This document shows positions 1-64,000 of a DNA stretch of 64,000 nt, in pieces. Origin of the DNA: an uncultured Gelidibacter sp. (lineage in GTDB: Bacteria; Bacteroidota; Bacteroidia; Flavobacteriales; Flavobacteriaceae); NCBI RefSeq assembly GCF_947500795.1, contig NZ_CANMTE010000001.1:682001-746000 (forward strand), written 5' to 3'. A model generated the notes under the pieces. That model searched no databases, was not told where the DNA came from, and worked only from the letters and a program-made list of their open reading frames with translations. Each line of letters starts with the position of its first letter. The stretch's first letter is position 1. The translations under genes and the position numbers were made by a program.

Positions 1-371
1 GTAAACGTTCTTTTGAAAGACGCATATCCAAATTCACGACGTGTGTAAGTTTCTTCTTTAACTTCGTTTTCTTCCTTACGCTCTGAAGAAATGGAAAGCA
101 CTTTATTATCGACATCAATATTAAAATCAGATTTTTTCATTCCAGGAACTGCAATTTCCAAAAAGAATTCCTCAGCATTTTCTTTAATATTCACTGCTGG
201 AAGCGTCATTCCTGTATTGAAATTAGACAAAAAACCTGTGCCCCTTCCATTGTCAAACATATCCTCTATCCAAGATGAAAATGTTGGTAAAGAAGAGGTA
301 TGTCTTGAAGCTGTATTTCTTTGTGTAGAAACATCATTTCTATTTTTCTGAATTGTTGCTAAACTACTCAT
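1..371 (-). CDS. Hsp20/alpha-crystallin small heat shock protein (3' end cut by window edge)
   Basis: Small heat shock proteins are cytoplasmic ATP-independent holdases that bind unfolding clients. Reading down from an ATG at 369-371, the frame stays open to the window edge, giving about 123 residues without a stop. The N-terminal 45 residues are Ser/Asn/Thr-rich and variable, as in the family. The alpha-crystallin domain starts near residue 55 (LPAVNIKEN, then EIAVPGMKKSDF), and the next strand reads LSISSERK. The end of the domain and the IxI tail lie outside the window. No Shine-Dalgarno is visible. The upstream region carries inverted repeats (477-519) and a possible -7 element, TAGCTTTG, at 438-431. 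Family assignment is firm; the 3' end is unseen. Confidence 0.9.
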   Translation of the reverse strand, partial: MSSLATIQKNRNDVSTQRNTASRHTSSLPTFSSWIEDMFDNGRGTGFLSNFNTGMTLPAVNIKENAEEFFLEIAVPGMKKSDFNIDVDNKVLSISSERKEENEVKEETYTRREFGYASFKRTF

Positions 372-476
372 GGTTCATCAAATTTTTAAGTTAAACTTCA
401 TTTTCGATACCTCTATTTCAAAATCGATACCAAAGCTAAATTTGTGTGAATTCGGTTGAATTTTTACCTTAAAACC

Positions 477-519
477 GTCATTTTGACATAGTTAATCGTC
501 TAAATACTAACAAAATGAC
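477..519. promoter_or_regulatory. Inverted repeats upstream of the hsp20 gene
   Basis: GTCATTTTG at 477-485 is matched by CAAAATGAC at 511-519 with a 25-base spacer. The left arm is itself a small palindrome (GTCA-TTT-TGAC, 477-487). The site lies about 105-150 bases upstream of the hsp20 start and just behind the 3D-domain gene. This would suit an operator or upstream activator site for heat-shock control. The repeats are seen directly; the regulatory role is inference. Confidence 0.35.
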
Positions 520-554
520 AGTTTTTAGGAATTAAAAGTATTAGCGAAGAAAGT

Positions 555-974
555 TTACTTTGATGCTTTTTTTATAGTTTCTTTTGATAGTTTGTAATCG
601 ATACAGACTTGGCGTCGCCCCCATTCTCTTGCTGCCTCAATATCATCACCCATATAAATATCAATATGATTACGCCATTTGCGATGCATTTTATCCTTTA
701 CCAAATACACATCGTCAAAACCTTCAATCATGACCGGTGTATTATGTTTAAAGCCCTTGCGTAACAAATCAGGGGAAACGGCAATATATCTCATTCCTGG
801 TTTTAGACTATCACCAAATGCTGTAAGGTGAGGCCTACTACTTGTTTGATCGACAGTGGAATTATAGGCACTTGCGATAACAGTAACAGAATCCCATATT
901 TCTAAAGGCTCTTCTTTAGGGGATTTCTTACAACCTGTTACTATTAAGAATAACAATAAAAAACGTATTTGCAT
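555..974 (-). CDS. 3D (Asp-Asp-Asp) domain lipoprotein
   Basis: The product is about 139 residues with a lipoprotein signal (MQIRFLLLFLIVTGC, lipobox IVTGC at residues 12-16), so it is probably membrane-anchored. The rest matches the 3D domain: TAFGDSL, then YIAVSPDLL, a conserved DK pair, HIDIYMGDD, and AREWGRRQV. This fold is the double-psi beta-barrel of MltA-like lytic transglycosylases and the C-termini of Rpf-like proteins, and three Asp residues line its active site. A role in peptidoglycan turnover is inferred from the fold. An in-frame TTG lies five codons upstream, but the ATG at 974 gives the cleaner signal peptide. The gene is divergent from the M19 peptidase. Confidence 0.8.
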   Translation of the reverse strand: MQIRFLLLFLIVTGCKKSPKEEPLEIWDSVTVIASAYNSTVDQTSSRPHLTAFGDSLKPGMRYIAVSPDLLRKGFKHNTPVMIEGFDDVYLVKDKMHRKWRNHIDIYMGDDIEAAREWGRRQVCIDYKLSKETIKKASK

Positions 975-1050
975 GAAATAAATATACAACTTATAGAAAC
1001 ATTAATTCATTTTTGTAACTTGTCACGTCACAAATATATTATTGAAACCT

Positions 1051-2367
1051 ATGAAAAAAACTATTCTCTCTTTAAGTTTATTAACGCTTTTTATGAGCTG
1101 TAAAGACGACACTAAAAAAATGGCTGAACCTGATTCAAAACAAGATTCCATTGCGCTTATAGAACGTGCAAAAGCCATTCACGAACGTGTCATTACGCTA
1201 GATACGCATTGTGATTTTAATGTTGCTAATTTTACAGATGAAACCAACTATACGCAAGATTTGTCATCGCAGGTTACCTTGCCTAAAATGGACCAAGGCG
1301 GCTTGGATGTTGCATGGTTTATAGTGTATACAGGGCAAGAGGAATTAACGGATGCTGGTTTCAAAAAGGCTCATGAAACTGCTATGGGGAAGTTTAATGC
1401 CATTCACAAATTGGTAGATGACATTGCTCCAGAACAAATTGAATTGGCGGTTACTTCTGATGATGTGAGACGTATCGTGAAAGCCGGAAAAAAAGTGGCT
1501 ATGATTGGTATTGAAAATGGCTATCCTGTTGGTAAAGACCTCGCAAATGTTGAGAAGTTTTACAACTTAGGTGGTCGATACATGTCTTTGTCGCACAACG
1601 GACACAGCCAATTAAGTGATAGCAATACTGGGGAAGAAGATTCTGTTTGGTTGAATAATGGACTGAGCGAATTAGGGAAGAAAGTTGTAAAAGAGATGAA
1701 TCGTTTAGGGATGATGATTGATGTGTCTCACCCAAGTAAGGAAGCGATGAAGCAGATGATTGAATTATCAGAAGCTCCAATTATAGCTTCTCATTCTTCA
1801 GCAAGAGCTTTGTGTGATCATAGTAGAAATTTAGATGATGAACAATTAGAGTGGTTAAAGAAAAACGGTGGCGTTGTGCAAACCGTTGCTTTTGCTGCAT
1901 ATTTAAATACGGAAAAGGCTGAGAAATATGCTGCTTTTCAAAAAGAAGTGGGCTTAAAAGTGATGGATTCTATGAATGTGGCCTATTTAGAACGCAGTGA
2001 TCTTAAGGAATTGTCTAGCGAAGAGCGTGACGCTTATTATTCTGTTTTAGAAAAGGTAAGACCTATTGTTGATGCAAAAATTAAGGGTATGAAAAATGCT
2101 CCAAAAGCAGTAAATGTTGCTGATTTTGTAGATCATATTGATTATATGGTGAACAAAATTGGAATTGAGCATGTTGGCATCAGTAGCGATTTTGATGGCG
2201 GAGGTGGAATTGATGGCTGGAACGATGCTTCAGAAACCTTTAATGTGACTTTAGAACTTGTGAAACGCGGTTATACCGAAGAACAGATTGGATTTCTTTG
2301 GAGTGGTAATTTACTACGTGTGCTAGATGATGTGCAAGCTTATGCGAAAAGCGTACAGAAAAGCTAA
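1051..2367 (+). CDS. Membrane dipeptidase (peptidase M19) lipoprotein
   Basis: This is a renal-dipeptidase-type zinc metallopeptidase that hydrolyses dipeptides, often with a D-residue or dehydro-residue at the C-terminal side. The ATG at 1051 begins a lipoprotein signal (MKKTILSLSLLTLFMSCKDD), placing the enzyme in the envelope; the TTG three codons upstream is not needed. Family motifs are TLDTHCDFN (first zinc-binding region), IGIENGYPV, LSHNGHSQL, MIDVSHPS, IIASHSSARAL with RNLDD, and ISSDFDGGGG near the C-terminus. The length of 438 residues is normal for flavobacterial M19 enzymes with an insertion before the last motif. The gene ends in a strong hairpin terminator. Peptide scavenging or cell-wall peptide turnover is the likely role. 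Confidence 0.93.
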   Translation: MKKTILSLSLLTLFMSCKDDTKKMAEPDSKQDSIALIERAKAIHERVITLDTHCDFNVANFTDETNYTQDLSSQVTLPKMDQGGLDVAWFIVYTGQEELTDAGFKKAHETAMGKFNAIHKLVDDIAPEQIELAVTSDDVRRIVKAGKKVAMIGIENGYPVGKDLANVEKFYNLGGRYMSLSHNGHSQLSDSNTGEEDSVWLNNGLSELGKKVVKEMNRLGMMIDVSHPSKEAMKQMIELSEAPIIASHSSARALCDHSRNLDDEQLEWLKKNGGVVQTVAFAAYLNTEKAEKYAAFQKEVGLKVMDSMNVAYLERSDLKELSSEERDAYYSVLEKVRPIVDAKIKGMKNAPKAVNVADFVDHIDYMVNKIGIEHVGISSDFDGGGGIDGWNDASETFNVTLELVKRGYTEEQIGFLWSGNLLRVLDDVQAYAKSVQKS

Positions 2368-2386
2368 CAAGATATATCAGTTATTA

Positions 2387-2413
2387 AAAAAGTCCGCTAT
2401 ATGCGGACTTTTT
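2387..2413. terminator. Bidirectional rho-independent terminator
   Basis: An 11-bp perfect stem, AAAAAGTCCGC / GCGGACTTTTT, encloses a TATAT loop. The A-run and T-run on the two sides make it usable in both directions. It sits between the convergent M19 and DUF2007 genes. Confidence 0.9.
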
Positions 2414-2434
2414 CATTTTATAATTATTACCATT

Positions 2435-2638
2435 TTAGGATGTGGTGCTTTCTAAAAGCATCTGTGCCTTTTCGGCATCAGCATCCGCTACGTATATTTC
2501 TATGTCTCCATCAATAACAAGAAAAGATGAATCTGATTTATTCAATACTTGGTATTCGATGTTTTCGTTTTCCAAAAGGTTTTTGATTTCCATGACCCTA
2601 ACCTGAGAAGTCCCTGAATATATTTTTACGTCGCTCAT
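2435..2638 (-). CDS. DUF2007 small protein (putative signal-transducing protein)
   Basis: The product is 67 residues, acidic and soluble, with no signal peptide. The pattern KIYSGTSQVRVMEIKNLLENENIEYQVLN, a hydrophobic strand (SFLVIDGDIEIYV), then an ADAEKAQMLLES helix is that of the DUF2007 family, a small ferredoxin-like alpha/beta fold with ACT-like topology. Its biochemical function is not established. It is transcribed alone, convergent with the M19 gene and sharing its terminator. The ATG at 2636-2638 is the only sensible start. Confidence 0.8.
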   Translation of the reverse strand: MSDVKIYSGTSQVRVMEIKNLLENENIEYQVLNKSDSSFLVIDGDIEIYVADADAEKAQMLLESTTS

Positions 2639-2752
2639 AATGCTAGAATTTAAAAGTGAGGTTTATCTTTCTAAGATAATGAAAAAAAGCGACTTAAGAA
2701 TGACGATATTAAAATCTCATGATTTTGAAAATTAGATTTCCCACTAAAAATA

Positions 2753-2787
2753 AAACCAGTGCTTGAAGTACTTACAAACACTGGTTT
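2753..2787 (-). terminator. Terminator of the fused E1 gene
   Basis: AAACCAGTG (2753-2761) pairs with CACTGGTTT (2779-2787). Read on the minus strand, the hairpin is followed by TTTTATTTTT. It lies about 50 bases past the stop codon of the E1 gene. The loop is long (17 bases). Confidence 0.7.
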
Positions 2788-2838
2788 AGATCAATTTATT
2801 TTATCTGAATTTCAGGATTCAGTAATAATCACTAACGA

Positions 2839-4839
2839 TTAATATTCTAAAACTCCTCGCAACGCTTCTTCAAACTTGCCTTTTGCTAAGTATTGTTCTT
2901 CCAATTGATTGATAAAAGGAATTGGAGTTTCCATACTTGCCACACGTTTTACTGGTGCATCCAAATACTCGAAACAGTTCTCCATAATCATCGCGCTTAA
3001 ATCGCTCGCAATTCCACCGAACATGGAGTCTTCTTGAAGAATTATAGCACGTCCCGTTTTCTTGACCGATTTATAAATTGCTTCAACATCTAATGGCTGG
3101 AGGGTTCTTAAATCGATAAGGTCAGCATTAATGTCTTCGTTTTTAGCTAAAGTATCCAACGCCCAATGTACACCAGCGCCATAAGTAATAATGGTAATAT
3201 CACTACCTTCCTTTAACAAGGCAGCTTCACCAAATGGAATTGTGAAATAATCAGTAGGAACTTCTTGACGTATACTTCTGTACAACGCTTTATGCTCAAA
3301 AAACAACACCGGATTTGGATCATTGATGGCAGTTGCCAACAATCCTTTTGCATCATAAGGAAACGCAGGATAAACCACTTTTAATCCAGGAGTTTTGGTA
3401 AACCAAGCTTCATTGGTCTGCGAATGGAAAGGTCCGGCAGCAACACCAGCGCCACAAGGCATTCTGACTACAACATCTGCTTTTTCGCTCCAACGGTAAT
3501 GGGATTTCGCTAAATAGTTAACAATTGGATTAAAACCTGAACTTACAAAGTCGGCAAATTGCATTTCTACAACCGATTTCATTCCAGCAATAGAAAGTCC
3601 CATTCCAGTCTCGACAATGGCAGATTCACAAATTGGTGTGTTGCGAACACGGTCTTTACCAAATTCAGCTACAAAACCTTCTGTGATTTTAAATGCACCA
3701 CCGTATTCTGCAATATCCTGACCCATGATGACAAGGTTTTTATGACGTTGCATACTTTGTCTTAAACCTTGGGAAATAGCGTCAATAAAACGAATATCTT
3801 CGGTATTTGATTTCGGCTCAACATTCTGATAATCAAATGGTGCATACACATCACCTAATTCAACACTTTCATCTGCTTTAATTGCTTCTTCTGCGCCTGC
3901 AGCTTGCAATGCTTGATCAATTTCAGCTTTAATTGCCATTTGAAATTGCTCATCTTGAGCCGTTGTTAAAACGCCTAAATTAAGCAGGTAATTTCTATAG
4001 TTATTGATAGGATCTTTTGCTTCCCATTCCTTTATTAATTCGCTAGGAACATATTTTGTACCACTGGCTTCTTCATGGCCACGCATTCTAAAGGTCTTAA
4101 ATTCGATTAAAATTGGACGTGGACGTTTACGGATGCTTTCGGCAAGCTTTAAAACTTTGCCGTAGACTTCAAGAATATTATTTCCATCTAAAATAAAGGA
4201 GTCAATGCCATAGCCCTTGCCTCTATCTGCTAAATCTTTACAAAAGTATTGCTCAGAAGTTGGCGTGGATAGCCCATAACCGTTATTTTCAATACAGAAT
4301 ATGACAGGTAATTGCCAAACTGCAGCCACATTTAAAGCTTCATGAAAATCGCCTTCACTTGTGCCGCCTTCTCCTGTAAACACTGCTGTTACTTGATTTT
4401 TGTTTTGGAGCTTACTTGCAAGTGCAATCCCATCAGCTACACCCAATTGTGGCCCTAAATGGGAAATCATCCCTACAATATGAAACTCTTGAGTACCAAA
4501 ATGGAACGAGCGGTCGCGCCCTTTTGTAAACCCATTGGCTTTACCTTGCCATTGGCTAAAAAGTCGTTCTAAAGGAATATCTCGCGTGGTGAAAACTCCA
4601 AGATTACGGTGCATTGGTAAAATATATTCGTCAGATTGTAAAGCCATGGTCACCCCCACAGAAATAGCTTCCTGGCCAATGCCTGAAAACCATTTTGATA
4701 CTTTACCCTGACGAAGTAGGATTAACATCTTTTCTTCTATCAATCTAGGCTTAAGCATAGTCTTGTATAGCTGAAGAAGTGTCTTGTTATCGAGATTCTT
4801 TTTATCGTATTGAATCGCGCTTTTGGTAGATGTCAACAT
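2839..4839 (-). CDS. Fused E1 alpha/beta subunit of a 2-oxoacid dehydrogenase complex
   Basis: This is the thiamine-diphosphate-dependent E1 component, which decarboxylates a 2-oxoacid and transfers the acyl group to E2 lipoyl. Residues 20-330 are the alpha part; the ThDP/Mg motif is GEGGTSEGD (156-164) with ENN at 184-186. Residues about 345-666 are the beta (transketolase-like) part, starting IRFIDAISQG and containing GQDIAEYGGAF, a GMKSVVEMQFADF stretch and the C-terminal transketolase domain. Separate subunits are usual elsewhere; this single 666-residue chain is common in Bacteroidota. The substrate could be branched-chain 2-oxoacids or pyruvate; the sequence alone does not decide. No E2 or E3 gene is adjacent. 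The gene is transcribed alone, divergent from the oxygenase gene. Confidence 0.92.
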   Translation of the reverse strand: MLTSTKSAIQYDKKNLDNKTLLQLYKTMLKPRLIEEKMLILLRQGKVSKWFSGIGQEAISVGVTMALQSDEYILPMHRNLGVFTTRDIPLERLFSQWQGKANGFTKGRDRSFHFGTQEFHIVGMISHLGPQLGVADGIALASKLQNKNQVTAVFTGEGGTSEGDFHEALNVAAVWQLPVIFCIENNGYGLSTPTSEQYFCKDLADRGKGYGIDSFILDGNNILEVYGKVLKLAESIRKRPRPILIEFKTFRMRGHEEASGTKYVPSELIKEWEAKDPINNYRNYLLNLGVLTTAQDEQFQMAIKAEIDQALQAAGAEEAIKADESVELGDVYAPFDYQNVEPKSNTEDIRFIDAISQGLRQSMQRHKNLVIMGQDIAEYGGAFKITEGFVAEFGKDRVRNTPICESAIVETGMGLSIAGMKSVVEMQFADFVSSGFNPIVNYLAKSHYRWSEKADVVVRMPCGAGVAAGPFHSQTNEAWFTKTPGLKVVYPAFPYDAKGLLATAINDPNPVLFFEHKALYRSIRQEVPTDYFTIPFGEAALLKEGSDITIITYGAGVHWALDTLAKNEDINADLIDLRTLQPLDVEAIYKSVKKTGRAIILQEDSMFGGIASDLSAMIMENCFEYLDAPVKRVASMETPIPFINQLEEQYLAKGKFEEALRGVLEY

Positions 4840-4944
4840 AAGGTTAGCGTTTTAAATTCCAAATGTAAATAAAAATAGAGAGAATGACTCTAAACCCTAG
4901 TTTTTTTAGCGTAATAAAGCGACTTCCTTTTACAGTATTTTCGT

Positions 4945-4952
4945 TACTTTTG
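4945..4952 (+). promoter_or_regulatory. Bacteroidota-type -7 element for the 2OG-oxygenase gene
   Basis: TACTTTTG matches TAnnTTTG exactly, 36 bases before the ATG at 4988. The upstream GTG (4952) overlaps this element, which argues for the ATG as true start. No clear -33 TTG is seen. Confidence 0.5.
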
Positions 4953-4987
4953 TGATAACACAGTTAAATATAAAAACAGATATAGCA

Positions 4988-5938
4988 ATGAATGTGATTC
5001 CAAGTGTAAACCTTCAGGATTTTGTCTCAGGAGATCCCGTTAGGAAACAAAAGTTTATTGACGAAATTGGGAAAGCCTATGAAGAGATAGGTTTTGTTGC
5101 CCTAAAAGGTCACTTTTTAGATGATGCCTTGGTGGATGATCTTTATGAAGAGGTAAAGAATTTCTTTTCGTTGCCTACAGACGTCAAACAAAAATATGAG
5201 ATTCCAGGAATTGGTGGTCAGCGAGGCTATGTGTCTTTTGGAAAAGAAAGTGCAAAAGGCCAAAAGCAAGGCGATTTAAAAGAGTTTTGGCATTTTGGAC
5301 AGTATGTTGAAGATGATCCTGTTCGCGCTAAAGAATATCCTGAAAATGTTCAGGTTGCGGAATTGCCAAGATTTAATGAAATTGGTAAGGAAGCCTATGC
5401 CATGCTAGAAAAGACTGCAAAATATGTGCTTAGAGCATTGGCGTTGCATTTAAATTTAGAGGAAACCTATTTTGATAACTATATTCATAATGGTAATTCT
5501 ATATTAAGACCTATTCATTATCCGCCAATTAAAGAAGAGCCTAAAGATGCGGTTCGTGCGGCAGCGCATGGCGATATCAATTTGATAACGCTTTTGATGG
5601 GTGCACAAGGTCGTGGATTGCAAGTACAAAATCATAAAGGCGAATGGATTGATGCTATTGCTGAGCCTGATGAATTGATGATTAATGTTGGGGACATGCT
5701 TTCAAGACACACCAATAACAAATTGAAATCTACCATTCACCGTGTGGTCAATCCGCCAAGGGAATTATGGGGAACGTCGCGTTATTCCATCCCATTTTTT
5801 ATGCATCCTATAAGTGAAATGAAACTGGACGTTTTAGAAGGTTGTATTGATGATGAGAATCCGAAGCAGTTTGATGATATCACTGCTGGCGAATTTTTGA
5901 CGGAACGCTTGATTGAACTCGGATTAATTAAAAAATAA
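4988..5938 (+). CDS. 2-oxoglutarate/Fe(II)-dependent dioxygenase (isopenicillin N synthase family)
   Basis: This is a soluble non-haem iron oxygenase of 316 residues. The N-terminal DIOX_N part begins IPSVNLQDF and includes EIGFVALKGH. The jelly-roll core carries the iron triad: H194 and D196 (AAHGDINLIT) and H251 (STIHRVV). R265 in RYSIPFF would bind 2-oxoglutarate. The usual family length is 300-350. Bacterial members act on amino-acid-derived or small-molecule substrates, and the actual substrate cannot be told here. The start was chosen because the -7 promoter element lies just upstream. The gene is divergent from the E1 gene and 68 bases ahead of the SUI1 gene. Confidence 0.9.
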   Translation: MNVIPSVNLQDFVSGDPVRKQKFIDEIGKAYEEIGFVALKGHFLDDALVDDLYEEVKNFFSLPTDVKQKYEIPGIGGQRGYVSFGKESAKGQKQGDLKEFWHFGQYVEDDPVRAKEYPENVQVAELPRFNEIGKEAYAMLEKTAKYVLRALALHLNLEETYFDNYIHNGNSILRPIHYPPIKEEPKDAVRAAAHGDINLITLLMGAQGRGLQVQNHKGEWIDAIAEPDELMINVGDMLSRHTNNKLKSTIHRVVNPPRELWGTSRYSIPFFMHPISEMKLDVLEGCIDDENPKQFDDITAGEFLTERLIELGLIKK

Positions 5939-6006
5939 AAAGTAGTTGGTAATTGCTATGGGTTTCTTTGTAACTCATAGCAATTTCTGATTGAAGACTG
6001 AAGACT

Positions 6007-6330
6007 ATGGATTTAGAAGACCAACTCAAAAAGTTGTTCCCAGAACATACACCCGAAGAAACTCCCGAAGAAGAAGCCTCCAATATTTGGTTGCAAGATG
6101 ATCCTATCATTTGCAAATATGAAAAGCGAAAAGGCAAGCCAATTACCATTTTAGAAGGCTATACTGGAGCTACGGAAGATTTTAAATTATTGGCCAAAGA
6201 ACTCAAGACCAAACTCAGTGTTGGCGGCAGTTTTAAGGATGACAAAATTATTATTCAAGGTGATTATAGAGATAAAATTATGGCAATATTAAAAGAAAAA
6301 GGTTTTGCTGTAAAACGTGTAGGTGGCTAA
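6007..6330 (+). CDS. SUI1/eIF1-family translation factor (YciH-like)
   Basis: The product is a 107-residue cytoplasmic protein. The acidic N-terminal 35 residues (many Glu, a PEE-type stretch) lead to a SUI1 domain: RKGKPITILEGYTG, then LAKELKTKLSVGGSFKDDKIIIQGDYRD and a C-terminal KGFAVKRVGG. The basic loop and the GGS-K turn are the hallmark of eIF1/SUI1, which binds the small ribosomal subunit near the P site and affects start-codon fidelity. In bacteria the role is less defined. The stop codon overlaps the next ATG by one base (TAATG), so translation is probably coupled to the DUF1835 gene. Confidence 0.9.
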   Translation: MDLEDQLKKLFPEHTPEETPEEEASNIWLQDDPIICKYEKRKGKPITILEGYTGATEDFKLLAKELKTKLSVGGSFKDDKIIIQGDYRDKIMAILKEKGFAVKRVGG

Positions 6331-7259
6331 TGGCATCTAAAATTCTACATATCACTAATGGAAATAATCTGACCAATTATTTAAAGGAACTGCGTTATAA
6401 AGGCCACTTTTTAACCTGGCAAGAAATGTTGTGCGAAGGGCCAACTACCGAGCGCATTACTACCGTAGAGTTCTATAATCTTAGAAAAGAGTTTCTGCAG
6501 GAGTTTTATGATATTGAGATAAATGAAGATGAACTGATTCATGAAATTGATATTTTAAACCATACAGAGAAATTCGATGAAATTGTACTATGGTTTGAAT
6601 ATGATTTATTCTGTCATATCAATCTCATCGCAATAATAACGCTGATTCAGCAAAAACACATTACGCTCCCACTCTCTTTGGTGTGTAGTGGTCGTATAAA
6701 AGGAGAAAAGGAATTTAAGGCATTGACCGAATTAAATCCTGAGCAACTTCTTCAGCATTATGAAACCCGGATTAAGTTGACCTCAGAAGATGCTGAATTG
6801 ATGAAATCCTTGTGGCGCGTGTATTGTGGTAAAGATCATAATCTTTTTAAACCTTATATTGTCCAAAAATCGTCTTTTCCGTATTTGAGTAGTTGTTTAA
6901 AAGCGCATTTGGAACGCTTTCCAGATTCAAAAACGGGACTTTCAACATTAGAAACACACACCCTTCAAATGATTGAAGACCATAACATAAAATCGAAACG
7001 TCATTTGTTAGGCTATATTCTTAATTTCCAAGGCTATTATGGATTTGGAGACCTTCAAATTAGTCGAATGATTGATTTGTTAGATATCTTTTATGACCAG
7101 GAAGATGAGCGGTTAGTCCTTAACAGAAAAGGATTTGAGGCTATTGAAGGTGTACGCGATTTTTCATCAGAAATTAAATCTCCAATGATATTTGGAGGCG
7201 TTAAAAAATTAGATTTTCAGTTTAGCAAAGCTGAAAATAAACTTATAAAATCAATTTAA
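6330..7259 (+). CDS. DUF1835 domain protein of unknown function
   Basis: The product is 309 residues, soluble, without a signal peptide. It begins ILHITNGNNLTNYLKEL and continues with LTWQEMLCEGPT and FDEIVLWFEYDLFC, the pattern of DUF1835, whose members are found in Bacteroidota and Bacillota. The remainder is mostly helical with a DEDERLVLNRKG-type strand near residue 270. No catalytic motif can be named with confidence. Both ends overlap the neighbours by one base in TAATG junctions, so it forms a coupled unit with SUI1 upstream and the nucleoside phosphorylase downstream. Confidence 0.75.
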   Translation: MASKILHITNGNNLTNYLKELRYKGHFLTWQEMLCEGPTTERITTVEFYNLRKEFLQEFYDIEINEDELIHEIDILNHTEKFDEIVLWFEYDLFCHINLIAIITLIQQKHITLPLSLVCSGRIKGEKEFKALTELNPEQLLQHYETRIKLTSEDAELMKSLWRVYCGKDHNLFKPYIVQKSSFPYLSSCLKAHLERFPDSKTGLSTLETHTLQMIEDHNIKSKRHLLGYILNFQGYYGFGDLQISRMIDLLDIFYDQEDERLVLNRKGFEAIEGVRDFSSEIKSPMIFGGVKKLDFQFSKAENKLIKSI

Positions 7260-8128
7260 TGGCACTAGCGGCATCAGAACTTATATTAAACCCAGACGGC
7301 AGCGTTTATCATTTAAATTTAAGGCCAGAACACTTGGCCAATACCGTTATAACTGTAGGTGATCCTGACCGAGTGGATAGTATTACGGAGCATTTTGATA
7401 CTGTAGAATTTCAAACTCGAAAAAGAGAATTTCACACGCAAACTGGTATTTATAAAGGCAAACGCATCACCGTGATTTCTACAGGAATTGGTACGGATAA
7501 CATCGATATTGTGTTGAATGAATTGGACGCGTTAGTCAATATAGACCTGCAAACACGCACCATTAAAGAGACGTTGACTACATTGGAAATCATCAGGGTT
7601 GGCACTTCGGGCTCTATTCAAAAGGAAATTCCCGTAGATTCTTTTTTAATCAGCAATTATGCAGTGGGGTTTGATAGTTTGTTGCATTTTTATAAGAATG
7701 AAGACATTCAGGATCACGACATTTCAGATGCGCTTGTAAAGCATACCAATTGGAGTACTTTAAAATCTAAACAGTATATTGTTAAGTGTAATGACGAGTT
7801 GTTTAATAGATTTAGTTCTGATAAAACCGTAAAGGGCTTTACAGCAACAAACGTAGGTTTTTACGGGCCTCAAGGCCGAGTTTTGAGACTTCCTGTGGAA
7901 GATGGTACGCTAAATGATAAATTGGCAAGCTTTAGATACAACAACATGCCGATTACAAATCTTGAAATGGAAACCGCTGGAATTTATGCGCTTTCAGCTC
8001 TTTTAGGTCATAAAGCGTTGTCTATGAATGCGATTATTGCCAATAGAGCCACAGGGGAATTTAGTGATGATCCTGCAGAGGTGGTCAATGAGCTTATAAC
8101 CTATACATTAGATAAATTAGTGCAGTAA
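7259..8128 (+). CDS. Nucleoside phosphorylase (uridine phosphorylase-like)
   Basis: This belongs to the PNP/UDP phosphorylase family, which splits a nucleoside with phosphate into a free base and ribose-1-phosphate. Family motifs are TVGDPDRVD near residue 32 (phosphate binding), STGIGTDN around 77, RVGTSGSIQ near 118 and NLEMETAGIYAL near 237, where Glu and Met would bind the ribose. The length of 289 residues is slightly above the usual 250-260. The substrate base is not decided by the sequence. It is the third gene of the coupled SUI1-DUF1835 unit; a solute-binding-like gene follows after 76 bases. Confidence 0.9.
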   Translation: MALAASELILNPDGSVYHLNLRPEHLANTVITVGDPDRVDSITEHFDTVEFQTRKREFHTQTGIYKGKRITVISTGIGTDNIDIVLNELDALVNIDLQTRTIKETLTTLEIIRVGTSGSIQKEIPVDSFLISNYAVGFDSLLHFYKNEDIQDHDISDALVKHTNWSTLKSKQYIVKCNDELFNRFSSDKTVKGFTATNVGFYGPQGRVLRLPVEDGTLNDKLASFRYNNMPITNLEMETAGIYALSALLGHKALSMNAIIANRATGEFSDDPAEVVNELITYTLDKLVQ

Positions 8129-8204
8129 GTAAATTGCACTTAAAAACGAAAACGAAATCAACACACTTCCTAGCAAATTTGGGAGGTGAAATATATTATT
8201 CTTG

Positions 8205-9059
8205 ATGAAGACAGTAAAAATTGGTGGTGTCCCAGAGCATTTTAACTTGGCGTGGTATTTAACGCTTAAGAATGGTGAATATAAAGATGAAGATATCAAT
8301 TTGCGTTGGCAAGATTATCATGGTGGTACAGGCGCTATGACGGAAGCCTTGAGAAATGGTGATATTGATATGGCCGTTATTCTTACTGAAGGTATCGTTA
8401 AGGATATTGCTGAAGGAAATCCTAGTAAAATTGTTCAGGTTTTTGTTGAAACGCCGCTTATTTGGGGGATTCATGTTGCCAATGGCTCTGAATTTAAGTC
8501 CATTGAAGATCTAAAAGGGAAACGTTGCGCCATCAGTAGATATGGATCAGGGTCTCACCTCATGGCGTATATCAACGCTGAGAATAATGGTTGGGATTTA
8601 GAAACTGACCTGAAATTTGAAGTCGTTCAAGATTTGGAAGGTGCGGTTAAGGCATTAAGTAATGGTGATGCAGATTACTTTATGTGGGAGAAATTTATGA
8701 CGAAACCTCATGTAGATTCGGGAGTTTTTAGACGTGTTGCCAATTGTCCAACACCTTGGCCGTGTTTTGTTATTGCCGTAAGGAATGAGTTTCTGGAAGC
8801 CAATGAGAATATTGTAAAGATTATATTGGAAATCATTAACAATACCACTATCGATTTTAAGGACATCCCAAGTATTGACCGAATGATCGCCAATCGCTAT
8901 GCATTGGAATTAGAAGACGTTCAAGAATGGTTATCGCTAACCGAATGGTCGCAACGCCATTTGGACGAATCGACAGTAACTAAAGTACAGCAAAAACTAT
9001 TGAAACTTGATATCCTTTCGAAACAACTACCATACAAGCAAATTGTAAAGAATATTTAG
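8205..9059 (+). CDS. Periplasmic-binding-protein-like (NMT1/THI5-type) protein without signal peptide
   Basis: The product is 284 residues with the type-2 solute-binding fold: VKIGGVPEHFNLAWYLTLKNG, then a DINLRWQDYHGGTGAMTEAL-like region, DIDMAVILTEG, SIEDLKGKRCAISRYGSGSHLMAY and LSNGDADYFMWE. This is the layout of NMT1/SsuA-like sulfonate, taurine or thiamine-precursor binding proteins. There is no signal peptide or lipobox, and no permease or ATPase gene adjacent, so a classical transport role is doubtful; a cytoplasmic sensor or enzyme is possible. The ATG at 8205 is preferred over the immediately preceding TTG. The gene is convergent with ung. Confidence 0.75.
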   Translation: MKTVKIGGVPEHFNLAWYLTLKNGEYKDEDINLRWQDYHGGTGAMTEALRNGDIDMAVILTEGIVKDIAEGNPSKIVQVFVETPLIWGIHVANGSEFKSIEDLKGKRCAISRYGSGSHLMAYINAENNGWDLETDLKFEVVQDLEGAVKALSNGDADYFMWEKFMTKPHVDSGVFRRVANCPTPWPCFVIAVRNEFLEANENIVKIILEIINNTTIDFKDIPSIDRMIANRYALELEDVQEWLSLTEWSQRHLDESTVTKVQQKLLKLDILSKQLPYKQIVKNI

Positions 9060-9117
9060 ATTGCAGGTTTCGAGTTGCAACAACTTAATAGTGTACTACT
9101 GAAAGATTTTTAGAGAT

Positions 9118-9783
9118 TTACCAAAGAATTGGAGCTTTGCCAACCTGTTCCAATTCCATGTTGGTTTTACTGAAGCAGTTGTTTCCAAACCAATACCCTC
9201 TGTTTGCACTTAACGGCGATGGATGGCCGGAGGTGATAATGGTATGTTTTGATTGATCAATAAATTTTGCTTTTTGTTTTGCAAATCCGCCCCAAAGCAA
9301 GAAAATGATCTCTTGTTTTTGCGCGCTAATCGCTTTTATAACTGAGTCGGTGAAGGTTTCCCACCCTTTTTTTTGGTGACTGCCTGCTGCGCCTGCCCTT
9401 ACTGTTAAGGTCGCATTGAGTAAAAGTACGCCTTGTTTTGCCCAAGGCTCTAAATTTCCAGATATCGGATACGGTTTATCTAAATCGGCTTCCAACTCTT
9501 TAAAAATATTTCTAAGCGATGGCGGATGCGCAATGCCGTCATTGACAGAAAAACACAATCCGTTGGCTTGACCTGGACCGTGATAGGGATCTTGCCCTAT
9601 GATGACAACTTTGACGTCATCAAATGGACACCATTCAAATGCGTTGAAAATAGCTTCCGCTTCTGGATAACAGGTATGTGTTTCATATTCTGCCTTAACG
9701 AATTTGGTTAATTCTTGAAAATAAGGTTTTTCGAACTCTGATTGTAACTGTTTTTTCCAACTGTGGTGTAGGTTGAAGTCCAT
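9118..9783 (-). CDS. ung: Uracil-DNA glycosylase, family 1
   Basis: This enzyme removes uracil from DNA, starting base excision repair in the cytoplasm. The 221 residues are standard. The catalytic water-activating motif GQDPYHG is at 63-69 (Asp65), followed by GQANGLCFS; FLLWGGFA is at 161-168; and the leucine-loop motif HPSPLSANRG is at 187-196 (His187). The whole family signature is intact. It is transcribed alone, divergent from mutS2 and convergent with the solute-binding-like gene. The two neighbouring repair genes may share the intergenic control region. Confidence 0.97.
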   Translation of the reverse strand: MDFNLHHSWKKQLQSEFEKPYFQELTKFVKAEYETHTCYPEAEAIFNAFEWCPFDDVKVVIIGQDPYHGPGQANGLCFSVNDGIAHPPSLRNIFKELEADLDKPYPISGNLEPWAKQGVLLLNATLTVRAGAAGSHQKKGWETFTDSVIKAISAQKQEIIFLLWGGFAKQKAKFIDQSKHTIITSGHPSPLSANRGYWFGNNCFSKTNMELEQVGKAPILW

Positions 9784-9862
9784 ATATGCATTTTCATTTG
9801 GAATAAAAATAAGGTGATTTTCGGTTGTGATAAAATTTATATTCCAAAACTTTAAATTTCCT

Positions 9863-9870
9863 TAAATTTG
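9863..9870 (+). promoter_or_regulatory. Bacteroidota-type -7 element for mutS2
   Basis: TAAATTTG fits TAnnTTTG, 29 bases before the ATG at 9900. No convincing -33 TTG is seen at the usual spacing. Confidence 0.45.
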
Positions 9871-9899
9871 AACATAATTAAAAGACCCACATCAAGCGA

Positions 9900-12062
9900 A
9901 TGCACATTCACGAGAAAACCCTTAAAGATATTGAATTCTATACCGTCCTCGATCAGATGGCGGCGCATTGCATTACACATTTAGGAACAGAAAAGGCATT
10001 ACAAGTTACTCCATATTCAAAAAAGGAGGATTTGTTGACCGCTTTAGCGCTTACCAACGATTATTTGGCATCGTTTGAAAACGATAATCGTATCCCAAAT
10101 CATGGGTTTGAACCTATTACCAATGAAATCAAACTTTTAAAAATTGAAAATTCGTTTCTTGAAACCATAAGTTTTAGAAAGATTAAAGCCATTTCCATTG
10201 CGAGTAATGAGATCATCAATTTTCTAAAAAAGTTTAAAGAATACTACCCAAGCCTGTTCGAGTATTCCTCAAATATTACGGTCACAACGGAGTTAATTAC
10301 GCAGATTGATGCTATTATTGATCGTTTTGGAGATGTGAAGGACAATGCTTCCGACGAGCTTTTTAGACTGCGTCAGGAGATTAATAATGTGAGAGGTAAA
10401 ATCAACCAAAGTTTTGGATCTGCACTAAATTCATATAGTGCGATGGATTATTTGGATGATATTAGAGAGTCTGTCGTTGAAAATAAACGTGTTTTAGCCG
10501 TAAAGGCAATGTACAGGCGAAAAGTAAAAGGTGCTATTTTAGGTGGAAGTAAAACGGGGAGTATCGTTTATATTGAACCAGAAGCGACTTTTAAATATAC
10601 ACGTGAGCTCCATAATCTTGAGTTTGAAGAAAAAGAGGAAGTCACACGAATTTTAAAACAGCTTACCAATTACATCCGACCATTTCAGCCTTTGTTAAAG
10701 GAGTATCAACGCTTTTTAACCGAAATTGATGTTATTTTCGCAAAGGCAAAATATGCACAATCCATCAATGGAATTTTACCGGAAATTACTGAAAGCAAAG
10801 ATTTCGTCTTACGAGATGCCATTCACCCTTTATTATTTATTTCAAATAAAAAGAAGAATAAACCCACGTTTCCTCAATCCATTGAATTGCATCCCGAAAA
10901 CAGAATAATCGTTATTTCCGGGCCAAATGCTGGTGGAAAAAGTATCACCCTAAAAACGGTCGGTTTGTTGCAGGTGATGTTGCAAAGCGGATTGTTGATT
11001 CCTGTGCATGAGCGCAGTAAAGTATGTTTATTTGATAGGATATTGACAGATATTGGTGATAATCAATCGATAGAGAATCATTTAAGTACGTATAGCTACC
11101 GCTTAAAACAGATGAACTACTTTCTTAAAAAGTGCAATAAAAACACACTCTTTTTGATCGATGAGTTTGGTACTGGGAGTGATCCTGAGTTGGGTGGTGC
11201 GTTAGCAGAAACGTTTTTAGAAGAGTTTTATCATAGGGAAGCCTTTGGGATTATAACCACCCACTACTCCAACCTCAAAGTTTTGGCGAACGAATTACCG
11301 TTTATGCAAAATGCCAATATGATGTTTGATGAAAAGAGTTTGGAACCTATGTTCAAATTGGCTTTAGGCCAAGCGGGAAGCTCCTTTACTTTTGAAGTGG
11401 CACAAAAAAATGGTATTCCATACAGTTTGATCAACCGTGCGAAAAAGAAAATTGAACGTGGCAAAGTACGTTTTGATGCGACTATCGCAAAACTACAGAA
11501 AGAACGCAGTAAGCTTGAAAAAACCGAACAATCTTTAAAGATTAACGAACGTAAAACGCAATCTGAAGCTGAAAAATTAGAAGAGATCAATCTTAAAATC
11601 CAGAAGAAACTTGAAAGCTATCAAGAATTGTATGATAGCAACCAACGCTTGATTTATTTAGGTCAGAAAATGAATGATCTGTCTGAACGTTATTTTGAGA
11701 ACAAGAAAAAACGTGAGCTGATGGATGAATTGTTCAAATTGGTGCAGATTGAGAATTCCAAACGTAAAAAAGTTTCGGCTAAAGTGAAGAAAGTTCAAAA
11801 AGCGAAAGAACAAAAAGTCATTAAAGAAGCTGAAAAAACTGTTGAAGTGATTCGTCAGAAAAAGAAAGCCGCCAAGCAAAAAGTGGAAGCGTCACCAAAA
11901 CCAAAACCAACGTTTAAAATTGGAGATCGCGTACGATTACAAGATGGAAAAGCTGTAGGAAGTATTGATAAAATTGAGAAAAACAAGGCGTTTATAGATT
12001 ACGGCATGTTTACGACAAGTGTAGATATGGAACAGTTGGAATTAGTGGAACGCATGAAATAG
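9900..12062 (+). CDS. mutS2: MutS2-family DNA/ribosome-associated ATPase lacking the Smr domain
   Basis: This is a MutS-type ABC ATPase of 720 residues. The helical lever/clamp region is about 1-320, with the Walker A motif GPNAGGKS at 341-348, a Walker B region LFLIDEFGTGSDPE near 417-430, and the TTHY switch at 453-456. Residues 505-660 form a charged coiled-coil, and the last 50 residues are a KOW-like SH3 segment (FKIGDRVRL, VGSIDKIEK). It lacks the MutS1 mismatch-binding Phe-X-Glu domain, so it is MutS2 rather than MutS1. The usual 780-800-residue MutS2 ends in an Smr endonuclease domain, which is absent here. Known MutS2 roles are suppression of recombination and rescue of collided ribosomes. 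Confidence 0.88.
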   Translation: MHIHEKTLKDIEFYTVLDQMAAHCITHLGTEKALQVTPYSKKEDLLTALALTNDYLASFENDNRIPNHGFEPITNEIKLLKIENSFLETISFRKIKAISIASNEIINFLKKFKEYYPSLFEYSSNITVTTELITQIDAIIDRFGDVKDNASDELFRLRQEINNVRGKINQSFGSALNSYSAMDYLDDIRESVVENKRVLAVKAMYRRKVKGAILGGSKTGSIVYIEPEATFKYTRELHNLEFEEKEEVTRILKQLTNYIRPFQPLLKEYQRFLTEIDVIFAKAKYAQSINGILPEITESKDFVLRDAIHPLLFISNKKKNKPTFPQSIELHPENRIIVISGPNAGGKSITLKTVGLLQVMLQSGLLIPVHERSKVCLFDRILTDIGDNQSIENHLSTYSYRLKQMNYFLKKCNKNTLFLIDEFGTGSDPELGGALAETFLEEFYHREAFGIITTHYSNLKVLANELPFMQNANMMFDEKSLEPMFKLALGQAGSSFTFEVAQKNGIPYSLINRAKKKIERGKVRFDATIAKLQKERSKLEKTEQSLKINERKTQSEAEKLEEINLKIQKKLESYQELYDSNQRLIYLGQKMNDLSERYFENKKKRELMDELFKLVQIENSKRKKVSAKVKKVQKAKEQKVIKEAEKTVEVIRQKKKAAKQKVEASPKPKPTFKIGDRVRLQDGKAVGSIDKIEKNKAFIDYGMFTTSVDMEQLELVERMK

Positions 12063-12130
12063 TACGTGTTTATACTGATAACTGAAGTGAACTTGTAAAG
12101 TGAATTATTAGAATAGTTTAAATAGAACCG

Positions 12131-12547
12131 ATGTCCATACCATTAGAAAAAAATAAACAACTGATCCTTTTTGATGGTGTTTGCAATTTGTGCAATACCT
12201 CCGTCCAATACGTCATCAAGCATGATCAAAATGATGTGTTTCGGTACACCGCGTTGCAAAGTGAGGTTGGGCAAGAATTATTGAAACAATTTAAGATCGA
12301 CACTAAAAAAACAGATTCTATTCTCCTGTATTCTGAAGAAAATGGAATCTCCTATAAATCTACTGCCGCATTAAAAATAGCTTCAAAATTGGGTTTTCCA
12401 AGAAATCTTATTGCCGTTTTTTTGATAGTTCCTGCATTCATTAGAAATTGGGTGTATGATTTTATCGCTAAAAACAGATACAAATGGTACGGTAAGAAAG
12501 ATGAATGTATGATTCCGACGGCGGAATTAAAATCGAAATTTCTATAA
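12131..12547 (+). CDS. DCC-family (DUF393) thiol-disulfide oxidoreductase-like protein
   Basis: The product is 138 residues. The N-terminal LILFDGVCNLCNTSVQYVIKHD carries the DxxCxxC signature of the DCC/DUF393 family at about residues 15-22, followed by FRYTALQSEVGQELL and YKSTAALKIASKLGFP. The fold is thought to be thioredoxin-like, and a disulfide role is predicted rather than proven. A hydrophobic stretch (LIAVFLIVPAFIRNWVYDFIA) near residue 100 may be membrane-associating. The gene lies 68 bases after mutS2, perhaps in the same transcript, and ends at a strong terminator. Confidence 0.88.
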   Translation: MSIPLEKNKQLILFDGVCNLCNTSVQYVIKHDQNDVFRYTALQSEVGQELLKQFKIDTKKTDSILLYSEENGISYKSTAALKIASKLGFPRNLIAVFLIVPAFIRNWVYDFIAKNRYKWYGKKDECMIPTAELKSKFL

Positions 12548-12562
12548 CATATTAGTAAAACA

Positions 12563-12586
12563 AAAAGTCCTCAAATGAGGACTTTT
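12563..12586. terminator. Bidirectional rho-independent terminator
   Basis: A 10-bp perfect stem, AAAAGTCCTC / GAGGACTTTT, encloses an AAAT loop. It lies between the convergent DCC gene and the ATP-grasp operon and serves both. Confidence 0.88.
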
Positions 12587-12632
12587 ATATTTAGAATTCA
12601 ATAGTGAATTCAGTTTAATAAACTCTAACCGA

Positions 12633-13673
12633 CTATAATGTTGCCAATCGGCTATTGTAAAGATAGTCGTTGTACATGCTTTTGTAGTATACTTTTCGTT
12701 CTATGGATTCAATTACTGGGGTTGCAAAATCGGCTTCATACATCTGCCCCATCACGTTTAAGCCACCTGGACTAAAAACATTAATCTCCATTAATTTGGA
12801 GCCTACAATATCAATCCCTACCAAGAACATTCCATCTTGAACAAGCTTAGGTTTTACGATATCCGCCAATTCCATAATTTGGTCAGTCATTTTGACTTTT
12901 TGAGGTTTTCCACCCGCGTGAATATTGCTTCGGATATCTCCAGAGGCATTCACCCTTTGCATTAAGGCATATTGCCCATTAACCTTCAGCGGTTCCCCAT
13001 TCATTATAAATAATCTCGTATCACCTCCAGTAGCTTCCGTGAGATATTCTTGAGCTATCACAAAGCCATCTCTACAAATGGCATCAATGGTTTGGCTGAG
13101 ATTGTGTTCGTTTTTCTTATCCATCATAAAAACGTTTGTTCCTCCAGAGCCTTGTAAAGGCTTCAGAATCATCTTCTGCTTTTGCTCTTTGAAGAACTCT
13201 TTTATTTCATTATGATCTCTTGTTATAATTGTTTTTGGGCGAATAATTTCTGGGAAATGCTGGAAATACATCTTATTAACGGCACCCGCTAAACTACTTG
13301 GGTGGTTGAGTACAATCACACCATTTCTCATGGCGATTTCACCAAATATAAATGCTGCATTATAAGCCCAATCACGTTCATTGATCTCATCAGCAGGATT
13401 GTTTCTTAAAAAAAGCACATCTAAATCTTCCGATGACAAGGTTGTAAACTCTTCCTTTTGTAGCGCTTTAAAATAGGTTTCTTCGCTCTTAAATGTGCGC
13501 TCTTTTATCGTTTTACAACGTACGGAAAGATGGCCTTGTGAGGCGTAAGACAATTCGCCAACGCCAATAAAATAAACTTCGTGCCCTCTTTTATAGGCAG
13601 CAAAGCCTAAAGCAGGTGTTGTATAATTCCACTTCTCTGTGGCATGATCATTTATTATAAACGCTATTTTCAT
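12633..13673 (-). CDS. GshB-like ATP-grasp carboxylate-amine ligase
   Basis: The product is 346 residues. The N-terminal pre-ATP-grasp part begins KIAFIINDHATEKW and includes DVLFLRNNPADE. The ATP-grasp core has KTIITRD, MILKPLQGSGGTNVF (phosphate-clamp loop, near 170-185), VIAQEYL, DTRLFIMNGEP, and the Mg-binding end LMEINVFSPGGLNVMG near 292-306. It most resembles prokaryotic glutathione synthetase (GshB), which joins a peptide carboxylate to an amine with ATP. No gshA is nearby and the genome carries bshA for bacillithiol, so glutathione may not be the product. It is the third gene of an operon with the DUF1704 and N-formylglutamate-amidohydrolase-like genes, 12 bases after DUF1704. A peptide or protein-tail ligase is the alternative reading. 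Confidence 0.85.
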   Translation of the reverse strand: MKIAFIINDHATEKWNYTTPALGFAAYKRGHEVYFIGVGELSYASQGHLSVRCKTIKERTFKSEETYFKALQKEEFTTLSSEDLDVLFLRNNPADEINERDWAYNAAFIFGEIAMRNGVIVLNHPSSLAGAVNKMYFQHFPEIIRPKTIITRDHNEIKEFFKEQKQKMILKPLQGSGGTNVFMMDKKNEHNLSQTIDAICRDGFVIAQEYLTEATGGDTRLFIMNGEPLKVNGQYALMQRVNASGDIRSNIHAGGKPQKVKMTDQIMELADIVKPKLVQDGMFLVGIDIVGSKLMEINVFSPGGLNVMGQMYEADFATPVIESIERKVYYKSMYNDYLYNSRLATL

Positions 13674-13685
13674 TTTTATATAATT

Positions 13686-15524
13686 TTAATTAACAAGTTC
13701 AACAATATTGATGCCCTCACGTAATTTTTGTAATCGTATTTTTACATCGTCACGCTTTAAAAATCGAGGTAAAACGGGCTGTTTTAATACCTCTCGATAA
13801 AGTAATTCTTCTATTAATTTAATATGGGTTACATTAAACTTGCCTGTATAAAGCGGTTCAAGTTTGCCTCCATTTTTTAAATAAGCCATTAAGTCTATAA
13901 GGCCAGCTAAATACACGGCATCTTTGGTAAGTCCACCACCTCTATAAACGCGCATGCTAATGTAATAGGCCACACGAGCAGGAAATGCGTATGATGATCT
14001 CAACAGATTAAAAGTCTCAATAAAACTGGCATTATCAACCATAGATTGTACAGCAATGACTCTTCCGGCCAATAAGCGCAGTCTGTTTATAGTTAAACCG
14101 CCTACGAGGTATTCTGCGATTACAGCTAAACCTTCCTGCAACTGGTCATAGCCCTCAAAACCTTCGTGCATTTGCTTTAGGGGTTGACTTTTTCCGTTAC
14201 AATAGGTTAAAATATGAGTGCCAATTTCGTGCTGTATGAGGGCATCACACCTATTGACATCTAAATTCATTTCTTCATTAATAAGTAATTTCGATTTGGA
14301 TACCATAATTCCCGCGACATCATCGCGTATTTCTATACCCAAATCCACTTCGGGAAACAGTTGGGTATAATAGTCCATTTCTCGTTGCGCAAATTCGGCA
14401 AACTCTACCCCATTGTAGCGCTTTGAACTTCTTATAGTTTCGCCTTCAGGATACACTTGCAAAATGTGTTTTGCTACTTGCAAAATGTCTTCCCTAATGA
14501 CGCCATACAGGCTTTCGCCTATAAATCTGAAATTTTCTGTACCACGCTCTTCCAACATGATGAGTTGCTTTTCAATTTCAAGACGTTTTCCCCTTAAAAT
14601 AAAGGCGATAGTAGGATCTTCTATAAGATCTATGGGGATATTGAATAGTTTCCGTTTTTCAAGCTCAGGATCAACGGCAAGCAGTCGGTATTTAAAAGAA
14701 GGAGGCTTTTCGAAGTTATTCTGCTCAAATTTATCCCATTCTTCATTACTGTTTACAGGCGTGACACGCAGTAAAAAGGACATGCCTTCACTAATTTCAG
14801 CCAATTTACTGTCAGCAGATAAGGTAATTGCATCAATATGGGTTTTGCCCAGCATTAAATAATTTTCAAAGGCATCGGTGGTTTGTACTCTTATAAATTC
14901 GTGTACTGCTCTTTTAATCGTTTCAGAAAATATGGTGTAGAATTTCCTAAAAAACAACGAAAACAACTGATTGGTAGCGGTGTTTTCATAAACAGTAGGT
15001 ATTGATACCCCAATAATCAGTGTGCCTTGTTTTTTAGACTGCTCAACACCTAATAAAGGTGTGAGGTGTTTTGGATGTCTGAATTCTGTATGAATAATTT
15101 TAGAATCTACATAAGACAATGTTTTTCTAATTTCACTAAACCCTTCACGTAAGGCATTAAGTGTCTCTAACGATTTAGTTTTCGGTCCATAAATTTGAAA
15201 CTGATGTTTTAAGGAATCATTATTTGGCCATAATTCTAGAATTAAAAATGTATCAAACCTTTCTGAAGTAATTAATCTGATGGCTTCCAGAAGATGGGAA
15301 ATATCAATGTCCTCATCTACGATAAGGTAAGATGCTTGAGTTTTCAATAATCTGGAAAAATAAACATCGCGCTTTTTATACCGATAGACGCAAATATAGG
15401 GCAGCAGTTTATCAATATGTAAGAGTCCTTTATTGGGGAACTCCACAGTTACAGGAACATTTTCTGTAACATTTTTACAAATTGTTTCAACTACATCAGC
15501 TTCTATATGATAATCTTCAGTCAT
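13686..15524 (-). CDS. DUF1704 / QEGLA-motif putative zinc metallopeptidase
   Basis: The product is 612 residues, soluble, without a signal peptide. The C-terminal half carries HEIGTH at 432-437 (an HExxxH zinc motif) and QEGLAVIAEY beginning at Q463; Glu464, 27 residues after His437, would be the third zinc ligand. This is the DUF1704 family, named in databases as flavohemoglobin expression-modulating QEGLA protein. Its eukaryotic relatives (KIAA0895L/MATCAP) are tyrosine carboxypeptidases. The N-terminal 300 residues are a family-specific alpha/beta region. The stop of the upstream gene abuts this ATG directly (TAAATG), so the two are coupled, and an ATP-grasp ligase follows. A C-terminal-residue peptidase is the inferred activity; the substrate is unknown. 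Confidence 0.85.
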   Translation of the reverse strand: MTEDYHIEADVVETICKNVTENVPVTVEFPNKGLLHIDKLLPYICVYRYKKRDVYFSRLLKTQASYLIVDEDIDISHLLEAIRLITSERFDTFLILELWPNNDSLKHQFQIYGPKTKSLETLNALREGFSEIRKTLSYVDSKIIHTEFRHPKHLTPLLGVEQSKKQGTLIIGVSIPTVYENTATNQLFSLFFRKFYTIFSETIKRAVHEFIRVQTTDAFENYLMLGKTHIDAITLSADSKLAEISEGMSFLLRVTPVNSNEEWDKFEQNNFEKPPSFKYRLLAVDPELEKRKLFNIPIDLIEDPTIAFILRGKRLEIEKQLIMLEERGTENFRFIGESLYGVIREDILQVAKHILQVYPEGETIRSSKRYNGVEFAEFAQREMDYYTQLFPEVDLGIEIRDDVAGIMVSKSKLLINEEMNLDVNRCDALIQHEIGTHILTYCNGKSQPLKQMHEGFEGYDQLQEGLAVIAEYLVGGLTINRLRLLAGRVIAVQSMVDNASFIETFNLLRSSYAFPARVAYYISMRVYRGGGLTKDAVYLAGLIDLMAYLKNGGKLEPLYTGKFNVTHIKLIEELLYREVLKQPVLPRFLKRDDVKIRLQKLREGINIVELVN

Positions 15525-16355
15525 TTAAATGGAATATATATTATAAAAATTAGCAGCGTGTTCAGGCAATCTTTTTCGGAGTCCTTTTCTGATCGCAGAA
15601 ACAACTTCCGGATAGACTATTTGTCCTTCTTCATCACAGTAAATTTTTGCCACTTCAGTCGCTACAACAAGGGTGTTATTAAAATTATTGGTGATATACT
15701 TCAAAAAATAACCATTGCCCTGGAACGTGTCGTTTATTTTAGCTGTAGTCGGGATGCCATTTGGCAATTTAATCTCAGAGAGCTCGTGTCTCCAATCTTC
15801 TATCGAATTTTTAAAACGTTCATTGTCGACATTGGACGTTCCTAAATTCCAAGTTGGAACTTCCCTATCCCAACGTTTCCAATTGTAACTGTGCATGTCA
15901 TAAACAATACAGCAGCCAAACTTTTTTTCGAGGGTTTTAATGAGTGCATGAACAACCTTATAAAAATTACGGTGTTTCTCTAAACTTAATGCTTTCTCAT
16001 CAGCCGTTAAAGATTCTTTCCACAATTGTTTGCCCCATGCATCATCATAAATGGCATTGTCAGGATCACGATTTAAATCATATTCAAATCTAGAATCCAA
16101 GCCCGAAATGACAATTGGAAAGTCATTTACCATTGTTTTAGTCTCAGGATCCTCTTCGTACCAACGTTCATATTCTGAATGTGAACACTTTTGCCATAGT
16201 TCTTTCCTGAATTGATGTCCGTTATGTACAGCAGCGCAGGCATAAGGTACATATTCGTCAATTTTAATGGTGAAGGAATAATCTGAAGCCACGGCATGAA
16301 ATGAGTCATGTGCTTCTATTTTTGAGAGTATATCTTCAAGTGTTAATCTTTGCAT
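15525..16355 (-). CDS. N-formylglutamate amidohydrolase-family protein
   Basis: The product is 276 residues, soluble. The family (HutG-2 type, PF05013) hydrolyses N-formylglutamate to formate and glutamate with a zinc centre. Visible motifs are AAVHNGHQFR (His44, His47), the DSRFEYDLNRD segment (Glu91, Arg96) and YDMHSYN (Asp153, His155). No other histidine-degradation gene (hutU, hutI, hutH) is adjacent. It heads an operon with the DUF1704 peptidase-like gene and the ATP-grasp ligase. Its job is therefore more likely tied to a peptide or amino-acid conjugate than to histidine catabolism; that is inference. The ATG is at 16353-16355. Confidence 0.88.
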   Translation of the reverse strand: MQRLTLEDILSKIEAHDSFHAVASDYSFTIKIDEYVPYACAAVHNGHQFRKELWQKCSHSEYERWYEEDPETKTMVNDFPIVISGLDSRFEYDLNRDPDNAIYDDAWGKQLWKESLTADEKALSLEKHRNFYKVVHALIKTLEKKFGCCIVYDMHSYNWKRWDREVPTWNLGTSNVDNERFKNSIEDWRHELSEIKLPNGIPTTAKINDTFQGNGYFLKYITNNFNNTLVVATEVAKIYCDEEGQIVYPEVVSAIRKGLRKRLPEHAANFYNIYSI

Positions 16356-16551
16356 TTCCTTTTAAAAATATCATTAAAAATGAAATTAAAGCTTTAAAAA
16401 CTGAAGGGTGGACTCATATCATAACAATTGTATCGATTTCTGAAAATGAGCACCGTATTAAGAAAACCTTATGAAATTATGCAGCTAAACCATTCTTTCG
16501 TAGACCTAAAACTTCTTTAAATTATAATATTATAGGCATGGTTTTTTAAAA

Positions 16552-16559
16552 TACCTTTG
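16552..16559 (+). promoter_or_regulatory. Bacteroidota-type -7 element for the EamA transporter
   Basis: TACCTTTG fits TAnnTTTG, 24 bases before the ATG at 16584. It overlaps an in-frame TTG at 16557, which argues against that TTG as the start codon. Confidence 0.5.
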
Positions 16560-16583
16560 CAAACTTATTTCAAAACCATAGCG

Positions 16584-17489
16584 ATGAACACTAAATATTA
16601 TGTTGCAGTTATCACGGCCTTTACAATATGGGGCTTTTTTAGTGTAGTGCTAAAGTCGCTAGACGATTTTACTGCATTTGATATTTTGAGTTATCGCACG
16701 CTTGGATCGGTGGTTATTATGCTTTTTGTGTCGTTAGTGCTACGGCCAAAAGCGTTGAAAGCTAATCTAAGCATATTTAAGTCGTTGGGGAAACTTGACA
16801 AGCGCAGAATTGTTATTGTCAATATCCTAAGTGGTTTGTTCCTCGCGCTTAACTGGTACATCTTCATTTATGTGATGAATAATGTGAGTGTCAGCGCAAC
16901 GTCTTTAGCGTACCTCATTTGCCCTATCTTAACCATGGTTTTGGCGTATCTCATTCTGAAGGAAAAGCTTCTTAAATTACAATGGGTAGCTGTAATATTG
17001 AGTTTAATAGGATGTTTGTTGCTTTCTTTAGGGAATTTTACGGACTTGTTTTACAGTATGATCATTGCACTCACTTACGCGCTGTATTTAGTCCTGCAGC
17101 GAAAAAATCAAGAAATGGATCGGTTTTTAGTATTGACGTGCCAAGTGTTCTTTGCAGTTGTTTTTCTGCTCCCATTTCTTGTGACCTACGATTCACCGAA
17201 TGAAAAAACGCCATTTTTCTATGGTATGTTGGCACTGATTGCAGTGGTATTCACCATCATCCCTATGTTTCTTAATATCTATGCACTGAGAGGTTTAAAC
17301 TCTTCTGTGGTGGGCGTATTTATCTATTTAAATCCGCTGATCAACTTTGTGCTCGCCATTTTCTATTTTAAAGAAGAAATTAGTCTGTTAGAAGCGATAT
17401 GCTATATCCTGATTGTTATTTCTATCGTCATCTTTAATTTTGCAGCGATAAAAAACAGAATTAACAGAAGGCGAGCCGCACATATTTAA
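16584..17489 (+). CDS. EamA/RarD-like drug-metabolite transporter
   Basis: This is an inner-membrane permease of about 301 residues with roughly ten hydrophobic segments in two EamA repeats. The first opens VAVITAFTIWGFFSVVLK. RarD-like features are ILSYRTLGSVVIML, the LALNWYIFIYVMN segment, and VSATSLAYLICPILTMVLAY. The C-terminal repeat ends with a basic tail (KNRINRRRAAHI). Members export or import small metabolites, and the substrate is not identifiable. The gene runs convergent to the dicarboxylate transporter with only two bases between their stop codons, so 3' transcripts must overlap. Confidence 0.88.
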   Translation: MNTKYYVAVITAFTIWGFFSVVLKSLDDFTAFDILSYRTLGSVVIMLFVSLVLRPKALKANLSIFKSLGKLDKRRIVIVNILSGLFLALNWYIFIYVMNNVSVSATSLAYLICPILTMVLAYLILKEKLLKLQWVAVILSLIGCLLLSLGNFTDLFYSMIIALTYALYLVLQRKNQEMDRFLVLTCQVFFAVVFLLPFLVTYDSPNEKTPFFYGMLALIAVVFTIIPMFLNIYALRGLNSSVVGVFIYLNPLINFVLAIFYFKEEISLLEAICYILIVISIVIFNFAAIKNRINRRRAAHI

Positions 17490-17491
17490 GT

Positions 17492-18937
17492 TTAGGAATC
17501 TAAGTCGAATGTTTCCGTTGGACTTTTCTTGTCTTCATAATCCAACATGTTTTCACCATCGGCGATGATGGAACACACTGTAGCATCACCAGTAACGTTA
17601 ACTACGGTTCTGAACATGTCCAAAATTCGATCTACAGGAAAAATAATAGCAATCCAAGCCGGATTAAGTCCTACCGAATCCAATACAATAATCAACATAA
17701 CCAAACCTGCGCTCGGTACCGCCGCCGATCCGATAGACGCCAACGTGGTTGTCATAACTACCGTTAATTGTTGACCTATGGTTAAGTCAATCATGTGCAA
17801 TTGCGCCAAAAAGATAACGGCTACAGCTTGATAAAGACTTGTTCCATCCATATTAACCGTCGCTCCAATTGGGAGTACGAAACTGCTTATTTTCTTGTTG
17901 ACACCAAGGTTTTGCTCCACACATTCCATAGTCACAGGAAGCGTCGCTGCACTACTAGACGTGGAAAACGCTAGGGTTTGTGCCGGACTCATCGCCTTAA
18001 AGAAACCTGCATAAGGAATCCGTTTGACGAAGCCCTTCAAAATTAAAGGGTAGGTTACAAATATCATGGTAAGGAGACCAATCATAACCGTTAAAGAATA
18101 CCAGCTTAATCCTTTGAAGATTTCCATGACTTTCCCAATGTCATCGCCTGCCATTTTACTAACGACACCGGCCAATAATGCAAATACAAAAAATGGCGCT
18201 GCCTGCATAACCAAGTCCACCATTTTAAGGAAAACTTCATTGATGCCGTCTACCAAACTTAATACAGGTGCAGATTTGTCATTAGGGATAAACAGTAAAG
18301 AAACACCAAAGAATATCGCGAAAAAGATGATTTGTAACATCAATCCGTTATTGGAAAGGGAATGAAAGAAGTTGTCAGGTACAATATCAACTAATGGTTG
18401 CAACGGTGTAGATTTCTTGCGTTTACCTGCCGTTTCAAGTTTATCTGATAACGACGCCTCCTTTAAGTCTTGTTTTGTTAAATCAGAAATTTCTTGAGCA
18501 CGCTTAAAATATTCAGGATCTTTTAAATAACTGATTCCGTCTTTAATTTCATAGCCTTGTGAATCCGCCCAAATTTCATAGTTGATACGGTTATCTATTC
18601 GGCTTTGTTCGTCAATAAGTTTACCTGGTTTTATGGTGTTAACTAAAATAAGTCCCAGGGAAATTGCAAAAACCGTTGTCAGTAAATAAATACCTAAAGT
18701 CTTCCCTCCCATGCGTCCCAAACTTTTTGGGTCTCCAATATTAGCAACACCACTGATGATGGAAAACAATACTAATGGAACCGCAATCAACTTTAATAAA
18801 TTGATAAAAATAGTTCCAAACGGATCAATCCAATTTATGGTAAAAGCGCTCCAACCCATTGAGCTAGAAACTAATGCCCAAATGATACCAAGGACCATTC
18901 CGATGATGATTTTCCAGTGTAGTGCTAATTTCTTCAT
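17492..18937 (-). CDS. Dicarboxylate/amino acid:cation symporter (DAACS, GltP/DctA-like)
   Basis: This is an inner-membrane sodium- or proton-coupled transporter for glutamate, aspartate or C4-dicarboxylates. The 481 residues include the serine-rich hairpin (FSTSSSAATLPVTME), the NMDGTSLYQA motif in TM7 that binds cations, and the AAVPSAGLVML hairpin 2. Compared with the usual 420-430 residues there is a polar charged insertion of about 65 residues near positions 110-180 (Lys/Glu/Asp-rich), between predicted TM3 and TM4. The C-terminal tail is acidic. The gene is transcribed alone. Substrate choice between glutamate and dicarboxylate is not certain. Confidence 0.93.
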   Translation of the reverse strand: MKKLALHWKIIIGMVLGIIWALVSSSMGWSAFTINWIDPFGTIFINLLKLIAVPLVLFSIISGVANIGDPKSLGRMGGKTLGIYLLTTVFAISLGLILVNTIKPGKLIDEQSRIDNRINYEIWADSQGYEIKDGISYLKDPEYFKRAQEISDLTKQDLKEASLSDKLETAGKRKKSTPLQPLVDIVPDNFFHSLSNNGLMLQIIFFAIFFGVSLLFIPNDKSAPVLSLVDGINEVFLKMVDLVMQAAPFFVFALLAGVVSKMAGDDIGKVMEIFKGLSWYSLTVMIGLLTMIFVTYPLILKGFVKRIPYAGFFKAMSPAQTLAFSTSSSAATLPVTMECVEQNLGVNKKISSFVLPIGATVNMDGTSLYQAVAVIFLAQLHMIDLTIGQQLTVVMTTTLASIGSAAVPSAGLVMLIIVLDSVGLNPAWIAIIFPVDRILDMFRTVVNVTGDATVCSIIADGENMLDYEDKKSPTETFDLDS

Positions 18938-19021
18938 GTAAATAAATATAATTTTATTCCCGATAATACCGGAATATTTTCAATTCTAACTCAATAATTT
19001 AGAATGCTAAAAGTTTCGTTT

Positions 19022-20089
19022 CTACGTATTGATCTCTTGTCTGCGCAAAAGTTGGTAATCAGCCAAAACTAAGGCGGCCATGGCTTCCACTATAGGGATC
19101 GCTCTTGGCACCACGCATGGATCATGACGACCTTTGCCTTGCATTTCTACAATATTACCTTTATTATCGAGTGTGTTTTGTTTTTGAATAACTGTTGCAA
19201 CAGGTTTGAAAGCAACTCTGAAATAGATATCCATACCATTACTGATTCCGCCTTGAATTCCTCCAGATAAATTAGTTTTGGTGCTGCCGTTAGGATTAAA
19301 TTGATCGTTATGATCACTGCCCTTCATTTTAGCGCCACAGAAACCGCTGCCGTATTCAAAACCTTTTACAGCGTTGATAGAAAGCATTGCTTTACCGAGT
19401 TCTGCATGCAATTTATCGAAGACAGGTTCTCCAAGTCCGACAGGTAAATTTTGAATCACGCAGGTCACAGTTCCGCCAATCGTATCACCTTCTTTTCTGA
19501 TTTCTCTAATACGCTCAATCATCTGATTTGCAATATTTTCATCAGGGCAACGTACAGTATTACTTTCAATCTTTGAGAAGTCTAAATCTTGGTAAGGTTT
19601 CTCTAAAAACAAGTCGCCAACTGATGATGTATACGCGTGGATTTTAACGTCTTTGAGCATTTGTTTTGCAATGGCTCCCGCTACAACTCTACAAGCCGTT
19701 TCTCTTGCAGAACTTCTTCCACCACCTCTATAATCCCGTATACCATATTTTTGATCATAAGTGTAATCGGCGTGACTTGGGCGGTAAACGTCTTTTATAT
19801 GTGAATAATCGTTTGATTTTTGATTCGTGTTTTTAATGATAAAACCAATAGGCGTTCCTGTGGTTTTACCTTCAAAAATTCCCGATAGGAATTCAACAAC
19901 GTCCGATTCTTTCCGTTGTGTTACAATGTCAGATTGGCCCGGTTTGCGACGGTCCATTTCCAATTGAATGGCATCAAAATCTAATTGTATTCCTGATGGA
20001 CAACCATCAATTACGCCACCAAGAGCGGCTCCGTGAGACTCGCCAAATGTGGTGAGCTTGAATAATTTTCCGAAGGAATTCCCTGCCAT
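19022..20089 (-). CDS. aroC: Chorismate synthase
   Basis: This is the last enzyme of the shikimate pathway; it converts 5-enolpyruvylshikimate-3-phosphate to chorismate using reduced FMN. The 355 residues are typical. The three family signatures are visible: [18 protein letters not shown] near residue 15, the [15 protein letters not shown] segment near 120, and [16 protein letters not shown] near 323. It is preceded by a TAnnTTTG element and transcribed alone. No other aro genes are in the window. Confidence 0.97.
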
Positions 20090-20130
20090 ATATCTTATTT
20101 TATGCTAATGTAATTGTATTCTGAGAGAAA

Positions 20131-20138
20131 CAAAAATA
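20131..20138 (-). promoter_or_regulatory. Bacteroidota-type -7 element for aroC
   Basis: On the minus strand 20138 to 20131 reads TATTTTTG, an exact TAnnTTTG, 42 bases before the aroC ATG. No clear -33 element is seen. Confidence 0.5.
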
Positions 20139-20279
20139 GAATTTTAAAACCTTTTTGGTTTTTTTAATTGCAGAAAGGTAACAATTACTTAATAAAAACC
20201 TCATAATTAATTAATTGTGTGGTAACCTTCAGAATATATTTAATTTTTTAATTTGTCTATATAACTAGAATCGAAACTA

Positions 20280-21119
20280 TTGAAATTAAAACGAAAAGTA
20301 GAAGTTGCAGTCATCTCAGATGTGCATTTGGGAGCCTACGGCTGCCGTGCAAAGGAATTACTGACCTATCTGAACAGTATTGACCCAAAGACATTGGTCT
20401 TGAATGGTGATATTATGGATGTCTGGCAGTTTAGTAAACACTATTTCCCGAAATCGCATTTAAAAGTGATTAAGAAGCTTATCGATATGGCTTCTGATGG
20501 TGTTGAAGTAATTTACATTACAGGCAACCATGATGAAATGCTGCGAAAATTTAGCGGCACTTCCATTGGAAATATTTCTATTGTAGACAAGGTGGCATTG
20601 GAATTAGATGGCAAGAAAGCATGGATTTTTCATGGGGATGTGTTTGATATGTCTATTCAAAACGCCAAATGGCTCGCCAAGCTTGGTGGTTATGGTTATG
20701 ATTTGCTGATTGTGCTAAATGGGCTTATTAACTGGTGCTTAGAAAAAACCGGGAGAGAGCGGTATTCGCTATCCAAAAAGATAAAAAACAGCGTTAAAAG
20801 TGCTTTAAAATACATCAACGATTTTGAAAACGTTGTATCAGACCTCGCTATTGAAAAAGGGTATGATTACGTGATCTGTGGACATATCCATCAGCCCAAC
20901 ATGTTGTTGAAAGAAAACAAATTAGGTAAAACGATGTATTTAAATTCAGGCGACTGGGTTGAAAACTACACCGCCTTGGAATATCAATTTAAACGTTGGA
21001 AAATCTATAATTACCAGCAAGATAAACTGACTCCGTTCTTTGGCGATGAAGATTTAAAAGATTTGGACATCAACGCTTTGATTGCGGCCATAACGATTAT
21101 CGACCCAAAGATAAAATAA
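20280..21119 (+). CDS. LpxH-like metallophosphoesterase (UDP-2,3-diacylglucosamine diphosphatase family)
   Basis: This is a calcineurin-like binuclear metal phosphoesterase of 279 residues. Metal ligands can be read in order: Asp14/His16 (ISDVHLG), Asp44 with NGD, Asn83-His84-Asp85 (TGNHDE), His118 (HGDVFD) and His202/His204 (CGHIHQP). The closest characterised relative is LpxH of the lipid A pathway, which hydrolyses UDP-2,3-diacylglucosamine. The protein is longer than E. coli LpxH, so other nucleotide-diphosphate substrates are possible. No ATG precedes the first motif: the only in-frame start after the upstream stop is TTG at 20280, so a TTG start is required. Confidence 0.87.
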   Translation: MKLKRKVEVAVISDVHLGAYGCRAKELLTYLNSIDPKTLVLNGDIMDVWQFSKHYFPKSHLKVIKKLIDMASDGVEVIYITGNHDEMLRKFSGTSIGNISIVDKVALELDGKKAWIFHGDVFDMSIQNAKWLAKLGGYGYDLLIVLNGLINWCLEKTGRERYSLSKKIKNSVKSALKYINDFENVVSDLAIEKGYDYVICGHIHQPNMLLKENKLGKTMYLNSGDWVENYTALEYQFKRWKIYNYQQDKLTPFFGDEDLKDLDINALIAAITIIDPKIK

Positions 21120-21169
21120 TTCGCATACCATCCTAAAACAACATCCACCAAGCTCAAATAAAGAGCAGC

Positions 21170-24097
21170 TTACAAAAGAGCGCGTCTCAAAATGGTAATT
21201 GGATGAAATGCTTCTCTGTCTGTGCCATCCTTAATTTGATGTCTGCAGCTCGTTCCATTTGCTGAAATCACCGTATTCTCATCGGCCATTCTCACTGCAG
21301 GGAATAAGGTTTGCTCACCTACATTCATACTCACTTCATAATGCTCTTTTTCGTAACCAAAACTTCCTGCCATGCCGCAGCATCCACTCGGAATTATAGT
21401 CACTTTATAGTTTTCTGGCAGATTCAATACCGCAAAACTCGACATTTGATTACGAAGCGCTTTTTGATGGCAGTGGCCATGGAATTTTATGGTTTTGGCT
21501 TCTTTGCTAAATTGTGAAGCAGTAATGTTGTTGGACGCTATTTCTCTTTGGATAAATTCCTCTATCAGTAAGGTGTGTTTTGCAATGTTTTTTGCGGCTT
21601 CTTTATTATCGGCCAATTTTGGATATTCATCTGTAAAAGTCAAAATTGCGGAAGGCTCAATACCAATTAACGGCGTTTCCGCAGTAATGAGATCCTTAAA
21701 AATAGTGACATTTTCATTGGCTACTTTTTTAGCCTGCTCCAACAATCCTTTTGATAAAAATGCACGCCCGGATTCTGAGTGGGAAACGAACTTGATTTTG
21801 TAGTTTAAACCCAATAATAAATCGATAGCATCTTGGCCGATGCTCGCATCTAAATGATTGGTGAATTCATCATTAAAGAAGTAAACTGTTTTAATATATT
21901 TTTTTTCAACTGATTGATTTACATTGTTTTTAATGTAGTTGCTTAAACTTTTAGTTGATACTAAAGGCAAGGTCCGTTCTTTGGCTATTTTGAATGCGCT
22001 TTTTATAATTGATGACGTCAATGTGTTGGTGAAAAAGAAATTCGTGAGCTGAGGCACCTTGCTTGCAACGTTGTTCAAATCGTTGTTATAAGCAAACAGT
22101 TTTGTTCTTAAAGAGACACCATTTGCCTTCTGATATTGGTATTGGAATTCTGCTTTTAAACTCGCCACATCAACACTGCTTGGACATTCACTTGCACAAG
22201 CTTTACAGCTTAAGCACAGATCAAACGCATCCTTTAATTCTTGATGATCAAATTTGTTAGCCTTCTCTGAATTGGTTAAAAATTCACGTAACGCATTTGC
22301 TCTACCACGGGTAGTGTCTTTTTCATTTCTGGTAGCTCTAAAGCTCGGACACATCGTGCCTCCAAATTCAGGAAGCTTTCTACAATCGCCAGAGCCATTA
22401 CATTTTTCAGCTTCGCGTAAAATCCCTAATGATGCTGAAAAGTCTAATAATGTTTCTATTTTTGGTTCCGTTCTGTCCGGTTGATAGCGTAAATTTTCAT
22501 CCATTGGGTAAGCATCAACAATTTTGCCTGGATTGAAAATATTGTGCGGATCGAAGACACTTTTAATGCGTTTTAATAACTGATAATTTTCATCACCAAT
22601 CATCAATGGAATAAATTCAGCCCTAACAATGCCGTCGCCGTGCTCACCACTCATTGAACCTTGATACTTTTTAACAAGATGCGCCACATCAGTGGTAATT
22701 TGCCTGAAAAGCGCTACATCTTCACTCTTTTTAAGATTAAGTATCGGTCTTAAATGTAATTCTCCCGCGCCCGCATGTGCATAATAAATGGCTTTTTGAC
22801 CATGACCTTTCATCAATTGTGTAAACTCACTGATATAATTGGCCAAATCTGGTAGTGCAACTGCGGTGTCTTCAATACATGCTGCCGATTTCTTATCGCC
22901 AATCATATTACCTAAAAGTCCCAATCCGGCTTTTCTAAGTTCTACTGCTTTATCAATTTCATCGCCTATTAAAACAGGCACAGCATAGCTTAATCCAGAA
23001 TCTTGAATGGCTTTAACAAGCGCTTCGGTTTGTTTTTCTACAGCTTCATAGGTTGTTGCTCGCACTTCACACATTAAAATTGCTTCAGGATCATCAACAA
23101 TAAAAGCTCTGTTTTCTGCTTGAGTTTTATTTTGTTTGGTACAATCCAAGATGGTTTTATCCATCATTTCACAGGTAAACAAATGGTGTTGCATGGTCAT
23201 TTCAACACTTTGCAAACAGGCCTCAATACTATGGAAATGTGCTGCTACCATCATGCTTTCGCTTGGTGGAAGTACATCCAATTGCAAGGTGATCTCAGTG
23301 GTAAACGCTAAAGTACCTTCACTCCCCGATAATAATTTGCACATGTTGAACTGCTCCGCATTTGTACTGAAAATTTCATTCTTTAAAAGCTCATCAACTG
23401 CGTAACCTGTATTCCGTCTATGGATTTCAGGTTTTGGGAACTTGTCAGCAATGCGTTGTTGAACATGTTCTGGTTGGAGTTCCTTATAAACTGTTTGATA
23501 AATTTGGCCTTCTAAAGTGCTGAGCTTGGTTTTTTCAAAGAAATCATCCTTAGTAATGTTTGTGAAAATAGCTTCACTTCCATCGCTTAAAATAGTTTTC
23601 ATTCTGAGAACCTTATCTCGGGTAACACCATACTGAATTGAAGTTGTTCCAGAGGAGTTGTTCCCTACCATCCCACCAATCATACAGCGATTGGATGTAG
23701 ACGTGTTAGGTCCGAAAAACAACCCGAAGGGTTTCAAATAGTTATTAAGTTCGTCACGCACCACACCTGGTTGAACAGTCACTGTTCGGGCCTTTTCATT
23801 AACGTCTAAAATTTTTGTAAAATGTTTAGAAACGTCCACAACAATGCCTTCACCAACACACTGCCCCGCTAAAGACGTACCTGCTGTACGCGGAATCAAA
23901 GAGGTTTGGTGTGTTTTTGCAAAATTGATCAATACTTTCAAATCTTTTATGGACTTTGGATAGGCCACAGCAAGAGGCAATTTCCTGTAAACAGAAGCAT
24001 CTGTAGCATACAGCGCCTTCATTAAATCGTCCGTAAAAAATTGTCCTTCCAATTGATTTTTAAGCTCTTGGAATGGGATGTTTAAGTCTTTAACCAT
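21170..24097 (-). CDS. FAD-linked oxidase fused to Fe-S/CCG domains (D-lactate dehydrogenase-like)
   Basis: This is a 975-residue flavo-iron-sulfur protein. Residues 30-270 are the FAD_binding_4 (PCMH) domain with IPRTAGTSLAGQCVGEG; about 270-540 is FAD-oxidase C (YAHAGAGELHLRP, GEHGDGIVRAE). Then come cysteine motifs CNGSGDCRK and CLSCKACASEC (628-638), and a C-terminal GlpC/HdrD-like CCG part with HGHCHQKAL and SGCCGMAGSFGYE. The arrangement equals D-lactate or D-2-hydroxyacid dehydrogenases that feed electrons to quinone (YdiJ/Dld-II type). The substrate is inferred. The gene is transcribed alone, divergent from the outer-membrane protein gene. Confidence 0.9.
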   Translation of the reverse strand: MVKDLNIPFQELKNQLEGQFFTDDLMKALYATDASVYRKLPLAVAYPKSIKDLKVLINFAKTHQTSLIPRTAGTSLAGQCVGEGIVVDVSKHFTKILDVNEKARTVTVQPGVVRDELNNYLKPFGLFFGPNTSTSNRCMIGGMVGNNSSGTTSIQYGVTRDKVLRMKTILSDGSEAIFTNITKDDFFEKTKLSTLEGQIYQTVYKELQPEHVQQRIADKFPKPEIHRRNTGYAVDELLKNEIFSTNAEQFNMCKLLSGSEGTLAFTTEITLQLDVLPPSESMMVAAHFHSIEACLQSVEMTMQHHLFTCEMMDKTILDCTKQNKTQAENRAFIVDDPEAILMCEVRATTYEAVEKQTEALVKAIQDSGLSYAVPVLIGDEIDKAVELRKAGLGLLGNMIGDKKSAACIEDTAVALPDLANYISEFTQLMKGHGQKAIYYAHAGAGELHLRPILNLKKSEDVALFRQITTDVAHLVKKYQGSMSGEHGDGIVRAEFIPLMIGDENYQLLKRIKSVFDPHNIFNPGKIVDAYPMDENLRYQPDRTEPKIETLLDFSASLGILREAEKCNGSGDCRKLPEFGGTMCPSFRATRNEKDTTRGRANALREFLTNSEKANKFDHQELKDAFDLCLSCKACASECPSSVDVASLKAEFQYQYQKANGVSLRTKLFAYNNDLNNVASKVPQLTNFFFTNTLTSSIIKSAFKIAKERTLPLVSTKSLSNYIKNNVNQSVEKKYIKTVYFFNDEFTNHLDASIGQDAIDLLLGLNYKIKFVSHSESGRAFLSKGLLEQAKKVANENVTIFKDLITAETPLIGIEPSAILTFTDEYPKLADNKEAAKNIAKHTLLIEEFIQREIASNNITASQFSKEAKTIKFHGHCHQKALRNQMSSFAVLNLPENYKVTIIPSGCCGMAGSFGYEKEHYEVSMNVGEQTLFPAVRMADENTVISANGTSCRHQIKDGTDREAFHPITILRRALL

Positions 24098-24213
24098 CGG
24101 TATTTGTGAAATTCAGGTACGTTGTTAAAAATAGGAGTTAAAATTAGGTTTTATTAAACCAATTTTAACATAAAGTTGGCCAATTTTTTTAAGAATCATA
24201 ACAATTCAAAATG

Positions 24214-24221
24214 TATTTTTG
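24214..24221 (+). promoter_or_regulatory. Bacteroidota-type -7 element for the outer-membrane protein gene
   Basis: TATTTTTG fits TAnnTTTG, 23 bases before the ATG at 24244. A T-rich stretch (24184-24190) lies at roughly -33 spacing. Confidence 0.5.
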
Positions 24222-24243
24222 TTAAAACTTAAAAACTAACATT

Positions 24244-24744
24244 ATGAAAAGATTATTTTTAATTGCAGTTGCTTTTATTGGCGGCTCTATGATGGTGAAT
24301 GCTCAGGATATTGCTGACAACGCTATTGGTCTACGTCTAGGAGATAGTGACGGATTTGGCGCAGAAGTATCTTACCAACGTGCGTTAGGATCAGAGAATC
24401 GTTTAGAATTGGATTTAGGAATTAGAAATGGAAAACACTATGACGGATTTAAACTAGCTGGTATTTACCAATGGGTTTGGAATATTGATGGTGGATTTAA
24501 CTGGTACGCTGGTCCTGGTGCTGGTCTTGCAAGTTATAGCTACGATTATAAAGACAAAGATTTCCGTCGTGATGATAGTGAAACTTTTGTATTTCTTGCA
24601 GGTCAAGTAGGTATCGAATACAATTTTGATATCCCATTAATGTTATCATTGGATTTCAGACCAGAATTTGGTTTTGGTAATGAAGATTTCGACAACAATG
24701 ATTTAGATTTTGATATCGCTTTAGGGATCAGATTCCAATTCTAG
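24244..24744 (+). CDS. Small outer-membrane beta-barrel protein
   Basis: The product is 166 residues with a clear signal peptide (MKRLFLIAVAFIGGSMMVNAQ, cleavage after NA-Q or near it). The mature part alternates hydrophobic and polar residues in short strands rich in Gly, Tyr and Asp, and the last residue is Phe (GIRFQF), as expected for barrel insertion by BamA. The YAGPGAGLASYSY and VGIEYNFDIPLMLSLDFRPEFG stretches resemble the OmpW/OmpA-barrel-like proteins of Bacteroidota. Eight strands are plausible. No specific function can be given. It is monocistronic, with a good -7 element and a terminator. Confidence 0.75.
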   Translation: MKRLFLIAVAFIGGSMMVNAQDIADNAIGLRLGDSDGFGAEVSYQRALGSENRLELDLGIRNGKHYDGFKLAGIYQWVWNIDGGFNWYAGPGAGLASYSYDYKDKDFRRDDSETFVFLAGQVGIEYNFDIPLMLSLDFRPEFGFGNEDFDNNDLDFDIALGIRFQF

Positions 24745-24780
24745 TAAATGCATTGCTTCTTTTTGAAGTTTATAAATTAG

Positions 24781-24813
24781 AAAACCATCATTTAAACAAT
24801 GATGGTTTTTTTT
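24781..24813. terminator. Bidirectional rho-independent terminator
   Basis: AAAACCATCATT (24781-24792) pairs with AATGATGGTTTT (24798-24809) around a TAAAC loop, followed by further Ts. It separates the convergent barrel-protein and AraC genes. Confidence 0.9.
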
Positions 24814-24817
24814 ATGT

Positions 24818-25834
24818 CTATTTTAGATGTCTATTGCGATATTCCGTGGGTGTCATCTGATAATTATCCTTAAAGATTTTCGAAAAGTAACTGCGACTTG
24901 TTAAGCCAATTTTATAGACCACTTCTGAAATGTTGAAGTTTTTATCTCTTAACAATGTTGATGCAATATCCAAGCGTATATCAGTAATGTAATTGTTGAC
25001 AGTGGTATTAAACAGAATTTTAAAACCCTCCTGAAGTTTGGCTTCGGTCAGTCCTACTTCTTTCGCAATGTCACTAATATTATAAGTTTTTTCTAAGTTG
25101 AGTTTAATAAACTGCACGGCCTGTTTTATTTTAAACACTTCGTTCTGCCTTAATACGTGCTGTTTGTCCTCATTATTTAAATCATCCTGGTATTGCACAA
25201 TATGATTCCCCAATAATTGATATCCGGAACTAATCATGAAGATACGCCTTAAGAAGAAGTTGTCCTTAAAAGACTTGATATCCTCAAAAATTTCGGCAAG
25301 CGCCAAACTGTAATAGCCTTCATGGTAAAAGCTCTTAGCAGCTTTAATGTCGCCAAATAGATCATGAAGATCAGACGTAATCAGTTCTGAAGCGCAGTCA
25401 TCATTTAATAAAAAACGCTCTCTATCCATTTCTAAACTGTAAAGATGAATTGCCTTATCCTTTTTGAATCTAAGCACATGCCCATTATTGTCCTTACTGG
25501 CAACAATAGCTTGTTGGTATTCCTGCAATTCGTGGAGTTGTTCCTCATTTGAAAAACGGTGATCAAAATTGCCCTTTGTACAGTATAAAAATTTTAATGG
25601 ATGGGTGAGATCTTTAACAAACTGGATTTCCACATCCTTGTTAAATTGGCAGTTATATTCGATGATTCCCAAACCAGATTCAAGCATCATGGCTTTTATA
25701 AAACCGTCGCCTATGTCGCTGGTCAGTTCTAAGTGATACTCCTTACAATTGAGTTGGTATGGGATTTGCAAAGCTGCAGCCAAATCTTGAATGACCAAAT
25801 CTACAGGCAAAGAATTCACTTTAAGAGTTACCAT
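24818..25834 (-). CDS. AraC-family transcriptional regulator
   Basis: This is a DNA-binding protein of 338 residues. The C-terminal 100 residues are the two-helix-turn-helix AraC domain: ISDIAKEVGLTEAKLQEGFK (first HTH), then NISEVVYKIGLTSRSYFSKIFK (second HTH) and the conserved end MTPTEYRN. The N-terminal 220 residues have no cupin signature that I recognise. They contain LKFLYCTKGNFDHRF and a helical AKSFYHEGYYSLALAEIFED part, a layout seen in flavobacterial AraC regulators with unknown effector. It lies 55 bases downstream of bshA on the same strand and may be cotranscribed with it or have its own promoter. Confidence 0.88.
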   Translation of the reverse strand: MVTLKVNSLPVDLVIQDLAAALQIPYQLNCKEYHLELTSDIGDGFIKAMMLESGLGIIEYNCQFNKDVEIQFVKDLTHPLKFLYCTKGNFDHRFSNEEQLHELQEYQQAIVASKDNNGHVLRFKKDKAIHLYSLEMDRERFLLNDDCASELITSDLHDLFGDIKAAKSFYHEGYYSLALAEIFEDIKSFKDNFFLRRIFMISSGYQLLGNHIVQYQDDLNNEDKQHVLRQNEVFKIKQAVQFIKLNLEKTYNISDIAKEVGLTEAKLQEGFKILFNTTVNNYITDIRLDIASTLLRDKNFNISEVVYKIGLTSRSYFSKIFKDNYQMTPTEYRNRHLK

Positions 25835-25889
25835 GTGCTAGAGATTTTCACTTCCAAAACTTAGATAAAGGAAGACTATAAATATAATA

Positions 25890-27029
25890 CTATTTTGCTA
25901 ATGCACACTCGTTTAGTGTTCTAAGATAGATGGATTCATATTGTGGAACCACTTTTTCAATTCCAAATTTCGCAGCTTCTTTTGTTGCATTTAGCTTAAA
26001 AGTTTCTAAGCGTTCGTCATCACTTAAAATGTAAATGGCATTTTTAGACATGTCGTCAACATCATTGACATCACTCAAAAATCCAGTGACGCCTTCAACA
26101 TTTACTTCAGGAATTCCACCAGTATTACTAGAAATTACGGGTACTCCTGAAGCCATCGCTTCTAAAGCAGCCAAACCAAAACTTTCGGTTTGAGAAGGCA
26201 GAAGGAACAAATCACTAAAACAAAGAATTTTATCAATTTCATTACTATTGCCAAAGAAAACCACTTTGTCTTCAATTCCCAATTGTTCGCAAAGACGTTC
26301 AGCTTCCATTTTTTCAGGTCCCTCACCTACCATCATTAACTTTGCGGGCATTTGTTTCTGAATGTTATAGAAAATCTTAACAACATCAGGAATCTGTTTT
26401 ACTTTTCTAAAGTTACTGATATGGGTAATGATTTTTTCATCGTCATTTGCCATCAGGCTTCTCTGGCAGTCCGTAAATTCTATTTTATGTCTACTGAAAT
26501 CGATGAAATTAGGCACAACATCAATCTCTCGTTTAATATTGAAAAGACGCATCGTATCGTCCTTCAAACTTTGAGAAACAGACGTTACAGCATCAGATTT
26601 ATTGATGCTAAAGGTCACTGCAGGTTTATAGAACGGATGGCTGCCAACAAGGGTAATATCTGTGCCGTGAAGCGTTGTCACAATAGGTACATAAATGCCT
26701 TCTTCCTGCAACATCTTTTTTGCCATATACGCTGCATAGGCATGCGGAATGGCATAATGCACGTGTAAAATTTCAATTCCGTGCAATTTTACCATGTCTA
26801 CGAGTTTGCTCGACAATGCTAACTCATAAGGTTGGTACAAAAATAATGGATATTCAGGAACTGTAACCTCATGAAAATGAACATTGTTACCCAACAAATC
26901 CAATCGTACAGGCTGGCTATAGGTGATAAAATGGATTTCGTGACCACGTTTAGATAATGCGAGACCCAACTCGGTTGCCACCACGCCACTGCCTCCAAAA
27001 GTTGGATAACATACAATTCCTATTTTCAT
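25890..27029 (-). CDS. bshA: N-acetyl-alpha-D-glucosaminyl L-malate synthase
   Basis: This is a GT4 glycosyltransferase that makes GlcNAc-malate from UDP-GlcNAc and L-malate, the first step of bacillithiol synthesis. The N-terminal IGIVCYPTFGGSGVVATELG is the strongly conserved BshA start. LHVHYAIPHAYAAY and TTLHGTDITLVGSHPFYKP are also characteristic, and the donor site has ISNFRKVKQ and QTESFGLAALEAMASGVPVI (the E-x7-E pattern). The 379 residues match the family. bshB and bshC are not in the window. The presence of bshA indicates that bacillithiol is the main low-molecular-weight thiol. Confidence 0.95.
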   Translation of the reverse strand: MKIGIVCYPTFGGSGVVATELGLALSKRGHEIHFITYSQPVRLDLLGNNVHFHEVTVPEYPLFLYQPYELALSSKLVDMVKLHGIEILHVHYAIPHAYAAYMAKKMLQEEGIYVPIVTTLHGTDITLVGSHPFYKPAVTFSINKSDAVTSVSQSLKDDTMRLFNIKREIDVVPNFIDFSRHKIEFTDCQRSLMANDDEKIITHISNFRKVKQIPDVVKIFYNIQKQMPAKLMMVGEGPEKMEAERLCEQLGIEDKVVFFGNSNEIDKILCFSDLFLLPSQTESFGLAALEAMASGVPVISSNTGGIPEVNVEGVTGFLSDVNDVDDMSKNAIYILSDDERLETFKLNATKEAAKFGIEKVVPQYESIYLRTLNECALAK

Positions 27030-27161
27030 GTTTTAGTTTTAAGGGATAAGTACCAAAAGGCACTTATGGTTTTGATGTAAAGTTATAGATTTTAAAATTA
27101 AATTTTAAAAACCCGTTAAGATTGTCGCTCCAAATTTAAAGAGCTTACAATGGTGGTCTGT

Positions 27162-30077
27162 TTAATCGATAATTGCCTCGTAAATTAATCTCTGAATTTC
27201 AGTTCTGATGCCATCCTTAATCAGGGTATTATTAGAAGCGCTTGGATAGGTTCTGTTTGATAAAAACACGTATACAATTTCCTGCTCAGGATCTGCCCAA
27301 GCGTAAGTTCCTGTAAATCCTGAATGGCCAAAGCTAGCAAGAGACACGCATCCACACGTTGGTCCTGCGGTTCCTAATTGCGGTTTATCAAATCCGACAC
27401 CACGTCTCACACCACTTTCACAATAATAACAGGTATTAAACGTGTCTAAAGTTTCGGCTTTTAAATACCGTTTCCCGCCATAAAATCCTTTTTGAAGGTA
27501 CATCTGCATAATTTTCGCAACATCATTGCTCGTGCTAAATATTCCGGCATGACCTCCTACACCATTTTGCATGGCGGCTCCCATGTCGTGCACATAGCCT
27601 TGAACGGTTTGATATCTGTAATAATCATCTTCCTCAGAAGGCACCAATTGCGAATTGCTAAATTGAGACGACGGATTGTAAGTTGTATGATTTGCTCCCA
27701 ACGATTGGTAAAAATGTTCCTGTACCAACTCATCCAAGCCTTTGTCATAATGACGTTCAATATATTTTTTTAGAATGAAAAATGGGAAATCACTATATCT
27801 GTAACGTAAACTTGGCAATAAATCAGAATCCCTAATGATTTTTTGGATGCTATCAGGGTAGTCATGTCTCAAATACATTTCTTCCGCCACTTTAATATTA
27901 AACTTAGGGCTAGACGTTCTTCTGTAATATTTTGGATCTGGTTTCTTCGCGGCATCTAAAGTTGCCGTATAAAATGGAATCCATGGTTTTAGTCGCGCAT
28001 AATGCGACAACATTTGTTTTAATGTGATATTCCTTTTGTTGGACTCTCTGTATTCAGGCAAAATCTGTGATAATTTGGTATCCATAGAGACCACGCCTTT
28101 TTCTTCCAATTCCATGAGCAACGGCAAGGTTGCTAATATTTTGGTAAGGGAAGCAACATCATACATGTCATCCAAATCAACCATTTCGTTGCCCTTATAC
28201 GTATGTTTTCCGAAGGCTTTGTTGTAAATCACTTTTCCTCGTCGCGCCACTAAAAGTTGTAACCCTGGTGCAGCTTTACGAGAAATTGTTAGCTTGGCCA
28301 TAGAGTCCAATTTTTTAAGCTTTTCTGAACTCATTCCTACAGATTCTGGAAGTCCATAACTTAAAGACTGGATGCTGTTGTAAAGATAGCCTTGGCCAAC
28401 TTTAAAATTCTCTCCGCTGGAAACTGGCAAAGTCCCTTTTGCTGGAATGGCACCAAAAATGAGTTGTGCCGATTTACGCATAGAGATATCACTATTTTGA
28501 TAACTCACCACAATCCCTTCAATATTTTCTACTGAATGCAAATCGATAAGGGCGTATGGACGCGCAAAAACATCTAATATGACAGTATTGGTCCGGGCAA
28601 TTTCATAGAGCCAAGTCATTTCCTTTTGCGAAAACTGATACGGTTTCCACGGATTGACATTCGATTTATGAAAACCAACAATAACGGTATTGTAATTCTG
28701 AAGTTTCGTCAATAATTCATCTAGCTTATCTGCTTTAATTTCGTGGACTTTCGTGTATTTTCTTAATTCCTCTAAGTATGCCGAATTATCTACAGCATCA
28801 CCCATTTCTACATAGGCGATTTTCTTCGTCTCCAAATTTCTCAAAGGAAGAATTTGCTTCTGATTTCGGACAACGGTAATGGCATTTTCCATAAGTTGCT
28901 CATAAAGCAAATCATCTTTCAATCTGTTAAGATCAGCCACGAGATTCTTCGTGCCAATTGGAACATATTTATTAAGGCCCACTTTATATTTGGCCATTAA
29001 AATTTTCTTTACTGAATGTGCCAATCGTTCTTCTGTATACACTTTATTCTCATAAGCTTCCACCATTTTTTCAATGGCTAAGGGTATATTTTCAGAAATT
29101 AAAAGCACATCATTACCTGCCATAAAAGCCGCTAAATCTATATCTCCTGGCTTACTAAAATTAGAAACACCTTTCATTTCTAAAGCATCAGTAAAAATCA
29201 AGCCTTCAAACTGCAAGCGTTCCTTTAATAAATCGGTGACTATACGTTTTGATAAGGATGATGGCGTGCCCACTTTAGGTTCTAAGCTTGGTACATTTAA
29301 ATGCGCCACCATAACACTAGACAAGCCTTCTTGAATCAGTCGTTTATATGGGTAAAGCTCAATGGAATCAATACGTCTTTCATTAAAGTTTATTGTAGGT
29401 AGCGTTTTATGACTGTCCGTATCCGTGTCCCCATGGCCGGGAAAATGTTTCGCATTTGCCAAGACTCCAGCGCTCTGAATTCCTCTCATAAATGCTAAGG
29501 ATTTCGCAGTTACATTATCTCGATCTTCACCAAAAGACCGGTTACCAATAATTGGATTCTTAGGATTGGTGTTAATATCTACATCAGGTGCAAAATTAAA
29601 ATGGACACCAATACGTTTGCAATGCTCACCAAGCTGTCTGCCCATTTGCTCCACTAAGTTATTATCGGTAATGGCGCCAAGCGTCATGTTATATGGGAAT
29701 GCATAGGTAGAATCTAAGCGCATGCTCAAACCCCACTCTGCATCCATACCAATTAACAATGGCACTTTAGAAATTGCTTGATATCTATTGTTTAATTTGG
29801 CTTGTTTTACCGGACCTCCTGTAGAATAAATGAGTCCGCCAATGTGATAGTCATTAATAAGTTTGGCAACTTCAGCTTCATTAGCTCTATTGTTGTTAGA
29901 TACCGCTCTTGCCATAAACAATTGGCCAATACGCTGACGAAGATCCATGTTGTTATAGATATCGTCTACCCATTTTTGTTGCGCTGCCGCATCCTTTGTT
30001 ACCAATGGATTTTTCGAGTTCTGGGCGGAACTTTTAAAAATAAAGAAACATAAAATGAGGGAAACTATTAATCGCAT
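27162..30077 (-). CDS. Glycoside hydrolase family 3 (NagZ-like) fused to a beta-lactamase-family serine hydrolase
   Basis: This is a 971-residue exported protein with a signal peptide at 1-18 (FKSSAQN). Residues 40-370 are the GH3 domain with NagZ-type KHFPGHGDTDTDSH (210-223) and the likely nucleophile Asp297 (FTDALEM). About 380-560 is a GH3 C-terminal-like domain. From about 600 to 960 there is an S12/beta-lactamase-like domain: SLTK at 643-646 (catalytic Ser643, Lys646), a YSD element in place of YxN, and GHSGFTGT replacing KTG. NagZ releases GlcNAc from muropeptides, and S12 enzymes act on D-amino-acid peptides or esters. The fusion may process cell-wall fragments in the periplasm. It lies 132 bases upstream of bshA. 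Confidence 0.9.
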   Translation of the reverse strand: MRLIVSLILCFFIFKSSAQNSKNPLVTKDAAAQQKWVDDIYNNMDLRQRIGQLFMARAVSNNNRANEAEVAKLINDYHIGGLIYSTGGPVKQAKLNNRYQAISKVPLLIGMDAEWGLSMRLDSTYAFPYNMTLGAITDNNLVEQMGRQLGEHCKRIGVHFNFAPDVDINTNPKNPIIGNRSFGEDRDNVTAKSLAFMRGIQSAGVLANAKHFPGHGDTDTDSHKTLPTINFNERRIDSIELYPYKRLIQEGLSSVMVAHLNVPSLEPKVGTPSSLSKRIVTDLLKERLQFEGLIFTDALEMKGVSNFSKPGDIDLAAFMAGNDVLLISENIPLAIEKMVEAYENKVYTEERLAHSVKKILMAKYKVGLNKYVPIGTKNLVADLNRLKDDLLYEQLMENAITVVRNQKQILPLRNLETKKIAYVEMGDAVDNSAYLEELRKYTKVHEIKADKLDELLTKLQNYNTVIVGFHKSNVNPWKPYQFSQKEMTWLYEIARTNTVILDVFARPYALIDLHSVENIEGIVVSYQNSDISMRKSAQLIFGAIPAKGTLPVSSGENFKVGQGYLYNSIQSLSYGLPESVGMSSEKLKKLDSMAKLTISRKAAPGLQLLVARRGKVIYNKAFGKHTYKGNEMVDLDDMYDVASLTKILATLPLLMELEEKGVVSMDTKLSQILPEYRESNKRNITLKQMLSHYARLKPWIPFYTATLDAAKKPDPKYYRRTSSPKFNIKVAEEMYLRHDYPDSIQKIIRDSDLLPSLRYRYSDFPFFILKKYIERHYDKGLDELVQEHFYQSLGANHTTYNPSSQFSNSQLVPSEEDDYYRYQTVQGYVHDMGAAMQNGVGGHAGIFSTSNDVAKIMQMYLQKGFYGGKRYLKAETLDTFNTCYYCESGVRRGVGFDKPQLGTAGPTCGCVSLASFGHSGFTGTYAWADPEQEIVYVFLSNRTYPSASNNTLIKDGIRTEIQRLIYEAIID

Positions 30078-30228
30078 AGAAATTTAGGTCTTATAACTAG
30101 ATGTTGGGTTATGTAAAGATGGCAAAATACCACTTTTCACTTAAGTGAATAAAATTTTAAGATAGATTTATAACGGACAAAGCTATCAATTAGTATGACC
30201 TAAAAGAAAGCTTGTTATAAATGCAAAA

Positions 30229-30272
30229 TGGCATCCAAAAAGTTCAAAGATTTGAAATCAATTTGGATGCCA
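30229..30272 (-). terminator. Nested stem-loop downstream of the 161-residue protein gene
   Basis: TGGCATCCAAA (30229-30239) and TTTGGATGCCA (30262-30272) form an 11-bp perfect stem. Inside the loop, TTCAAA/TTTGAA (30243-30256) forms a second short hairpin. Only a broken T-run (ATTTTGCATTT) follows on the minus strand, so it may be a terminator or a stabilising 3' structure. Confidence 0.5.
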
Positions 30273-30289
30273 CAAATTAGGATGCACTA

Positions 30290-30775
30290 TTATTTCAGAA
30301 AACGGCTGTGCCAGCTTTCACTTGCCGGAACTTCCCAATTTTCATTGAATTCGGCAATATTATTGACTAAATTATTAAAGACAATTGTGTTTTTGGACAC
30401 GGCTTTTTCCTTGGCCATTTTTTTGAAATCTAGAAGCGTCTTATAGGCAATGAAATCTCCTTGTTTGTAGGAAACATTCATCTTATCCATTAAATCGACA
30501 TTATAATCTTTTTCCAATTGTTGGATAAAGCGCACGGAAGCATCAATACTGCAACCTGTTGCTTTGGTAAGACTTTGATTTAAAGCAAACACTATAAATC
30601 GTTTGTATTTTATGGTATAACCTGCTTCTAAATCAGTGCCGTGGGCTGTCCAATTGGAAATAAAAGTCTCTAATTTAGATTCCAATTCCACTATTTCTTC
30701 ATCGGTAAATGAACGATTGGCTTGATAAATCCAAATTCTGGATTCTTCTGGTAATGTATTAAAATCAACTAGCAT
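30290..30775 (-). CDS. Conserved Bacteroidota protein of unknown function
   Basis: The product is 161 residues, soluble, with no signal peptide. The start ESRIWIYQANRSFTDEEI, followed by a helical ELESKLETFISNWTAHG, KYKRFIVFALNQ, ATGCSIDASVRFIQQLEKDY and a C-terminal NNIAEFNENWEVPASESWHSRFLK, is a pattern I associate with proteins often labelled ABC transporter ATPase in flavobacterial genomes. No Walker A or ABC signature is present, so that label is not supported. It is the last gene of a minus-strand run that includes the PH-domain pair. Confidence 0.75.
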   Translation of the reverse strand: MLVDFNTLPEESRIWIYQANRSFTDEEIVELESKLETFISNWTAHGTDLEAGYTIKYKRFIVFALNQSLTKATGCSIDASVRFIQQLEKDYNVDLMDKMNVSYKQGDFIAYKTLLDFKKMAKEKAVSKNTIVFNNLVNNIAEFNENWEVPASESWHSRFLK

Positions 30776-30809
30776 AATTCTATTTTTTTTCTGTTACAAA
30801 AATACACTT

Positions 30810-32306
30810 TTACATCCAATTTCTGTCTTGAGATTCCACCTTAAATAACAGATAATCATAAATGGAACTTGCGTTTTCTTCTGTAATATATGGGATTCTT
30901 ACCGTATTTGAAGCTGTAGCAATGTATACCGACGCGATATGTCGTTGCTTTTGAAATATGGTCTGTTTCAGTACTACGGACTGAATTTTATGAAGTTCGC
31001 TAATATTCCGCACCCGATCTATAAATCCACTGTTTATGGTCAGGTATTCATCGGTAATTTGAAAGCTCGCATTCTTATAAGTATAATGTACAAATAATAC
31101 AATCCAGGTTATAATGAGAAGATTTATCAGCCAAAAATAATCTCCTAAGATAAAATAGGCAGGAATATTAATCAGAGCTCCAATAAACATTGATCGCAGC
31201 ATAAGCACTCGTTTGTAGTAGGCTTCTGGTTTATGGTTTTCACCAAGGCCGTCATATTCAGAGAAAATTTTCTGAACTAAGTGAGCCACCTGATGTTTTT
31301 CTAAAGCTACTATTTTGAAATGTTTCTGCTGTTTTTTATTGACCATCGCTTGTTTGATGGAGAGCGTGTGCAAACCTAAATAAGCTTTTAATCGGTTGGT
31401 TTTAATCACCAGATTTTGAATCTTAACCGGTGTTAATATCAAAGACATCTTATTGAAAAGCCCTTTGTTGATTTCAATGGTATCATCATTTTCAACAACT
31501 TCCAAATTGAAATTAGAAACAAATGTTTGTAGTACTGAAAACAGCATCGATCCTAAAATACCGATTGCCACAAGAAACAAATTGGCTAACAAAAAATTGA
31601 GGATGCTTCCGGTTTCTATATTGATGGTTGATTTAAGTCGGTCAGCAATCCCTAATTCTTGAAGATATTTTTCAAATTCACTATATAACCCAACAACAAA
31701 GGAAACAATGACCAAAAGACTTTTGATATGGTTTTGTGAGATGCCTTCTAAAAACAATCTGCTTATTGAGGCTTTAAAATACACCGTTCTTTCTTTGGGT
31801 GTTTCATCTAACGACGCTACTTCAGCTTGCTTTTTACTGAATAATTGATCTTTGAGTTCTAGAGCGGTATGCCGATCTAAAGCATTAATTTCAATTTCAG
31901 CCTTATCATCACCAGCGGTTTCAATAGTTAGCGAAACCACATTAATCAATTGCTGGATGAAATTTTGTTTGATGTAAACGTTTTGAATTTTTGATTTTGG
32001 AAGGATGGTTGCCTCCTTATTTATAATTCCTGTGGATAGATGAAACTCGTCCTTTTCTAAATGGAATTTAAAATTGAGGTACTTAAGAACTGCGAAAACT
32101 AAAATGACTAGAAAAATTCCTAGAATAATGAGCGTGATATTGGTTGTGGTTAAAAATGAAAAAGATTCCTTTTTAGAGAGTGATAATCCCAATGCTAAAA
32201 TAAGCACAAAAAAACGCGTAATAAATTTGTAGGTGTTGAGTGCAAAGATGATAAGAATCCCTTTTGGAGATTGCCTTGCAGGTTGGGAGAAATCAATCGG
32301 TTCCAT
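30810..32306 (-). CDS. Bacterial PH-domain (bPH2, YdbT-like) membrane protein
   Basis: The product is 498 residues with several hydrophobic segments arranged in pairs (near 25-75, 190-260 and 365-410). Each pair is followed by a bPH2 domain, for example FHLEKDEFHLSTGIINKEATILPKSKIQNV and ITDEYLTINSGFIDRVRNISELHKIQSVV. Three bPH2 copies are likely, as in B. subtilis YdbT. The gene overlaps the upstream ydbS-like gene by 14 bases, so the two products are probably partners in the inner membrane. In Bacillus the pair is linked to antimicrobial-peptide resistance; the function here is unknown. Confidence 0.85.
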   Translation of the reverse strand: MEPIDFSQPARQSPKGILIIFALNTYKFITRFFVLILALGLSLSKKESFSFLTTTNITLIILGIFLVILVFAVLKYLNFKFHLEKDEFHLSTGIINKEATILPKSKIQNVYIKQNFIQQLINVVSLTIETAGDDKAEIEINALDRHTALELKDQLFSKKQAEVASLDETPKERTVYFKASISRLFLEGISQNHIKSLLVIVSFVVGLYSEFEKYLQELGIADRLKSTINIETGSILNFLLANLFLVAIGILGSMLFSVLQTFVSNFNLEVVENDDTIEINKGLFNKMSLILTPVKIQNLVIKTNRLKAYLGLHTLSIKQAMVNKKQQKHFKIVALEKHQVAHLVQKIFSEYDGLGENHKPEAYYKRVLMLRSMFIGALINIPAYFILGDYFWLINLLIITWIVLFVHYTYKNASFQITDEYLTINSGFIDRVRNISELHKIQSVVLKQTIFQKQRHIASVYIATASNTVRIPYITEENASSIYDYLLFKVESQDRNWM

Positions 32307-32808
32307 TGACTTTTTTACTTAAAAAATCATTGATTTTCTTGGCCTCACTGTAGTTTAAACCTTCAATGCTCAAGTCAATCCCCGCTTCGCCTGCAGTAAA
32401 GATGTTTAAAGTTGCCAAATTAAATTTCCGAGCTAACCAACTCCTTGAGATTTCTATATGTTGAATACGCGAAATAGGTACCGCTGCAATGGAATTCACC
32501 AATACTCCTTTGGTATAAATAACATCCTGCTCCCTAATGGCGTATTTGCGGGTTTTAAACGCAAGGATGGTAAATACCAAATTTAGGATAGCGAAAAGAA
32601 CAAATGCACCAAATACATACCAAAACAGCATTCGGAAATTAACATCATTAACCATGGATTTGGCAACAAACAACGCTATAATGACCAGCGTGAAAACCAA
32701 ACTTCTATTTAAAATAATGATGCTGAGATACTGTTTTGAAATGGGTTTGAAATCTACGTCATCAATAGAAGGCAAAGTATCTAAATTAATTTGCTGATTG
32801 GTGAACAT
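32293..32808 (-). CDS. Bacterial PH-domain (bPH2, YdbS-like) membrane protein
   Basis: The product is 171 residues. Two transmembrane segments (about 30-85) precede one bPH2 domain: KYAIREQDVIYTKGVLVN, VPISRIQHIEISRSWLAR and KFNLATLNIFTAGEAG, the last being the typical YdbS pattern. The C-terminus (NYSEAKKINDFLSKKV) completes the domain. The 14-base overlap with the following YdbT-like gene indicates translational coupling and a joint complex. The gene lies within a minus-strand operon that starts upstream with an Fe-S protein. Confidence 0.85.
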   Translation of the reverse strand: MFTNQQINLDTLPSIDDVDFKPISKQYLSIIILNRSLVFTLVIIALFVAKSMVNDVNFRMLFWYVFGAFVLFAILNLVFTILAFKTRKYAIREQDVIYTKGVLVNSIAAVPISRIQHIEISRSWLARKFNLATLNIFTAGEAGIDLSIEGLNYSEAKKINDFLSKKVNGTD

Positions 32809-32838
32809 AGATGTATGGTTTGTTATTTAGGAAGTGTC

Positions 32839-33036
32839 TTACTTTTTATTTTGTTTTTTAAAATTACGATAGCTCAAAAATCCGTAGACAACCACCGCAA
32901 AAGGGAAATAAAATGCCAAGCGTTCCCAACGTAATCCGCGGCCTAAAATATAATCGAAAATCAACACGACGACACAAAAGATGGTACCACCAACAAGCGC
33001 TGCTACCAGTACCCTCTTTTTATTGACTTCAGCCAT
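32839..33036 (-). CDS. Small two-TM membrane protein, unknown function
   Basis: The product is 65 residues. A basic N-terminus (AEVNKKR) is followed by two hydrophobic segments (VLVAALVGGTIFCVVVLIF and LAFYFPFAVVVYGFLSY) and a basic tail (RNFKKQNKK). This suggests an inner-membrane hairpin with both ends in the cytoplasm. I recognise no family. The gene is placed two bases after the Fe-S protein gene and 30 bases before the PH-domain gene, so it is very likely a real operon member. Confidence 0.7.
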   Translation of the reverse strand: MAEVNKKRVLVAALVGGTIFCVVVLIFDYILGRGLRWERLAFYFPFAVVVYGFLSYRNFKKQNKK

Positions 33037-33038
33037 TT

Positions 33039-33830
33039 TTACAAATCTTGAGCGTTGGCAATCAATTCAGCAATATCCATCACAGCAATTTCAGACTCTT
33101 TATCCTTAGCTTTTACGCCATCAGTCATCATGGTATTACAAAACGGACACCCTGCAGCAATAATTTCAGGTTTTACGTCAACAGCTTGCTCGGTACGTGC
33201 AACGTTCACTTCTTTATTTCCTGGTTCAGCTTCCTTAAACATTTGAGCTCCACCAGCACCACAACATAATCCGCGAGACTTGCAGCTTTTCATTTCGACC
33301 AACTCGGCATCCAATTTTCTGATAAGATCTCTTGGAGCTTCATAAACATTGTTAGCACGACCTAAATAACAAGGATCGTGGAAAGTAATGCGCTTTCCTT
33401 TAAATTGGCCACCTTCAATTGTGAGGCGTCCTTCATCTAAAAGCGATTTTAAAAACTGCGTATGGTGCATCACTTGGTAATTACCACCAAGTCCTGGATA
33501 TTCATTTTTTATAGTATTGAAACAATGTGGGCAAGCTGTAACAATTTTCTTGATTTCATAAGCATTCAGCACCTCAATATTGGTAACTGCCTGCATTTGA
33601 AAAAGAAATTCGTTTCCTGCGCGTTTTGCAGGATCTCCCGTACAACTTTCTTCAGTTCCTAAAACAGCAAAATCTACATTGGCTCTGTTCAATAACCTTA
33701 CAAAAGCTTTGGTTACTTTCTTTGCTCTATCATCAAAACTTCCCATACAACCTACCCAAAACAGGACTTCTGGTTGCTTTCCTTCTGCCATATATTCTGC
33801 CATTGTAGGCACTTTCAATGTGTTGCTCAT
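33039..33830 (-). CDS. CCG-domain (HdrB/LutA-like) Fe-S protein
   Basis: The product is 263 residues, soluble. Two cysteine-rich CCG motifs are present: the first region has WVGCMGSFDDRA and ESCTGDPAKRAGNE with ACPHCFNTIKNEY; the second has HDPCYLGRANN, GLCCGAGGAQMF and GCPFCNTMM. This is the HdrB / GlpC-C / LutA type, which binds non-cubane or 4Fe-4S clusters and handles electrons from thiols or 2-hydroxyacids. It probably works with the membrane dicluster Fe-S protein encoded at 34544-35845 to form an HdrDE-like quinone-linked module. A HAD gene lies between the two. Confidence 0.88.
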   Translation of the reverse strand: MSNTLKVPTMAEYMAEGKQPEVLFWVGCMGSFDDRAKKVTKAFVRLLNRANVDFAVLGTEESCTGDPAKRAGNEFLFQMQAVTNIEVLNAYEIKKIVTACPHCFNTIKNEYPGLGGNYQVMHHTQFLKSLLDEGRLTIEGGQFKGKRITFHDPCYLGRANNVYEAPRDLIRKLDAELVEMKSCKSRGLCCGAGGAQMFKEAEPGNKEVNVARTEQAVDVKPEIIAAGCPFCNTMMTDGVKAKDKESEIAVMDIAELIANAQDL

Positions 33831-33878
33831 ATTGTAATCTTTTATATCTTATTCATCTTGCCTAAGCAAGAGATTGGT

Positions 33879-34325
33879 CTAATCATGATGACCGTCATCA
33901 AAAACTTGGATGGTCACATTTTTATCTACAAGTTCAGTAAACTTGCCTTTATATTGTGTTGCTTTTACTAAGTGATTGTCTATCCAATGGTAATTACCGC
34001 CACGTGGTTTTCCCATTAATAAAGTATGGTATTTAAAACCATGTTTTTTTAACCATGTTTCAGTATACTCACGGTGTTCTTCCATACGCGATGTAAAGAA
34101 ACAAATCATATGACCTTCATCATACCATTTGTTACACGTAATTAAGGCATCAGGATACACTTCAGCGGTAAGCATACGTTCTGGTTCCTCATTAGGGATA
34201 TCATCGCAAATGGTACCATCAATATCAATTAAGTAATTTTTTACGCCTTCAGGAAGCACTGGACTCACCTTCTCTCCTTTTTCTACTTTGTCATGTAAAA
34301 ACTTATCTGCCTCTTCTCTTTTCAT
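33879..34325 (-). CDS. HAD-like phosphatase domain protein
   Basis: The product is 148 residues. YLIDIDGTICDD near residue 32 is the HAD motif I (DxDGT), MICFFTSRMEEHREYTETWLKKHG is a typical motif II region with its Thr/Ser, and Lys in LLMGKPRGGNYHWIDN with the later QVFDDG fits motifs III and IV. The small size means little or no cap domain. Databases often call such flavobacterial proteins phosphoheptose isomerase, a label not supported by these motifs. It sits between two Fe-S protein genes; the 218-base region upstream (34326-34543) holds no other gene I can support. Confidence 0.75.
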   Translation of the reverse strand: MKREEADKFLHDKVEKGEKVSPVLPEGVKNYLIDIDGTICDDIPNEEPERMLTAEVYPDALITCNKWYDEGHMICFFTSRMEEHREYTETWLKKHGFKYHTLLMGKPRGGNYHWIDNHLVKATQYKGKFTELVDKNVTIQVFDDGHHD

Positions 34326-34543
34326 AAATGTTTACCCTTGTCATCTTAGGGATTTTTTTATTAATTATACACTTGATTTTAATCAATTCAAGCTTAAAAC
34401 TAATATTATTCTTTCAAAAAGTCGTTGGTAGCGGTTTAATTATCAGCTTTTTCAATATTACTCAAAAAACAACGCTATCTGTTGAGTTATGTTTAAATAT
34501 TAGAATGATTTTTAGTAATTGAGAAATCACCTCATTTTAAAAT

Positions 34544-35845
34544 CTATTCGTTTTTCCAGTTCAATCTATCCATTTGATTATAAGGCCATGGAGCGCCATT
34601 ATTCTCAACATTGGTCATCATATTGTTCAACTCCATTGGTGCTGCAGATTGCTCCATCACCAAGTAGCGACGCATATCCATAATAATAGATAACGGATCA
34701 ATACTAACTGGACAAGCTTCTGTACACGCATTACACGTAGTACACGCCCAAAGTTCTTCTCTCGTAATATAGTCGTCCAATAGCTGTTTGCCATCTTCCT
34801 TAAACGTTCCGCCGTTAGCATCAATATTTTTACCTACTTCTTCAAGACGGTCTCTGGTATCCATCATGATTTTACGAGGCGACAATTTCTTGCCGGTTTG
34901 GTTTGCAGGACATTCACTTGTACAACGTCCGCATTCCGTACAGGTATAAGCATTTAGCAATTGTACCCAATTGAGATCTTGAACATCACTCGCGCCAAAC
35001 TTTGCTGGGGCTTCAGTGCTTTCTGGCTGCGCTGCAAAGGGATCAACATTAGGATCCATCATCAATTTCACTTCTGCGGTTACTGATGCCAAATTGTCTA
35101 ATTCACCTTTAGGCTTCACTTTTCCGTAATATGTATTTGGGAATGCCAAAAGGATATGTAAATGTTTCGAGAAATACAGGTAGTTTAAGAATCCTAAGAT
35201 CCCTAAAATATGCATCCACCAAGCGCTACGTTCAATAATATGAATTGTGCCTTCTGAAAGTCCGCTAAATAGTGGTGCAATAAATTGACTGATTACATTA
35301 CCATTATTCATGGCTTGAAATTTCAAATCTGTAGCATTCATTACTAAGAACAAAAGCATCAGCGCCATTTCAATATAAAGAATGTAGTTGGCGTCATTTT
35401 TTGGCCAAGCAGTCATTTCTTTAGACCAAAAACGTTTGATTTTAATAGCATTTCGTCTTAACCAAAAGATGATTACCGAAACGAATACGAGAAGTGCCAA
35501 GACTTCAAATGCGCCAATTAGTACGCCATATAATGGGCCAATGCCAGAAAAGATTCGATGTGTACCTGCAAGACCATCAATAATAATTTCTAAAACCTCA
35601 ATGTTTATAATGATAAATCCTACATAAACGATAATGTGTAGAAAACCTGCAATTGGTCGTTTTACCATCTTGCTCTGACCTAAAGCGATCATTGCCATAT
35701 TTTTCCAACGTTGCGAGGTGTTATCGCTCACATCAACATCGTGGCCTAATTTAATATTGCGGATCAGCTTTTTTACATTTTTTGCAAAATAACCAATGCC
35801 AACAATTAGTGCTATAGCAAAAAGGATATTTGGAATGTAATTCAT
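34544..35845 (-). CDS. Membrane-bound 4Fe-4S dicluster protein (HdrDE-like)
   Basis: The product is 433 residues. The N-terminal 250 residues have about five transmembrane helices with His residues (for example GFLHIIVYVGFIII) that could bind haem or contact quinone. The soluble C-terminal part has two ferredoxin-type motifs, CTECGRCTSECPANQTG and CTTCNACTEACPVSID. This layout matches the membrane partner of heterodisulfide-reductase-like and D-lactate-oxidising modules. It likely passes electrons between the quinone pool and the CCG protein encoded downstream. The start is 11 bases after mlaD, in the same operon. Confidence 0.87.
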   Translation of the reverse strand: MNYIPNILFAIALIVGIGYFAKNVKKLIRNIKLGHDVDVSDNTSQRWKNMAMIALGQSKMVKRPIAGFLHIIVYVGFIIINIEVLEIIIDGLAGTHRIFSGIGPLYGVLIGAFEVLALLVFVSVIIFWLRRNAIKIKRFWSKEMTAWPKNDANYILYIEMALMLLFLVMNATDLKFQAMNNGNVISQFIAPLFSGLSEGTIHIIERSAWWMHILGILGFLNYLYFSKHLHILLAFPNTYYGKVKPKGELDNLASVTAEVKLMMDPNVDPFAAQPESTEAPAKFGASDVQDLNWVQLLNAYTCTECGRCTSECPANQTGKKLSPRKIMMDTRDRLEEVGKNIDANGGTFKEDGKQLLDDYITREELWACTTCNACTEACPVSIDPLSIIMDMRRYLVMEQSAAPMELNNMMTNVENNGAPWPYNQMDRLNWKNE

Positions 35846-35856
35846 TATGGAGTTGG

Positions 35857-36849
35857 TTAGTTATTTTCTAATTCTATATGAATCGCTTCTGGTTGGGTTT
35901 TCTCATCTTCAATGATATTGCCTTCTGCGTCAAAACGTTTTGGTTTCTTTCCGAAAACAGAAAAATGCACATAACGTTTAGGGTTCAATTTAAAGTCTTG
36001 TAAGAGTTGTTCGAGCTGTAAAGACGCCCCTTCTAGATTCACGTAAAGTTTGTCGTCATTTAGCATTTTACCTAATGAGCCTTTGCCATCCTTCACACTA
36101 GCCAATAAAGTGTTAACTTCTTGAAGTGTTTTATCGAGGTTTTCGAAGGTTTTTGATATTTCAACTTGTTTAAACTCGGTAGTAATTTCCGCAAGGTTAC
36201 CAGATAAGGTGTCAAAATTATTGATAGCTGAAGATAAGGCCGCATCATTTTTAACTACCAAGGTATTCATTGCGGCAGACATGTTTCTGAAAGAAATAAT
36301 GGTTCTATTCAATTCAGCAATGGCAGCTTTAAGTCCATCTTCACCATCGTTAATAATTAATGAGTTGAAGTTGGTCATCAATGAATCGGCCGTTTTTAAG
36401 GTCACCCCTAAATTACTGCTGATCCCAGAAAAGTTCTTAGTTAAACTGGTAATTAGGCCTTCCTCTATTTCTGATTCTAGAAAATCGCCATCCTTAGCAA
36501 GTTCTGGCCCAGGCATAGGTACAATTGCTAAAGCATTTCCACCCATAAGTCCAGTTTCATACATGCGTATTTTACTGTTTGTAGAAAACTTTACATCTTC
36601 AGTAATCACGAATGTGACAATGGTTTTACCTGTTTTGTCATCATAAGCGATGGTTTCAATTTTACCAATATTGTTTCCTTTGATTGTAACTAAAGAAGAG
36701 GAATTTAAAGCATTGTAATCAAATTGTGTTTGGTAGCGATTGTGTTTTTTAAGGATATTGATACCCTTTAAGTAGTTGATCGTAAAAACCATTAGGAGAA
36801 TCCCACAGATTACGAGTATCGCAGTTTTAACTTCTCTTGTTATTTTCAA
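35857..36849 (-). CDS. MlaD/MCE-domain lipid transport protein
   Basis: This is a 330-residue inner-membrane-anchored periplasmic protein. The N-terminus ITREVKTAILVICGILLMVFTINYLKG is a signal anchor. The MCE domain follows (SSLVTIKGNNIGKIETI, then MYETGLMGGNALAIVPM). Residues 140-290 form a long helical, coiled-coil-like region, and the tail reads PKRYVHFSVFGKK. MlaD hexamers carry phospholipids across the periplasm. The other Mla transporter genes (mlaE, mlaF) are not adjacent. The start must be TTG at 36849: an in-frame stop lies five codons upstream and no ATG or GTG lies between. Confidence 0.92.
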   Translation of the reverse strand: MKITREVKTAILVICGILLMVFTINYLKGINILKKHNRYQTQFDYNALNSSSLVTIKGNNIGKIETIAYDDKTGKTIVTFVITEDVKFSTNSKIRMYETGLMGGNALAIVPMPGPELAKDGDFLESEIEEGLITSLTKNFSGISSNLGVTLKTADSLMTNFNSLIINDGEDGLKAAIAELNRTIISFRNMSAAMNTLVVKNDAALSSAINNFDTLSGNLAEITTEFKQVEISKTFENLDKTLQEVNTLLASVKDGKGSLGKMLNDDKLYVNLEGASLQLEQLLQDFKLNPKRYVHFSVFGKKPKRFDAEGNIIEDEKTQPEAIHIELENN

Positions 36850-36902
36850 AGTCTTTGAGGTTTAGTTGCACAAAATTAGGTATAAATATATTAAGAATCT
36901 TT

Positions 36903-38048
36903 TTAATTTGCCTGAGATTTCAGAACCTTAGAAAGGTCTTCGCGCTCACCATTTCTATAGGCAACTATAAAAGACGACGGATAACCTTTTGATTTTGCAA
37001 TTTCTGCCAGTTTTTTAGCTTCATTATAATCAGAAGTATATCCGTAAAAATATTTAAATAATTTACCTTCTTTTTCTCTTGATATATCAGTTAAGCCTTT
37101 AAAATTAAAAGGTTTTGGTTCTATCTTATTACTGCTTGCCGCTAATTGGACTTTAAAAACGGTATTTGGATAAATAAGTTTAGAAGTCTCTTCAGGTTTG
37201 ATTTCTTCAGTGACCGCATCTTTAATGCTTTCTATATTAGGAACATCTTTATAAACGTTTTCTCCTACGTTTCTATCCAAGATCATTTTATAATCCATGA
37301 TGCCTTTGTAAATAGATAAAGACATTTCATTCTGTCCTTTAGATGAATTTAGGTAAGCGCCTTCAGGTTGGTACGTTAGGAATCCAGTTTCAATTAAAAC
37401 ACTAGGCATATAAGTGTTGTGCAACACCCAAAAACCTGCTTGTTTTACACCTCTATCAGTACGTTTTAAACTTTTAGTAAAATTATCCTGAACCAATCGT
37501 GCCAACTGCGTACTTTGATCCAGATAATCTTCTTGCATCAAGGTTAAGCCAATAAAAGATTCTGGAGCATTTGGATCGAAACCATCGTAGTGCGATTTAT
37601 AGTCTTCCTCCAAAAAGATTACCTCGTTCTCTTTTTTGGCAACTTCAAAGTTGCGTTGGTTGGCATGCAATCCCAAAACAAAAGTTTCGGTACCGTGCGC
37701 ATTGGAGTTATGAGCGTTACAATGTACGGATACGAATAAATCAGCATCTGCATCATTTGCTATTTTGGCGCGGCCTCTTAAGGTTACAAACTCATCCGTT
37801 TTACGTGTGTAAACCACCTTAATATTGGGATGCTTTTCTAAAGCTTTCCCCACGGTTAAAACAATATTGAGTGCAATATCTTTTTCTTTATAGCCATTCC
37901 CAGTGTTTCCTGGGTCGTTACCACCATGGCCAGCATCAAGCACTACAACAAATTTGCCCTTGTTTTTTTGAAAGGCGTGTGCAGAGGAAATAAAACTGGC
38001 GAATAAAAATAGCTGTAATACGAAAATGTAATGTAGGTGCGTTCTCAT
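36903..38048 (-). CDS. N-acetylmuramoyl-L-alanine amidase (Amidase_3)
   Basis: This is a periplasmic zinc amidase that cuts the bond between muramic acid and the stem peptide. The signal peptide is residues 1-26 (SSAHAFQ). The Amidase_3 domain (30-260) has VVLDAGHGGNDPG (zinc His41), NGYKEKDIAL (Glu55), LFVSVHCNAH and VLIETGFLT (catalytic Glu). The C-terminal 90 residues look SPOR-like (VFKVQLAASS, FKYFYGYTSDYNEAKKLAEIAKSKGY), which would direct the enzyme to denuded septal glycan. It heads the minus-strand operon amidase-mlaD-FeS and is divergent from lptD. A role in daughter-cell separation is inferred. Confidence 0.93.
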   Translation of the reverse strand: MRTHLHYIFVLQLFLFASFISSAHAFQKNKGKFVVVLDAGHGGNDPGNTGNGYKEKDIALNIVLTVGKALEKHPNIKVVYTRKTDEFVTLRGRAKIANDADADLFVSVHCNAHNSNAHGTETFVLGLHANQRNFEVAKKENEVIFLEEDYKSHYDGFDPNAPESFIGLTLMQEDYLDQSTQLARLVQDNFTKSLKRTDRGVKQAGFWVLHNTYMPSVLIETGFLTYQPEGAYLNSSKGQNEMSLSIYKGIMDYKMILDRNVGENVYKDVPNIESIKDAVTEEIKPEETSKLIYPNTVFKVQLAASSNKIEPKPFNFKGLTDISREKEGKLFKYFYGYTSDYNEAKKLAEIAKSKGYPSSFIVAYRNGEREDLSKVLKSQAN

Positions 38049-38130
38049 AAAGGTCTTAACGAATAAAAATCTCGGTTTATTTTAATTTTAAATTTTAAAT
38101 GAATAATAATTAATCACAAAAAAATATATG

Positions 38131-38138
38131 TAATTTTG
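38131..38138 (+). promoter_or_regulatory. Bacteroidota-type -7 element for lptD
   Basis: TAATTTTG fits TAnnTTTG exactly. The first in-frame TTG (38136) of the lptD frame lies inside this element, so translation probably begins downstream, for example at TTG 38187. Confidence 0.45.
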
Positions 38139-38186
38139 ACTTTTCAAAAACCGAGCCATACTTTTACAAAAATACACTTAAAAGCA

Positions 38187-40898
38187 TTGCATACAAATAG
38201 CTTTCATATTCTTTTTTTTCTGAGTTTTACAGTGTTTGTTAACACTTTGGGGTTCTCCCAAGAGCTTCCTAAAAAACAAACTCCAATACTACCAAAAACA
38301 GAAAATGATTCTATGAGGGTGACGGTTAACGTCGATTCTCTATTACAGCCAACGGTCAATCTCAAAGAAACCGATTCTACACTACAAGACACACTTCCTA
38401 AAAAGAAGGAATTTTTAACCGATGTTGTCAATTATAAAGCTTTAGGCTATGTGTCTCTTAACGAAAAGTTGAAGCAAACCACTTTATATGATCAAGCGGA
38501 AGTCAATTATCAGGACATGGAAATCAAGTCTGGAATTATTGTGATTGATCATAATAAAAACTTGGTATATGCTGGGCGTTTAAAGGATTCGGCAGGGGTT
38601 TATTCGCAAGCGCCTACTTTTAAACAAGGTGCCAATTTGGTGGAACCTGATTCTATTATATTCAATACAGAAACCAAAAAAGCGCTGATCTATAATTCGA
38701 GAACAGAACAAAGTGGCGGATATATTATTGCAGATATCACTAAAAAAGAGAATGACTCGGTTTACTTTATTAATCGCGGGAAATTCACCACTTCTGAAAA
38801 CAGAGAAGATCCGGAATTCTATTTCTTAATGCGAAAAGCTAAGATTGTTCCTAATAAAAAAGTGGTTACCGGTCTGACCAATATGTACATCTATAATGTA
38901 CCGACGCCTATTGGGTTGCCTTTTGCCTATTTTCCATTGACAAAAAAACAAACGTCAGGCATCCTCTTCCCTACTTTTGGTCAGGATAGCAGACGTGGTT
39001 ATAACTTGCAAAATGGTGGGTATTATTTTGCCATTAGTGATTATGTAGATTTGGCAGCATATGCCGATTATTATACCAACGGGAGTTACGGGTTACGTAC
39101 AGAAAGTAGTTATGCCGTTCGTTATAAGTTTAGAGGGAATTTCGGATTAAGATATGAGAATTTAATCAATAGTGAACGCGGTTTCCCTGACTATTCAAAA
39201 TCGTCAATCTATAACATTAGATGGTCACATTCTCAAGATTCAAAAGCGAACCCGAGTTCTCGCTTTTCTGCTTCTGTCAACTTAGGAAGTAGTAAATACT
39301 ATCAAGAATCCGTGAACCAAATTAACGCTTCCAATTTCTTGAACAACACCTTGTCATCTTCTGTTTCTTATTCTAAATCGTTTACAGGAGAACCACAAGT
39401 TAATATGAGTGTGACGGCTACACATTCACAAAACACAAGAACGCAACAAATAGATATGACATTGCCGACGTTTCAAGGTAGTGTGAGCAGAGTTTACCCG
39501 TTCGCTCCAAAAGTGGGCACCAAAAAAGGGATTATTGATAACATCAACTTTCAGTATAACATCAACGCACAGAACAGGATAAACACTACTGATTCGCTGT
39601 TTTTCAAAAAGGAAATGTTTGATGAAGCTAGAATTGGCGTTCAGCAAAGCATTCCAATCTCTACCAACTTTAAGGTTTTTAAATATTTTAGTGTGAGTGC
39701 GAACACAAATTTTGAAGAAAATTGGACGCTGAATACGGTTCGTAAATATTATGATGAGGAAACCAATCAGATTTTAACCCAAGATCTCACCGGATTTGAT
39801 GGCTTTAGAACCTACAATTTCAGTACAAGTGTAGGAACTACGGTTTATGGGATGTTCAATTTTGAAAAGAAAGGCAAAGACACCAAAATTAAGGCAATAA
39901 GACACATTATGAGGCCGTCTATCAGTTATAATATCAATCCTGCGTTTGATGAATATTATGACACGTTCGACTATATTACAGCTAACGGTGATATTACCCG
40001 TGCTGAGTACAGTAGGTTTGAAGAATCACTTTATGGTGCACCAAATAAAAACTTTTCAAGTTCTTTAGGCTTGAGTTTAGGAAATAACTTTGAAGCGAAA
40101 GTTAGAGATCGCGATTCCACCAAAACGGAGCCTAAGAAAATCATTTTATTGAATAACCTTAACTTCTCCACGTCTTATAACTTTGCTGGCGATTCCTTAC
40201 AATGGAGTCCGGTTAGAGTTTCAGGAGGTACTCAGTTTTTCGACAATAAAATGAGTGTGAATTTTGGGATGACTTTAGATCCATATGCACTTGACAATAA
40301 TAACCGTCGTGTAGATAAATTTAATGTTAGTAATGGGGGAAGTTTGTTTCGTATGACTTCAGCCAGTATGAATTTAAGCTACAGTTTGAGCAGTTCTAGT
40401 TTCTCTGGAAAGAAGGAACCAGATCAACGTGCTATTGACGAATCTGTACGAAGTGGTGGCCGTGCCGATGATTTATTTGGGAAGCCACAAAACTTTGCTG
40501 ATGATCGTTTGGGTGACGACACAAAAGACAAGGACAAAGAAGTTGATTCTGAATATTATAACTTTACAATACCTTGGAGCTTACGAATTGCGTATGCAGT
40601 AAATTACTCCAATAATGCAAGACAGAATGAAATTTCATCAAATTCATTGATGTTTTCTGGAGATATCGATTTATCACCACGCTGGACCGTTGGTGTGTCT
40701 TCTGGTTACGATTTTAAAAATCAAGGGTTCACGTATACTCAACTCCGTTTTGAGCGTGATTTGATGAGCTGGCGTATGAATTTCAGTTGGATTCCATTCA
40801 GTCAACGTAGTTCATGGAACTTCTTTATCGGAATTAAATCGAGCTTATTGAAAGACATTAAGTACGACAAGCAACGTGAACCAGACAAAAGGTTATAG
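38187..40898 (+). CDS. lptD: LPS-assembly outer-membrane protein LptD
   Basis: This is a large outer-membrane beta-barrel that inserts lipopolysaccharide on the cell surface with LptE. From TTG 38187 the product is about 903 residues with a signal-like N-terminus ending NTLGFSQ. Residues 90-240 are the periplasmic OstA/LptA-like beta-jellyroll (VIDHNKNLVYAGRLKDSAG, IYNSRTEQSGGYI), then MYIYNVPTPIGLPFAYFPLTKKQTSGILFPTFG, the strongly conserved LptD plug/barrel entry. The remaining 600 residues are Ser/Asn/Tyr-rich strands ending in a barrel. There is no in-frame ATG near the start; TTG 38136 is possible but falls inside the promoter element. The gene is followed by ridA after 50 bases. Confidence 0.9.
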   Translation: MHTNSFHILFFLSFTVFVNTLGFSQELPKKQTPILPKTENDSMRVTVNVDSLLQPTVNLKETDSTLQDTLPKKKEFLTDVVNYKALGYVSLNEKLKQTTLYDQAEVNYQDMEIKSGIIVIDHNKNLVYAGRLKDSAGVYSQAPTFKQGANLVEPDSIIFNTETKKALIYNSRTEQSGGYIIADITKKENDSVYFINRGKFTTSENREDPEFYFLMRKAKIVPNKKVVTGLTNMYIYNVPTPIGLPFAYFPLTKKQTSGILFPTFGQDSRRGYNLQNGGYYFAISDYVDLAAYADYYTNGSYGLRTESSYAVRYKFRGNFGLRYENLINSERGFPDYSKSSIYNIRWSHSQDSKANPSSRFSASVNLGSSKYYQESVNQINASNFLNNTLSSSVSYSKSFTGEPQVNMSVTATHSQNTRTQQIDMTLPTFQGSVSRVYPFAPKVGTKKGIIDNINFQYNINAQNRINTTDSLFFKKEMFDEARIGVQQSIPISTNFKVFKYFSVSANTNFEENWTLNTVRKYYDEETNQILTQDLTGFDGFRTYNFSTSVGTTVYGMFNFEKKGKDTKIKAIRHIMRPSISYNINPAFDEYYDTFDYITANGDITRAEYSRFEESLYGAPNKNFSSSLGLSLGNNFEAKVRDRDSTKTEPKKIILLNNLNFSTSYNFAGDSLQWSPVRVSGGTQFFDNKMSVNFGMTLDPYALDNNNRRVDKFNVSNGGSLFRMTSASMNLSYSLSSSSFSGKKEPDQRAIDESVRSGGRADDLFGKPQNFADDRLGDDTKDKDKEVDSEYYNFTIPWSLRIAYAVNYSNNARQNEISSNSLMFSGDIDLSPRWTVGVSSGYDFKNQGFTYTQLRFERDLMSWRMNFSWIPFSQRSSWNFFIGIKSSLLKDIKYDKQREPDKRL

Positions 40899-40948
40899 TT
40901 AAGTGCCCATTTCAAAATAAAAACTTCTAAAAAGTAAACTTATACATT

Positions 40949-41329
40949 ATGAAAAAAATCATCAATACACCAAATGCTCCTGCTCCTATCGGGCCATATA
41001 ATCAAGCGGTTTTAACTGGTAATACATTATATACTTCAGGGCAGATTGCTTTTGACCCGAAGACTAATGAATTGGTTTTGGATTCTATTCAAGCAGAAAC
41101 AAAGCAAGTTATGGAAAACCTTAAAGCGGTTTTAGAAGCTGCTGATATGACTTTTGAAAACGTAATTAAGTCGTCAATTTTTATCAGCGACATGAATAAC
41201 TTTGGTCAGATCAACGAGGTTTACGGCACTTATTTTAATTCAGAAACTGCTCCAGCAAGAGAAACTGTTGAAGTAGCAAACTTGCCTAAATTTGTGAATG
41301 TTGAAATCAGCATGATCGCTGTAAAATAA
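40949..41329 (+). CDS. ridA: RidA family reactive enamine/imine deaminase
   Basis: This is a small cytoplasmic YjgF/YER057c/UK114 protein of 126 residues. It hydrolyses reactive 2-aminoacrylate and other enamine/imine intermediates, forming trimers. Visible hallmarks are NAPAPIGPYNQAV, LYTSGQIAFDP, the VIKSSIFISDMNNF region, the invariant Arg in APARETVEVANLPK, and VEISMIAVK at the end. It is probably cotranscribed with lptD and is followed by a terminator. Confidence 0.95.
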   Translation: MKKIINTPNAPAPIGPYNQAVLTGNTLYTSGQIAFDPKTNELVLDSIQAETKQVMENLKAVLEAADMTFENVIKSSIFISDMNNFGQINEVYGTYFNSETAPARETVEVANLPKFVNVEISMIAVK

Positions 41330-41350
41330 ATTTCTTTAAGTTATCAACTA

Positions 41351-41387
41351 AAAAAAGCAGTGGCCTTAATTAGAACACTGCTTTTTT
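41351..41387. terminator. Bidirectional rho-independent terminator
   Basis: AAAAAAGCAGTG (41351-41362) pairs with CACTGCTTTTTT (41376-41387) around a 13-base loop, with more Ts after it. It separates the convergent ridA and kinase genes. Confidence 0.88.
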
Positions 41388-41408
41388 TTATTGAACAAAA
41401 CCTGAGGT

Positions 41409-42272
41409 TTATTTGAGCTTTTTAGTATGATAGGCCACCAAACCTTCAATAGGTCGGCGGACAACGTTTCCTACAGTGAATCCCATTTCTTCCGCAACTT
41501 CCTTTATTTGCGTTTCAGCAAAAAACGCAATAGAGCCCGCAAAATGTACTGGTACTTTTTCTACTTCATTTTTATACTGGAAAATCATGTTTTTCGCGAA
41601 TAGTCGAATCCCATCTTTAATCATATCTTGGATATATGGCGAATCTATATTTAAAAACATAAATTCTGCAAAACTTGCCAAATACGCATTAGGCGTCGGA
41701 TTTTTGTAAAGGTTATATTTGATATAATCTGCATCCATATTGTACTTGTCAGCAAAAGATACTTTTATGGCTTCTGGCATATGATTAAAATAATAATCAC
41801 GTATCATTTGTTTCCCATAAAAATTACCTGAAGCGTCATCCATTAGCGAGTATCCTAACGATTGAACACGTTGGTCTATACGTTCACCATCATAATAACT
41901 ACAGTTAGAACCGGTGCCCAAAATACACACAATTGCAGCTTCATCGTCATGATTTAATGTTGCTCTTACAGCAGCCATTGTATCTTCTGTAACCTCCACT
42001 TCTGCGTTTACGAAAATATCTTCCAAAACACCTTTTAAAAGTAATCTTGGGCTTTCTGTACCACAACCTGCGCCGTAGAAGAAGATGTGCGTCACCTCAC
42101 GCTTGTGCTTCATCAACTCCTCACTCTTACGAATGGTTTTATAAAGTTTTTTTTCCTTGAGAATTTCAGGATTTAAGCCACTTGTGCGGATTTTTTCCAG
42201 AAGTTGTTTCCCATTATTGTCTACTGAAATCCAATCGCATTTTGTAGAACCACTATCAACTATTAATATCAT
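41409..42272 (-). CDS. BadF/BadG-type kinase, N-acetylglucosamine kinase-like
   Basis: The product is a 287-residue ASKHA-fold sugar kinase. The phosphate-1 motif is LIVDSGSTKCDW at 3-14, the phosphate-2 region is VCILGTGSNCSYYDG near 115-127, and the adenosine region is PVHFAGSIAFFAETQI near 244. The closest annotated relatives phosphorylate N-acetylglucosamine; glucosamine or another amino sugar is possible. It follows gap and pfkA on the same strand with short gaps (69 and 83 bases), so it can be cotranscribed with glycolytic genes. A link to recycling of cell-wall GlcNAc is plausible. Confidence 0.85.
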   Translation of the reverse strand: MILIVDSGSTKCDWISVDNNGKQLLEKIRTSGLNPEILKEKKLYKTIRKSEELMKHKREVTHIFFYGAGCGTESPRLLLKGVLEDIFVNAEVEVTEDTMAAVRATLNHDDEAAIVCILGTGSNCSYYDGERIDQRVQSLGYSLMDDASGNFYGKQMIRDYYFNHMPEAIKVSFADKYNMDADYIKYNLYKNPTPNAYLASFAEFMFLNIDSPYIQDMIKDGIRLFAKNMIFQYKNEVEKVPVHFAGSIAFFAETQIKEVAEEMGFTVGNVVRRPIEGLVAYHTKKLK

Positions 42273-42341
42273 GTGTTTATTTAATAAGAAAATCCGTATA
42301 TGTTAAGCTATAAATATAAAACACATACGGATTATATGGAA

Positions 42342-43409
<1,068 letters not shown>

Positions 43410-43429
43410 TTATTCCTGTTTGATAAATA

Positions 43430-44416
43430 TTACGTTGACATAATCTCAGAAACGCGCAATAATTCTCTATTGATTTGAGATTTACCTTTAACCGCTTGCT
43501 CTAATGGCGTTAAGGTCATTTTGTTGTTGAGAAGACCTACCATAAAATTGGATTTGCCTTCCAACAGACTTTCTACAGCCTTTACTCCCATTCTACTGGC
43601 TAATACACGATCAAAACATGATGGAGGCCCACCACGTTGCATATGGCCTAAAACGGAAACCCTTACGTCATACTCGTCTAAGTTGGCTTCCACATAATCT
43701 TTAAGTTCGAAAACGTTTTTACCAATTTTATCACCTTCTGCAACCACCACAATACTTGATGATTTTCCAGAACGTTTACTACGTTGTAACGATTCCAAAA
43801 GACGCTCAAGACCTAAATTTTCTTCAGGAATCAAAATCTCTTCGGCACCAGCACCAACACCTGCATTCAATGCAATGTGGCCAACGTCACGTCCCATAAC
43901 CTCCACAAAAAATAAACGGTTATGTGAACTTGCTGTATCCCTGATTTTATCGATACACTCTACAACAGTATTTAAAGCGGTATCAAAACCAAGCGTATGT
44001 GAGGTTCCAAAAATATCATTATCAATAGTTCCTGGAATTCCTATAATTGGAAAATTATATTCTGCATTAAAAACCAATCCACCGTTAAAGGTACCGTCTC
44101 CACCAATAACAACTAACGCCTGTATGCCGGCATCTGTGAGCTTTTGATGAGCGATTTTACGTCCTTCAGGGGTTCTGAATTCCTTTGAACGAGCAGATTT
44201 AAGAATCGTGCCGCCTTTATTGATGATGTCTTTTACACTACGTGCATCCATCGGTTTGAAATCGCCTTCCATTACACCCTCGTAACCACGATAGATTCCA
44301 ACACATTCAACGTTATGATAAGCGCAGGTTCTGACAACGGAACGAATGGCTGCATTCATTCCAGGAGAGTCACCTCCTGAGGTCATTACCCCAATTTTTT
44401 TTATGCTATTTGACAT
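43430..44416 (-). CDS. pfkA: ATP-dependent 6-phosphofructokinase
   Basis: This cytoplasmic enzyme phosphorylates fructose-6-phosphate to the 1,6-bisphosphate. The 328 residues show MTSGGDSPGMNAAIRSVV (ATP loop), IGGDGTFNGG (Mg/ATP site, with the GGDGT signature of ATP-dependent enzymes), GIPGTIDNDI (catalytic TIDND) and EVMGRDVGHIAL (substrate binding). The Gly after GGD favours ATP over pyrophosphate as donor. It is the first gene of the pfkA-gap-kinase run, 137 bases after the tamB stop. Confidence 0.96.
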   Translation of the reverse strand: MSNSIKKIGVMTSGGDSPGMNAAIRSVVRTCAYHNVECVGIYRGYEGVMEGDFKPMDARSVKDIINKGGTILKSARSKEFRTPEGRKIAHQKLTDAGIQALVVIGGDGTFNGGLVFNAEYNFPIIGIPGTIDNDIFGTSHTLGFDTALNTVVECIDKIRDTASSHNRLFFVEVMGRDVGHIALNAGVGAGAEEILIPEENLGLERLLESLQRSKRSGKSSSIVVVAEGDKIGKNVFELKDYVEANLDEYDVRVSVLGHMQRGGPPSCFDRVLASRMGVKAVESLLEGKSNFMVGLLNNKMTLTPLEQAVKGKSQINRELLRVSEIMST

Positions 44417-44553
44417 TTATTTATTTGTTAGAATAGTAAAACTACTAAACATATATTATAAAAAAGGCAGGATTAGTCATATTTTCAACGAGCGACTGAA
44501 ATTCAATCGTTTTCGTTAATAACTAATTGGAAATTGTAAGAAAAAAATCGGGA

Positions 44554-47500
44554 CTAATTCTCTTCTTCTTCCTTTCTGACCTTCATTTTAATGAAATCAG
44601 AAAGTGGGTTTTCTTCAGTAACGGTCGATTTTTCCTCTTCAATGAGCGCTTCTTTTTTTCTATTCTTCCCAGAGAATATTATTTTCAGCAACTCCCTAAA
44701 GGTGTCAAATTCTACGTTATAGGATAAACCTACTCCTTGTGTATAGCCAATTTCTTCACCGAAATTCCGAATGTTATTTTCTCGGTTGAAAAACTTAGCC
44801 GATAAAGTTCCGTCTTCGTTTAATAAGAGTTCTATCTCAGCATCACCAGCAATCACCGTTTCATTGACGCCACCAATTGGCACTCCCACTTTCCCATTAA
44901 ACAACACACGATCGCTAATTTTAGTGCTTAAGGTCAACCCTAAACGGTCATCAGTTCTATAGTCAGGTGTTTGTTCTCCTGCCTGAAAATTCAAGCCCAA
45001 TTTAAGCTTATCATCATCACTGGACAGCAAACTGTTAAACAAACTATTCACACGATCTGCGATGGTTCCATAAGCTTGTTGTCCTAAACTTAGCTCACTT
45101 GCAAATGATCCGGTAGCCAGTAAAAATAATGCTTGATTCTCTCTACTTTCTTTAGTTTCCAATCGGTATTCCAATTCTGATCTTACGGTTGAACTCGCAT
45201 TAGGAAAGGTTACGGCGAAATCTGGCGTAGGTTGTTCCAATTGCCCTGTCAGACTGATTTCTACATTTACAGGAATACTTCTGTTGATAGGATTGTCTAA
45301 TAATATGGAAGGATTGGCTTCCGTTTTATAAACAGCCTTCAGATTGATTTGTGCTTTTAAGGCATCGCCTTCCCAAATAATACTTCCGCCTGGCTCCACG
45401 ACAAGATCCTTTTGAATCAACCCACCATAGGAGAAGTTGTAAATACCTTTAAAGACAGAAAAATCGCCCCACATCTTAAACTTCCCATTCGTATTGATTT
45501 CAAACAGAAGGTTTCCTTCTCCGTTTCCACGAATGGTACTTCCTGAACTTCTGTCAATTACAATCTCGATATCTGCATTCTGGTTCACATCTAAATCAAA
45601 CTTAAGCTCCAGGCCTTTTACTTGGGTTTCAGTAATAATTTCTCCGTTCAATCGCGCTGCTTTCTCCTCAGGACTTAAGAAATGGATGTAAGAGTTGTCT
45701 CCAAAACTTTCCACATCATTTAAAGGAATCTTGAACACCGTACCTTGAGATGTGCTACCATCTACTTCAATAACCAATTGGTCTGTTGGTCCAAAAATTC
45801 GTGCTGTACCATTCATAAAAGCGGTACCATAATAGAGTGCGTCTTCAGCATCATCAGTGTTTAGCACCAGTAATCTGTTGGTGGCAATGTCTAAACCAAG
45901 CTTCCAATCAGAGAAATTTTGATGGGACATATACCCATTCAAGGTCGCTTTTGAAAAGAATTCTGAATCGGTAAATACAACGTCATCTAAAATAAAACGT
46001 TGGTCTTTCAGGGTGACTTCCGTATCAAAGTCGAAGGCATAATCCACATTTAAGTATGGAATTGCTATCCCGGCATTGTCTAAGATTAATTTACCTTCTA
46101 TTTGTGGTTTTTTCAAATCACCAGTAACCTGCACATTTCCTGACGCCAGCCCTCTTATATTATTGATGACATCGGCTCCAAAAACATTTAGTGGCTCTAA
46201 ATCGAACTCGTCAAAATCAATATCCAAATTGATACTTGAGTTATTGGCACTAACATCGATATTTCCTTTTGCATCTAATGATTTTAAGTTGTCATTTCGT
46301 AAAAATAGATCGACTTCATAATTTGTAAGTGATTGGTTCCCTAGGATATCTGCTTTCAAATCACCCAATAAATACTCATTAAATTGGAAATTTTCGATGG
46401 TTACATTGGAATTCGGGACGTAAACACCATTCTGTTGGAGCACATCTAAATTCCCATTCAGAATTCCGCCAAAAGATAGGCTGTCTATGGTTGGTGTAAT
46501 TTTATAGAGATCAACGTCCTTAAAGCTTAACTTGAGGTCTTTGTATGTGGAATCCCTTAACGCTCCAGATAACTGAATTTCTTCATCCTGATGACTAAAT
46601 ATAACCTCTGAAATATTAAACTCTCTAAATTGTCTGTCGAAAGCGACTTTATTAAGCTGATTCTTTTGCTCGTTGATAAACCATTTGTTGTCTTTTATGA
46701 TGACATCAGATTTTTTAAAACCAACTACCGATTTGTTGTCCTTATCTATGGTATAAAACAAACTCAAGTTGAATTGGTCCTTATTTTCCTTTCCACCATT
46801 AAATTCAGATTTGATAAACAGCGTATCTCTAACGGTCACATTAATCAAGCTGAATTTTGAAATATTATAAAAGTTAGTATTTATGGAATCAACTTCTATA
46901 TAGGTGTTATATAATGGATTGCTATTATCTACAGTAATCTGAATATCATTGGCAAAATAATCCAGTAATTTTATTTGAGGCGAATTGAAGGTTAAATCAA
47001 ATCCGCGCTCATCACTTTCAATTCGGCCTTTTAGCGATGTGTTTTTGCCGAGTTCCAAGTCAGGATAAAAGACCTCTACAATCTTGTTGTAAATGGTAAA
47101 ATTGAAGTCCAAATACTGTTCAGACAACACTTTATGCGGCACATAGTTGGTGTAAATGCTACCTATTGAATTTTCTACCAACTTGCCAATATCCTTAAAC
47201 TTAAAGATGCCGCTAACGGTTCCTTGAACAATATCTGGGGAATTGATTTCAATAATGCGTTCCTTTTCTTCAAAACGAGATACGATTTCAAAATCCTCAA
47301 AGTAGTAATAGTCGTGTTCGTTAATATATGTTGTGTTACTAAAGGTGAGCTTTCCGTAAGCATCGTCAATGGTTGAACCATCCATATCCATGGTGATGGT
47401 ACCCATAAATACGGACATGCTATCCTTTTGCACAAAATTCATCTCTTTAAGGTTGGCATATTCTACATCAGCCGTAAAATCTAAAGAGCTGACTTTCTTG

Positions 47501-48957
47501 GACATGTCTGCTAACCCATTAAACCTAAACTTGAAATTTTCGTCGTGTGATACCAAGTTCCCGTTAAACACCTTATTCCCTAATTGGCCTGCAACGTCAA
47601 TGTTTCTATAATTGTAGTTGTTGTAATTGATGTTGAATACCTGACCTTGAACGTTCGTTTTTAAGTTTTCGAGCGTAAAGCCTTTCCCATCGACATCTAA
47701 ATCAAAACTGGTTTCTTTTACATTAGGATCATTTAATAGCTCGCCTACATTGAAATTCTCAACGATGATATTTCCTTTATAACTTGCATTATCAATATCA
47801 TTAAAGCGTAATAAATTCAACCTAGAATCAATATGACCGAGCGCCGTATTAATCTTTAAATCAGCAAAAATATCAGTAGAGGTAATTTTAGTATGCCCGT
47901 AAATTGTAAATCCACCCAATTTTGAAAAAATACTTGGCATTGAAGCGCCGAGTACATTAGGCATAAGGGATTTTAAATCGTAGTAATTGGAAGATAGATT
48001 ACTGAAATTGCCATCCATTGCAAACGTATTTTCCTCACTGTTGAATAAGTTTTTGAAATTGATATCCCCATAAATTTTAGTCTGACTGCTGGTATTGAGT
48101 CTGAGGTTATTCATGTTCAAATTATTCAGTGTTCCCGTTAAATTGACACTAAACTGTGCATGATCTTCTTTACCAAACTCGTTGTAAAACGTATTCAATT
48201 CGTTCAGCATTACATTAGAATCCCTAAAAGTGGCTATGACTTCAACTTTATCGGTAAAGTCTATAAAATCTTCCCTCTTATATTTAAAGGTCAATTCACC
48301 ATTCAAAAAGGACTTCGGTGTTTTTATGGACAGATTTGCAAAGGTCATATACTCCAATGTGTATTCAAAATCGGTCATCATATTCTGAATCGTCAATCCT
48401 CTACTATCCCTAAACGTCAACGTGTTGATACGCGCACTGACGTTACTGCCATTAATCAGGAAATTTGTGGCATTAAGATTAAGCTTGTTAAACTCAAGGA
48501 TTTTTGGAGTCTCCTTATTGTCATCAATCATTCTGAAGACACTATTATAAATGGAAACATCGCTGGACGACAATAAAAAATCACTTGTTTTAGATGGATT
48601 ATCTTCCGCAAAACGCTCTACAAACACATCTAAATTGGTCTCATTTTCCCCTAAATACGTTCTGACATTAAAAGTTAAACCATGAACATCAATATCGCCA
48701 AAAACCAATTTTCCATTGATAAGATTCCTGTAACTGCGGATGGAAGTATTCAGCTCGTCAATACCAATTAAGGTGTCTTGTTTGTAATCTTCAATAAAAA
48801 CACCTTTAAGTTCTACATCGCCGTTTAATTGAAGCGCCACTTTTTGAATGTAAATATGTGTTCCGTAAGTATCGTTAATCCGCTGGGTGACCTTTTTTCC
48901 AAGGAAAGTTTGAACTGGTGGGATAGAGAGAATCAGCACCAAAATGATGAATAGCAA
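44554..48957 (-). CDS. tamB: TamB/DUF490 translocation and assembly module protein
   Basis: This is a very large periplasm-spanning protein (1467 residues from TTG 48957) anchored in the inner membrane by its N-terminus (FIILVLILSIPPVQTFLGKKV). It is made of beta-rich AsmA/TamB-type repeats predicted to form a lipid-carrying groove. The C-terminal DUF490 domain has LRGNGEGNLLFEI-type segments, GLIQKDLVVEPGGSIIWEGD, FLLATGSFASE and GLSYNVEFDTF. TamB works in outer-membrane protein assembly and phospholipid transport. The open frame continues upstream to 49017 with a basic segment (KRIKKLLKIASKI) but has no ATG, GTG or TTG there, so the true start is uncertain. It is divergent from tsaD. Confidence 0.9.
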   Translation of the reverse strand: MLFIILVLILSIPPVQTFLGKKVTQRINDTYGTHIYIQKVALQLNGDVELKGVFIEDYKQDTLIGIDELNTSIRSYRNLINGKLVFGDIDVHGLTFNVRTYLGENETNLDVFVERFAEDNPSKTSDFLLSSSDVSIYNSVFRMIDDNKETPKILEFNKLNLNATNFLINGSNVSARINTLTFRDSRGLTIQNMMTDFEYTLEYMTFANLSIKTPKSFLNGELTFKYKREDFIDFTDKVEVIATFRDSNVMLNELNTFYNEFGKEDHAQFSVNLTGTLNNLNMNNLRLNTSSQTKIYGDINFKNLFNSEENTFAMDGNFSNLSSNYYDLKSLMPNVLGASMPSIFSKLGGFTIYGHTKITSTDIFADLKINTALGHIDSRLNLLRFNDIDNASYKGNIIVENFNVGELLNDPNVKETSFDLDVDGKGFTLENLKTNVQGQVFNINYNNYNYRNIDVAGQLGNKVFNGNLVSHDENFKFRFNGLADMSKKVSSLDFTADVEYANLKEMNFVQKDSMSVFMGTITMDMDGSTIDDAYGKLTFSNTTYINEHDYYYFEDFEIVSRFEEKERIIEINSPDIVQGTVSGIFKFKDIGKLVENSIGSIYTNYVPHKVLSEQYLDFNFTIYNKIVEVFYPDLELGKNTSLKGRIESDERGFDLTFNSPQIKLLDYFANDIQITVDNSNPLYNTYIEVDSINTNFYNISKFSLINVTVRDTLFIKSEFNGGKENKDQFNLSLFYTIDKDNKSVVGFKKSDVIIKDNKWFINEQKNQLNKVAFDRQFREFNISEVIFSHQDEEIQLSGALRDSTYKDLKLSFKDVDLYKITPTIDSLSFGGILNGNLDVLQQNGVYVPNSNVTIENFQFNEYLLGDLKADILGNQSLTNYEVDLFLRNDNLKSLDAKGNIDVSANNSSINLDIDFDEFDLEPLNVFGADVINNIRGLASGNVQVTGDLKKPQIEGKLILDNAGIAIPYLNVDYAFDFDTEVTLKDQRFILDDVVFTDSEFFSKATLNGYMSHQNFSDWKLGLDIATNRLLVLNTDDAEDALYYGTAFMNGTARIFGPTDQLVIEVDGSTSQGTVFKIPLNDVESFGDNSYIHFLSPEEKAARLNGEIITETQVKGLELKFDLDVNQNADIEIVIDRSSGSTIRGNGEGNLLFEINTNGKFKMWGDFSVFKGIYNFSYGGLIQKDLVVEPGGSIIWEGDALKAQINLKAVYKTEANPSILLDNPINRSIPVNVEISLTGQLEQPTPDFAVTFPNASSTVRSELEYRLETKESRENQALFLLATGSFASELSLGQQAYGTIADRVNSLFNSLLSSDDDKLKLGLNFQAGEQTPDYRTDDRLGLTLSTKISDRVLFNGKVGVPIGGVNETVIAGDAEIELLLNEDGTLSAKFFNRENNIRNFGEEIGYTQGVGLSYNVEFDTFRELLKIIFSGKNRKKEALIEEEKSTVTEENPLSDFIKMKVRKEEEEN

Positions 48958-49032
48958 TAGAAATATCGCTACAATTTTAGATGCTATTTTTAAAAGTTTT
49001 TTGATACGTTTTAAAAGTTATAACTTTGAAGC

Positions 49033-49040
49033 CAAAATTA
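49033..49040 (-). promoter_or_regulatory. Bacteroidota-type -7 element for tamB
   Basis: On the minus strand 49040 to 49033 reads TAATTTTG, an exact TAnnTTTG. It would place the transcript start near 49026, just ahead of the basic N-terminal extension of the tamB frame. Confidence 0.45.
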
Positions 49041-49066
49041 ACAATTATTGTGCCCAATTCTAACTA

Positions 49067-50089
49067 ATGGCTACACAAAATATTTATATTCTTGCTATTG
49101 AGTCTTCCTGTGATGATACAGCAGCCTCTGTAATGCTTAACGGCAAAATCCTGAGCAATGTTGTGGCGGGCCAAAGTATTCATGAAGCTTACGGTGGGGT
49201 GGTTCCAGAATTGGCGTCTCGGGCACATCAGCAAAACATTGTACCTGTTGTAGATCAGGCTTTAAAAAGGGCTAATATTGATAAAAATCAACTGAAGGCC
49301 ATTGCTTTTACACGCGGCCCAGGATTGATGGGATCGTTGTTAGTTGGTACTTCCTTCGCTAAGTCTTTGGCATATGGTCTTAATGTCCCTCTGATTGATG
49401 TGAACCATATGCAAGCCCATATTTTGGCACATTTTATTGATGAAGAAGGATTTGAAAAACCTCCTTTTCCGTTTTTGGCGATGACCATTTCTGGAGGACA
49501 CACTCAAATTGTTAAGGTGAATTCCTATTTTGATATGGAGGTGATTGGCGAAACTATTGATGATGCCGTTGGTGAAGCCTTTGATAAAAGCGGAAAAATA
49601 CTCGGACTTGGTTATCCTGCAGGACCAGAAATAGATAGACGTGCTAAATTAGGAAATCCAAAAGCCTTTAAGTTTACTAAACCTAAGGTTGATGGGCTTA
49701 ATTTTAGTTTTTCAGGTCTAAAAACGGCCATTCTTTATTTTATTCAGAAAGAGACAAAAGCCAACCCTAATTTTATTGAAGAGCATTTAAATGATATTTG
49801 TGCTTCCATTCAATATACCATTATCGGTATTTTGATTGATAAGTTGAAACTTGCAACTAAAGAAACCGGTATCACCCATATTGCTATTGGTGGTGGTGTT
49901 TCAGCGAATTCAGGCATCAGACAGGCTTTAAAAAATGGGGAATCCAAATTTGGGTGGACTACTTATGTACCTAAATTTGAATTTACTACAGATAACGCCG
50001 CAATGATTGCAATTGTAGGCTATTTGAAATATTTGGAAGGTGATTTTGCCGAGCAAAGTGTGACGGCTTCATCACGTCTCAAAATATAA
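49067..50089 (+). CDS. tsaD: tRNA N6-adenosine threonylcarbamoyltransferase
   Basis: This enzyme transfers the threonylcarbamoyl group from TC-AMP to A37 of ANN-decoding tRNAs, making t6A, with TsaB and TsaE. The 340 residues fit Kae1/TsaD: ILAIESSCDDTAASV, YGGVVPELASRAHQ, the iron/zinc-binding HMQAH at 114-118, ISGGHTQIV, and a second metal His/Asp set (IGGGVSANSGIR, TDNAAMIA). The gene is divergent from tamB, an arrangement common in Bacteroidota, and followed by rsmE after 18 bases. Confidence 0.97.
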   Translation: MATQNIYILAIESSCDDTAASVMLNGKILSNVVAGQSIHEAYGGVVPELASRAHQQNIVPVVDQALKRANIDKNQLKAIAFTRGPGLMGSLLVGTSFAKSLAYGLNVPLIDVNHMQAHILAHFIDEEGFEKPPFPFLAMTISGGHTQIVKVNSYFDMEVIGETIDDAVGEAFDKSGKILGLGYPAGPEIDRRAKLGNPKAFKFTKPKVDGLNFSFSGLKTAILYFIQKETKANPNFIEEHLNDICASIQYTIIGILIDKLKLATKETGITHIAIGGGVSANSGIRQALKNGESKFGWTTYVPKFEFTTDNAAMIAIVGYLKYLEGDFAEQSVTASSRLKI

Positions 50090-50107
50090 AATTCTATAAA
50101 TTACTTT

Positions 50108-50812
50108 ATGCAGCTGTTTTACAATCCGACTATTGACGAAAATACCACTGAGATTTCCTTTTCTAAGGAAGAAAGCAAGCATATTGTAAAAGTACTCCGT
50201 AAAAATGGTGGCGATCAGCTTCAAATCACCAATGGCAAAGGCTGGTTGTTTGTTGCTGAAATTACTGTAGCAGATATGAAAAAATGCTTGGCGACCATTT
50301 TATCCAAATCTTTTGAACCGCCACGCGATTATAAAATCCATTTGGCTGTCGCGCCTACAAAAATGAACGATCGTTACGAGTGGTTTTTGGAAAAGGCGAC
50401 CGAAATCGGGATCGACACCATCACTCCTATTATCTGTGACCATAGTGAGCGTAAAGTGATCAAAATTGACCGATTTGAAAAAATCTTACAATCGGCAATG
50501 AAACAATCTTTACACAACTATTTGCCGGAACTACATGAAGCTATTCCGTTTAATGAATTTATAACCACAGATTTTATCGGACAAAAATTCATTGCGCATT
50601 GTGAAGAAACGGATCGAAAATCACTTAAAACAAGTTTAGAACCAAAGAGAGATGTCCTTATTTTAATAGGTCCTGAAGGCGATTTCAGTACTAAGGAAAT
50701 TTCTTCCGCTATAGCTTCAGGATTTAAACCGGTAATGTTAGGAAATACACGTTTACGGACCGAAACGGCAGCAATTGTAGCATGTCATAGTGTTGTGTTT
50801 TCTAATGAATAA
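50108..50812 (+). CDS. rsmE: 16S rRNA (uracil(1498)-N(3))-methyltransferase
   Basis: This is a SPOUT-class methyltransferase for U1498 in helix 44 of 16S rRNA. The 234 residues have an N-terminal PUA-like part (EESKHIVKVLRKNGGDQL, the conserved HxxxVLR), KMNDRYEWFLEKATEIG, and the trefoil-knot SAM motifs LILIGPEGDFSTKEI and MLGNTRLRTETAAIVA. It is cotranscribed with tsaD. The 185 bases after it (50813-50997) are AT-rich and hold only the promoter of the next gene. Confidence 0.96.
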   Translation: MQLFYNPTIDENTTEISFSKEESKHIVKVLRKNGGDQLQITNGKGWLFVAEITVADMKKCLATILSKSFEPPRDYKIHLAVAPTKMNDRYEWFLEKATEIGIDTITPIICDHSERKVIKIDRFEKILQSAMKQSLHNYLPELHEAIPFNEFITTDFIGQKFIAHCEETDRKSLKTSLEPKRDVLILIGPEGDFSTKEISSAIASGFKPVMLGNTRLRTETAAIVACHSVVFSNE

Positions 50813-50984
50813 ATAGTTTAGATTAATTCATATAAACTATTGTAATTCAATATATTGACAGTTTATATTTTGAATTAAAATAGATTATTATCGACTATCT
50901 ATTCGCACATTCTCGATATTGAAATTCATAATTAGAAATCCTTTTTATTAGGAACATAAGCAACCTTTACACCATTTTTATTTC

Positions 50985-50992
50985 TATTTTTG
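50985..50992 (+). promoter_or_regulatory. Bacteroidota-type -7 element for the DUF4159 gene
   Basis: TATTTTTG fits TAnnTTTG. It lies only six bases before the first ATG (50998), so the transcript would start at or inside that codon. A later ATG, at 51004 or 51016, is therefore the likelier start. Confidence 0.45.
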
Positions 50993-50997
50993 AAAAT

Positions 50998-51666
50998 ATG
51001 AAAATGAGCCTCAACATGTCTAAACGCTTTTTTACTATATTCCTTTTTAGCATGTGTTCAGTTATGCTAATGGACGCTCAAGACATTGCTGTGTTAAAGT
51101 ATAAAGGTGGTGGCGATTGGTATGCAAACCCCACGTCGTTACCCAATTTGATTTCGTATTGCAACACAACAATCAACACTAAAATAAATCCTAGACCTCA
51201 AACCGTCGAGTCTGATAGTCCAGATATTTTTCAATACCCATTCATTCATATGACAGGTCATGGCAATGTATTTTTCAACGAAAATGATGCTGAGAACCTC
51301 AGAAATTATCTCATTTCCGGCGGATTCCTACATATTGACGATAATTATGGGATGGAACCTTATATCGTAAAAGAACTTAAAAAAGTATTCCCAAATAAGG
51401 AACTGATTGAATTGCCAAAAACACATCCTATTTTTAGCGCCGCATATAGATTTCCTGAAGGTCTTCCAAAAATTCATGAACATGATGGCAAAAGACCACA
51501 AGCATTTGGGATTTTTGAAAACGAAAGACTCGTCTTATTATTTACCTATGAAAGCGATTTAGGGAATGGCTGGGAAGATGAAGAAGTCCACAATGACCCT
51601 TTAGAAGTTAGAGAAAAAGCTTTGAAAATGGGCGCTAACATAATAAAGTACGTTTTTGAAAACTGA
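50998..51666 (+). CDS. DUF4159 domain exported protein
   Basis: The product is up to 222 residues. From the ATG at 51016 (MSKRFFTIFLFSMCSV) it has a clean signal peptide ending MLMDAQD; this start also fits the promoter better than 50998. The mature part is DUF4159: IAVLKYKGGGDWYANPTSLPNL, FIHMTGHGNVFFNE, LRNYLISGGFLHIDDNYGME and NGWEDEEVHNDPLEVREKAL. The fold resembles a class-I glutamine-amidotransferase-like (BatA/ThuA-type) domain; no catalytic triad is evident to me. Function is unknown. It precedes the TrmH methyltransferase gene by 70 bases. Confidence 0.85.
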   Translation: MKMSLNMSKRFFTIFLFSMCSVMLMDAQDIAVLKYKGGGDWYANPTSLPNLISYCNTTINTKINPRPQTVESDSPDIFQYPFIHMTGHGNVFFNENDAENLRNYLISGGFLHIDDNYGMEPYIVKELKKVFPNKELIELPKTHPIFSAAYRFPEGLPKIHEHDGKRPQAFGIFENERLVLLFTYESDLGNGWEDEEVHNDPLEVREKALKMGANIIKYVFEN

Positions 51667-51736
51667 TTCGGTATAACTGTTTAGCCATCATAATAATTCA
51701 ACAATCTTCAATCATCAATCAACAATCGTAAATCCC

Positions 51737-52243
51737 ATGCAACTCACCCATTACACCTCTAAATTTAACCAAAAATCGTTTCCGATTATTCTAGTCTGTG
51801 ATAATGTGACCAATGCACCCAATATTGGAAGTCTGTTTAGAACCGCGGATGCCTTTGGGATAGATAAGATTATATTTTGCGGTAGTCCGATTCCACTGGG
51901 GAGGAAAATGACAAAAACATCACGTGCTACCGAAAAATACGTGAATTATGAAAATCAGGAGGACACGTTGGACACCTTAAATACACTCAAAAATGCAGGC
52001 TATCAAATCGTAGTTTTAGAAATCACATCGAATAGTACACCAATTGACAACATGAAATTCGAGGTTAATCAGCCAATTGCTTTACTTGTGGGCGATGAAA
52101 ATTTTGGGATTTCTGACGCTTGTTTAGAGCTATCTGACCACATCACGCACATAGAAATGTTCGGGCAAAATAGTAGTATGAATGTTGCGCAGGCAACGAG
52201 CATCGCGCTTTATGAAATTACAAGGCAAATGCACGGCGCATAA
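51737..52243 (+). CDS. TrmH/SpoU-family RNA methyltransferase
   Basis: The product is 168 residues, just the SPOUT catalytic domain without an N-terminal substrate-binding part. Motif 1 is VTNAPNIGSLFRTADAFGID (with the conserved N and R), motif 2 is ALLVGDENFGIS, and motif 3 is IEMFGQNSSMNVAQATSIALYEI. It probably 2'-O-methylates a ribose in tRNA or rRNA; the small size resembles TrmL/TrmH-type enzymes, and the target nucleotide is unknown. It lies in a run of RNA-modification genes (tsaD, rsmE). Confidence 0.92.
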   Translation: MQLTHYTSKFNQKSFPIILVCDNVTNAPNIGSLFRTADAFGIDKIIFCGSPIPLGRKMTKTSRATEKYVNYENQEDTLDTLNTLKNAGYQIVVLEITSNSTPIDNMKFEVNQPIALLVGDENFGISDACLELSDHITHIEMFGQNSSMNVAQATSIALYEITRQMHGA

Positions 52244-52326
52244 TTTGGGTTGATATGCTATAGCAATATTTTGGAAACCGTTAAAGTTTATTGCAAATAC
52301 ATCCTAAATTTGGTTAAATTTAAAAC

Positions 52327-53415
52327 ATGAAATCGAACACTATATCTAAGGGGCTTTTACAAACAATTGTCGTTGTATTCGGCATTATTTTACTCTTATA
52401 TTTTCTTTATCAGATAAAGTCGCTCATACTCTACCTCTTTATAGCGGGCGTTATTTCACTTGTTTTCAGACCTGTTGTCTACTTTTTTAAAAACACACTC
52501 AAGCTGGGTAAAAACCTCTCGTCCTTTATTACCTTATTATTAATTGGAGGGATTTTCACTCTCATTTTATGGATTTTTGTTCCGATTATATTAGAACAGA
52601 GCAAGAATATTTCAGAAATTGACTTTGAGATGGTTAAAAAGGATTTGAATGAGTTGAACATTCAAGCCAGTGAATATATAGGTGTTGAGAAGATAAATAT
52701 TATTGAAGCCATAAAACGAACGGATTCTGTCAAGGAATTTGATTCTGAATTCATAGAAAGTTTTGTAGATATTTTTGTAAACAACATCACCTCTTTTATA
52801 GTTGGGCTTTTTTCAGTGTTGTTTATATCGTTCTTTCTATTGAAAGATGAACGGATGATTTCCAATGCAGTGGCCGTATTTGCAGCGGAAGGAAAAGAAC
52901 GTCGTTTTTTGAGAGTTTTAGAGAAATCGAAAGAATTATTATCGCGATATTTTATTGGCCTGATGATTCAAACCACAATAATGGCCGTTTTCTACCTGAT
53001 ATTACTCATGATTTTGGATGTTAAAAATGCACTCGCCATTGCTATCATTTGTGCCATGCTTAACATTATTCCTTATTTAGGACCACTTCTTGGCGGTGTT
53101 GTTATGATTTTGGTTGTAGTTTCGAATAATTTAGGAGCGGATTTTTCATCAGATTTATTGCCGCTACTTGTAAAAGTATTGATTGGTGTTGGCGTTGCTC
53201 AACTCATTGATAATCTTGTATCCCAGCCTATTATTTTTAGCCATAGTGTTCGGTCGCATCCTTTAGAAGTGTTTATCGTAATTATTTGCGGTGGTCTCTT
53301 GTTCAATATTCCAGGAATGATTTTAGCTGTTCCTGTTTATACCACGCTGAAGGTAATTTCCAAAGAATTTTTGTCAGAATATAAAATTGTAAAGCATTTA
53401 ACGAAGGACCTGTAG
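52327..53415 (+). CDS. AI-2E family transporter (PerM-like)
   Basis: This is a polytopic inner-membrane protein of 362 residues with about seven to eight hydrophobic segments: two close pairs at the N-terminus, a charged helical region at 100-150, then TMs including FIVGLFSVLFISFFLLKDE and the conserved LNIIPYLGPLLGGVVM and PLEVFIVIICGGLLFNIPGMILAVP. The last two are hallmarks of the family. Members were named for autoinducer-2 export (TqsA), but several are sodium/proton antiporters or of unknown substrate. It is likely cotranscribed with the TrmH gene and the methyltransferase downstream. Confidence 0.92.
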   Translation: MKSNTISKGLLQTIVVVFGIILLLYFLYQIKSLILYLFIAGVISLVFRPVVYFFKNTLKLGKNLSSFITLLLIGGIFTLILWIFVPIILEQSKNISEIDFEMVKKDLNELNIQASEYIGVEKINIIEAIKRTDSVKEFDSEFIESFVDIFVNNITSFIVGLFSVLFISFFLLKDERMISNAVAVFAAEGKERRFLRVLEKSKELLSRYFIGLMIQTTIMAVFYLILLMILDVKNALAIAIICAMLNIIPYLGPLLGGVVMILVVVSNNLGADFSSDLLPLLVKVLIGVGVAQLIDNLVSQPIIFSHSVRSHPLEVFIVIICGGLLFNIPGMILAVPVYTTLKVISKEFLSEYKIVKHLTKDL

Positions 53416-53450
53416 TTTCTTTTTGATAATTTCGCGGTAAACCGATTTTA

Positions 53451-54632
53451 ATGAATGCAGCTATTTTAGATCTTGATGTTCAAGAATTCATCAATAACAA
53501 CCTTAAAACTGATGCCACTGCACTGATTTTAAAAGGTGTTCCATTCACAAAAGTATCGGTTCAGGAAGTGGTTGAGCAGATTGAGGCAAAGAATAAATGC
53601 GAAAAGAAGCTACTAACATGGTTTCAAACACCTAAAATCTATTTTCCCAATAAATTAAATATTGAACAGACTTCCTCTGAAGTTACGGCAGATTATAAAT
53701 CGAAATTAATTGAAGGGAACACCCTTATTGACCTCACTGGAGGCTTTGGTGTGGACGCTTATTTTTTTGCAAATCATTTTCAAGACGTGACGCATTGTGA
53801 ATGGAATGAAGCGCTAAGTAGCATCGTTCGCTATAATTTTGAGACATTAAACGTGTCTAATGTTAATTGCATCGCAAACGATGGATTATCGCAGCTACAA
53901 AACTCCAAATCGACTTATGATTGGATTTATGTTGATCCATCAAGACGTCATGATAGTAAAGGAAAGGTGTTCTTTCTAAAAGATTGTTTACCAAATATTC
54001 CGGAACATCTTAAATTGCTTTGGTCCCGTTCCAAAAATGTAATGATTAAAACTTCACCCTTATTAGATCTTACAGTAGGTTTAAATGAACTGGAGTTTGT
54101 TAAAACCATTCACGTAGTAGCGGTAAATAATGAGGTTAAAGAATTATTGTGGATTTTAGAGCACGGTTTTCAGGCCGAAATTGAAATAGCAACCACTAAT
54201 TTGAAAACACAAGATGCTGAACATTTCAATTTCTTTATGCATGAAGAATCTGACGTAGAAGCGGAATTGAGTGAACCGCTTGCCTATCTATATGAACCAA
54301 ATTCAGCCATTCTTAAATCGGGAGGCTTCAATGCGTTAACGAAAAGATTACCTGTTAAAAAACTTCATAAACATTCGCATCTCTATACCAGCGATACTTT
54401 AGTTGAATTTCCTGGGAGAGCTTTTGAAATACTTCAAATAGTACCTTACAACAAAAAACAGATCAAAGCATTAGCCATTGGAAAGGCGAATATAACCACG
54501 CGTAATTTCCCTGAAACGGTGCAAAATATTCGCAAAACGTTTAAAATCAAAGATGGTGGAAATCAGTATCTTTTCTTTACCACGAATGATGATAATGAGA
54601 AAATTTTGATAGTCTGTAAAAAAATTGAGTAA
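53451..54632 (+). CDS. THUMP-like-domain class I SAM-dependent methyltransferase
   Basis: The product is 393 residues, soluble. The central Rossmann methyltransferase core has LIDLTGGFGVDAYFFA (motif I, SAM binding, near 87) and WIYVDPSRRHDSKGKVF (motif IV, DPSRR, near 163), with MIKTSPLLDLTVGL after it. The C-terminal third (KRLPVKKLHKHSHLYTSDTLV, FPGRAFEILQIVPYNKK) is the THUMP-like domain. Such proteins are predicted RNA or small-molecule methyltransferases; the substrate is not known. It is the last gene of the plus-strand RNA-modification run. Confidence 0.88.
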   Translation: MNAAILDLDVQEFINNNLKTDATALILKGVPFTKVSVQEVVEQIEAKNKCEKKLLTWFQTPKIYFPNKLNIEQTSSEVTADYKSKLIEGNTLIDLTGGFGVDAYFFANHFQDVTHCEWNEALSSIVRYNFETLNVSNVNCIANDGLSQLQNSKSTYDWIYVDPSRRHDSKGKVFFLKDCLPNIPEHLKLLWSRSKNVMIKTSPLLDLTVGLNELEFVKTIHVVAVNNEVKELLWILEHGFQAEIEIATTNLKTQDAEHFNFFMHEESDVEAELSEPLAYLYEPNSAILKSGGFNALTKRLPVKKLHKHSHLYTSDTLVEFPGRAFEILQIVPYNKKQIKALAIGKANITTRNFPETVQNIRKTFKIKDGGNQYLFFTTNDDNEKILIVCKKIE

Positions 54633-54642
54633 AACGAATCAA

Positions 54643-54690
54643 GCTGAATGATCTGATAAATGCATTTCTACATTTAAGGCCATTCAGCTG
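54643..54690. repeat. Inverted repeat between convergent genes (possible terminator)
   Basis: AGCTGAATG (54643-54651) and CATTCAGCT (54682-54690) are a perfect 9-bp inverted repeat, with AAATGCATTT (54659-54668) palindromic inside the loop. No T-run follows, so termination is only a possibility. Confidence 0.4.
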
Positions 54691-54734
54691 ATGCTATATT
54701 GAAAAGTTGTAGTGTTATTTAAGCCTACTTCGAC

Positions 54735-54872
54735 TTAGAACAAATTAAATACTGGTCCTAGTAGAACATAGATAATTATAAACACTACAATGGTACCAAT
54801 GCAACCGCATTTTCCACCGCCAACTTTTTTTGCTCCCCAACCTGCAAGAAGCGCTCTAAGAATATTTTTCAT
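54735..54872 (-). CDS. 45-residue membrane miniprotein with Gly/Cys motif
   Basis: Reading from the ATG at 54870-54872, the frame gives 45 residues and stops at 54735. It starts MKNILRALLAGWGAKKVGGG, continues with KCGCIGTIVVF, and ends in a hydrophobic stretch IIIYVLLGPVFNLF. The N-terminal half is a basic amphipathic helix, then a GGGKCGCIG turn, then one transmembrane segment. I believe similar short proteins occur in other Flavobacteriaceae, but this has to be checked. No function can be assigned. It lies between the methyltransferase gene and the repair operon. Confidence 0.65.
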   Translation of the reverse strand: MKNILRALLAGWGAKKVGGGKCGCIGTIVVFIIIYVLLGPVFNLF

Positions 54873-54938
54873 CTTTATAAATTTTAAAGATTAAAGATAG
54901 CTAAAAATGAGATTAATAGGGAGCGCATTAAATAGAAA

Positions 54939-55589
54939 TCATAGCTCAAATAATGATTTTTCAGTAAATCCATAGCATACGGAAGCCTCCACGGTACGTT
55001 TAGTATTGAGTCCTGTAAATTCACTAAATGCTGGCAAGATTAAGCGCTGTTCAGAAACTTCAAAACAGGGCAGTTTAATAAATACCTTCCCTCGGCCTTT
55101 AATGGTAACACCAGGATGCGTATGTCCTGAAACACAAAAAACGGTTGGTTCACAATGCTGTTCATCATGAACAAACCTGATTTCCCCAACATCTTTATGC
55201 GTTTTAAAAACAGAAATTCCCAAAGCCTCATAAAAACTATCTTTTAGTCGGTCGTGATTACCTTTGATAAGCTCAATAGTGATGGAGGCATTCTTTTGGA
55301 TAAAAGTCTGAAATTGATCAATATCAGTATTGTTTTCCGCATGAAAAAGATCGCCAACCACCAAGATGGTACGCACATTAAAACGGTCAATCAATGCTTG
55401 CAAACGCTTTAAATCTGTATCCAAAACTGCGGACGGGATAGCGATGCCTGCTTTTCTAAAATGTGCAGTCTTACCGATATGCAAATCAGAAACCACTAAT
55501 GTAGCCTCAGTTTCCCAATATAGCGCGCGCTGATTGGTAAGTGTTAAGGTGGTATGTTGAACCGAAATGTCTTTGGTAATAATGGTCAT
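54939..55589 (-). CDS. pdeM: Ligase-associated DNA damage response endonuclease PdeM
   Basis: This is a calcineurin-like metallophosphoesterase of 216 residues. Metal motifs are VSDLHIGKTAHFRKAGI, LVVGDLFHAE, IKGNHD and VSGHTHPG. It is the fourth gene of the ligase-associated repair cassette and starts within the last four bases of the helicase gene (ATGA overlap), so it is translationally coupled. PdeM is predicted to nick or trim DNA ends processed by the helicase and ligase. The catalytic set is complete. Confidence 0.93.
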   Translation of the reverse strand: MTIITKDISVQHTTLTLTNQRALYWETEATLVVSDLHIGKTAHFRKAGIAIPSAVLDTDLKRLQALIDRFNVRTILVVGDLFHAENNTDIDQFQTFIQKNASITIELIKGNHDRLKDSFYEALGISVFKTHKDVGEIRFVHDEQHCEPTVFCVSGHTHPGVTIKGRGKVFIKLPCFEVSEQRLILPAFSEFTGLNTKRTVEASVCYGFTEKSLFEL

Positions 55590-58045
55590 AGCTGGGTTTG
55601 CTTCATCACCTCATCACGGATACGTCGGATTCGTGCATCCAGATCTTCACTGGTAAGCGATTGACGTAAACTATCCACTTTTATAGGGAAGCTTAAAGGT
55701 GAAAAAGATTTTGCAAATTTAAGAATAAGTTTGCTTTTAGAGATCCGTTCAAATGCTTCTTTTAAACGCACTTCTTCCAACTGCTGATTAAAGACTTCAG
55801 TATAAGCTTGTCGCAACAGTAAATTTTGAGGTTCATAGTCTTCCAATACTCTAAAAATAAGTCCCGAAGACGACTGTAAACTTTTATTGTTTTTCCGATT
55901 TCCGGGCTGACTTTGCACAACGAGTCCTGAAATGACCGCAATGTCACGGAATTTTCGCGAGGCCATTTCTGAAGCGTTGATACTTCCAATAACATCTTCC
56001 ATCAAATTTTCCTTTGACAGAATTGCTTTTATAGTGTGTTCATCAATGGGAATGGATTGGTCACTCAACAATTCAAAACCATAATCGTTCATAGCGATGG
56101 TAAAGGTCAACGGTTTTATCAAACTTAATCGATAAGCGATTAATGCCGCCATCACTTCGTGAACCAAGCGTCCTTCAAAAGGATACATGAATACATGATG
56201 TCCATCCTTCGTTTCAATCAGTTCAATTAAAAACTCATCTTTTTCAGGAATGTGCGAATACTTTTCTTGTTGCGAAATCAGCGGATGTAAAAATTTAAGT
56301 TCCTTTTCAGTTGTTTTAGGATGTAAGGATTCTGACAGTTTCTCGCGTAAATAATGGCTTAAATAAGACGACAAAGGCAAGCGTCCGCCCAACCAACTTG
56401 GCGTTACGGCCGATTTCCGTTTGCTGCGTTTTACTAAAACCGTCATGTCCTTGATGGTGACAATTTCTAAAACACGCCCCGCCAAAATGAAATGATCATT
56501 AGGTTTTAATTTGGAAATAAAATACTCTTCCACCATCCCAATATAACCTCCGGAGAAAAATTTTACTTTTAACATGGCATCGCTGACAATGGCACTAATA
56601 TTCATACGGTGCAACATCGCAATACGTCTGCTTTTCACTTTGTATAATCCATCATCGTCAATGATGACTTTATGGTATTCTTCATAAGATTTCAAGGTGT
56701 TCCCACCTTCGGTGATAAAATGTAAGGCCCAGCGCCAATCCTCTTCGGTCATATAATGAAAGGCATGCACTTTTTGGATGGCAGCGAACAACTCTTTTTC
56801 ATTGAATCCTTCACCAACCGCCAAAGACACCATATATTGAATCAGCACATCAAAAGTGAGCACCATGGGTTCCCGTGCTTCAATACGTCTGTCTTTTACC
56901 GCTTGTTTTAGAGCTGCAGCTTCAATCAATTCTAATGAATGCGTGGGCACAAAATAGATTTTTGAAGTTTCATATGGCGAATGCCCACTACGACCGGCAC
57001 GTTGCATAAATCGGGCAATGCCTTTTGGCGATCCAATTTGGATGACACAATCTACAGGTTTAAAATCGACGCCCAAATCTAATGATGATGTACAGACCAC
57101 AGCCCTTAAAAGTCCTTCAGAAATAGCGTCTTCAATCCAATTCCGCAACTCTGCGTCAATAGACCCGTGGTGAATGGCAATTTGACCCGCCAGATCGGGT
57201 TCAATTTTTAAAATTTGTTGGTACCAAATCTCCGACTGATTTCGGGTATTCGTAAATATAAGCGTGGTGTTATTCTCATATATTATGGGAATTATTTTGG
57301 CGGCCATTTTCACACCCATATGCCCTGCCCAAGGCAAGACTTCAATTTCATCCGGCAAAACTGAGACGATTTCTATTTTCTTTTTTTCCTTGGCAACGAT
57401 GCGTTTAGTTTTTATATGCTCATAGGGAATCAAGACCTTTTGTGCTTCGTCCAAATTTCCTATGGTGGCGGTGATGCCGTAAATAAGAATTTTTGGAGAT
57501 AGCGTCAATAATCTTGAAATCGCCAATTCAGTTAACACGCCCCGTTTGGAACCTAAAAGTTCATGCCATTCATCAATGGCAATGCAATTGAGGTTTTTAA
57601 AGAATCGTGAATTGTTTTTTTGAGAAAAAAGTATGTGTAACGTTTCGGGAGTGGTCAACAATACATCCGGCATCAAACGTTCCTGACGCCGACGGTCTTT
57701 TTGTGGGGTGTCGCCATTTCGGACCTCAACTTCCCAATCCAAGCCAATTTCTTCCACAGCAGTGGTCATAGCTTTGGCCAAATCTTTTGCCAAGGAGCGC
57801 AATGGACTTACCCATAACAGTTTCATCCCTTTTTTATAGGCTTCAGGTTGGTTTAAATAATCAATCACAACGGCTAAAAACACTGAAAATGTTTTCCCAA
57901 AACCCGTTGGTGCCACCACCATACCGCTATAGCCATTATGATATTGGTTCCAAGTTTGCAATTGAAAATCGAACGGCTTCTGCCCTTTCTCGTGCATCCA
58001 ATCCGCAATAATCTGATAGCCTTGTGAATCCTGAACGTTTTTCAA
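55586..58045 (-). CDS. Ligase-associated DNA damage response DEXH-box helicase (Lhr-type)
   Basis: This is an 819-residue superfamily 2 helicase. Walker A is VVAPTGFGKT near 42, motif II is AIDEWHELLGSKRG (DEWH, near 178), motif III is YGITATIGN, and the C-terminal RecA domain has TLIFTNTRNQSEIWYQ, CTSSLDLGVDF and QRAGRSGH (motif VI). A winged-helix/Lhr-core region follows (residues 400-600). The family unwinds DNA 3'-5' and works with the adjacent ligase. The start is TTG at 58045, with the overlap TTGA containing the stop of the ligase gene. No ATG alternative exists upstream. Confidence 0.95.
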   Translation of the reverse strand: MKNVQDSQGYQIIADWMHEKGQKPFDFQLQTWNQYHNGYSGMVVAPTGFGKTFSVFLAVVIDYLNQPEAYKKGMKLLWVSPLRSLAKDLAKAMTTAVEEIGLDWEVEVRNGDTPQKDRRRQERLMPDVLLTTPETLHILFSQKNNSRFFKNLNCIAIDEWHELLGSKRGVLTELAISRLLTLSPKILIYGITATIGNLDEAQKVLIPYEHIKTKRIVAKEKKKIEIVSVLPDEIEVLPWAGHMGVKMAAKIIPIIYENNTTLIFTNTRNQSEIWYQQILKIEPDLAGQIAIHHGSIDAELRNWIEDAISEGLLRAVVCTSSLDLGVDFKPVDCVIQIGSPKGIARFMQRAGRSGHSPYETSKIYFVPTHSLELIEAAALKQAVKDRRIEAREPMVLTFDVLIQYMVSLAVGEGFNEKELFAAIQKVHAFHYMTEEDWRWALHFITEGGNTLKSYEEYHKVIIDDDGLYKVKSRRIAMLHRMNISAIVSDAMLKVKFFSGGYIGMVEEYFISKLKPNDHFILAGRVLEIVTIKDMTVLVKRSKRKSAVTPSWLGGRLPLSSYLSHYLREKLSESLHPKTTEKELKFLHPLISQQEKYSHIPEKDEFLIELIETKDGHHVFMYPFEGRLVHEVMAALIAYRLSLIKPLTFTIAMNDYGFELLSDQSIPIDEHTIKAILSKENLMEDVIGSINASEMASRKFRDIAVISGLVVQSQPGNRKNNKSLQSSSGLIFRVLEDYEPQNLLLRQAYTEVFNQQLEEVRLKEAFERISKSKLILKFAKSFSPLSFPIKVDSLRQSLTSEDLDARIRRIRDEVMKQTQL

Positions 58046-59634
58046 TTTGGATTGGTGATTAAAAGTTTAACTTGTTCAATGGTATCTATCTCCTCTACTA
58101 ATTTATCACGGCGCCACCTTAAGATACGTGGAAACCGTAAGGCTACGCCAGATTTATGGCGGTTGCTAAACGCAATCCCTTCAAAAGCGATTTCAAACAC
58201 AAGCTCCGGTTTGACCGTTCGTACGGGTCCAAATTTCTCAATAGCATTCTTATTGACGAATCTCGAAATTTCTGTGATTTCTTTATCGGTTAAGCCCGAA
58301 TACGCTTTCGCTACGGTTACTAAACCGTCATCTTTTTTAACCGCAAAGGTATAATCGGTGTATTTGCTACTGCGGCGGCCACTCCCCTTTTGCGCATATA
58401 TCATCACGGCATCAATGGTCAGCGGATCTACTTTCCATTTCCACCAATCGCCTTTTTTTCTGCCGGTATGGTAGGGCGAGTTTTTCTGCTTTAGCATCAA
58501 GCCCTCGCTGTTAAATTCTCGAGCTTTATTGCGTATAGCATCCAGTTCATTCCAATGTGTAAATTCTATAATTTCTGATATAACAAGGGTGTCATGGGCG
58601 CTATTCGAAGTTAATAGCTGCTCCAATAATTGCCTCCGGTACTGTAAGGGTTGCATACGAATGTCATCGCCATTCCATTCCAAAACATCATACACATAAA
58701 ATCCGACCGGCACCTCCTCAAGCATCTTTTTACTGACATTTTTCCGGTTGAGACGTTTTTGTAAATCGTTAAATAACAATACAGCGTTATCCTTGAGCGC
58801 AAGAATTTCACCATCAATAACAAAGTCTTCCTTAAAGTTTTCCAATAGCGCTACAAGTTCAGGAAATTGACTTGTCACCAACTCTTCACCTCTAGACCAG
58901 ATAAAAATCTCAGTGTTGCGTTTAACGATTTGCCCTCTAATGCCGTCCCATTTATATTCCACTTGCCACTCCTCAGGTTGTCCCAATTCTGCCAATTCTT
59001 TTTCTAAGGAATAGGCCAAGCAAAATGGATACGGTTTGGAATTGTCATAATTAATATGCTCCCCATTAACGAGGTCGTCAAAGCTAATGGTATCAATATC
59101 CCAGTGACCAATAATACTATGCATGAGTTGGTTGGCATCAATACCTGAATATTTCGACAAGGCATTTACTAAAGTTTTTTTAGACACCCCAATTCTAAAA
59201 CTTCCCCCAATCAACTTGTTGAAAATAAGCCGTTCTTGCACTTGCAATCCAGACCAAGCATGGCGCACATATATTTTTTTTTCTGCATCAGATTTTGGCT
59301 TAAGAGCTTTTAGTTCGGTCATCCAATCGCTTAAGGATTTATCGATATGATGATTGGGATCGGGTAACATTAAGGCAATAGTTTCGCCTAAATCGCCCAC
59401 ACTGCTATAGCTTTCCAAAAACAACCATTCCGGAAGTCCCGTAATTTCTAAGCACCATTGACGCATGAGCGTCGTTTTAACGGGACGCGGTGGGCGCTTG
59501 CCAGTAAACAAAGTAATCAGCCATAATTTATCCTTTTCGGGAGCAATTTTTAAATAATCGACCAAGGCATCAATTTTTGCATTGGTTTTATTAGTGATTT
59601 CAATGGCGCTAATAAGGTCAGAAAAATGCTTCAT
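58042..59634 (-). CDS. ATP-dependent DNA ligase (LigB/LigC-like, cassette type)
   Basis: This 530-residue nick-sealing enzyme is distinct from the NAD-dependent replicative LigA. Residues 1-190 are the alpha-helical DNA-binding domain; the adenylation domain carries the nucleophile Lys228 in EYKWDGIRGQ, then VIDGEILAL, the LMLKQKNSPYHTGRK segment and WWKWK (motifs III-V); the OB domain ends near 520 (RFPRILRWRRDK). It overlaps both the exonuclease (ATGA) and helicase (TTGA) genes by four bases. It is predicted to seal ends during DNA repair. Confidence 0.95.
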   Translation of the reverse strand: MKHFSDLISAIEITNKTNAKIDALVDYLKIAPEKDKLWLITLFTGKRPPRPVKTTLMRQWCLEITGLPEWLFLESYSSVGDLGETIALMLPDPNHHIDKSLSDWMTELKALKPKSDAEKKIYVRHAWSGLQVQERLIFNKLIGGSFRIGVSKKTLVNALSKYSGIDANQLMHSIIGHWDIDTISFDDLVNGEHINYDNSKPYPFCLAYSLEKELAELGQPEEWQVEYKWDGIRGQIVKRNTEIFIWSRGEELVTSQFPELVALLENFKEDFVIDGEILALKDNAVLLFNDLQKRLNRKNVSKKMLEEVPVGFYVYDVLEWNGDDIRMQPLQYRRQLLEQLLTSNSAHDTLVISEIIEFTHWNELDAIRNKAREFNSEGLMLKQKNSPYHTGRKKGDWWKWKVDPLTIDAVMIYAQKGSGRRSSKYTDYTFAVKKDDGLVTVAKAYSGLTDKEITEISRFVNKNAIEKFGPVRTVKPELVFEIAFEGIAFSNRHKSGVALRFPRILRWRRDKLVEEIDTIEQVKLLITNPN

Positions 59635-60653
59635 GGGCTAACGGTTTTTTCTGTGATTAGTTCTGCCTCTTCTTCTTCCGTGCCGTATTCTGTTTTCACT
59701 TCCGCAGATGAAATCCCTATTTCATTTAAATATTTGGAAAATGTGGCTTGACTGCCATGGGTGACATAGACTTTTTCAGCTTCAGTTGCTTTCACTGCAG
59801 ATAGAAGTCCATTCCAATCTGCATGATCACTTACTGCAAAACCTGCATCTACAGCTTGCCAACGTCTATTGCCTCTAATTTGCATCCAACCAGAGCAAAT
59901 AGCGGTAGCCGCATTAGGTATTTTCTTGATTAATTTTGATCCCAATAAACCTGGGGGTAAGATGACTATTTTATTTTGAACGTCCTCCTTCTTAAAGTCA
60001 TAGTTCAGGAGTTCTGTTTCCGGAAGCGGAATGCCGGAACCTTGAATGGCAGTATTTAAATTATGGATGGCGGAGTGCACAAATATTTTATCCACACCTT
60101 CCATAAGTTTCATCAGCCGTTGGGCTTTACCCAGAGAATACCCTAAAAATACACTAGTTCTATTATGCGCTTGATTTTTCTGCACCCAATCATGCATCTG
60201 TTGTTGTAATTGCGCTTCACTTAGCCAATTATAAATGGGAAGTCCGAAGGTGCTTTCGGTAATAAATTCGTGACATTTAATAGGTTCAAACGGAACGGTT
60301 ATATAATCATCCTTCACTTTATAATCGCCCGTAAAAACCACAACAAATCCTTTGTATTCCAATCTAATTTGGGCTGAACCTATAACGTGTCCGGCAGGGA
60401 AAAAGCTCACCTGAACCCCATTGATTATTCTAGGCTCATTATAATTTAATGATTCCACGTGAATATCAGCACCCAAACGATGCTTAAGAATGGCTTTGGA
60501 ATCTGTTTGACACAAATAGAATTTATTTCCACGTCGCGCATGATCGGCATGTCCGTGAGAAATAATGGCATAATCTACCGGCAACCACGGATCTAAATAA
60601 AATTTCCCAGGGATGCAATAAATACCTTTTTTTGTGAATTTAACGAGTTTCAA
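59631..60653 (-). CDS. Ligase-associated DNA damage response exonuclease (metallo-beta-lactamase/beta-CASP)
   Basis: The product is 340 residues, an MBL-fold nuclease of the SNM1/beta-CASP type. Motif 2 is ISHGHADHARRG (His33, His35, Asp37, His38), followed by FFPAGHVIGSAQI, VVFTGDYK and a C-terminal FAVSDHADWNGL with VTHG. The start is TTG at 60653 (MKLVKFTKKGIYC), with no in-frame ATG. It is the first gene of the four-gene repair operon and overlaps the ligase start by four bases. It is predicted to degrade or resect DNA ends. Confidence 0.94.
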   Translation of the reverse strand: MKLVKFTKKGIYCIPGKFYLDPWLPVDYAIISHGHADHARRGNKFYLCQTDSKAILKHRLGADIHVESLNYNEPRIINGVQVSFFPAGHVIGSAQIRLEYKGFVVVFTGDYKVKDDYITVPFEPIKCHEFITESTFGLPIYNWLSEAQLQQQMHDWVQKNQAHNRTSVFLGYSLGKAQRLMKLMEGVDKIFVHSAIHNLNTAIQGSGIPLPETELLNYDFKKEDVQNKIVILPPGLLGSKLIKKIPNAATAICSGWMQIRGNRRWQAVDAGFAVSDHADWNGLLSAVKATEAEKVYVTHGSQATFSKYLNEIGISSAEVKTEYGTEEEEAELITEKTVSP

Positions 60654-60736
60654 ATGTGCTGTTCCTTCTCTTAAAAATAAGCAGAATTAATCAAAGACTC
60701 GAACTGACGCCCGAATAATCTATCTATTGGTTTTAA

Positions 60737-61237
60737 TTACGGTTTTAGTTTTCCTGTATCCATCGTGTCCGGTTGATTGCCTGTGATGGCACCAATCCCC
60801 ATTTTCACTAATGAAACCAATTTTCCATTCTTAGGATCCCAGTAAAAAGCTTCCGTCGGTTGTACTGAAATTGCGGTAATGTTCGGGTCATCCTTTCCTT
60901 CAAACCACATATCATCCGCACTTCCGTAAAGTTCATCAATAATAGCTCTATCCGTAGTAATAGTGGCCATACCATAAACGTTTAAAAACTGCATGTCGCT
61001 TTTATCGGCATAAATGAGGTGCAAGTTGGCGTCATTCATGATATTTTGATTGTGCGTGCTATCTTTATTGCTCAAAAACCAAATATTACCATGATCATCC
61101 ACCTTCTTAGTGCTCATCGGAATCATATGGAGTGGCGCTTGTTTCAAATTGGTGGCCATCATCGTGAAGTCAATATCTTCTGCCATCTCTTTTATCTTTT
61201 TCCTGGCATCTTCGTTGTATAAATTTTCATTGCTCAT
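60737..61237 (-). CDS. Pyridoxamine-5'-phosphate-oxidase-fold general stress protein
   Basis: The product is 166 residues, a split-barrel flavin-binding fold of the general-stress-protein-26 type. The pattern DFTMMATNLKQAPLHMIPMSTKKVDDHGNIWFLSNKDS, then LHLIYADKSDMQFLNVYGMATI and AFYWDPKNGKLVSL, is typical. Such proteins bind FMN, FAD or haem products and are induced by stress; the precise reaction is unknown. A TAATTTTG element (61249-61242, minus strand) lies only five bases before the ATG, so the mRNA may be nearly leaderless. The gene is divergent from the ferritin gene. Confidence 0.88.
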   Translation of the reverse strand: MSNENLYNEDARKKIKEMAEDIDFTMMATNLKQAPLHMIPMSTKKVDDHGNIWFLSNKDSTHNQNIMNDANLHLIYADKSDMQFLNVYGMATITTDRAIIDELYGSADDMWFEGKDDPNITAISVQPTEAFYWDPKNGKLVSLVKMGIGAITGNQPDTMDTGKLKP

Positions 61238-61447
61238 AAAACAAAATTATAGTAATTAATCTATTTAATATCTAGCTAAAACTACACTGTAAATTATGAA
61301 GTGAATAGTTCAATCCAATAAAATAATAGCCTAATAACAAACAGCTCTCTTGGCCCTTATCATTTCTAACACACTTATTTTTTGTGATTGAGGTAATCAA
61401 ACTACGCTAAAAACCCTTACTTTATCATTCATTAAAAATTTGAAATT

Positions 61448-62002
61448 ATGAATACAAATAGATTATCAGATAAGATTCAAAATATGTTAAACAACCAAGT
61501 AGCCAAGGAAGCGGAAGCTGCACAAGTATTTCTGAGTTATGGCTGTTGGGCAGATTCTCAAGGCTATGGTGGTATTGCTAATTTCTTTTTCAGACATGTG
61601 GGTGAAGAGCGTGACCATATGATGAAAGTGATGCAATATATTATGGAACGCGGTGGCAAAGTAAAGATTACTGCAATTAAAGCGCCGCCAGAAGACCCTA
61701 CAAGCTTGAAGGATTGTTTTGAAAAGACTTTTCAGCACGAAGTGGACAATACGACTGCCATTTACGAAATCGTCAATTTAGCGCATGAGGAACGTGATTG
61801 GGCCACTTACAATTTTGCACAATGGTTTGTGAAAGAACAAATAGAGGAAGAAAAACTGGTGATGGACTTATTGGATAAACTTAAAATTGCTGGAGGTGAT
61901 AACGCGACGAGCGAGTCCTTATTCAATCTAGACCGATTTATTGGCGAGTCGCCAGATGATGTGCCGTTAGCTCGAGATGCTTCAATGGATAAACCGGAGT
62001 GA
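61448..62002 (+). CDS. Ferritin
   Basis: This is a cytoplasmic iron-storage protein of 184 residues that oxidises Fe(II) and stores it as a mineral in a 24-mer. The four-helix core shows the ferroxidase ligands in the expected places: an early Glu (KEAEAAQVF), GEERDHMMKVMQYI (Glu, His), the second Glu pair in LAHEERDWATYNFAQWFVKEQIEEE, and a later helix. The C-terminal 25 residues are polar and acidic. It has its own terminator. The upstream 210 bases (61238-61447) hold no further gene. Confidence 0.93.
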   Translation: MNTNRLSDKIQNMLNNQVAKEAEAAQVFLSYGCWADSQGYGGIANFFFRHVGEERDHMMKVMQYIMERGGKVKITAIKAPPEDPTSLKDCFEKTFQHEVDNTTAIYEIVNLAHEERDWATYNFAQWFVKEQIEEEKLVMDLLDKLKIAGGDNATSESLFNLDRFIGESPDDVPLARDASMDKPE

Positions 62003-62027
62003 TTCTAAAAACACTTTCATATAAAAT

Positions 62028-62059
62028 AATGCCTGTAGATTTTCTACTAGGCATTTTTT
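62028..62059 (+). terminator. Terminator of the ferritin gene
   Basis: AATGCCTGTAG (62028-62038) pairs with CTAC-T-AGGCATT (62044-62055, one bulged T), followed by TTTT. It lies 25 bases past the stop codon. Confidence 0.85.
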
Positions 62060-62326
62060 ATTTAAATAATGATTCTACAAGTTATGGGGAAAATCTGAAG
62101 ACGACAACCTATTAAATAGTTAAATGACCTCCTACAAAACATGGTTTATAAATCCAGTTAAGAACTTCAATTAATTAATCTTTAGCTCCTTACAAGAGCT
62201 GTTTTTGAATAATGGGGTCAATTATTTTTTGAAATGATTTATAATTGCTTAACTTCATTACCTTTTAAAATGTCATTTATAAAACTCAAAATAACAACTA
62301 ATTCTAACTTAAAATCAATTGTAATT
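62060..62326. other. AT-rich intergenic leader before the metallopeptidase gene
   Basis: I see no gene here. AGCTC/GAGCT (62184-62188 / 62196-62200) makes a short hairpin followed by GTTTTTG, perhaps a weak terminator. An open frame runs upstream of the real start from an ATG at 62234, but its 31 residues do not form a signal peptide and are better read as leader. Confidence 0.5.
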
Positions 62327-63466
62327 ATGAAACAAACAAAACATTTTCTGGTTGCTTTAACATTAGGACTAACGCTGGCGTCCTGTAGTAAAGATGAAGC
62401 TATCTCCGCAGATCCTGCATCAGCAGACATGAATGAAAATGCGGTATATTCTAGAAGTGCATTGCCAGCTACAACTGAAGGCAACATCACGTGGGAAATT
62501 CCAGGACTTAAAGCGCAAGACTTTTCTTTTAAGTACAACAATCTAGTCGAACCAAGCGAATGTGGTGCTACACCATTTAATAGCGTGACTGCTTATTATA
62601 ACAATGCACTTATCGAAGGGTTTATATCTAGTTGGGATTTCAACAGGGATGCTATTGGTGTCATTCTGGAAGACTATTTTACAATCAATCAAATTGCTGC
62701 TCTAATAGGGAAGAATACAGATACGTTTGGTGCAGAAGGAGAGTATACTGCATACGTACAAAATAGAGTAAGAAGTCTTGAGAAATTTTGGAACATGTCC
62801 GATTTGATAAGTGTTAGAGGTCAGCATACTTCTACATTGGAGGATTTGGATTTTATCCGTTTTATCTATGAGAATTTTTCTGAAGCTACCCCAGATCAAG
62901 TTGATTACTTAGTAGGCATTGCAAATCATTTCAATACCACAAGTGATCAAATCCCAGAAAACCCATTTTACGCTTCTGATGGATTTGCAACTTCTTCAGG
63001 AGTAATAGTCATTGGCGATGGTATCGTATCTATGTTAGCTGAAACTGGTCTAGATCCTAAGGTGGTTTGGTCAGGCATTCTTGCGCATGAGTGGGGTCAT
63101 CAAATTCAATTCCAAAATTATGGGAATTGGGAGTATCCAGTACCAGCGTTTATTGGGACTCCAGAATCAACACGTATGACAGAATTGGAAGCTGATTTTC
63201 TTACTGGGTATTATTTAACTCATAAGCGCGGAGGAACCTATAACTGGAAGAGAGTTGAGGATGTATTGCTATCCTTTTATAATATAGGGGATTGTGGTTT
63301 TGAAAGTTCAGGTCATCATGGAACACCTCTTCAACGTTTAGAAGCAGCAAGACAAGGCTATATATTGGCCGCAAGTCAACAAAAAGCTGGTCATATCTCT
63401 GAACCGCAAGCAATACACGATGCATTTATTGAAAAGTTACCAAGCATAATTGGAGGTGCATTGTAA
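62327..63466 (+). CDS. HEWGH zinc metallopeptidase lipoprotein (YpfJ-like)
   Basis: The product is 379 residues from the ATG at 62327, with a lipoprotein signal (MKQTKHFLVALTLGLTLASC, lipobox LASC). The zinc motif is HEWGH at 254-258, with an ELEAD motif at 286-290 supplying the likely third ligand, and HHGTPLQRLEAARQG near the C-terminus. This arrangement (HExxH, ELxAD, HGT-QR) recalls the neutral zinc metallopeptidase family of YpfJ. The N-terminal 100 residues have no recognisable domain. Surface or periplasmic proteolysis is inferred. It is followed by a terminator and then the tRNA locus. Confidence 0.8.
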   Translation: MKQTKHFLVALTLGLTLASCSKDEAISADPASADMNENAVYSRSALPATTEGNITWEIPGLKAQDFSFKYNNLVEPSECGATPFNSVTAYYNNALIEGFISSWDFNRDAIGVILEDYFTINQIAALIGKNTDTFGAEGEYTAYVQNRVRSLEKFWNMSDLISVRGQHTSTLEDLDFIRFIYENFSEATPDQVDYLVGIANHFNTTSDQIPENPFYASDGFATSSGVIVIGDGIVSMLAETGLDPKVVWSGILAHEWGHQIQFQNYGNWEYPVPAFIGTPESTRMTELEADFLTGYYLTHKRGGTYNWKRVEDVLLSFYNIGDCGFESSGHHGTPLQRLEAARQGYILAASQQKAGHISEPQAIHDAFIEKLPSIIGGAL

Positions 63467-63502
63467 TTCTTAAAAAATCAATTATAACCAGATTGATATT
63501 GT

Positions 63503-63531
63503 AAAGGCCATCTTTAGGGGTGGCTTTTTTT
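63503..63531 (+). terminator. Terminator of the metallopeptidase gene
   Basis: GCCATC (63507-63512) pairs with GGTGGC (63519-63524) around TTTAGG, flanked by AAA and a run of seven or more Ts. Confidence 0.75.
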
Positions 63532-63639
63532 ATTAGTGAATATCGGGTTACTATAATTTTTAATATTCGCCAAGTTTACAAATGTTAGGGTAACCATATA
63601 AAACGCAAAAAGCGCACTATAAAGTGCGCTTTTGTAATG

Positions 63640-63692
63640 TGAGCCCGATAGGATTCGAACCTATGACTGTCCCGACCTAAGTCGGGATGCTC
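63640..63692 (-). pseudogene. tRNA-Arg 3'-half copy A
   Basis: The acceptor 3' strand, T arm and variable loop match the intact tRNA at 63915-63988 except for one base (GACTG for GACCG on the plus strand). The anticodon arm is replaced by a hairpin CCCGAC-CTAA-GTCGGG (63671-63686), then a TGCTC remnant of the D stem. The 5' acceptor strand is missing, so no tRNA can form. Confidence 0.75.
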
Positions 63693-63775
63693 TTTTACTA
63701 AAGTTTGAACTGATTGTTTTGACTTCAATCTACAAGAAATAATAAAAGCGCACTATAAAGTGCGCTTTGTTAATG

Positions 63776-63828
63776 TGAGCCCGATAGGATTCGAACCTAT
63801 GACCGTCCCGACTAAAGTCGGGATGCTC
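63776..63828 (-). pseudogene. tRNA-Arg 3'-half copy B
   Basis: It is identical to the intact tRNA-Arg over the discriminator, acceptor 3' strand, T arm and variable loop. The anticodon arm is replaced by TCCCGACT-AA-AGTCGGGA (63806-63823). Only TGCTC of the D stem remains and no 5' acceptor strand exists. Confidence 0.75.
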
Positions 63829-63877
63829 ATTTACTAAAGTTTGAATTGGATTATTTTGACTTCAATCTATAAGAAAT

Positions 63878-63907
63878 AAAAAAAAGCGCACTATAAAGTG
63901 CGCTTTT
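63878..63907 (-). terminator. Terminator of tRNA-Arg
   Basis: AGCGCACT-ATAA-AGTGCGCT (63885-63904) is a perfect stem. On the minus strand it is followed by eight Ts. It lies just past the 3' end of the tRNA; the same hairpin recurs at 63611 and 63747. Confidence 0.88.
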
Positions 63908-63914
63908 GTTGATG

Positions 63915-63988
63915 TGAGCCCGATAGGATTCGAACCTATGACCGCCTCCTTAGAAGGGAGGTGCTCTATCCAGCTGAGCTACGAGCCC
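63915..63988 (-). tRNA. tRNA-Arg (anticodon TCT)
   Basis: The minus strand folds as a full cloverleaf. The acceptor stem is GGGCTCG/CGGGCTC, where the terminal pair is a G-C and one pair is G-C/G-U tolerant. The D stem is GCTC/GAGC, the anticodon stem CCTCC/GGAGG with loop CTTCTAA, and the T arm ATAGG-TTCGAAT-CCTAT, with discriminator A. Anticodon TCT reads AGA (and AGG) arginine codons. CCA is not encoded. Confidence 0.95.
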
Positions 63989-64000
63989 ATTCAAGAACTA

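Follow-up and report, generated by a model that had tools for sequence, protein, structure and literature searches.

In animals, MATCAP has recently been identified as an enzyme of the tubulin code. Ligases of the glutathione synthetase (GshB) type work on N-acylated amino acids, at the carboxylate. The amidoligase survey of Iyer et al. 2009 (Mol BioSyst) may already mention the gene neighbourhood discussed here, and a first description of the operon is not claimed. According to passages of PMC10499314, human enzymes of the MATCAP group take C-terminal residues off tubulin. As described in sections of PMC11957791, RimK and RimB are a bacterial ligase and protease that have been proven to act as a pair on a protein tail; they also make free polyglutamate. 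In mammals, the N-acetylaspartylglutamate (NAAG) cycle, as outlined in parts of PMC3872778, consists of the ATP-grasp enzymes RIMKLA/B, glutamate carboxypeptidase II and ASPA. The role of bacterial MATCAP relatives is not treated in the titles and abstract openings among the matches listed in our literature search, and a word search of PMC13269789 returned no mention of bacteria or archaea. In addition, guessed S. meliloti locus tags gave no match in a paper search.

The window, a stretch of 64,000 nucleotides from an uncultured Gelidibacter sp., contains an operon of three genes on the minus strand, coding for an N-formylglutamate-amidohydrolase-like enzyme (FGA), a MATCAP-type protein and an ATP-grasp ligase (ATPG) (Table 1). 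In the ORF table, the genes are 0 bp and then 12 bp apart, which agrees with the head-to-tail packing described in the initial annotation, and the space 5' of the operon is about 200 bp. The shared terminator that was also described corresponds to a terminator-like hairpin downstream of the operon. As this hairpin lies between convergent genes and has A and T runs at its sides, the plus-strand gene at 12131-12547 may use it as well. Terminator-like hairpins occur at eight sites in the 8-kb region, with 5.0 expected from shuffles. The operon in the window resembles a hybrid between two types of operon.

Table 1. Operon genes, protein domains, motifs and terminator-like hairpin (positions in the window)
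Feature	Position	Length or residues	Strand	Remarks
FGA gene	15525..16355 (16355..15525)	276 aa	-	N-formylglutamate-amidohydrolase fold, 'type B' subfamily; operon gene 1
MATCAP-type gene	13686..15524 (15524..13686)	612 aa	-	two domains; PF08014 312 bits; AF2 pLDDT 91.6
Predicted N-terminal FGase-fold domain (pseudo-amidohydrolase)	14880..15437	aa ~30-215	-	no conserved metal histidines
C-terminal MATCAP carboxypeptidase domain	13692..14774	aa 251-611	-	human MATCAP 7z5g/7z6s match
HEIGTH zinc motif	14214..14231	aa 432-437	-	H432, E433, H437 invariant
QEGLA motif	14124..14138	aa 463-467	-	Q463, E464, G465 invariant
ATPG gene	12633..13673 (13673..12633)	346 aa	-	glutathione-synthetase-type ATP-grasp, NF009110 subfamily
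Terminator-like hairpin 3' of operon, possibly bidirectional	12563..12586		-	between convergent genes

FGA, MATCAP and ATPG form a conserved module, far above chance, that recurs in many bacterial groups. Of 80 named loci, 23 fell short of 2.5 kb on one flank and were dropped, which left 57 with 2.5 kb or more at either end. Profiles built from these same loci and run on all ORFs found ATPG no further than 1.5 kb from MATCAP in 57/57 loci. FGA is adjacent in 49 of the 57, and the whole trio is on one strand in 48 of these 49. A first neighbour count was lower (ATPG in 73 and FGA in 60 of 79 loci), because a greedy ORF filter had removed overlapping genes. Among 296 Bacteroidota genomes, MATCAP is present in 16 and a strong NF009110 match (at least 396 bits, next best 215, with the threshold picked after the gap was seen) in 15, with an overlap of 15 (Fisher 2.6e-24); G241 has MATCAP without the ligase. 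MATCAP is also found in 23 of 59 relatives, and a strong GSH-S_ATP match (at least 138 bits, next best 82, a cut likewise placed once the gap had been seen) occurs in those same 23. By their incomplete gene tables, Pseudoalteromonas L125 and Vibrio L124 have MATCAP without the ligase as well. A neighbour survey of DUF1704 genes, as proposed in the initial annotation, finds the trio co-conserved in these samples.

By profile search, at least two ATPG matches are present in 11 loci, L044 among them; in L032 and L086 they appear to come from a gene that is split, and L058 contains two MATCAP-ATPG pairs with one ATPG split. Two or three full-length ATP-grasp copies occur together in seven loci (L059, L060, L071, L072, L083, L088 and L094). 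A candidate MATCAP-ATPG fusion in G286 (L185/L120, 914-aa frame) was rejected because the matches sit in different reading frames. Among further neighbours, no cluster covers more than 10 of 79 loci, and no widely recurring fourth neighbour was observed. MgtE, CorA, MscS, OmpA, a macro domain, a metallophosphatase and glutamine cyclotransferase occur among the neighbours without a general pattern. A role as a defence system was rejected, as the three proteins have no PADLOC match at E 0.01.

The MATCAP domain probably cuts an amino acid off. The protein scores 312.4 bits on PF08014 (cut-off 27), and the closest solved fold to its model is human MATCAP (7z5g/7z6s; Z 24.3, 291-292 residues, rmsd 3.1). 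An alignment of 48 long relatives shows no variation at H432, E433, H437 and E464, the last being the probable third zinc ligand. The HEIGTH...QEGLA zinc site (H432, H437, E464) is intact, as had been noted. The database name on flavohemoglobin expression, also mentioned at that time, is not formally earned, since the protein scores 304.7 bits on TIGR02421 ('flavohemoglobin expression-modulating QEGLA protein'), for which the cut-off is 338.65. The earlier description as a MATCAP-like peptidase applies to the C-terminal domain and overlooked the N-terminal third. In the structural model, the first ~215 residues look like a degenerate FGase-fold domain, in which R48 and E97 are conserved. Profile-profile comparison of this domain with FGA gave E 2e-8 and a probability of 94% (in reverse, E 2e-6 and 78%), at an alignment identity of 8%. 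Residues 30-215 of the full-length model match 2q7s (Z 13.3, 173 residues, rmsd 3.1), and Foldseek alone gave E 0.02 for the domain.

FGA probably takes off an N-terminal cap. It scores 51.1 bits on PF05013 (FGase, gathering cut-off 28.9), and its AF2 model (pLDDT 94.9) has 2q7s as the top PDB match (Z 25.0, 238 residues), in line with the N-formylglutamate-amidohydrolase-like enzyme named before. H44, D93, D153, H155 and E234 are the same in all 40 sequences of the alignment. Another enzyme of similar chemistry can occupy the hydrolase slot. An AstE/AspA-type amidohydrolase adjoins ATPG in six FGA-less relatives (G110, G328, G015, G020, G021 and G029), of which G110 and G328 belong to the 15 sampled genomes with MATCAP and ATPG; in 13 of these 15, FGA is in the cluster. 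L173 has neither FGA nor AstE/AspA. In the 80 named loci, including eight FGA-less ones, a profile search found no AstE relative, which, together with the 8 of 57 loci without FGA, indicates that the hydrolase does not adjoin the other two genes in every case. FGA and MATCAP form a single polypeptide in L007, L020 and Vibrio L124, as expected if the product of one enzyme is the substrate of the next.

The remaining enzyme, ATPG, probably joins an amino acid on. It scores above the cut-offs of the GSH-S families PF02955 and PF02951 (177 and 45 bits) and of NF009110 (430.5 bits, cut-off 408), a model named glutathione synthetase, and its closest PDB entry is E. coli GshB (1gsa, E 4.6e-35). The broad RimK-like ATP-grasp family PF08443 is also matched (67.7, cut-off 21), but GSH-S_ATP scores higher (176.9), and ATPG stays below the RimK equivalog (41.9, cut-off 331) and the RimK-family model TIGR00768 (88.5, cut-off 143.4). 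K134, K171, D288, E296 and N298 are conserved at 96-100% in 76 relatives; these positions align with ATP/Mg residues of GshB. The enzyme was correctly recognized as an ATP-grasp ligase, but its likening to tubulin tyrosine ligase (TTL) was not retained, since ATPG scores 13.5 bits on PF03133 (gathering cut-off 20.1) and falls in the GshB-like branch. The analysis shows a conserved gene set with these folds as predictions, catalytic residues in each of the three enzymes, an extra domain without conserved metal histidines, the AstE/AspA swap and the FGA-MATCAP fusions. As the genes are a unit, the trio recurs elsewhere and the active sites are not disrupted, the earlier proposal has passed its own test.

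We tentatively prefer, at somewhat below an even chance, the reading that the operon serves the synthesis and recycling, in the cytoplasm, of a small peptide of the N-acyl (or gamma-glutamyl) kind through chemistry like that of the NAAG cycle. ATPG would activate an N-acyl amino acid at its free carboxylate and then join an amino acid to it, in parallel to GshB on gamma-glutamyl-cysteine and RIMKLA on N-acetylaspartate. The MATCAP domain would cut the added amino acid off the C-terminus, as glutamate carboxypeptidase II does in mammals, and FGA would take the part of aspartoacylase and hydrolyze the N-acyl bond of what is left. Binding or orienting the substrate by its acyl end is the probable task of the metal-less FGase-fold domain. 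The reaction directions, the one linking metabolite, the cytoplasmic site and the identity of the acyl group and amino acids are what we infer; no signal peptide was seen by eye in the operon proteins. The N-acyl-amino-acid amidohydrolase type of the hydrolase, its swap for AstE/AspA and its fusion to MATCAP would favor a small N-acyl peptide over a protein C-terminus. The co-conservation of the genes, the RimB-RimK-AstE trio in the same genome and the scant room for a precursor-peptide gene also count in favor of this reading. On the other hand, those relatives of the MATCAP domain whose structures are solved work on protein tails, as do RimK and RimB, and there are MATCAP genes without the ligase and loci without the hydrolase. 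A GshB-like gene of Photobacterium is up at low salt, whereas a simple osmolyte would be expected to behave in the opposite way. The add/remove cycle or small-conjugate turnover of the initial annotation was the right class of idea, whereas its parallel to tubulin tyrosination is weaker, because the ligase does not belong to the TTL type and a small metabolite is a better match for a deacylase partner. A broader version, in which a NAAG-like cycle of dedicated ligase, MATCAP and N-acyl hydrolase makes and recycles an undescribed N-acyl peptide in many bacterial phyla and its small-peptide carboxypeptidase is the source from which eukaryotes took their tubulin detyrosinase MATCAP, is doubtful, though far from fanciful.

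It is unlikely, although a serious rival, that ATPG adds one or more C-terminal residues to a cellular protein, MATCAP cuts them and FGA trims or recycles the released products. Such tail editing would fit the tubulin activity of the human relatives (passages of PMC10499314), whose fold is the closest solved one, and the precedent of RimK and RimB (sections of PMC11957791). In L105, a RimB-family gene is directly 3' of MATCAP-ATPG, and one table in the part of PMC10308900 on low-salt expression in Photobacterium lists changes of RimK (52-fold), the GshB-like gene (38-fold) and QEGLA (27-fold). However, ATPG is of the glutathione synthetase type and under the TTL cut-off, the FGA/AstE partner and its MATCAP fusion would have no obvious role at a protein tail, and the neighbourhood offers no widely recurring gene as a possible target.

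A variant pathway for glutathione or another low-molecular-weight thiol, with ATPG as a true glutathione synthetase and the hydrolases degrading glutathione or an analogue, is improbable. The NF009110 match, the E. coli enzyme as top solved match and a GCS2 gene in the genome agree with it, but ATPG scores below both GshB equivalogs (NF003573, 217.9 against 272; TIGR01380, 206.6 against 299.05). In addition, the PF04262 ligase is present in 0 of 59 genomes, 12 of the 23 module-bearing relatives are without GCS2, and the GCS2 gene of the own genome is in a different ATP-grasp cluster. BshC is present in 55 of the 59 genomes, the own one included, so that bacillithiol is the expected thiol. For these reasons, a true glutathione pathway was rejected as first choice.

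Cytoplasmic recycling or remodelling of cell-wall peptides, such as fragments containing L-Ala-gamma-Glu, appears more improbable still. FGA shares the fold of Csd4 (Z about 11), the pseudo-FGA domain also matches Csd4 and N-acetylmuramoyl-L-alanine amidases (Z about 9-10), and gamma-glutamyl acceptors could fit a GshB-like ligase. However, digestive carboxypeptidases give similar Z values with both FGA and the pseudo-FGA domain, and no peptidoglycan gene is found among the identified neighbours, which are a minority of all neighbours. A cluster for secondary-metabolite or ribosomal-peptide maturation is very improbable: the seven loci with two or three ATP-grasp copies resemble peptide assembly, but the operon is at a single chromosomal site in many flavobacteria, no transporter family is widely recurrent, and the small gaps and short upstream space leave little room for a precursor-peptide gene (ORFs of at least 80 aa searched), for which a RiPP cluster was rejected.

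In the loci and genomes sampled, bacterial MATCAP relatives have a concrete, testable partner in one kind of ATP-grasp ligase, present in all 57 named loci and in 15/16 MATCAP-bearing Bacteroidota genomes. The hydrolase swap and the parallel RimB-RimK-AstE system suggest a general design of ligase, trimming peptidase and deacylase, which could give roles to many genes that currently bear the names glutathione synthase, QEGLA protein or N-formylglutamate amidohydrolase. ATPG has both domains and the aligned ATP/Mg positions in common with E. coli GshB (1gsa), but further positions are not shared, among them T288-C289 of GshB, which correspond to G303-G304, the equivalog cut-offs are missed, and no pattern of a GshA partner matches the occurrence of ATPG. 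Human MATCAP/TMCP (KIAA0895L, KIAA0895) shares the catalytic fold and the HExxxH...EG zinc site, to which the bacterial protein adds the pseudo-FGase domain and its operon partners. FGA has the fold of the N-formylglutamate deformylase HutG and 2q7s but is far below the HutG equivalog TIGR02017 (16.8 bits, cut-off 278.75).

The RimK-RimB-AstE module for ribosomal protein S6 glutamylation, of which the own genome holds a separate cluster elsewhere, likewise combines an ATP-grasp ligase, a trimming peptidase and an AstE/AspA amidohydrolase. It differs in that its ligase is RimK instead of a GshB-type enzyme and its peptidase is the retropepsin-like RimB, without an FGase-fold domain, instead of the zinc enzyme MATCAP; the RimB family PF05618 has no match in the three operon proteins. 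The mammalian NAAG cycle has no operon and a known substrate, and its proteins are distantly related or unrelated to those of the operon in each role, but it contains the same three chemistries: N-acyl amino acid ligation, C-terminal removal and N-acyl hydrolysis.

The initial annotation of three head-to-tail genes sharing one terminator was borne out when the ORFs and the hairpin of the window were re-examined: gaps of 0 and 12 bp separate the ORFs, and a hairpin lies downstream. They encode an N-formylglutamate-amidohydrolase-fold enzyme (FGA, 276 aa), a 612-aa protein with a human-MATCAP-fold domain (MATCAP) and a 346-aa glutathione-synthetase-type ATP-grasp ligase (ATPG). The broad Pfam cut-offs for RimK-like and ATP-grasp_3 domains are also exceeded by ATPG, with scores lower than those for GSH-S. 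Among the NCBIfam models, NF009110 takes in ATPG (430.5 vs a cut-off of 408), which falls under the cut-offs of both GshB equivalogs and both RimK models, while MATCAP misses the TIGR02421 cut-off and FGA misses that of HutG by a wide margin.

Coordinates of the module genes and of features at related loci
Feature	Location	Strand	Basis or content
FGA	window 16355..15525	minus	ORF; Pfam FGase over cut-off
MATCAP	window 15524..13686	minus	ORF; Pfam MATCAP over cut-off
ATPG	window 13673..12633	minus	ORF; Pfam GSH-S_N/GSH-S_ATP over cut-off
FGase-MATCAP fusion, Vibrio sp. HDW18	L124 8317-10308		FGase domain 44.9 bits
RimB-like (PF05618), RimK and AstE/AspA genes, own genome	L188 6341-8737 (G000:C2)		consecutive
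Another peptide-ligase-like cluster, own genome	L189 4537-11402 (G000:C1 about 172.5-179.4 kb)		GCS2, class-I glutamine amidotransferase, ATP-grasp proteins, weakly GSP-synthase-like protein, esterase
Conserved protein of about 110 aa beside FGA_B	L164 9107-9436		no Pfam match; also in L165 and L030
Glutamine cyclotransferase gene	L053 12113-13078		straight after ATPG; locus without FGA
Weak MATCAP-domain match, Pseudomonas phage Y1	OQ572403.1 63521-64540		26% identity, E 4e-9; sole such phage record

The AlphaFold2 models of FGA (pLDDT 94.9) and MATCAP (pLDDT 91.6) are confident. For FGA, the best structural matches are 2q7s, an N-formylglutamate amidohydrolase (Z 25.0 over 238 residues, rmsd 2.4), and 2odf (Z 22.3), followed by M14 carboxypeptidases at Z 11-13; H44, D93, D153, H155 and E234 are among the residues invariant in 40 aligned FGA sequences. 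The C-terminal part of the predicted MATCAP model (251-611) resembles human MATCAP (Z 24.3, rmsd 3.1). Its zinc-site residues H432, H437 and E464, initially described as intact, are indeed invariant in 48 aligned sequences, together with E433. In ATPG, the GshB positions K125, K160, D273, E281 and N283, which we take to have ATP/Mg roles, are kept in the alignment as K134, K171, D288, E296 and N298.

No Pfam family matches the first third of MATCAP. A profile of this part aligns end to end with that of FGA (hhalign probability 94%, E 2e-8 in a one-profile comparison, 8% identity), and the reverse search gives 78% and E 2e-6. Model residues 30-215 find 2q7s as the top VIA-align row (Z 13.3, 173 residues, rmsd 3.1; next row Z about 10), and Foldseek alone gives E 0.02. 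In the profile alignment, FGA D153, H155 and E234 stand opposite MATCAP E97 (E in 80/80), W99 (W in 67/80) and S174 (E in 42/80); by strand position, the counterpart of H44 would be the variable residue 49. Because of these profile and structure matches and the non-matching metal positions, the first third is most likely an FGase-fold domain without the metal histidines. The conserved DxH reads DMY in the Vibrio fusion, so metal-site loss on MATCAP-fused FGase domains may have happened more than once. No ligase is annotated as a neighbour of this fusion in the gene table.

Co-conservation of the trio was surveyed in one scan of genome contigs, many of them metagenome bins; the best 80 of at least 591 matching stretches were kept, and therefore this set leans to long relatives of the window MATCAP. 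The record titles of these 80 include Bacteroidota genera, Planctomycetes, Calditrichaeota, Verrucomicrobia, Gemmatimonadota, Acidobacteria, Poribacteria, Campylobacterales, several Proteobacteria and others. Of these loci, 57 had 2.5 kb or more of flanking sequence on each side; all 57 have ATPG no further than 1.5 kb from MATCAP, and 49 have FGA there too, which upholds the proposed grouping. No other family is as recurrent beside the module in this set: the next neighbour clusters reach at most 10/79 loci, several mainly in Pontibacter. Magnesium transporters (MgtE/CorA) or a mechanosensitive channel occur close to the module in four loci (L057, L064, L088 and L072).

Among 59 related genomes, MATCAP is found in 23, and strong GSH-S_ATP matches (at least 138 bits, against 82 for the next match) occur in the same 23; PF02955 rises to 39/59 once weaker, RimK-like matches are counted. 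Among 296 Bacteroidota genomes, 16 carry MATCAP, and NF009110 reaches 396 bits or more in 15, all of them MATCAP genomes (14 over the curated cut-off; 115/296 with weaker matches). The sixteenth MATCAP genome, G241, lacks a strong ligase match; G249 and G133 score 215 and 194 bits without MATCAP. Fisher values for co-occurrence are 2.6e-24 (296 genomes) and 6.9e-17 (59 relatives), with shared ancestry ignored, thresholds set after the fact and a few genomes common to both samples. MATCAP relatives are also present in 126 plasmid records, mostly Sinorhizobium. In a Shinella locus, N-formylglutamate amidohydrolase, QEGLA protein and glutathione synthase are annotated consecutively, and the gene table of S. 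meliloti (L122) omits the third gene, which is nevertheless there as an ORF scoring 302.8 bits. In Vibrio vulnificus, VV2_1203 and VV2_1204 (COG3930 and glutathione synthetase) appear jointly as clade-2-specific genes in the part of the source consulted (PMC3091676).

Multiple operon types were observed. Most of the best 80 loci are type A (FGA_A, long MATCAP, ATPG_A). The flavobacterial type B consists of ATPG_B, FGA_B and a short MATCAP (roughly 386 aa); in some loci a rhodanese or the 110-aa protein is encoded in between. FGA-MATCAP fusions (L007 and L020) also belong to this type. Hybrids (L030, L178 and L179) carry ATPG_B, FGA_B, long MATCAP and ATPG_A, and the window operon carries FGA_B, long MATCAP and ATPG_A. 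A dicarboxylate symporter gene lies immediately upstream in 10/14 type B loci, 3/3 hybrids and the Gelidibacter locus L027. Frequently aroC lies further out on that side and DCC/mutS2/ung on the downstream side. Given its gene composition and the chromosomal setting common to type B, hybrids and L027, the window operon looks like a hybrid that has lost ATPG_B. Type A' loci (L148, L171, L172, L174, L175 and L176; Pfam for 5/6) lack FGA and carry an AstE/AspA-type gene adjoining ATPG, on the opposite strand in L176. Neither gene is found in L173 or in named loci such as L032-L034; downstream of these FGA-less operons lies a convergent gene for a protein of 531-544 aa. In L034 and, judging by coordinates, in L173 this protein is BshC, a bacillithiol enzyme; L032 and L033 carry relatives of it. 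At L010/L170 (G015:C14), a lone short MATCAP occupies the usual chromosomal site without FGA and ATPG; its zinc site is broken, since the motifs read HEIGVN and QAGLA. Elsewhere on this contig, a second MATCAP with an intact motif is accompanied by ATPG and AstE.

The own genome also holds a parallel RimB-RimK-AstE trio. In eight RimK loci (L152-L158 and L188), AstE is adjacent in 7/8 and RimB in 6/8, and the sole RimB relative found among MATCAP loci is a PF05618 gene after MATCAP-ATPG in L105. According to the accessible part of PMC11957791, RimK adds glutamates to S6 and RimB removes them, free polyglutamate being a further RimK product; neither succinylglutamate nor aspartoacylase is mentioned in that paper. 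In a low-salt change table for Photobacterium damselae, within the portion of PMC10308900 at hand, RimK changes 52-fold, a GshB-like gene 38-fold and a QEGLA gene with the adjacent locus number 27-fold; its text calls RimK and the GshB-like gene upregulated at low salt. Editing of protein C-terminal tails by the module, the tubulin-tyrosination-like option of the initial annotation, is considered rather unlikely and is ranked below an N-acyl-peptide cycle. Classical glutathione synthesis is also unlikely because BshC is found in 55/59 relatives, including the own genome, PF04262 in 0/59, and GCS2 patchily in 15/59 (11 of the 23 genomes with the module have it and 12 do not), in the own genome in the separate ATP-grasp cluster L189 and not in the window operon.

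HutG and AstE/AspA amidohydrolase types cleave N-acyl amino acids, and both GshB and RIMKLA extend an N-acylated amino acid by one further amino acid. A 2009 amidoligase survey may be relevant to the trio; among the matches listed in a literature search that covered few subscription papers, there was no paper on this gene set. The module core is the ligase and MATCAP, with the third slot filled by FGA or, in six relatives, AstE, both of types that would act on N-acyl amino acids. Based on this core, the N-acyl-hydrolase slot, the GshB/RIMKLA chemistry and the parallel with a known cycle, it is tentatively proposed that the module runs an N-acyl-peptide cycle, with substrate and direction putative. 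The likeness is to the mammalian NAAG cycle, which, as described in the part of the source seen, joins the same combination of three chemistries (PMC3872778).
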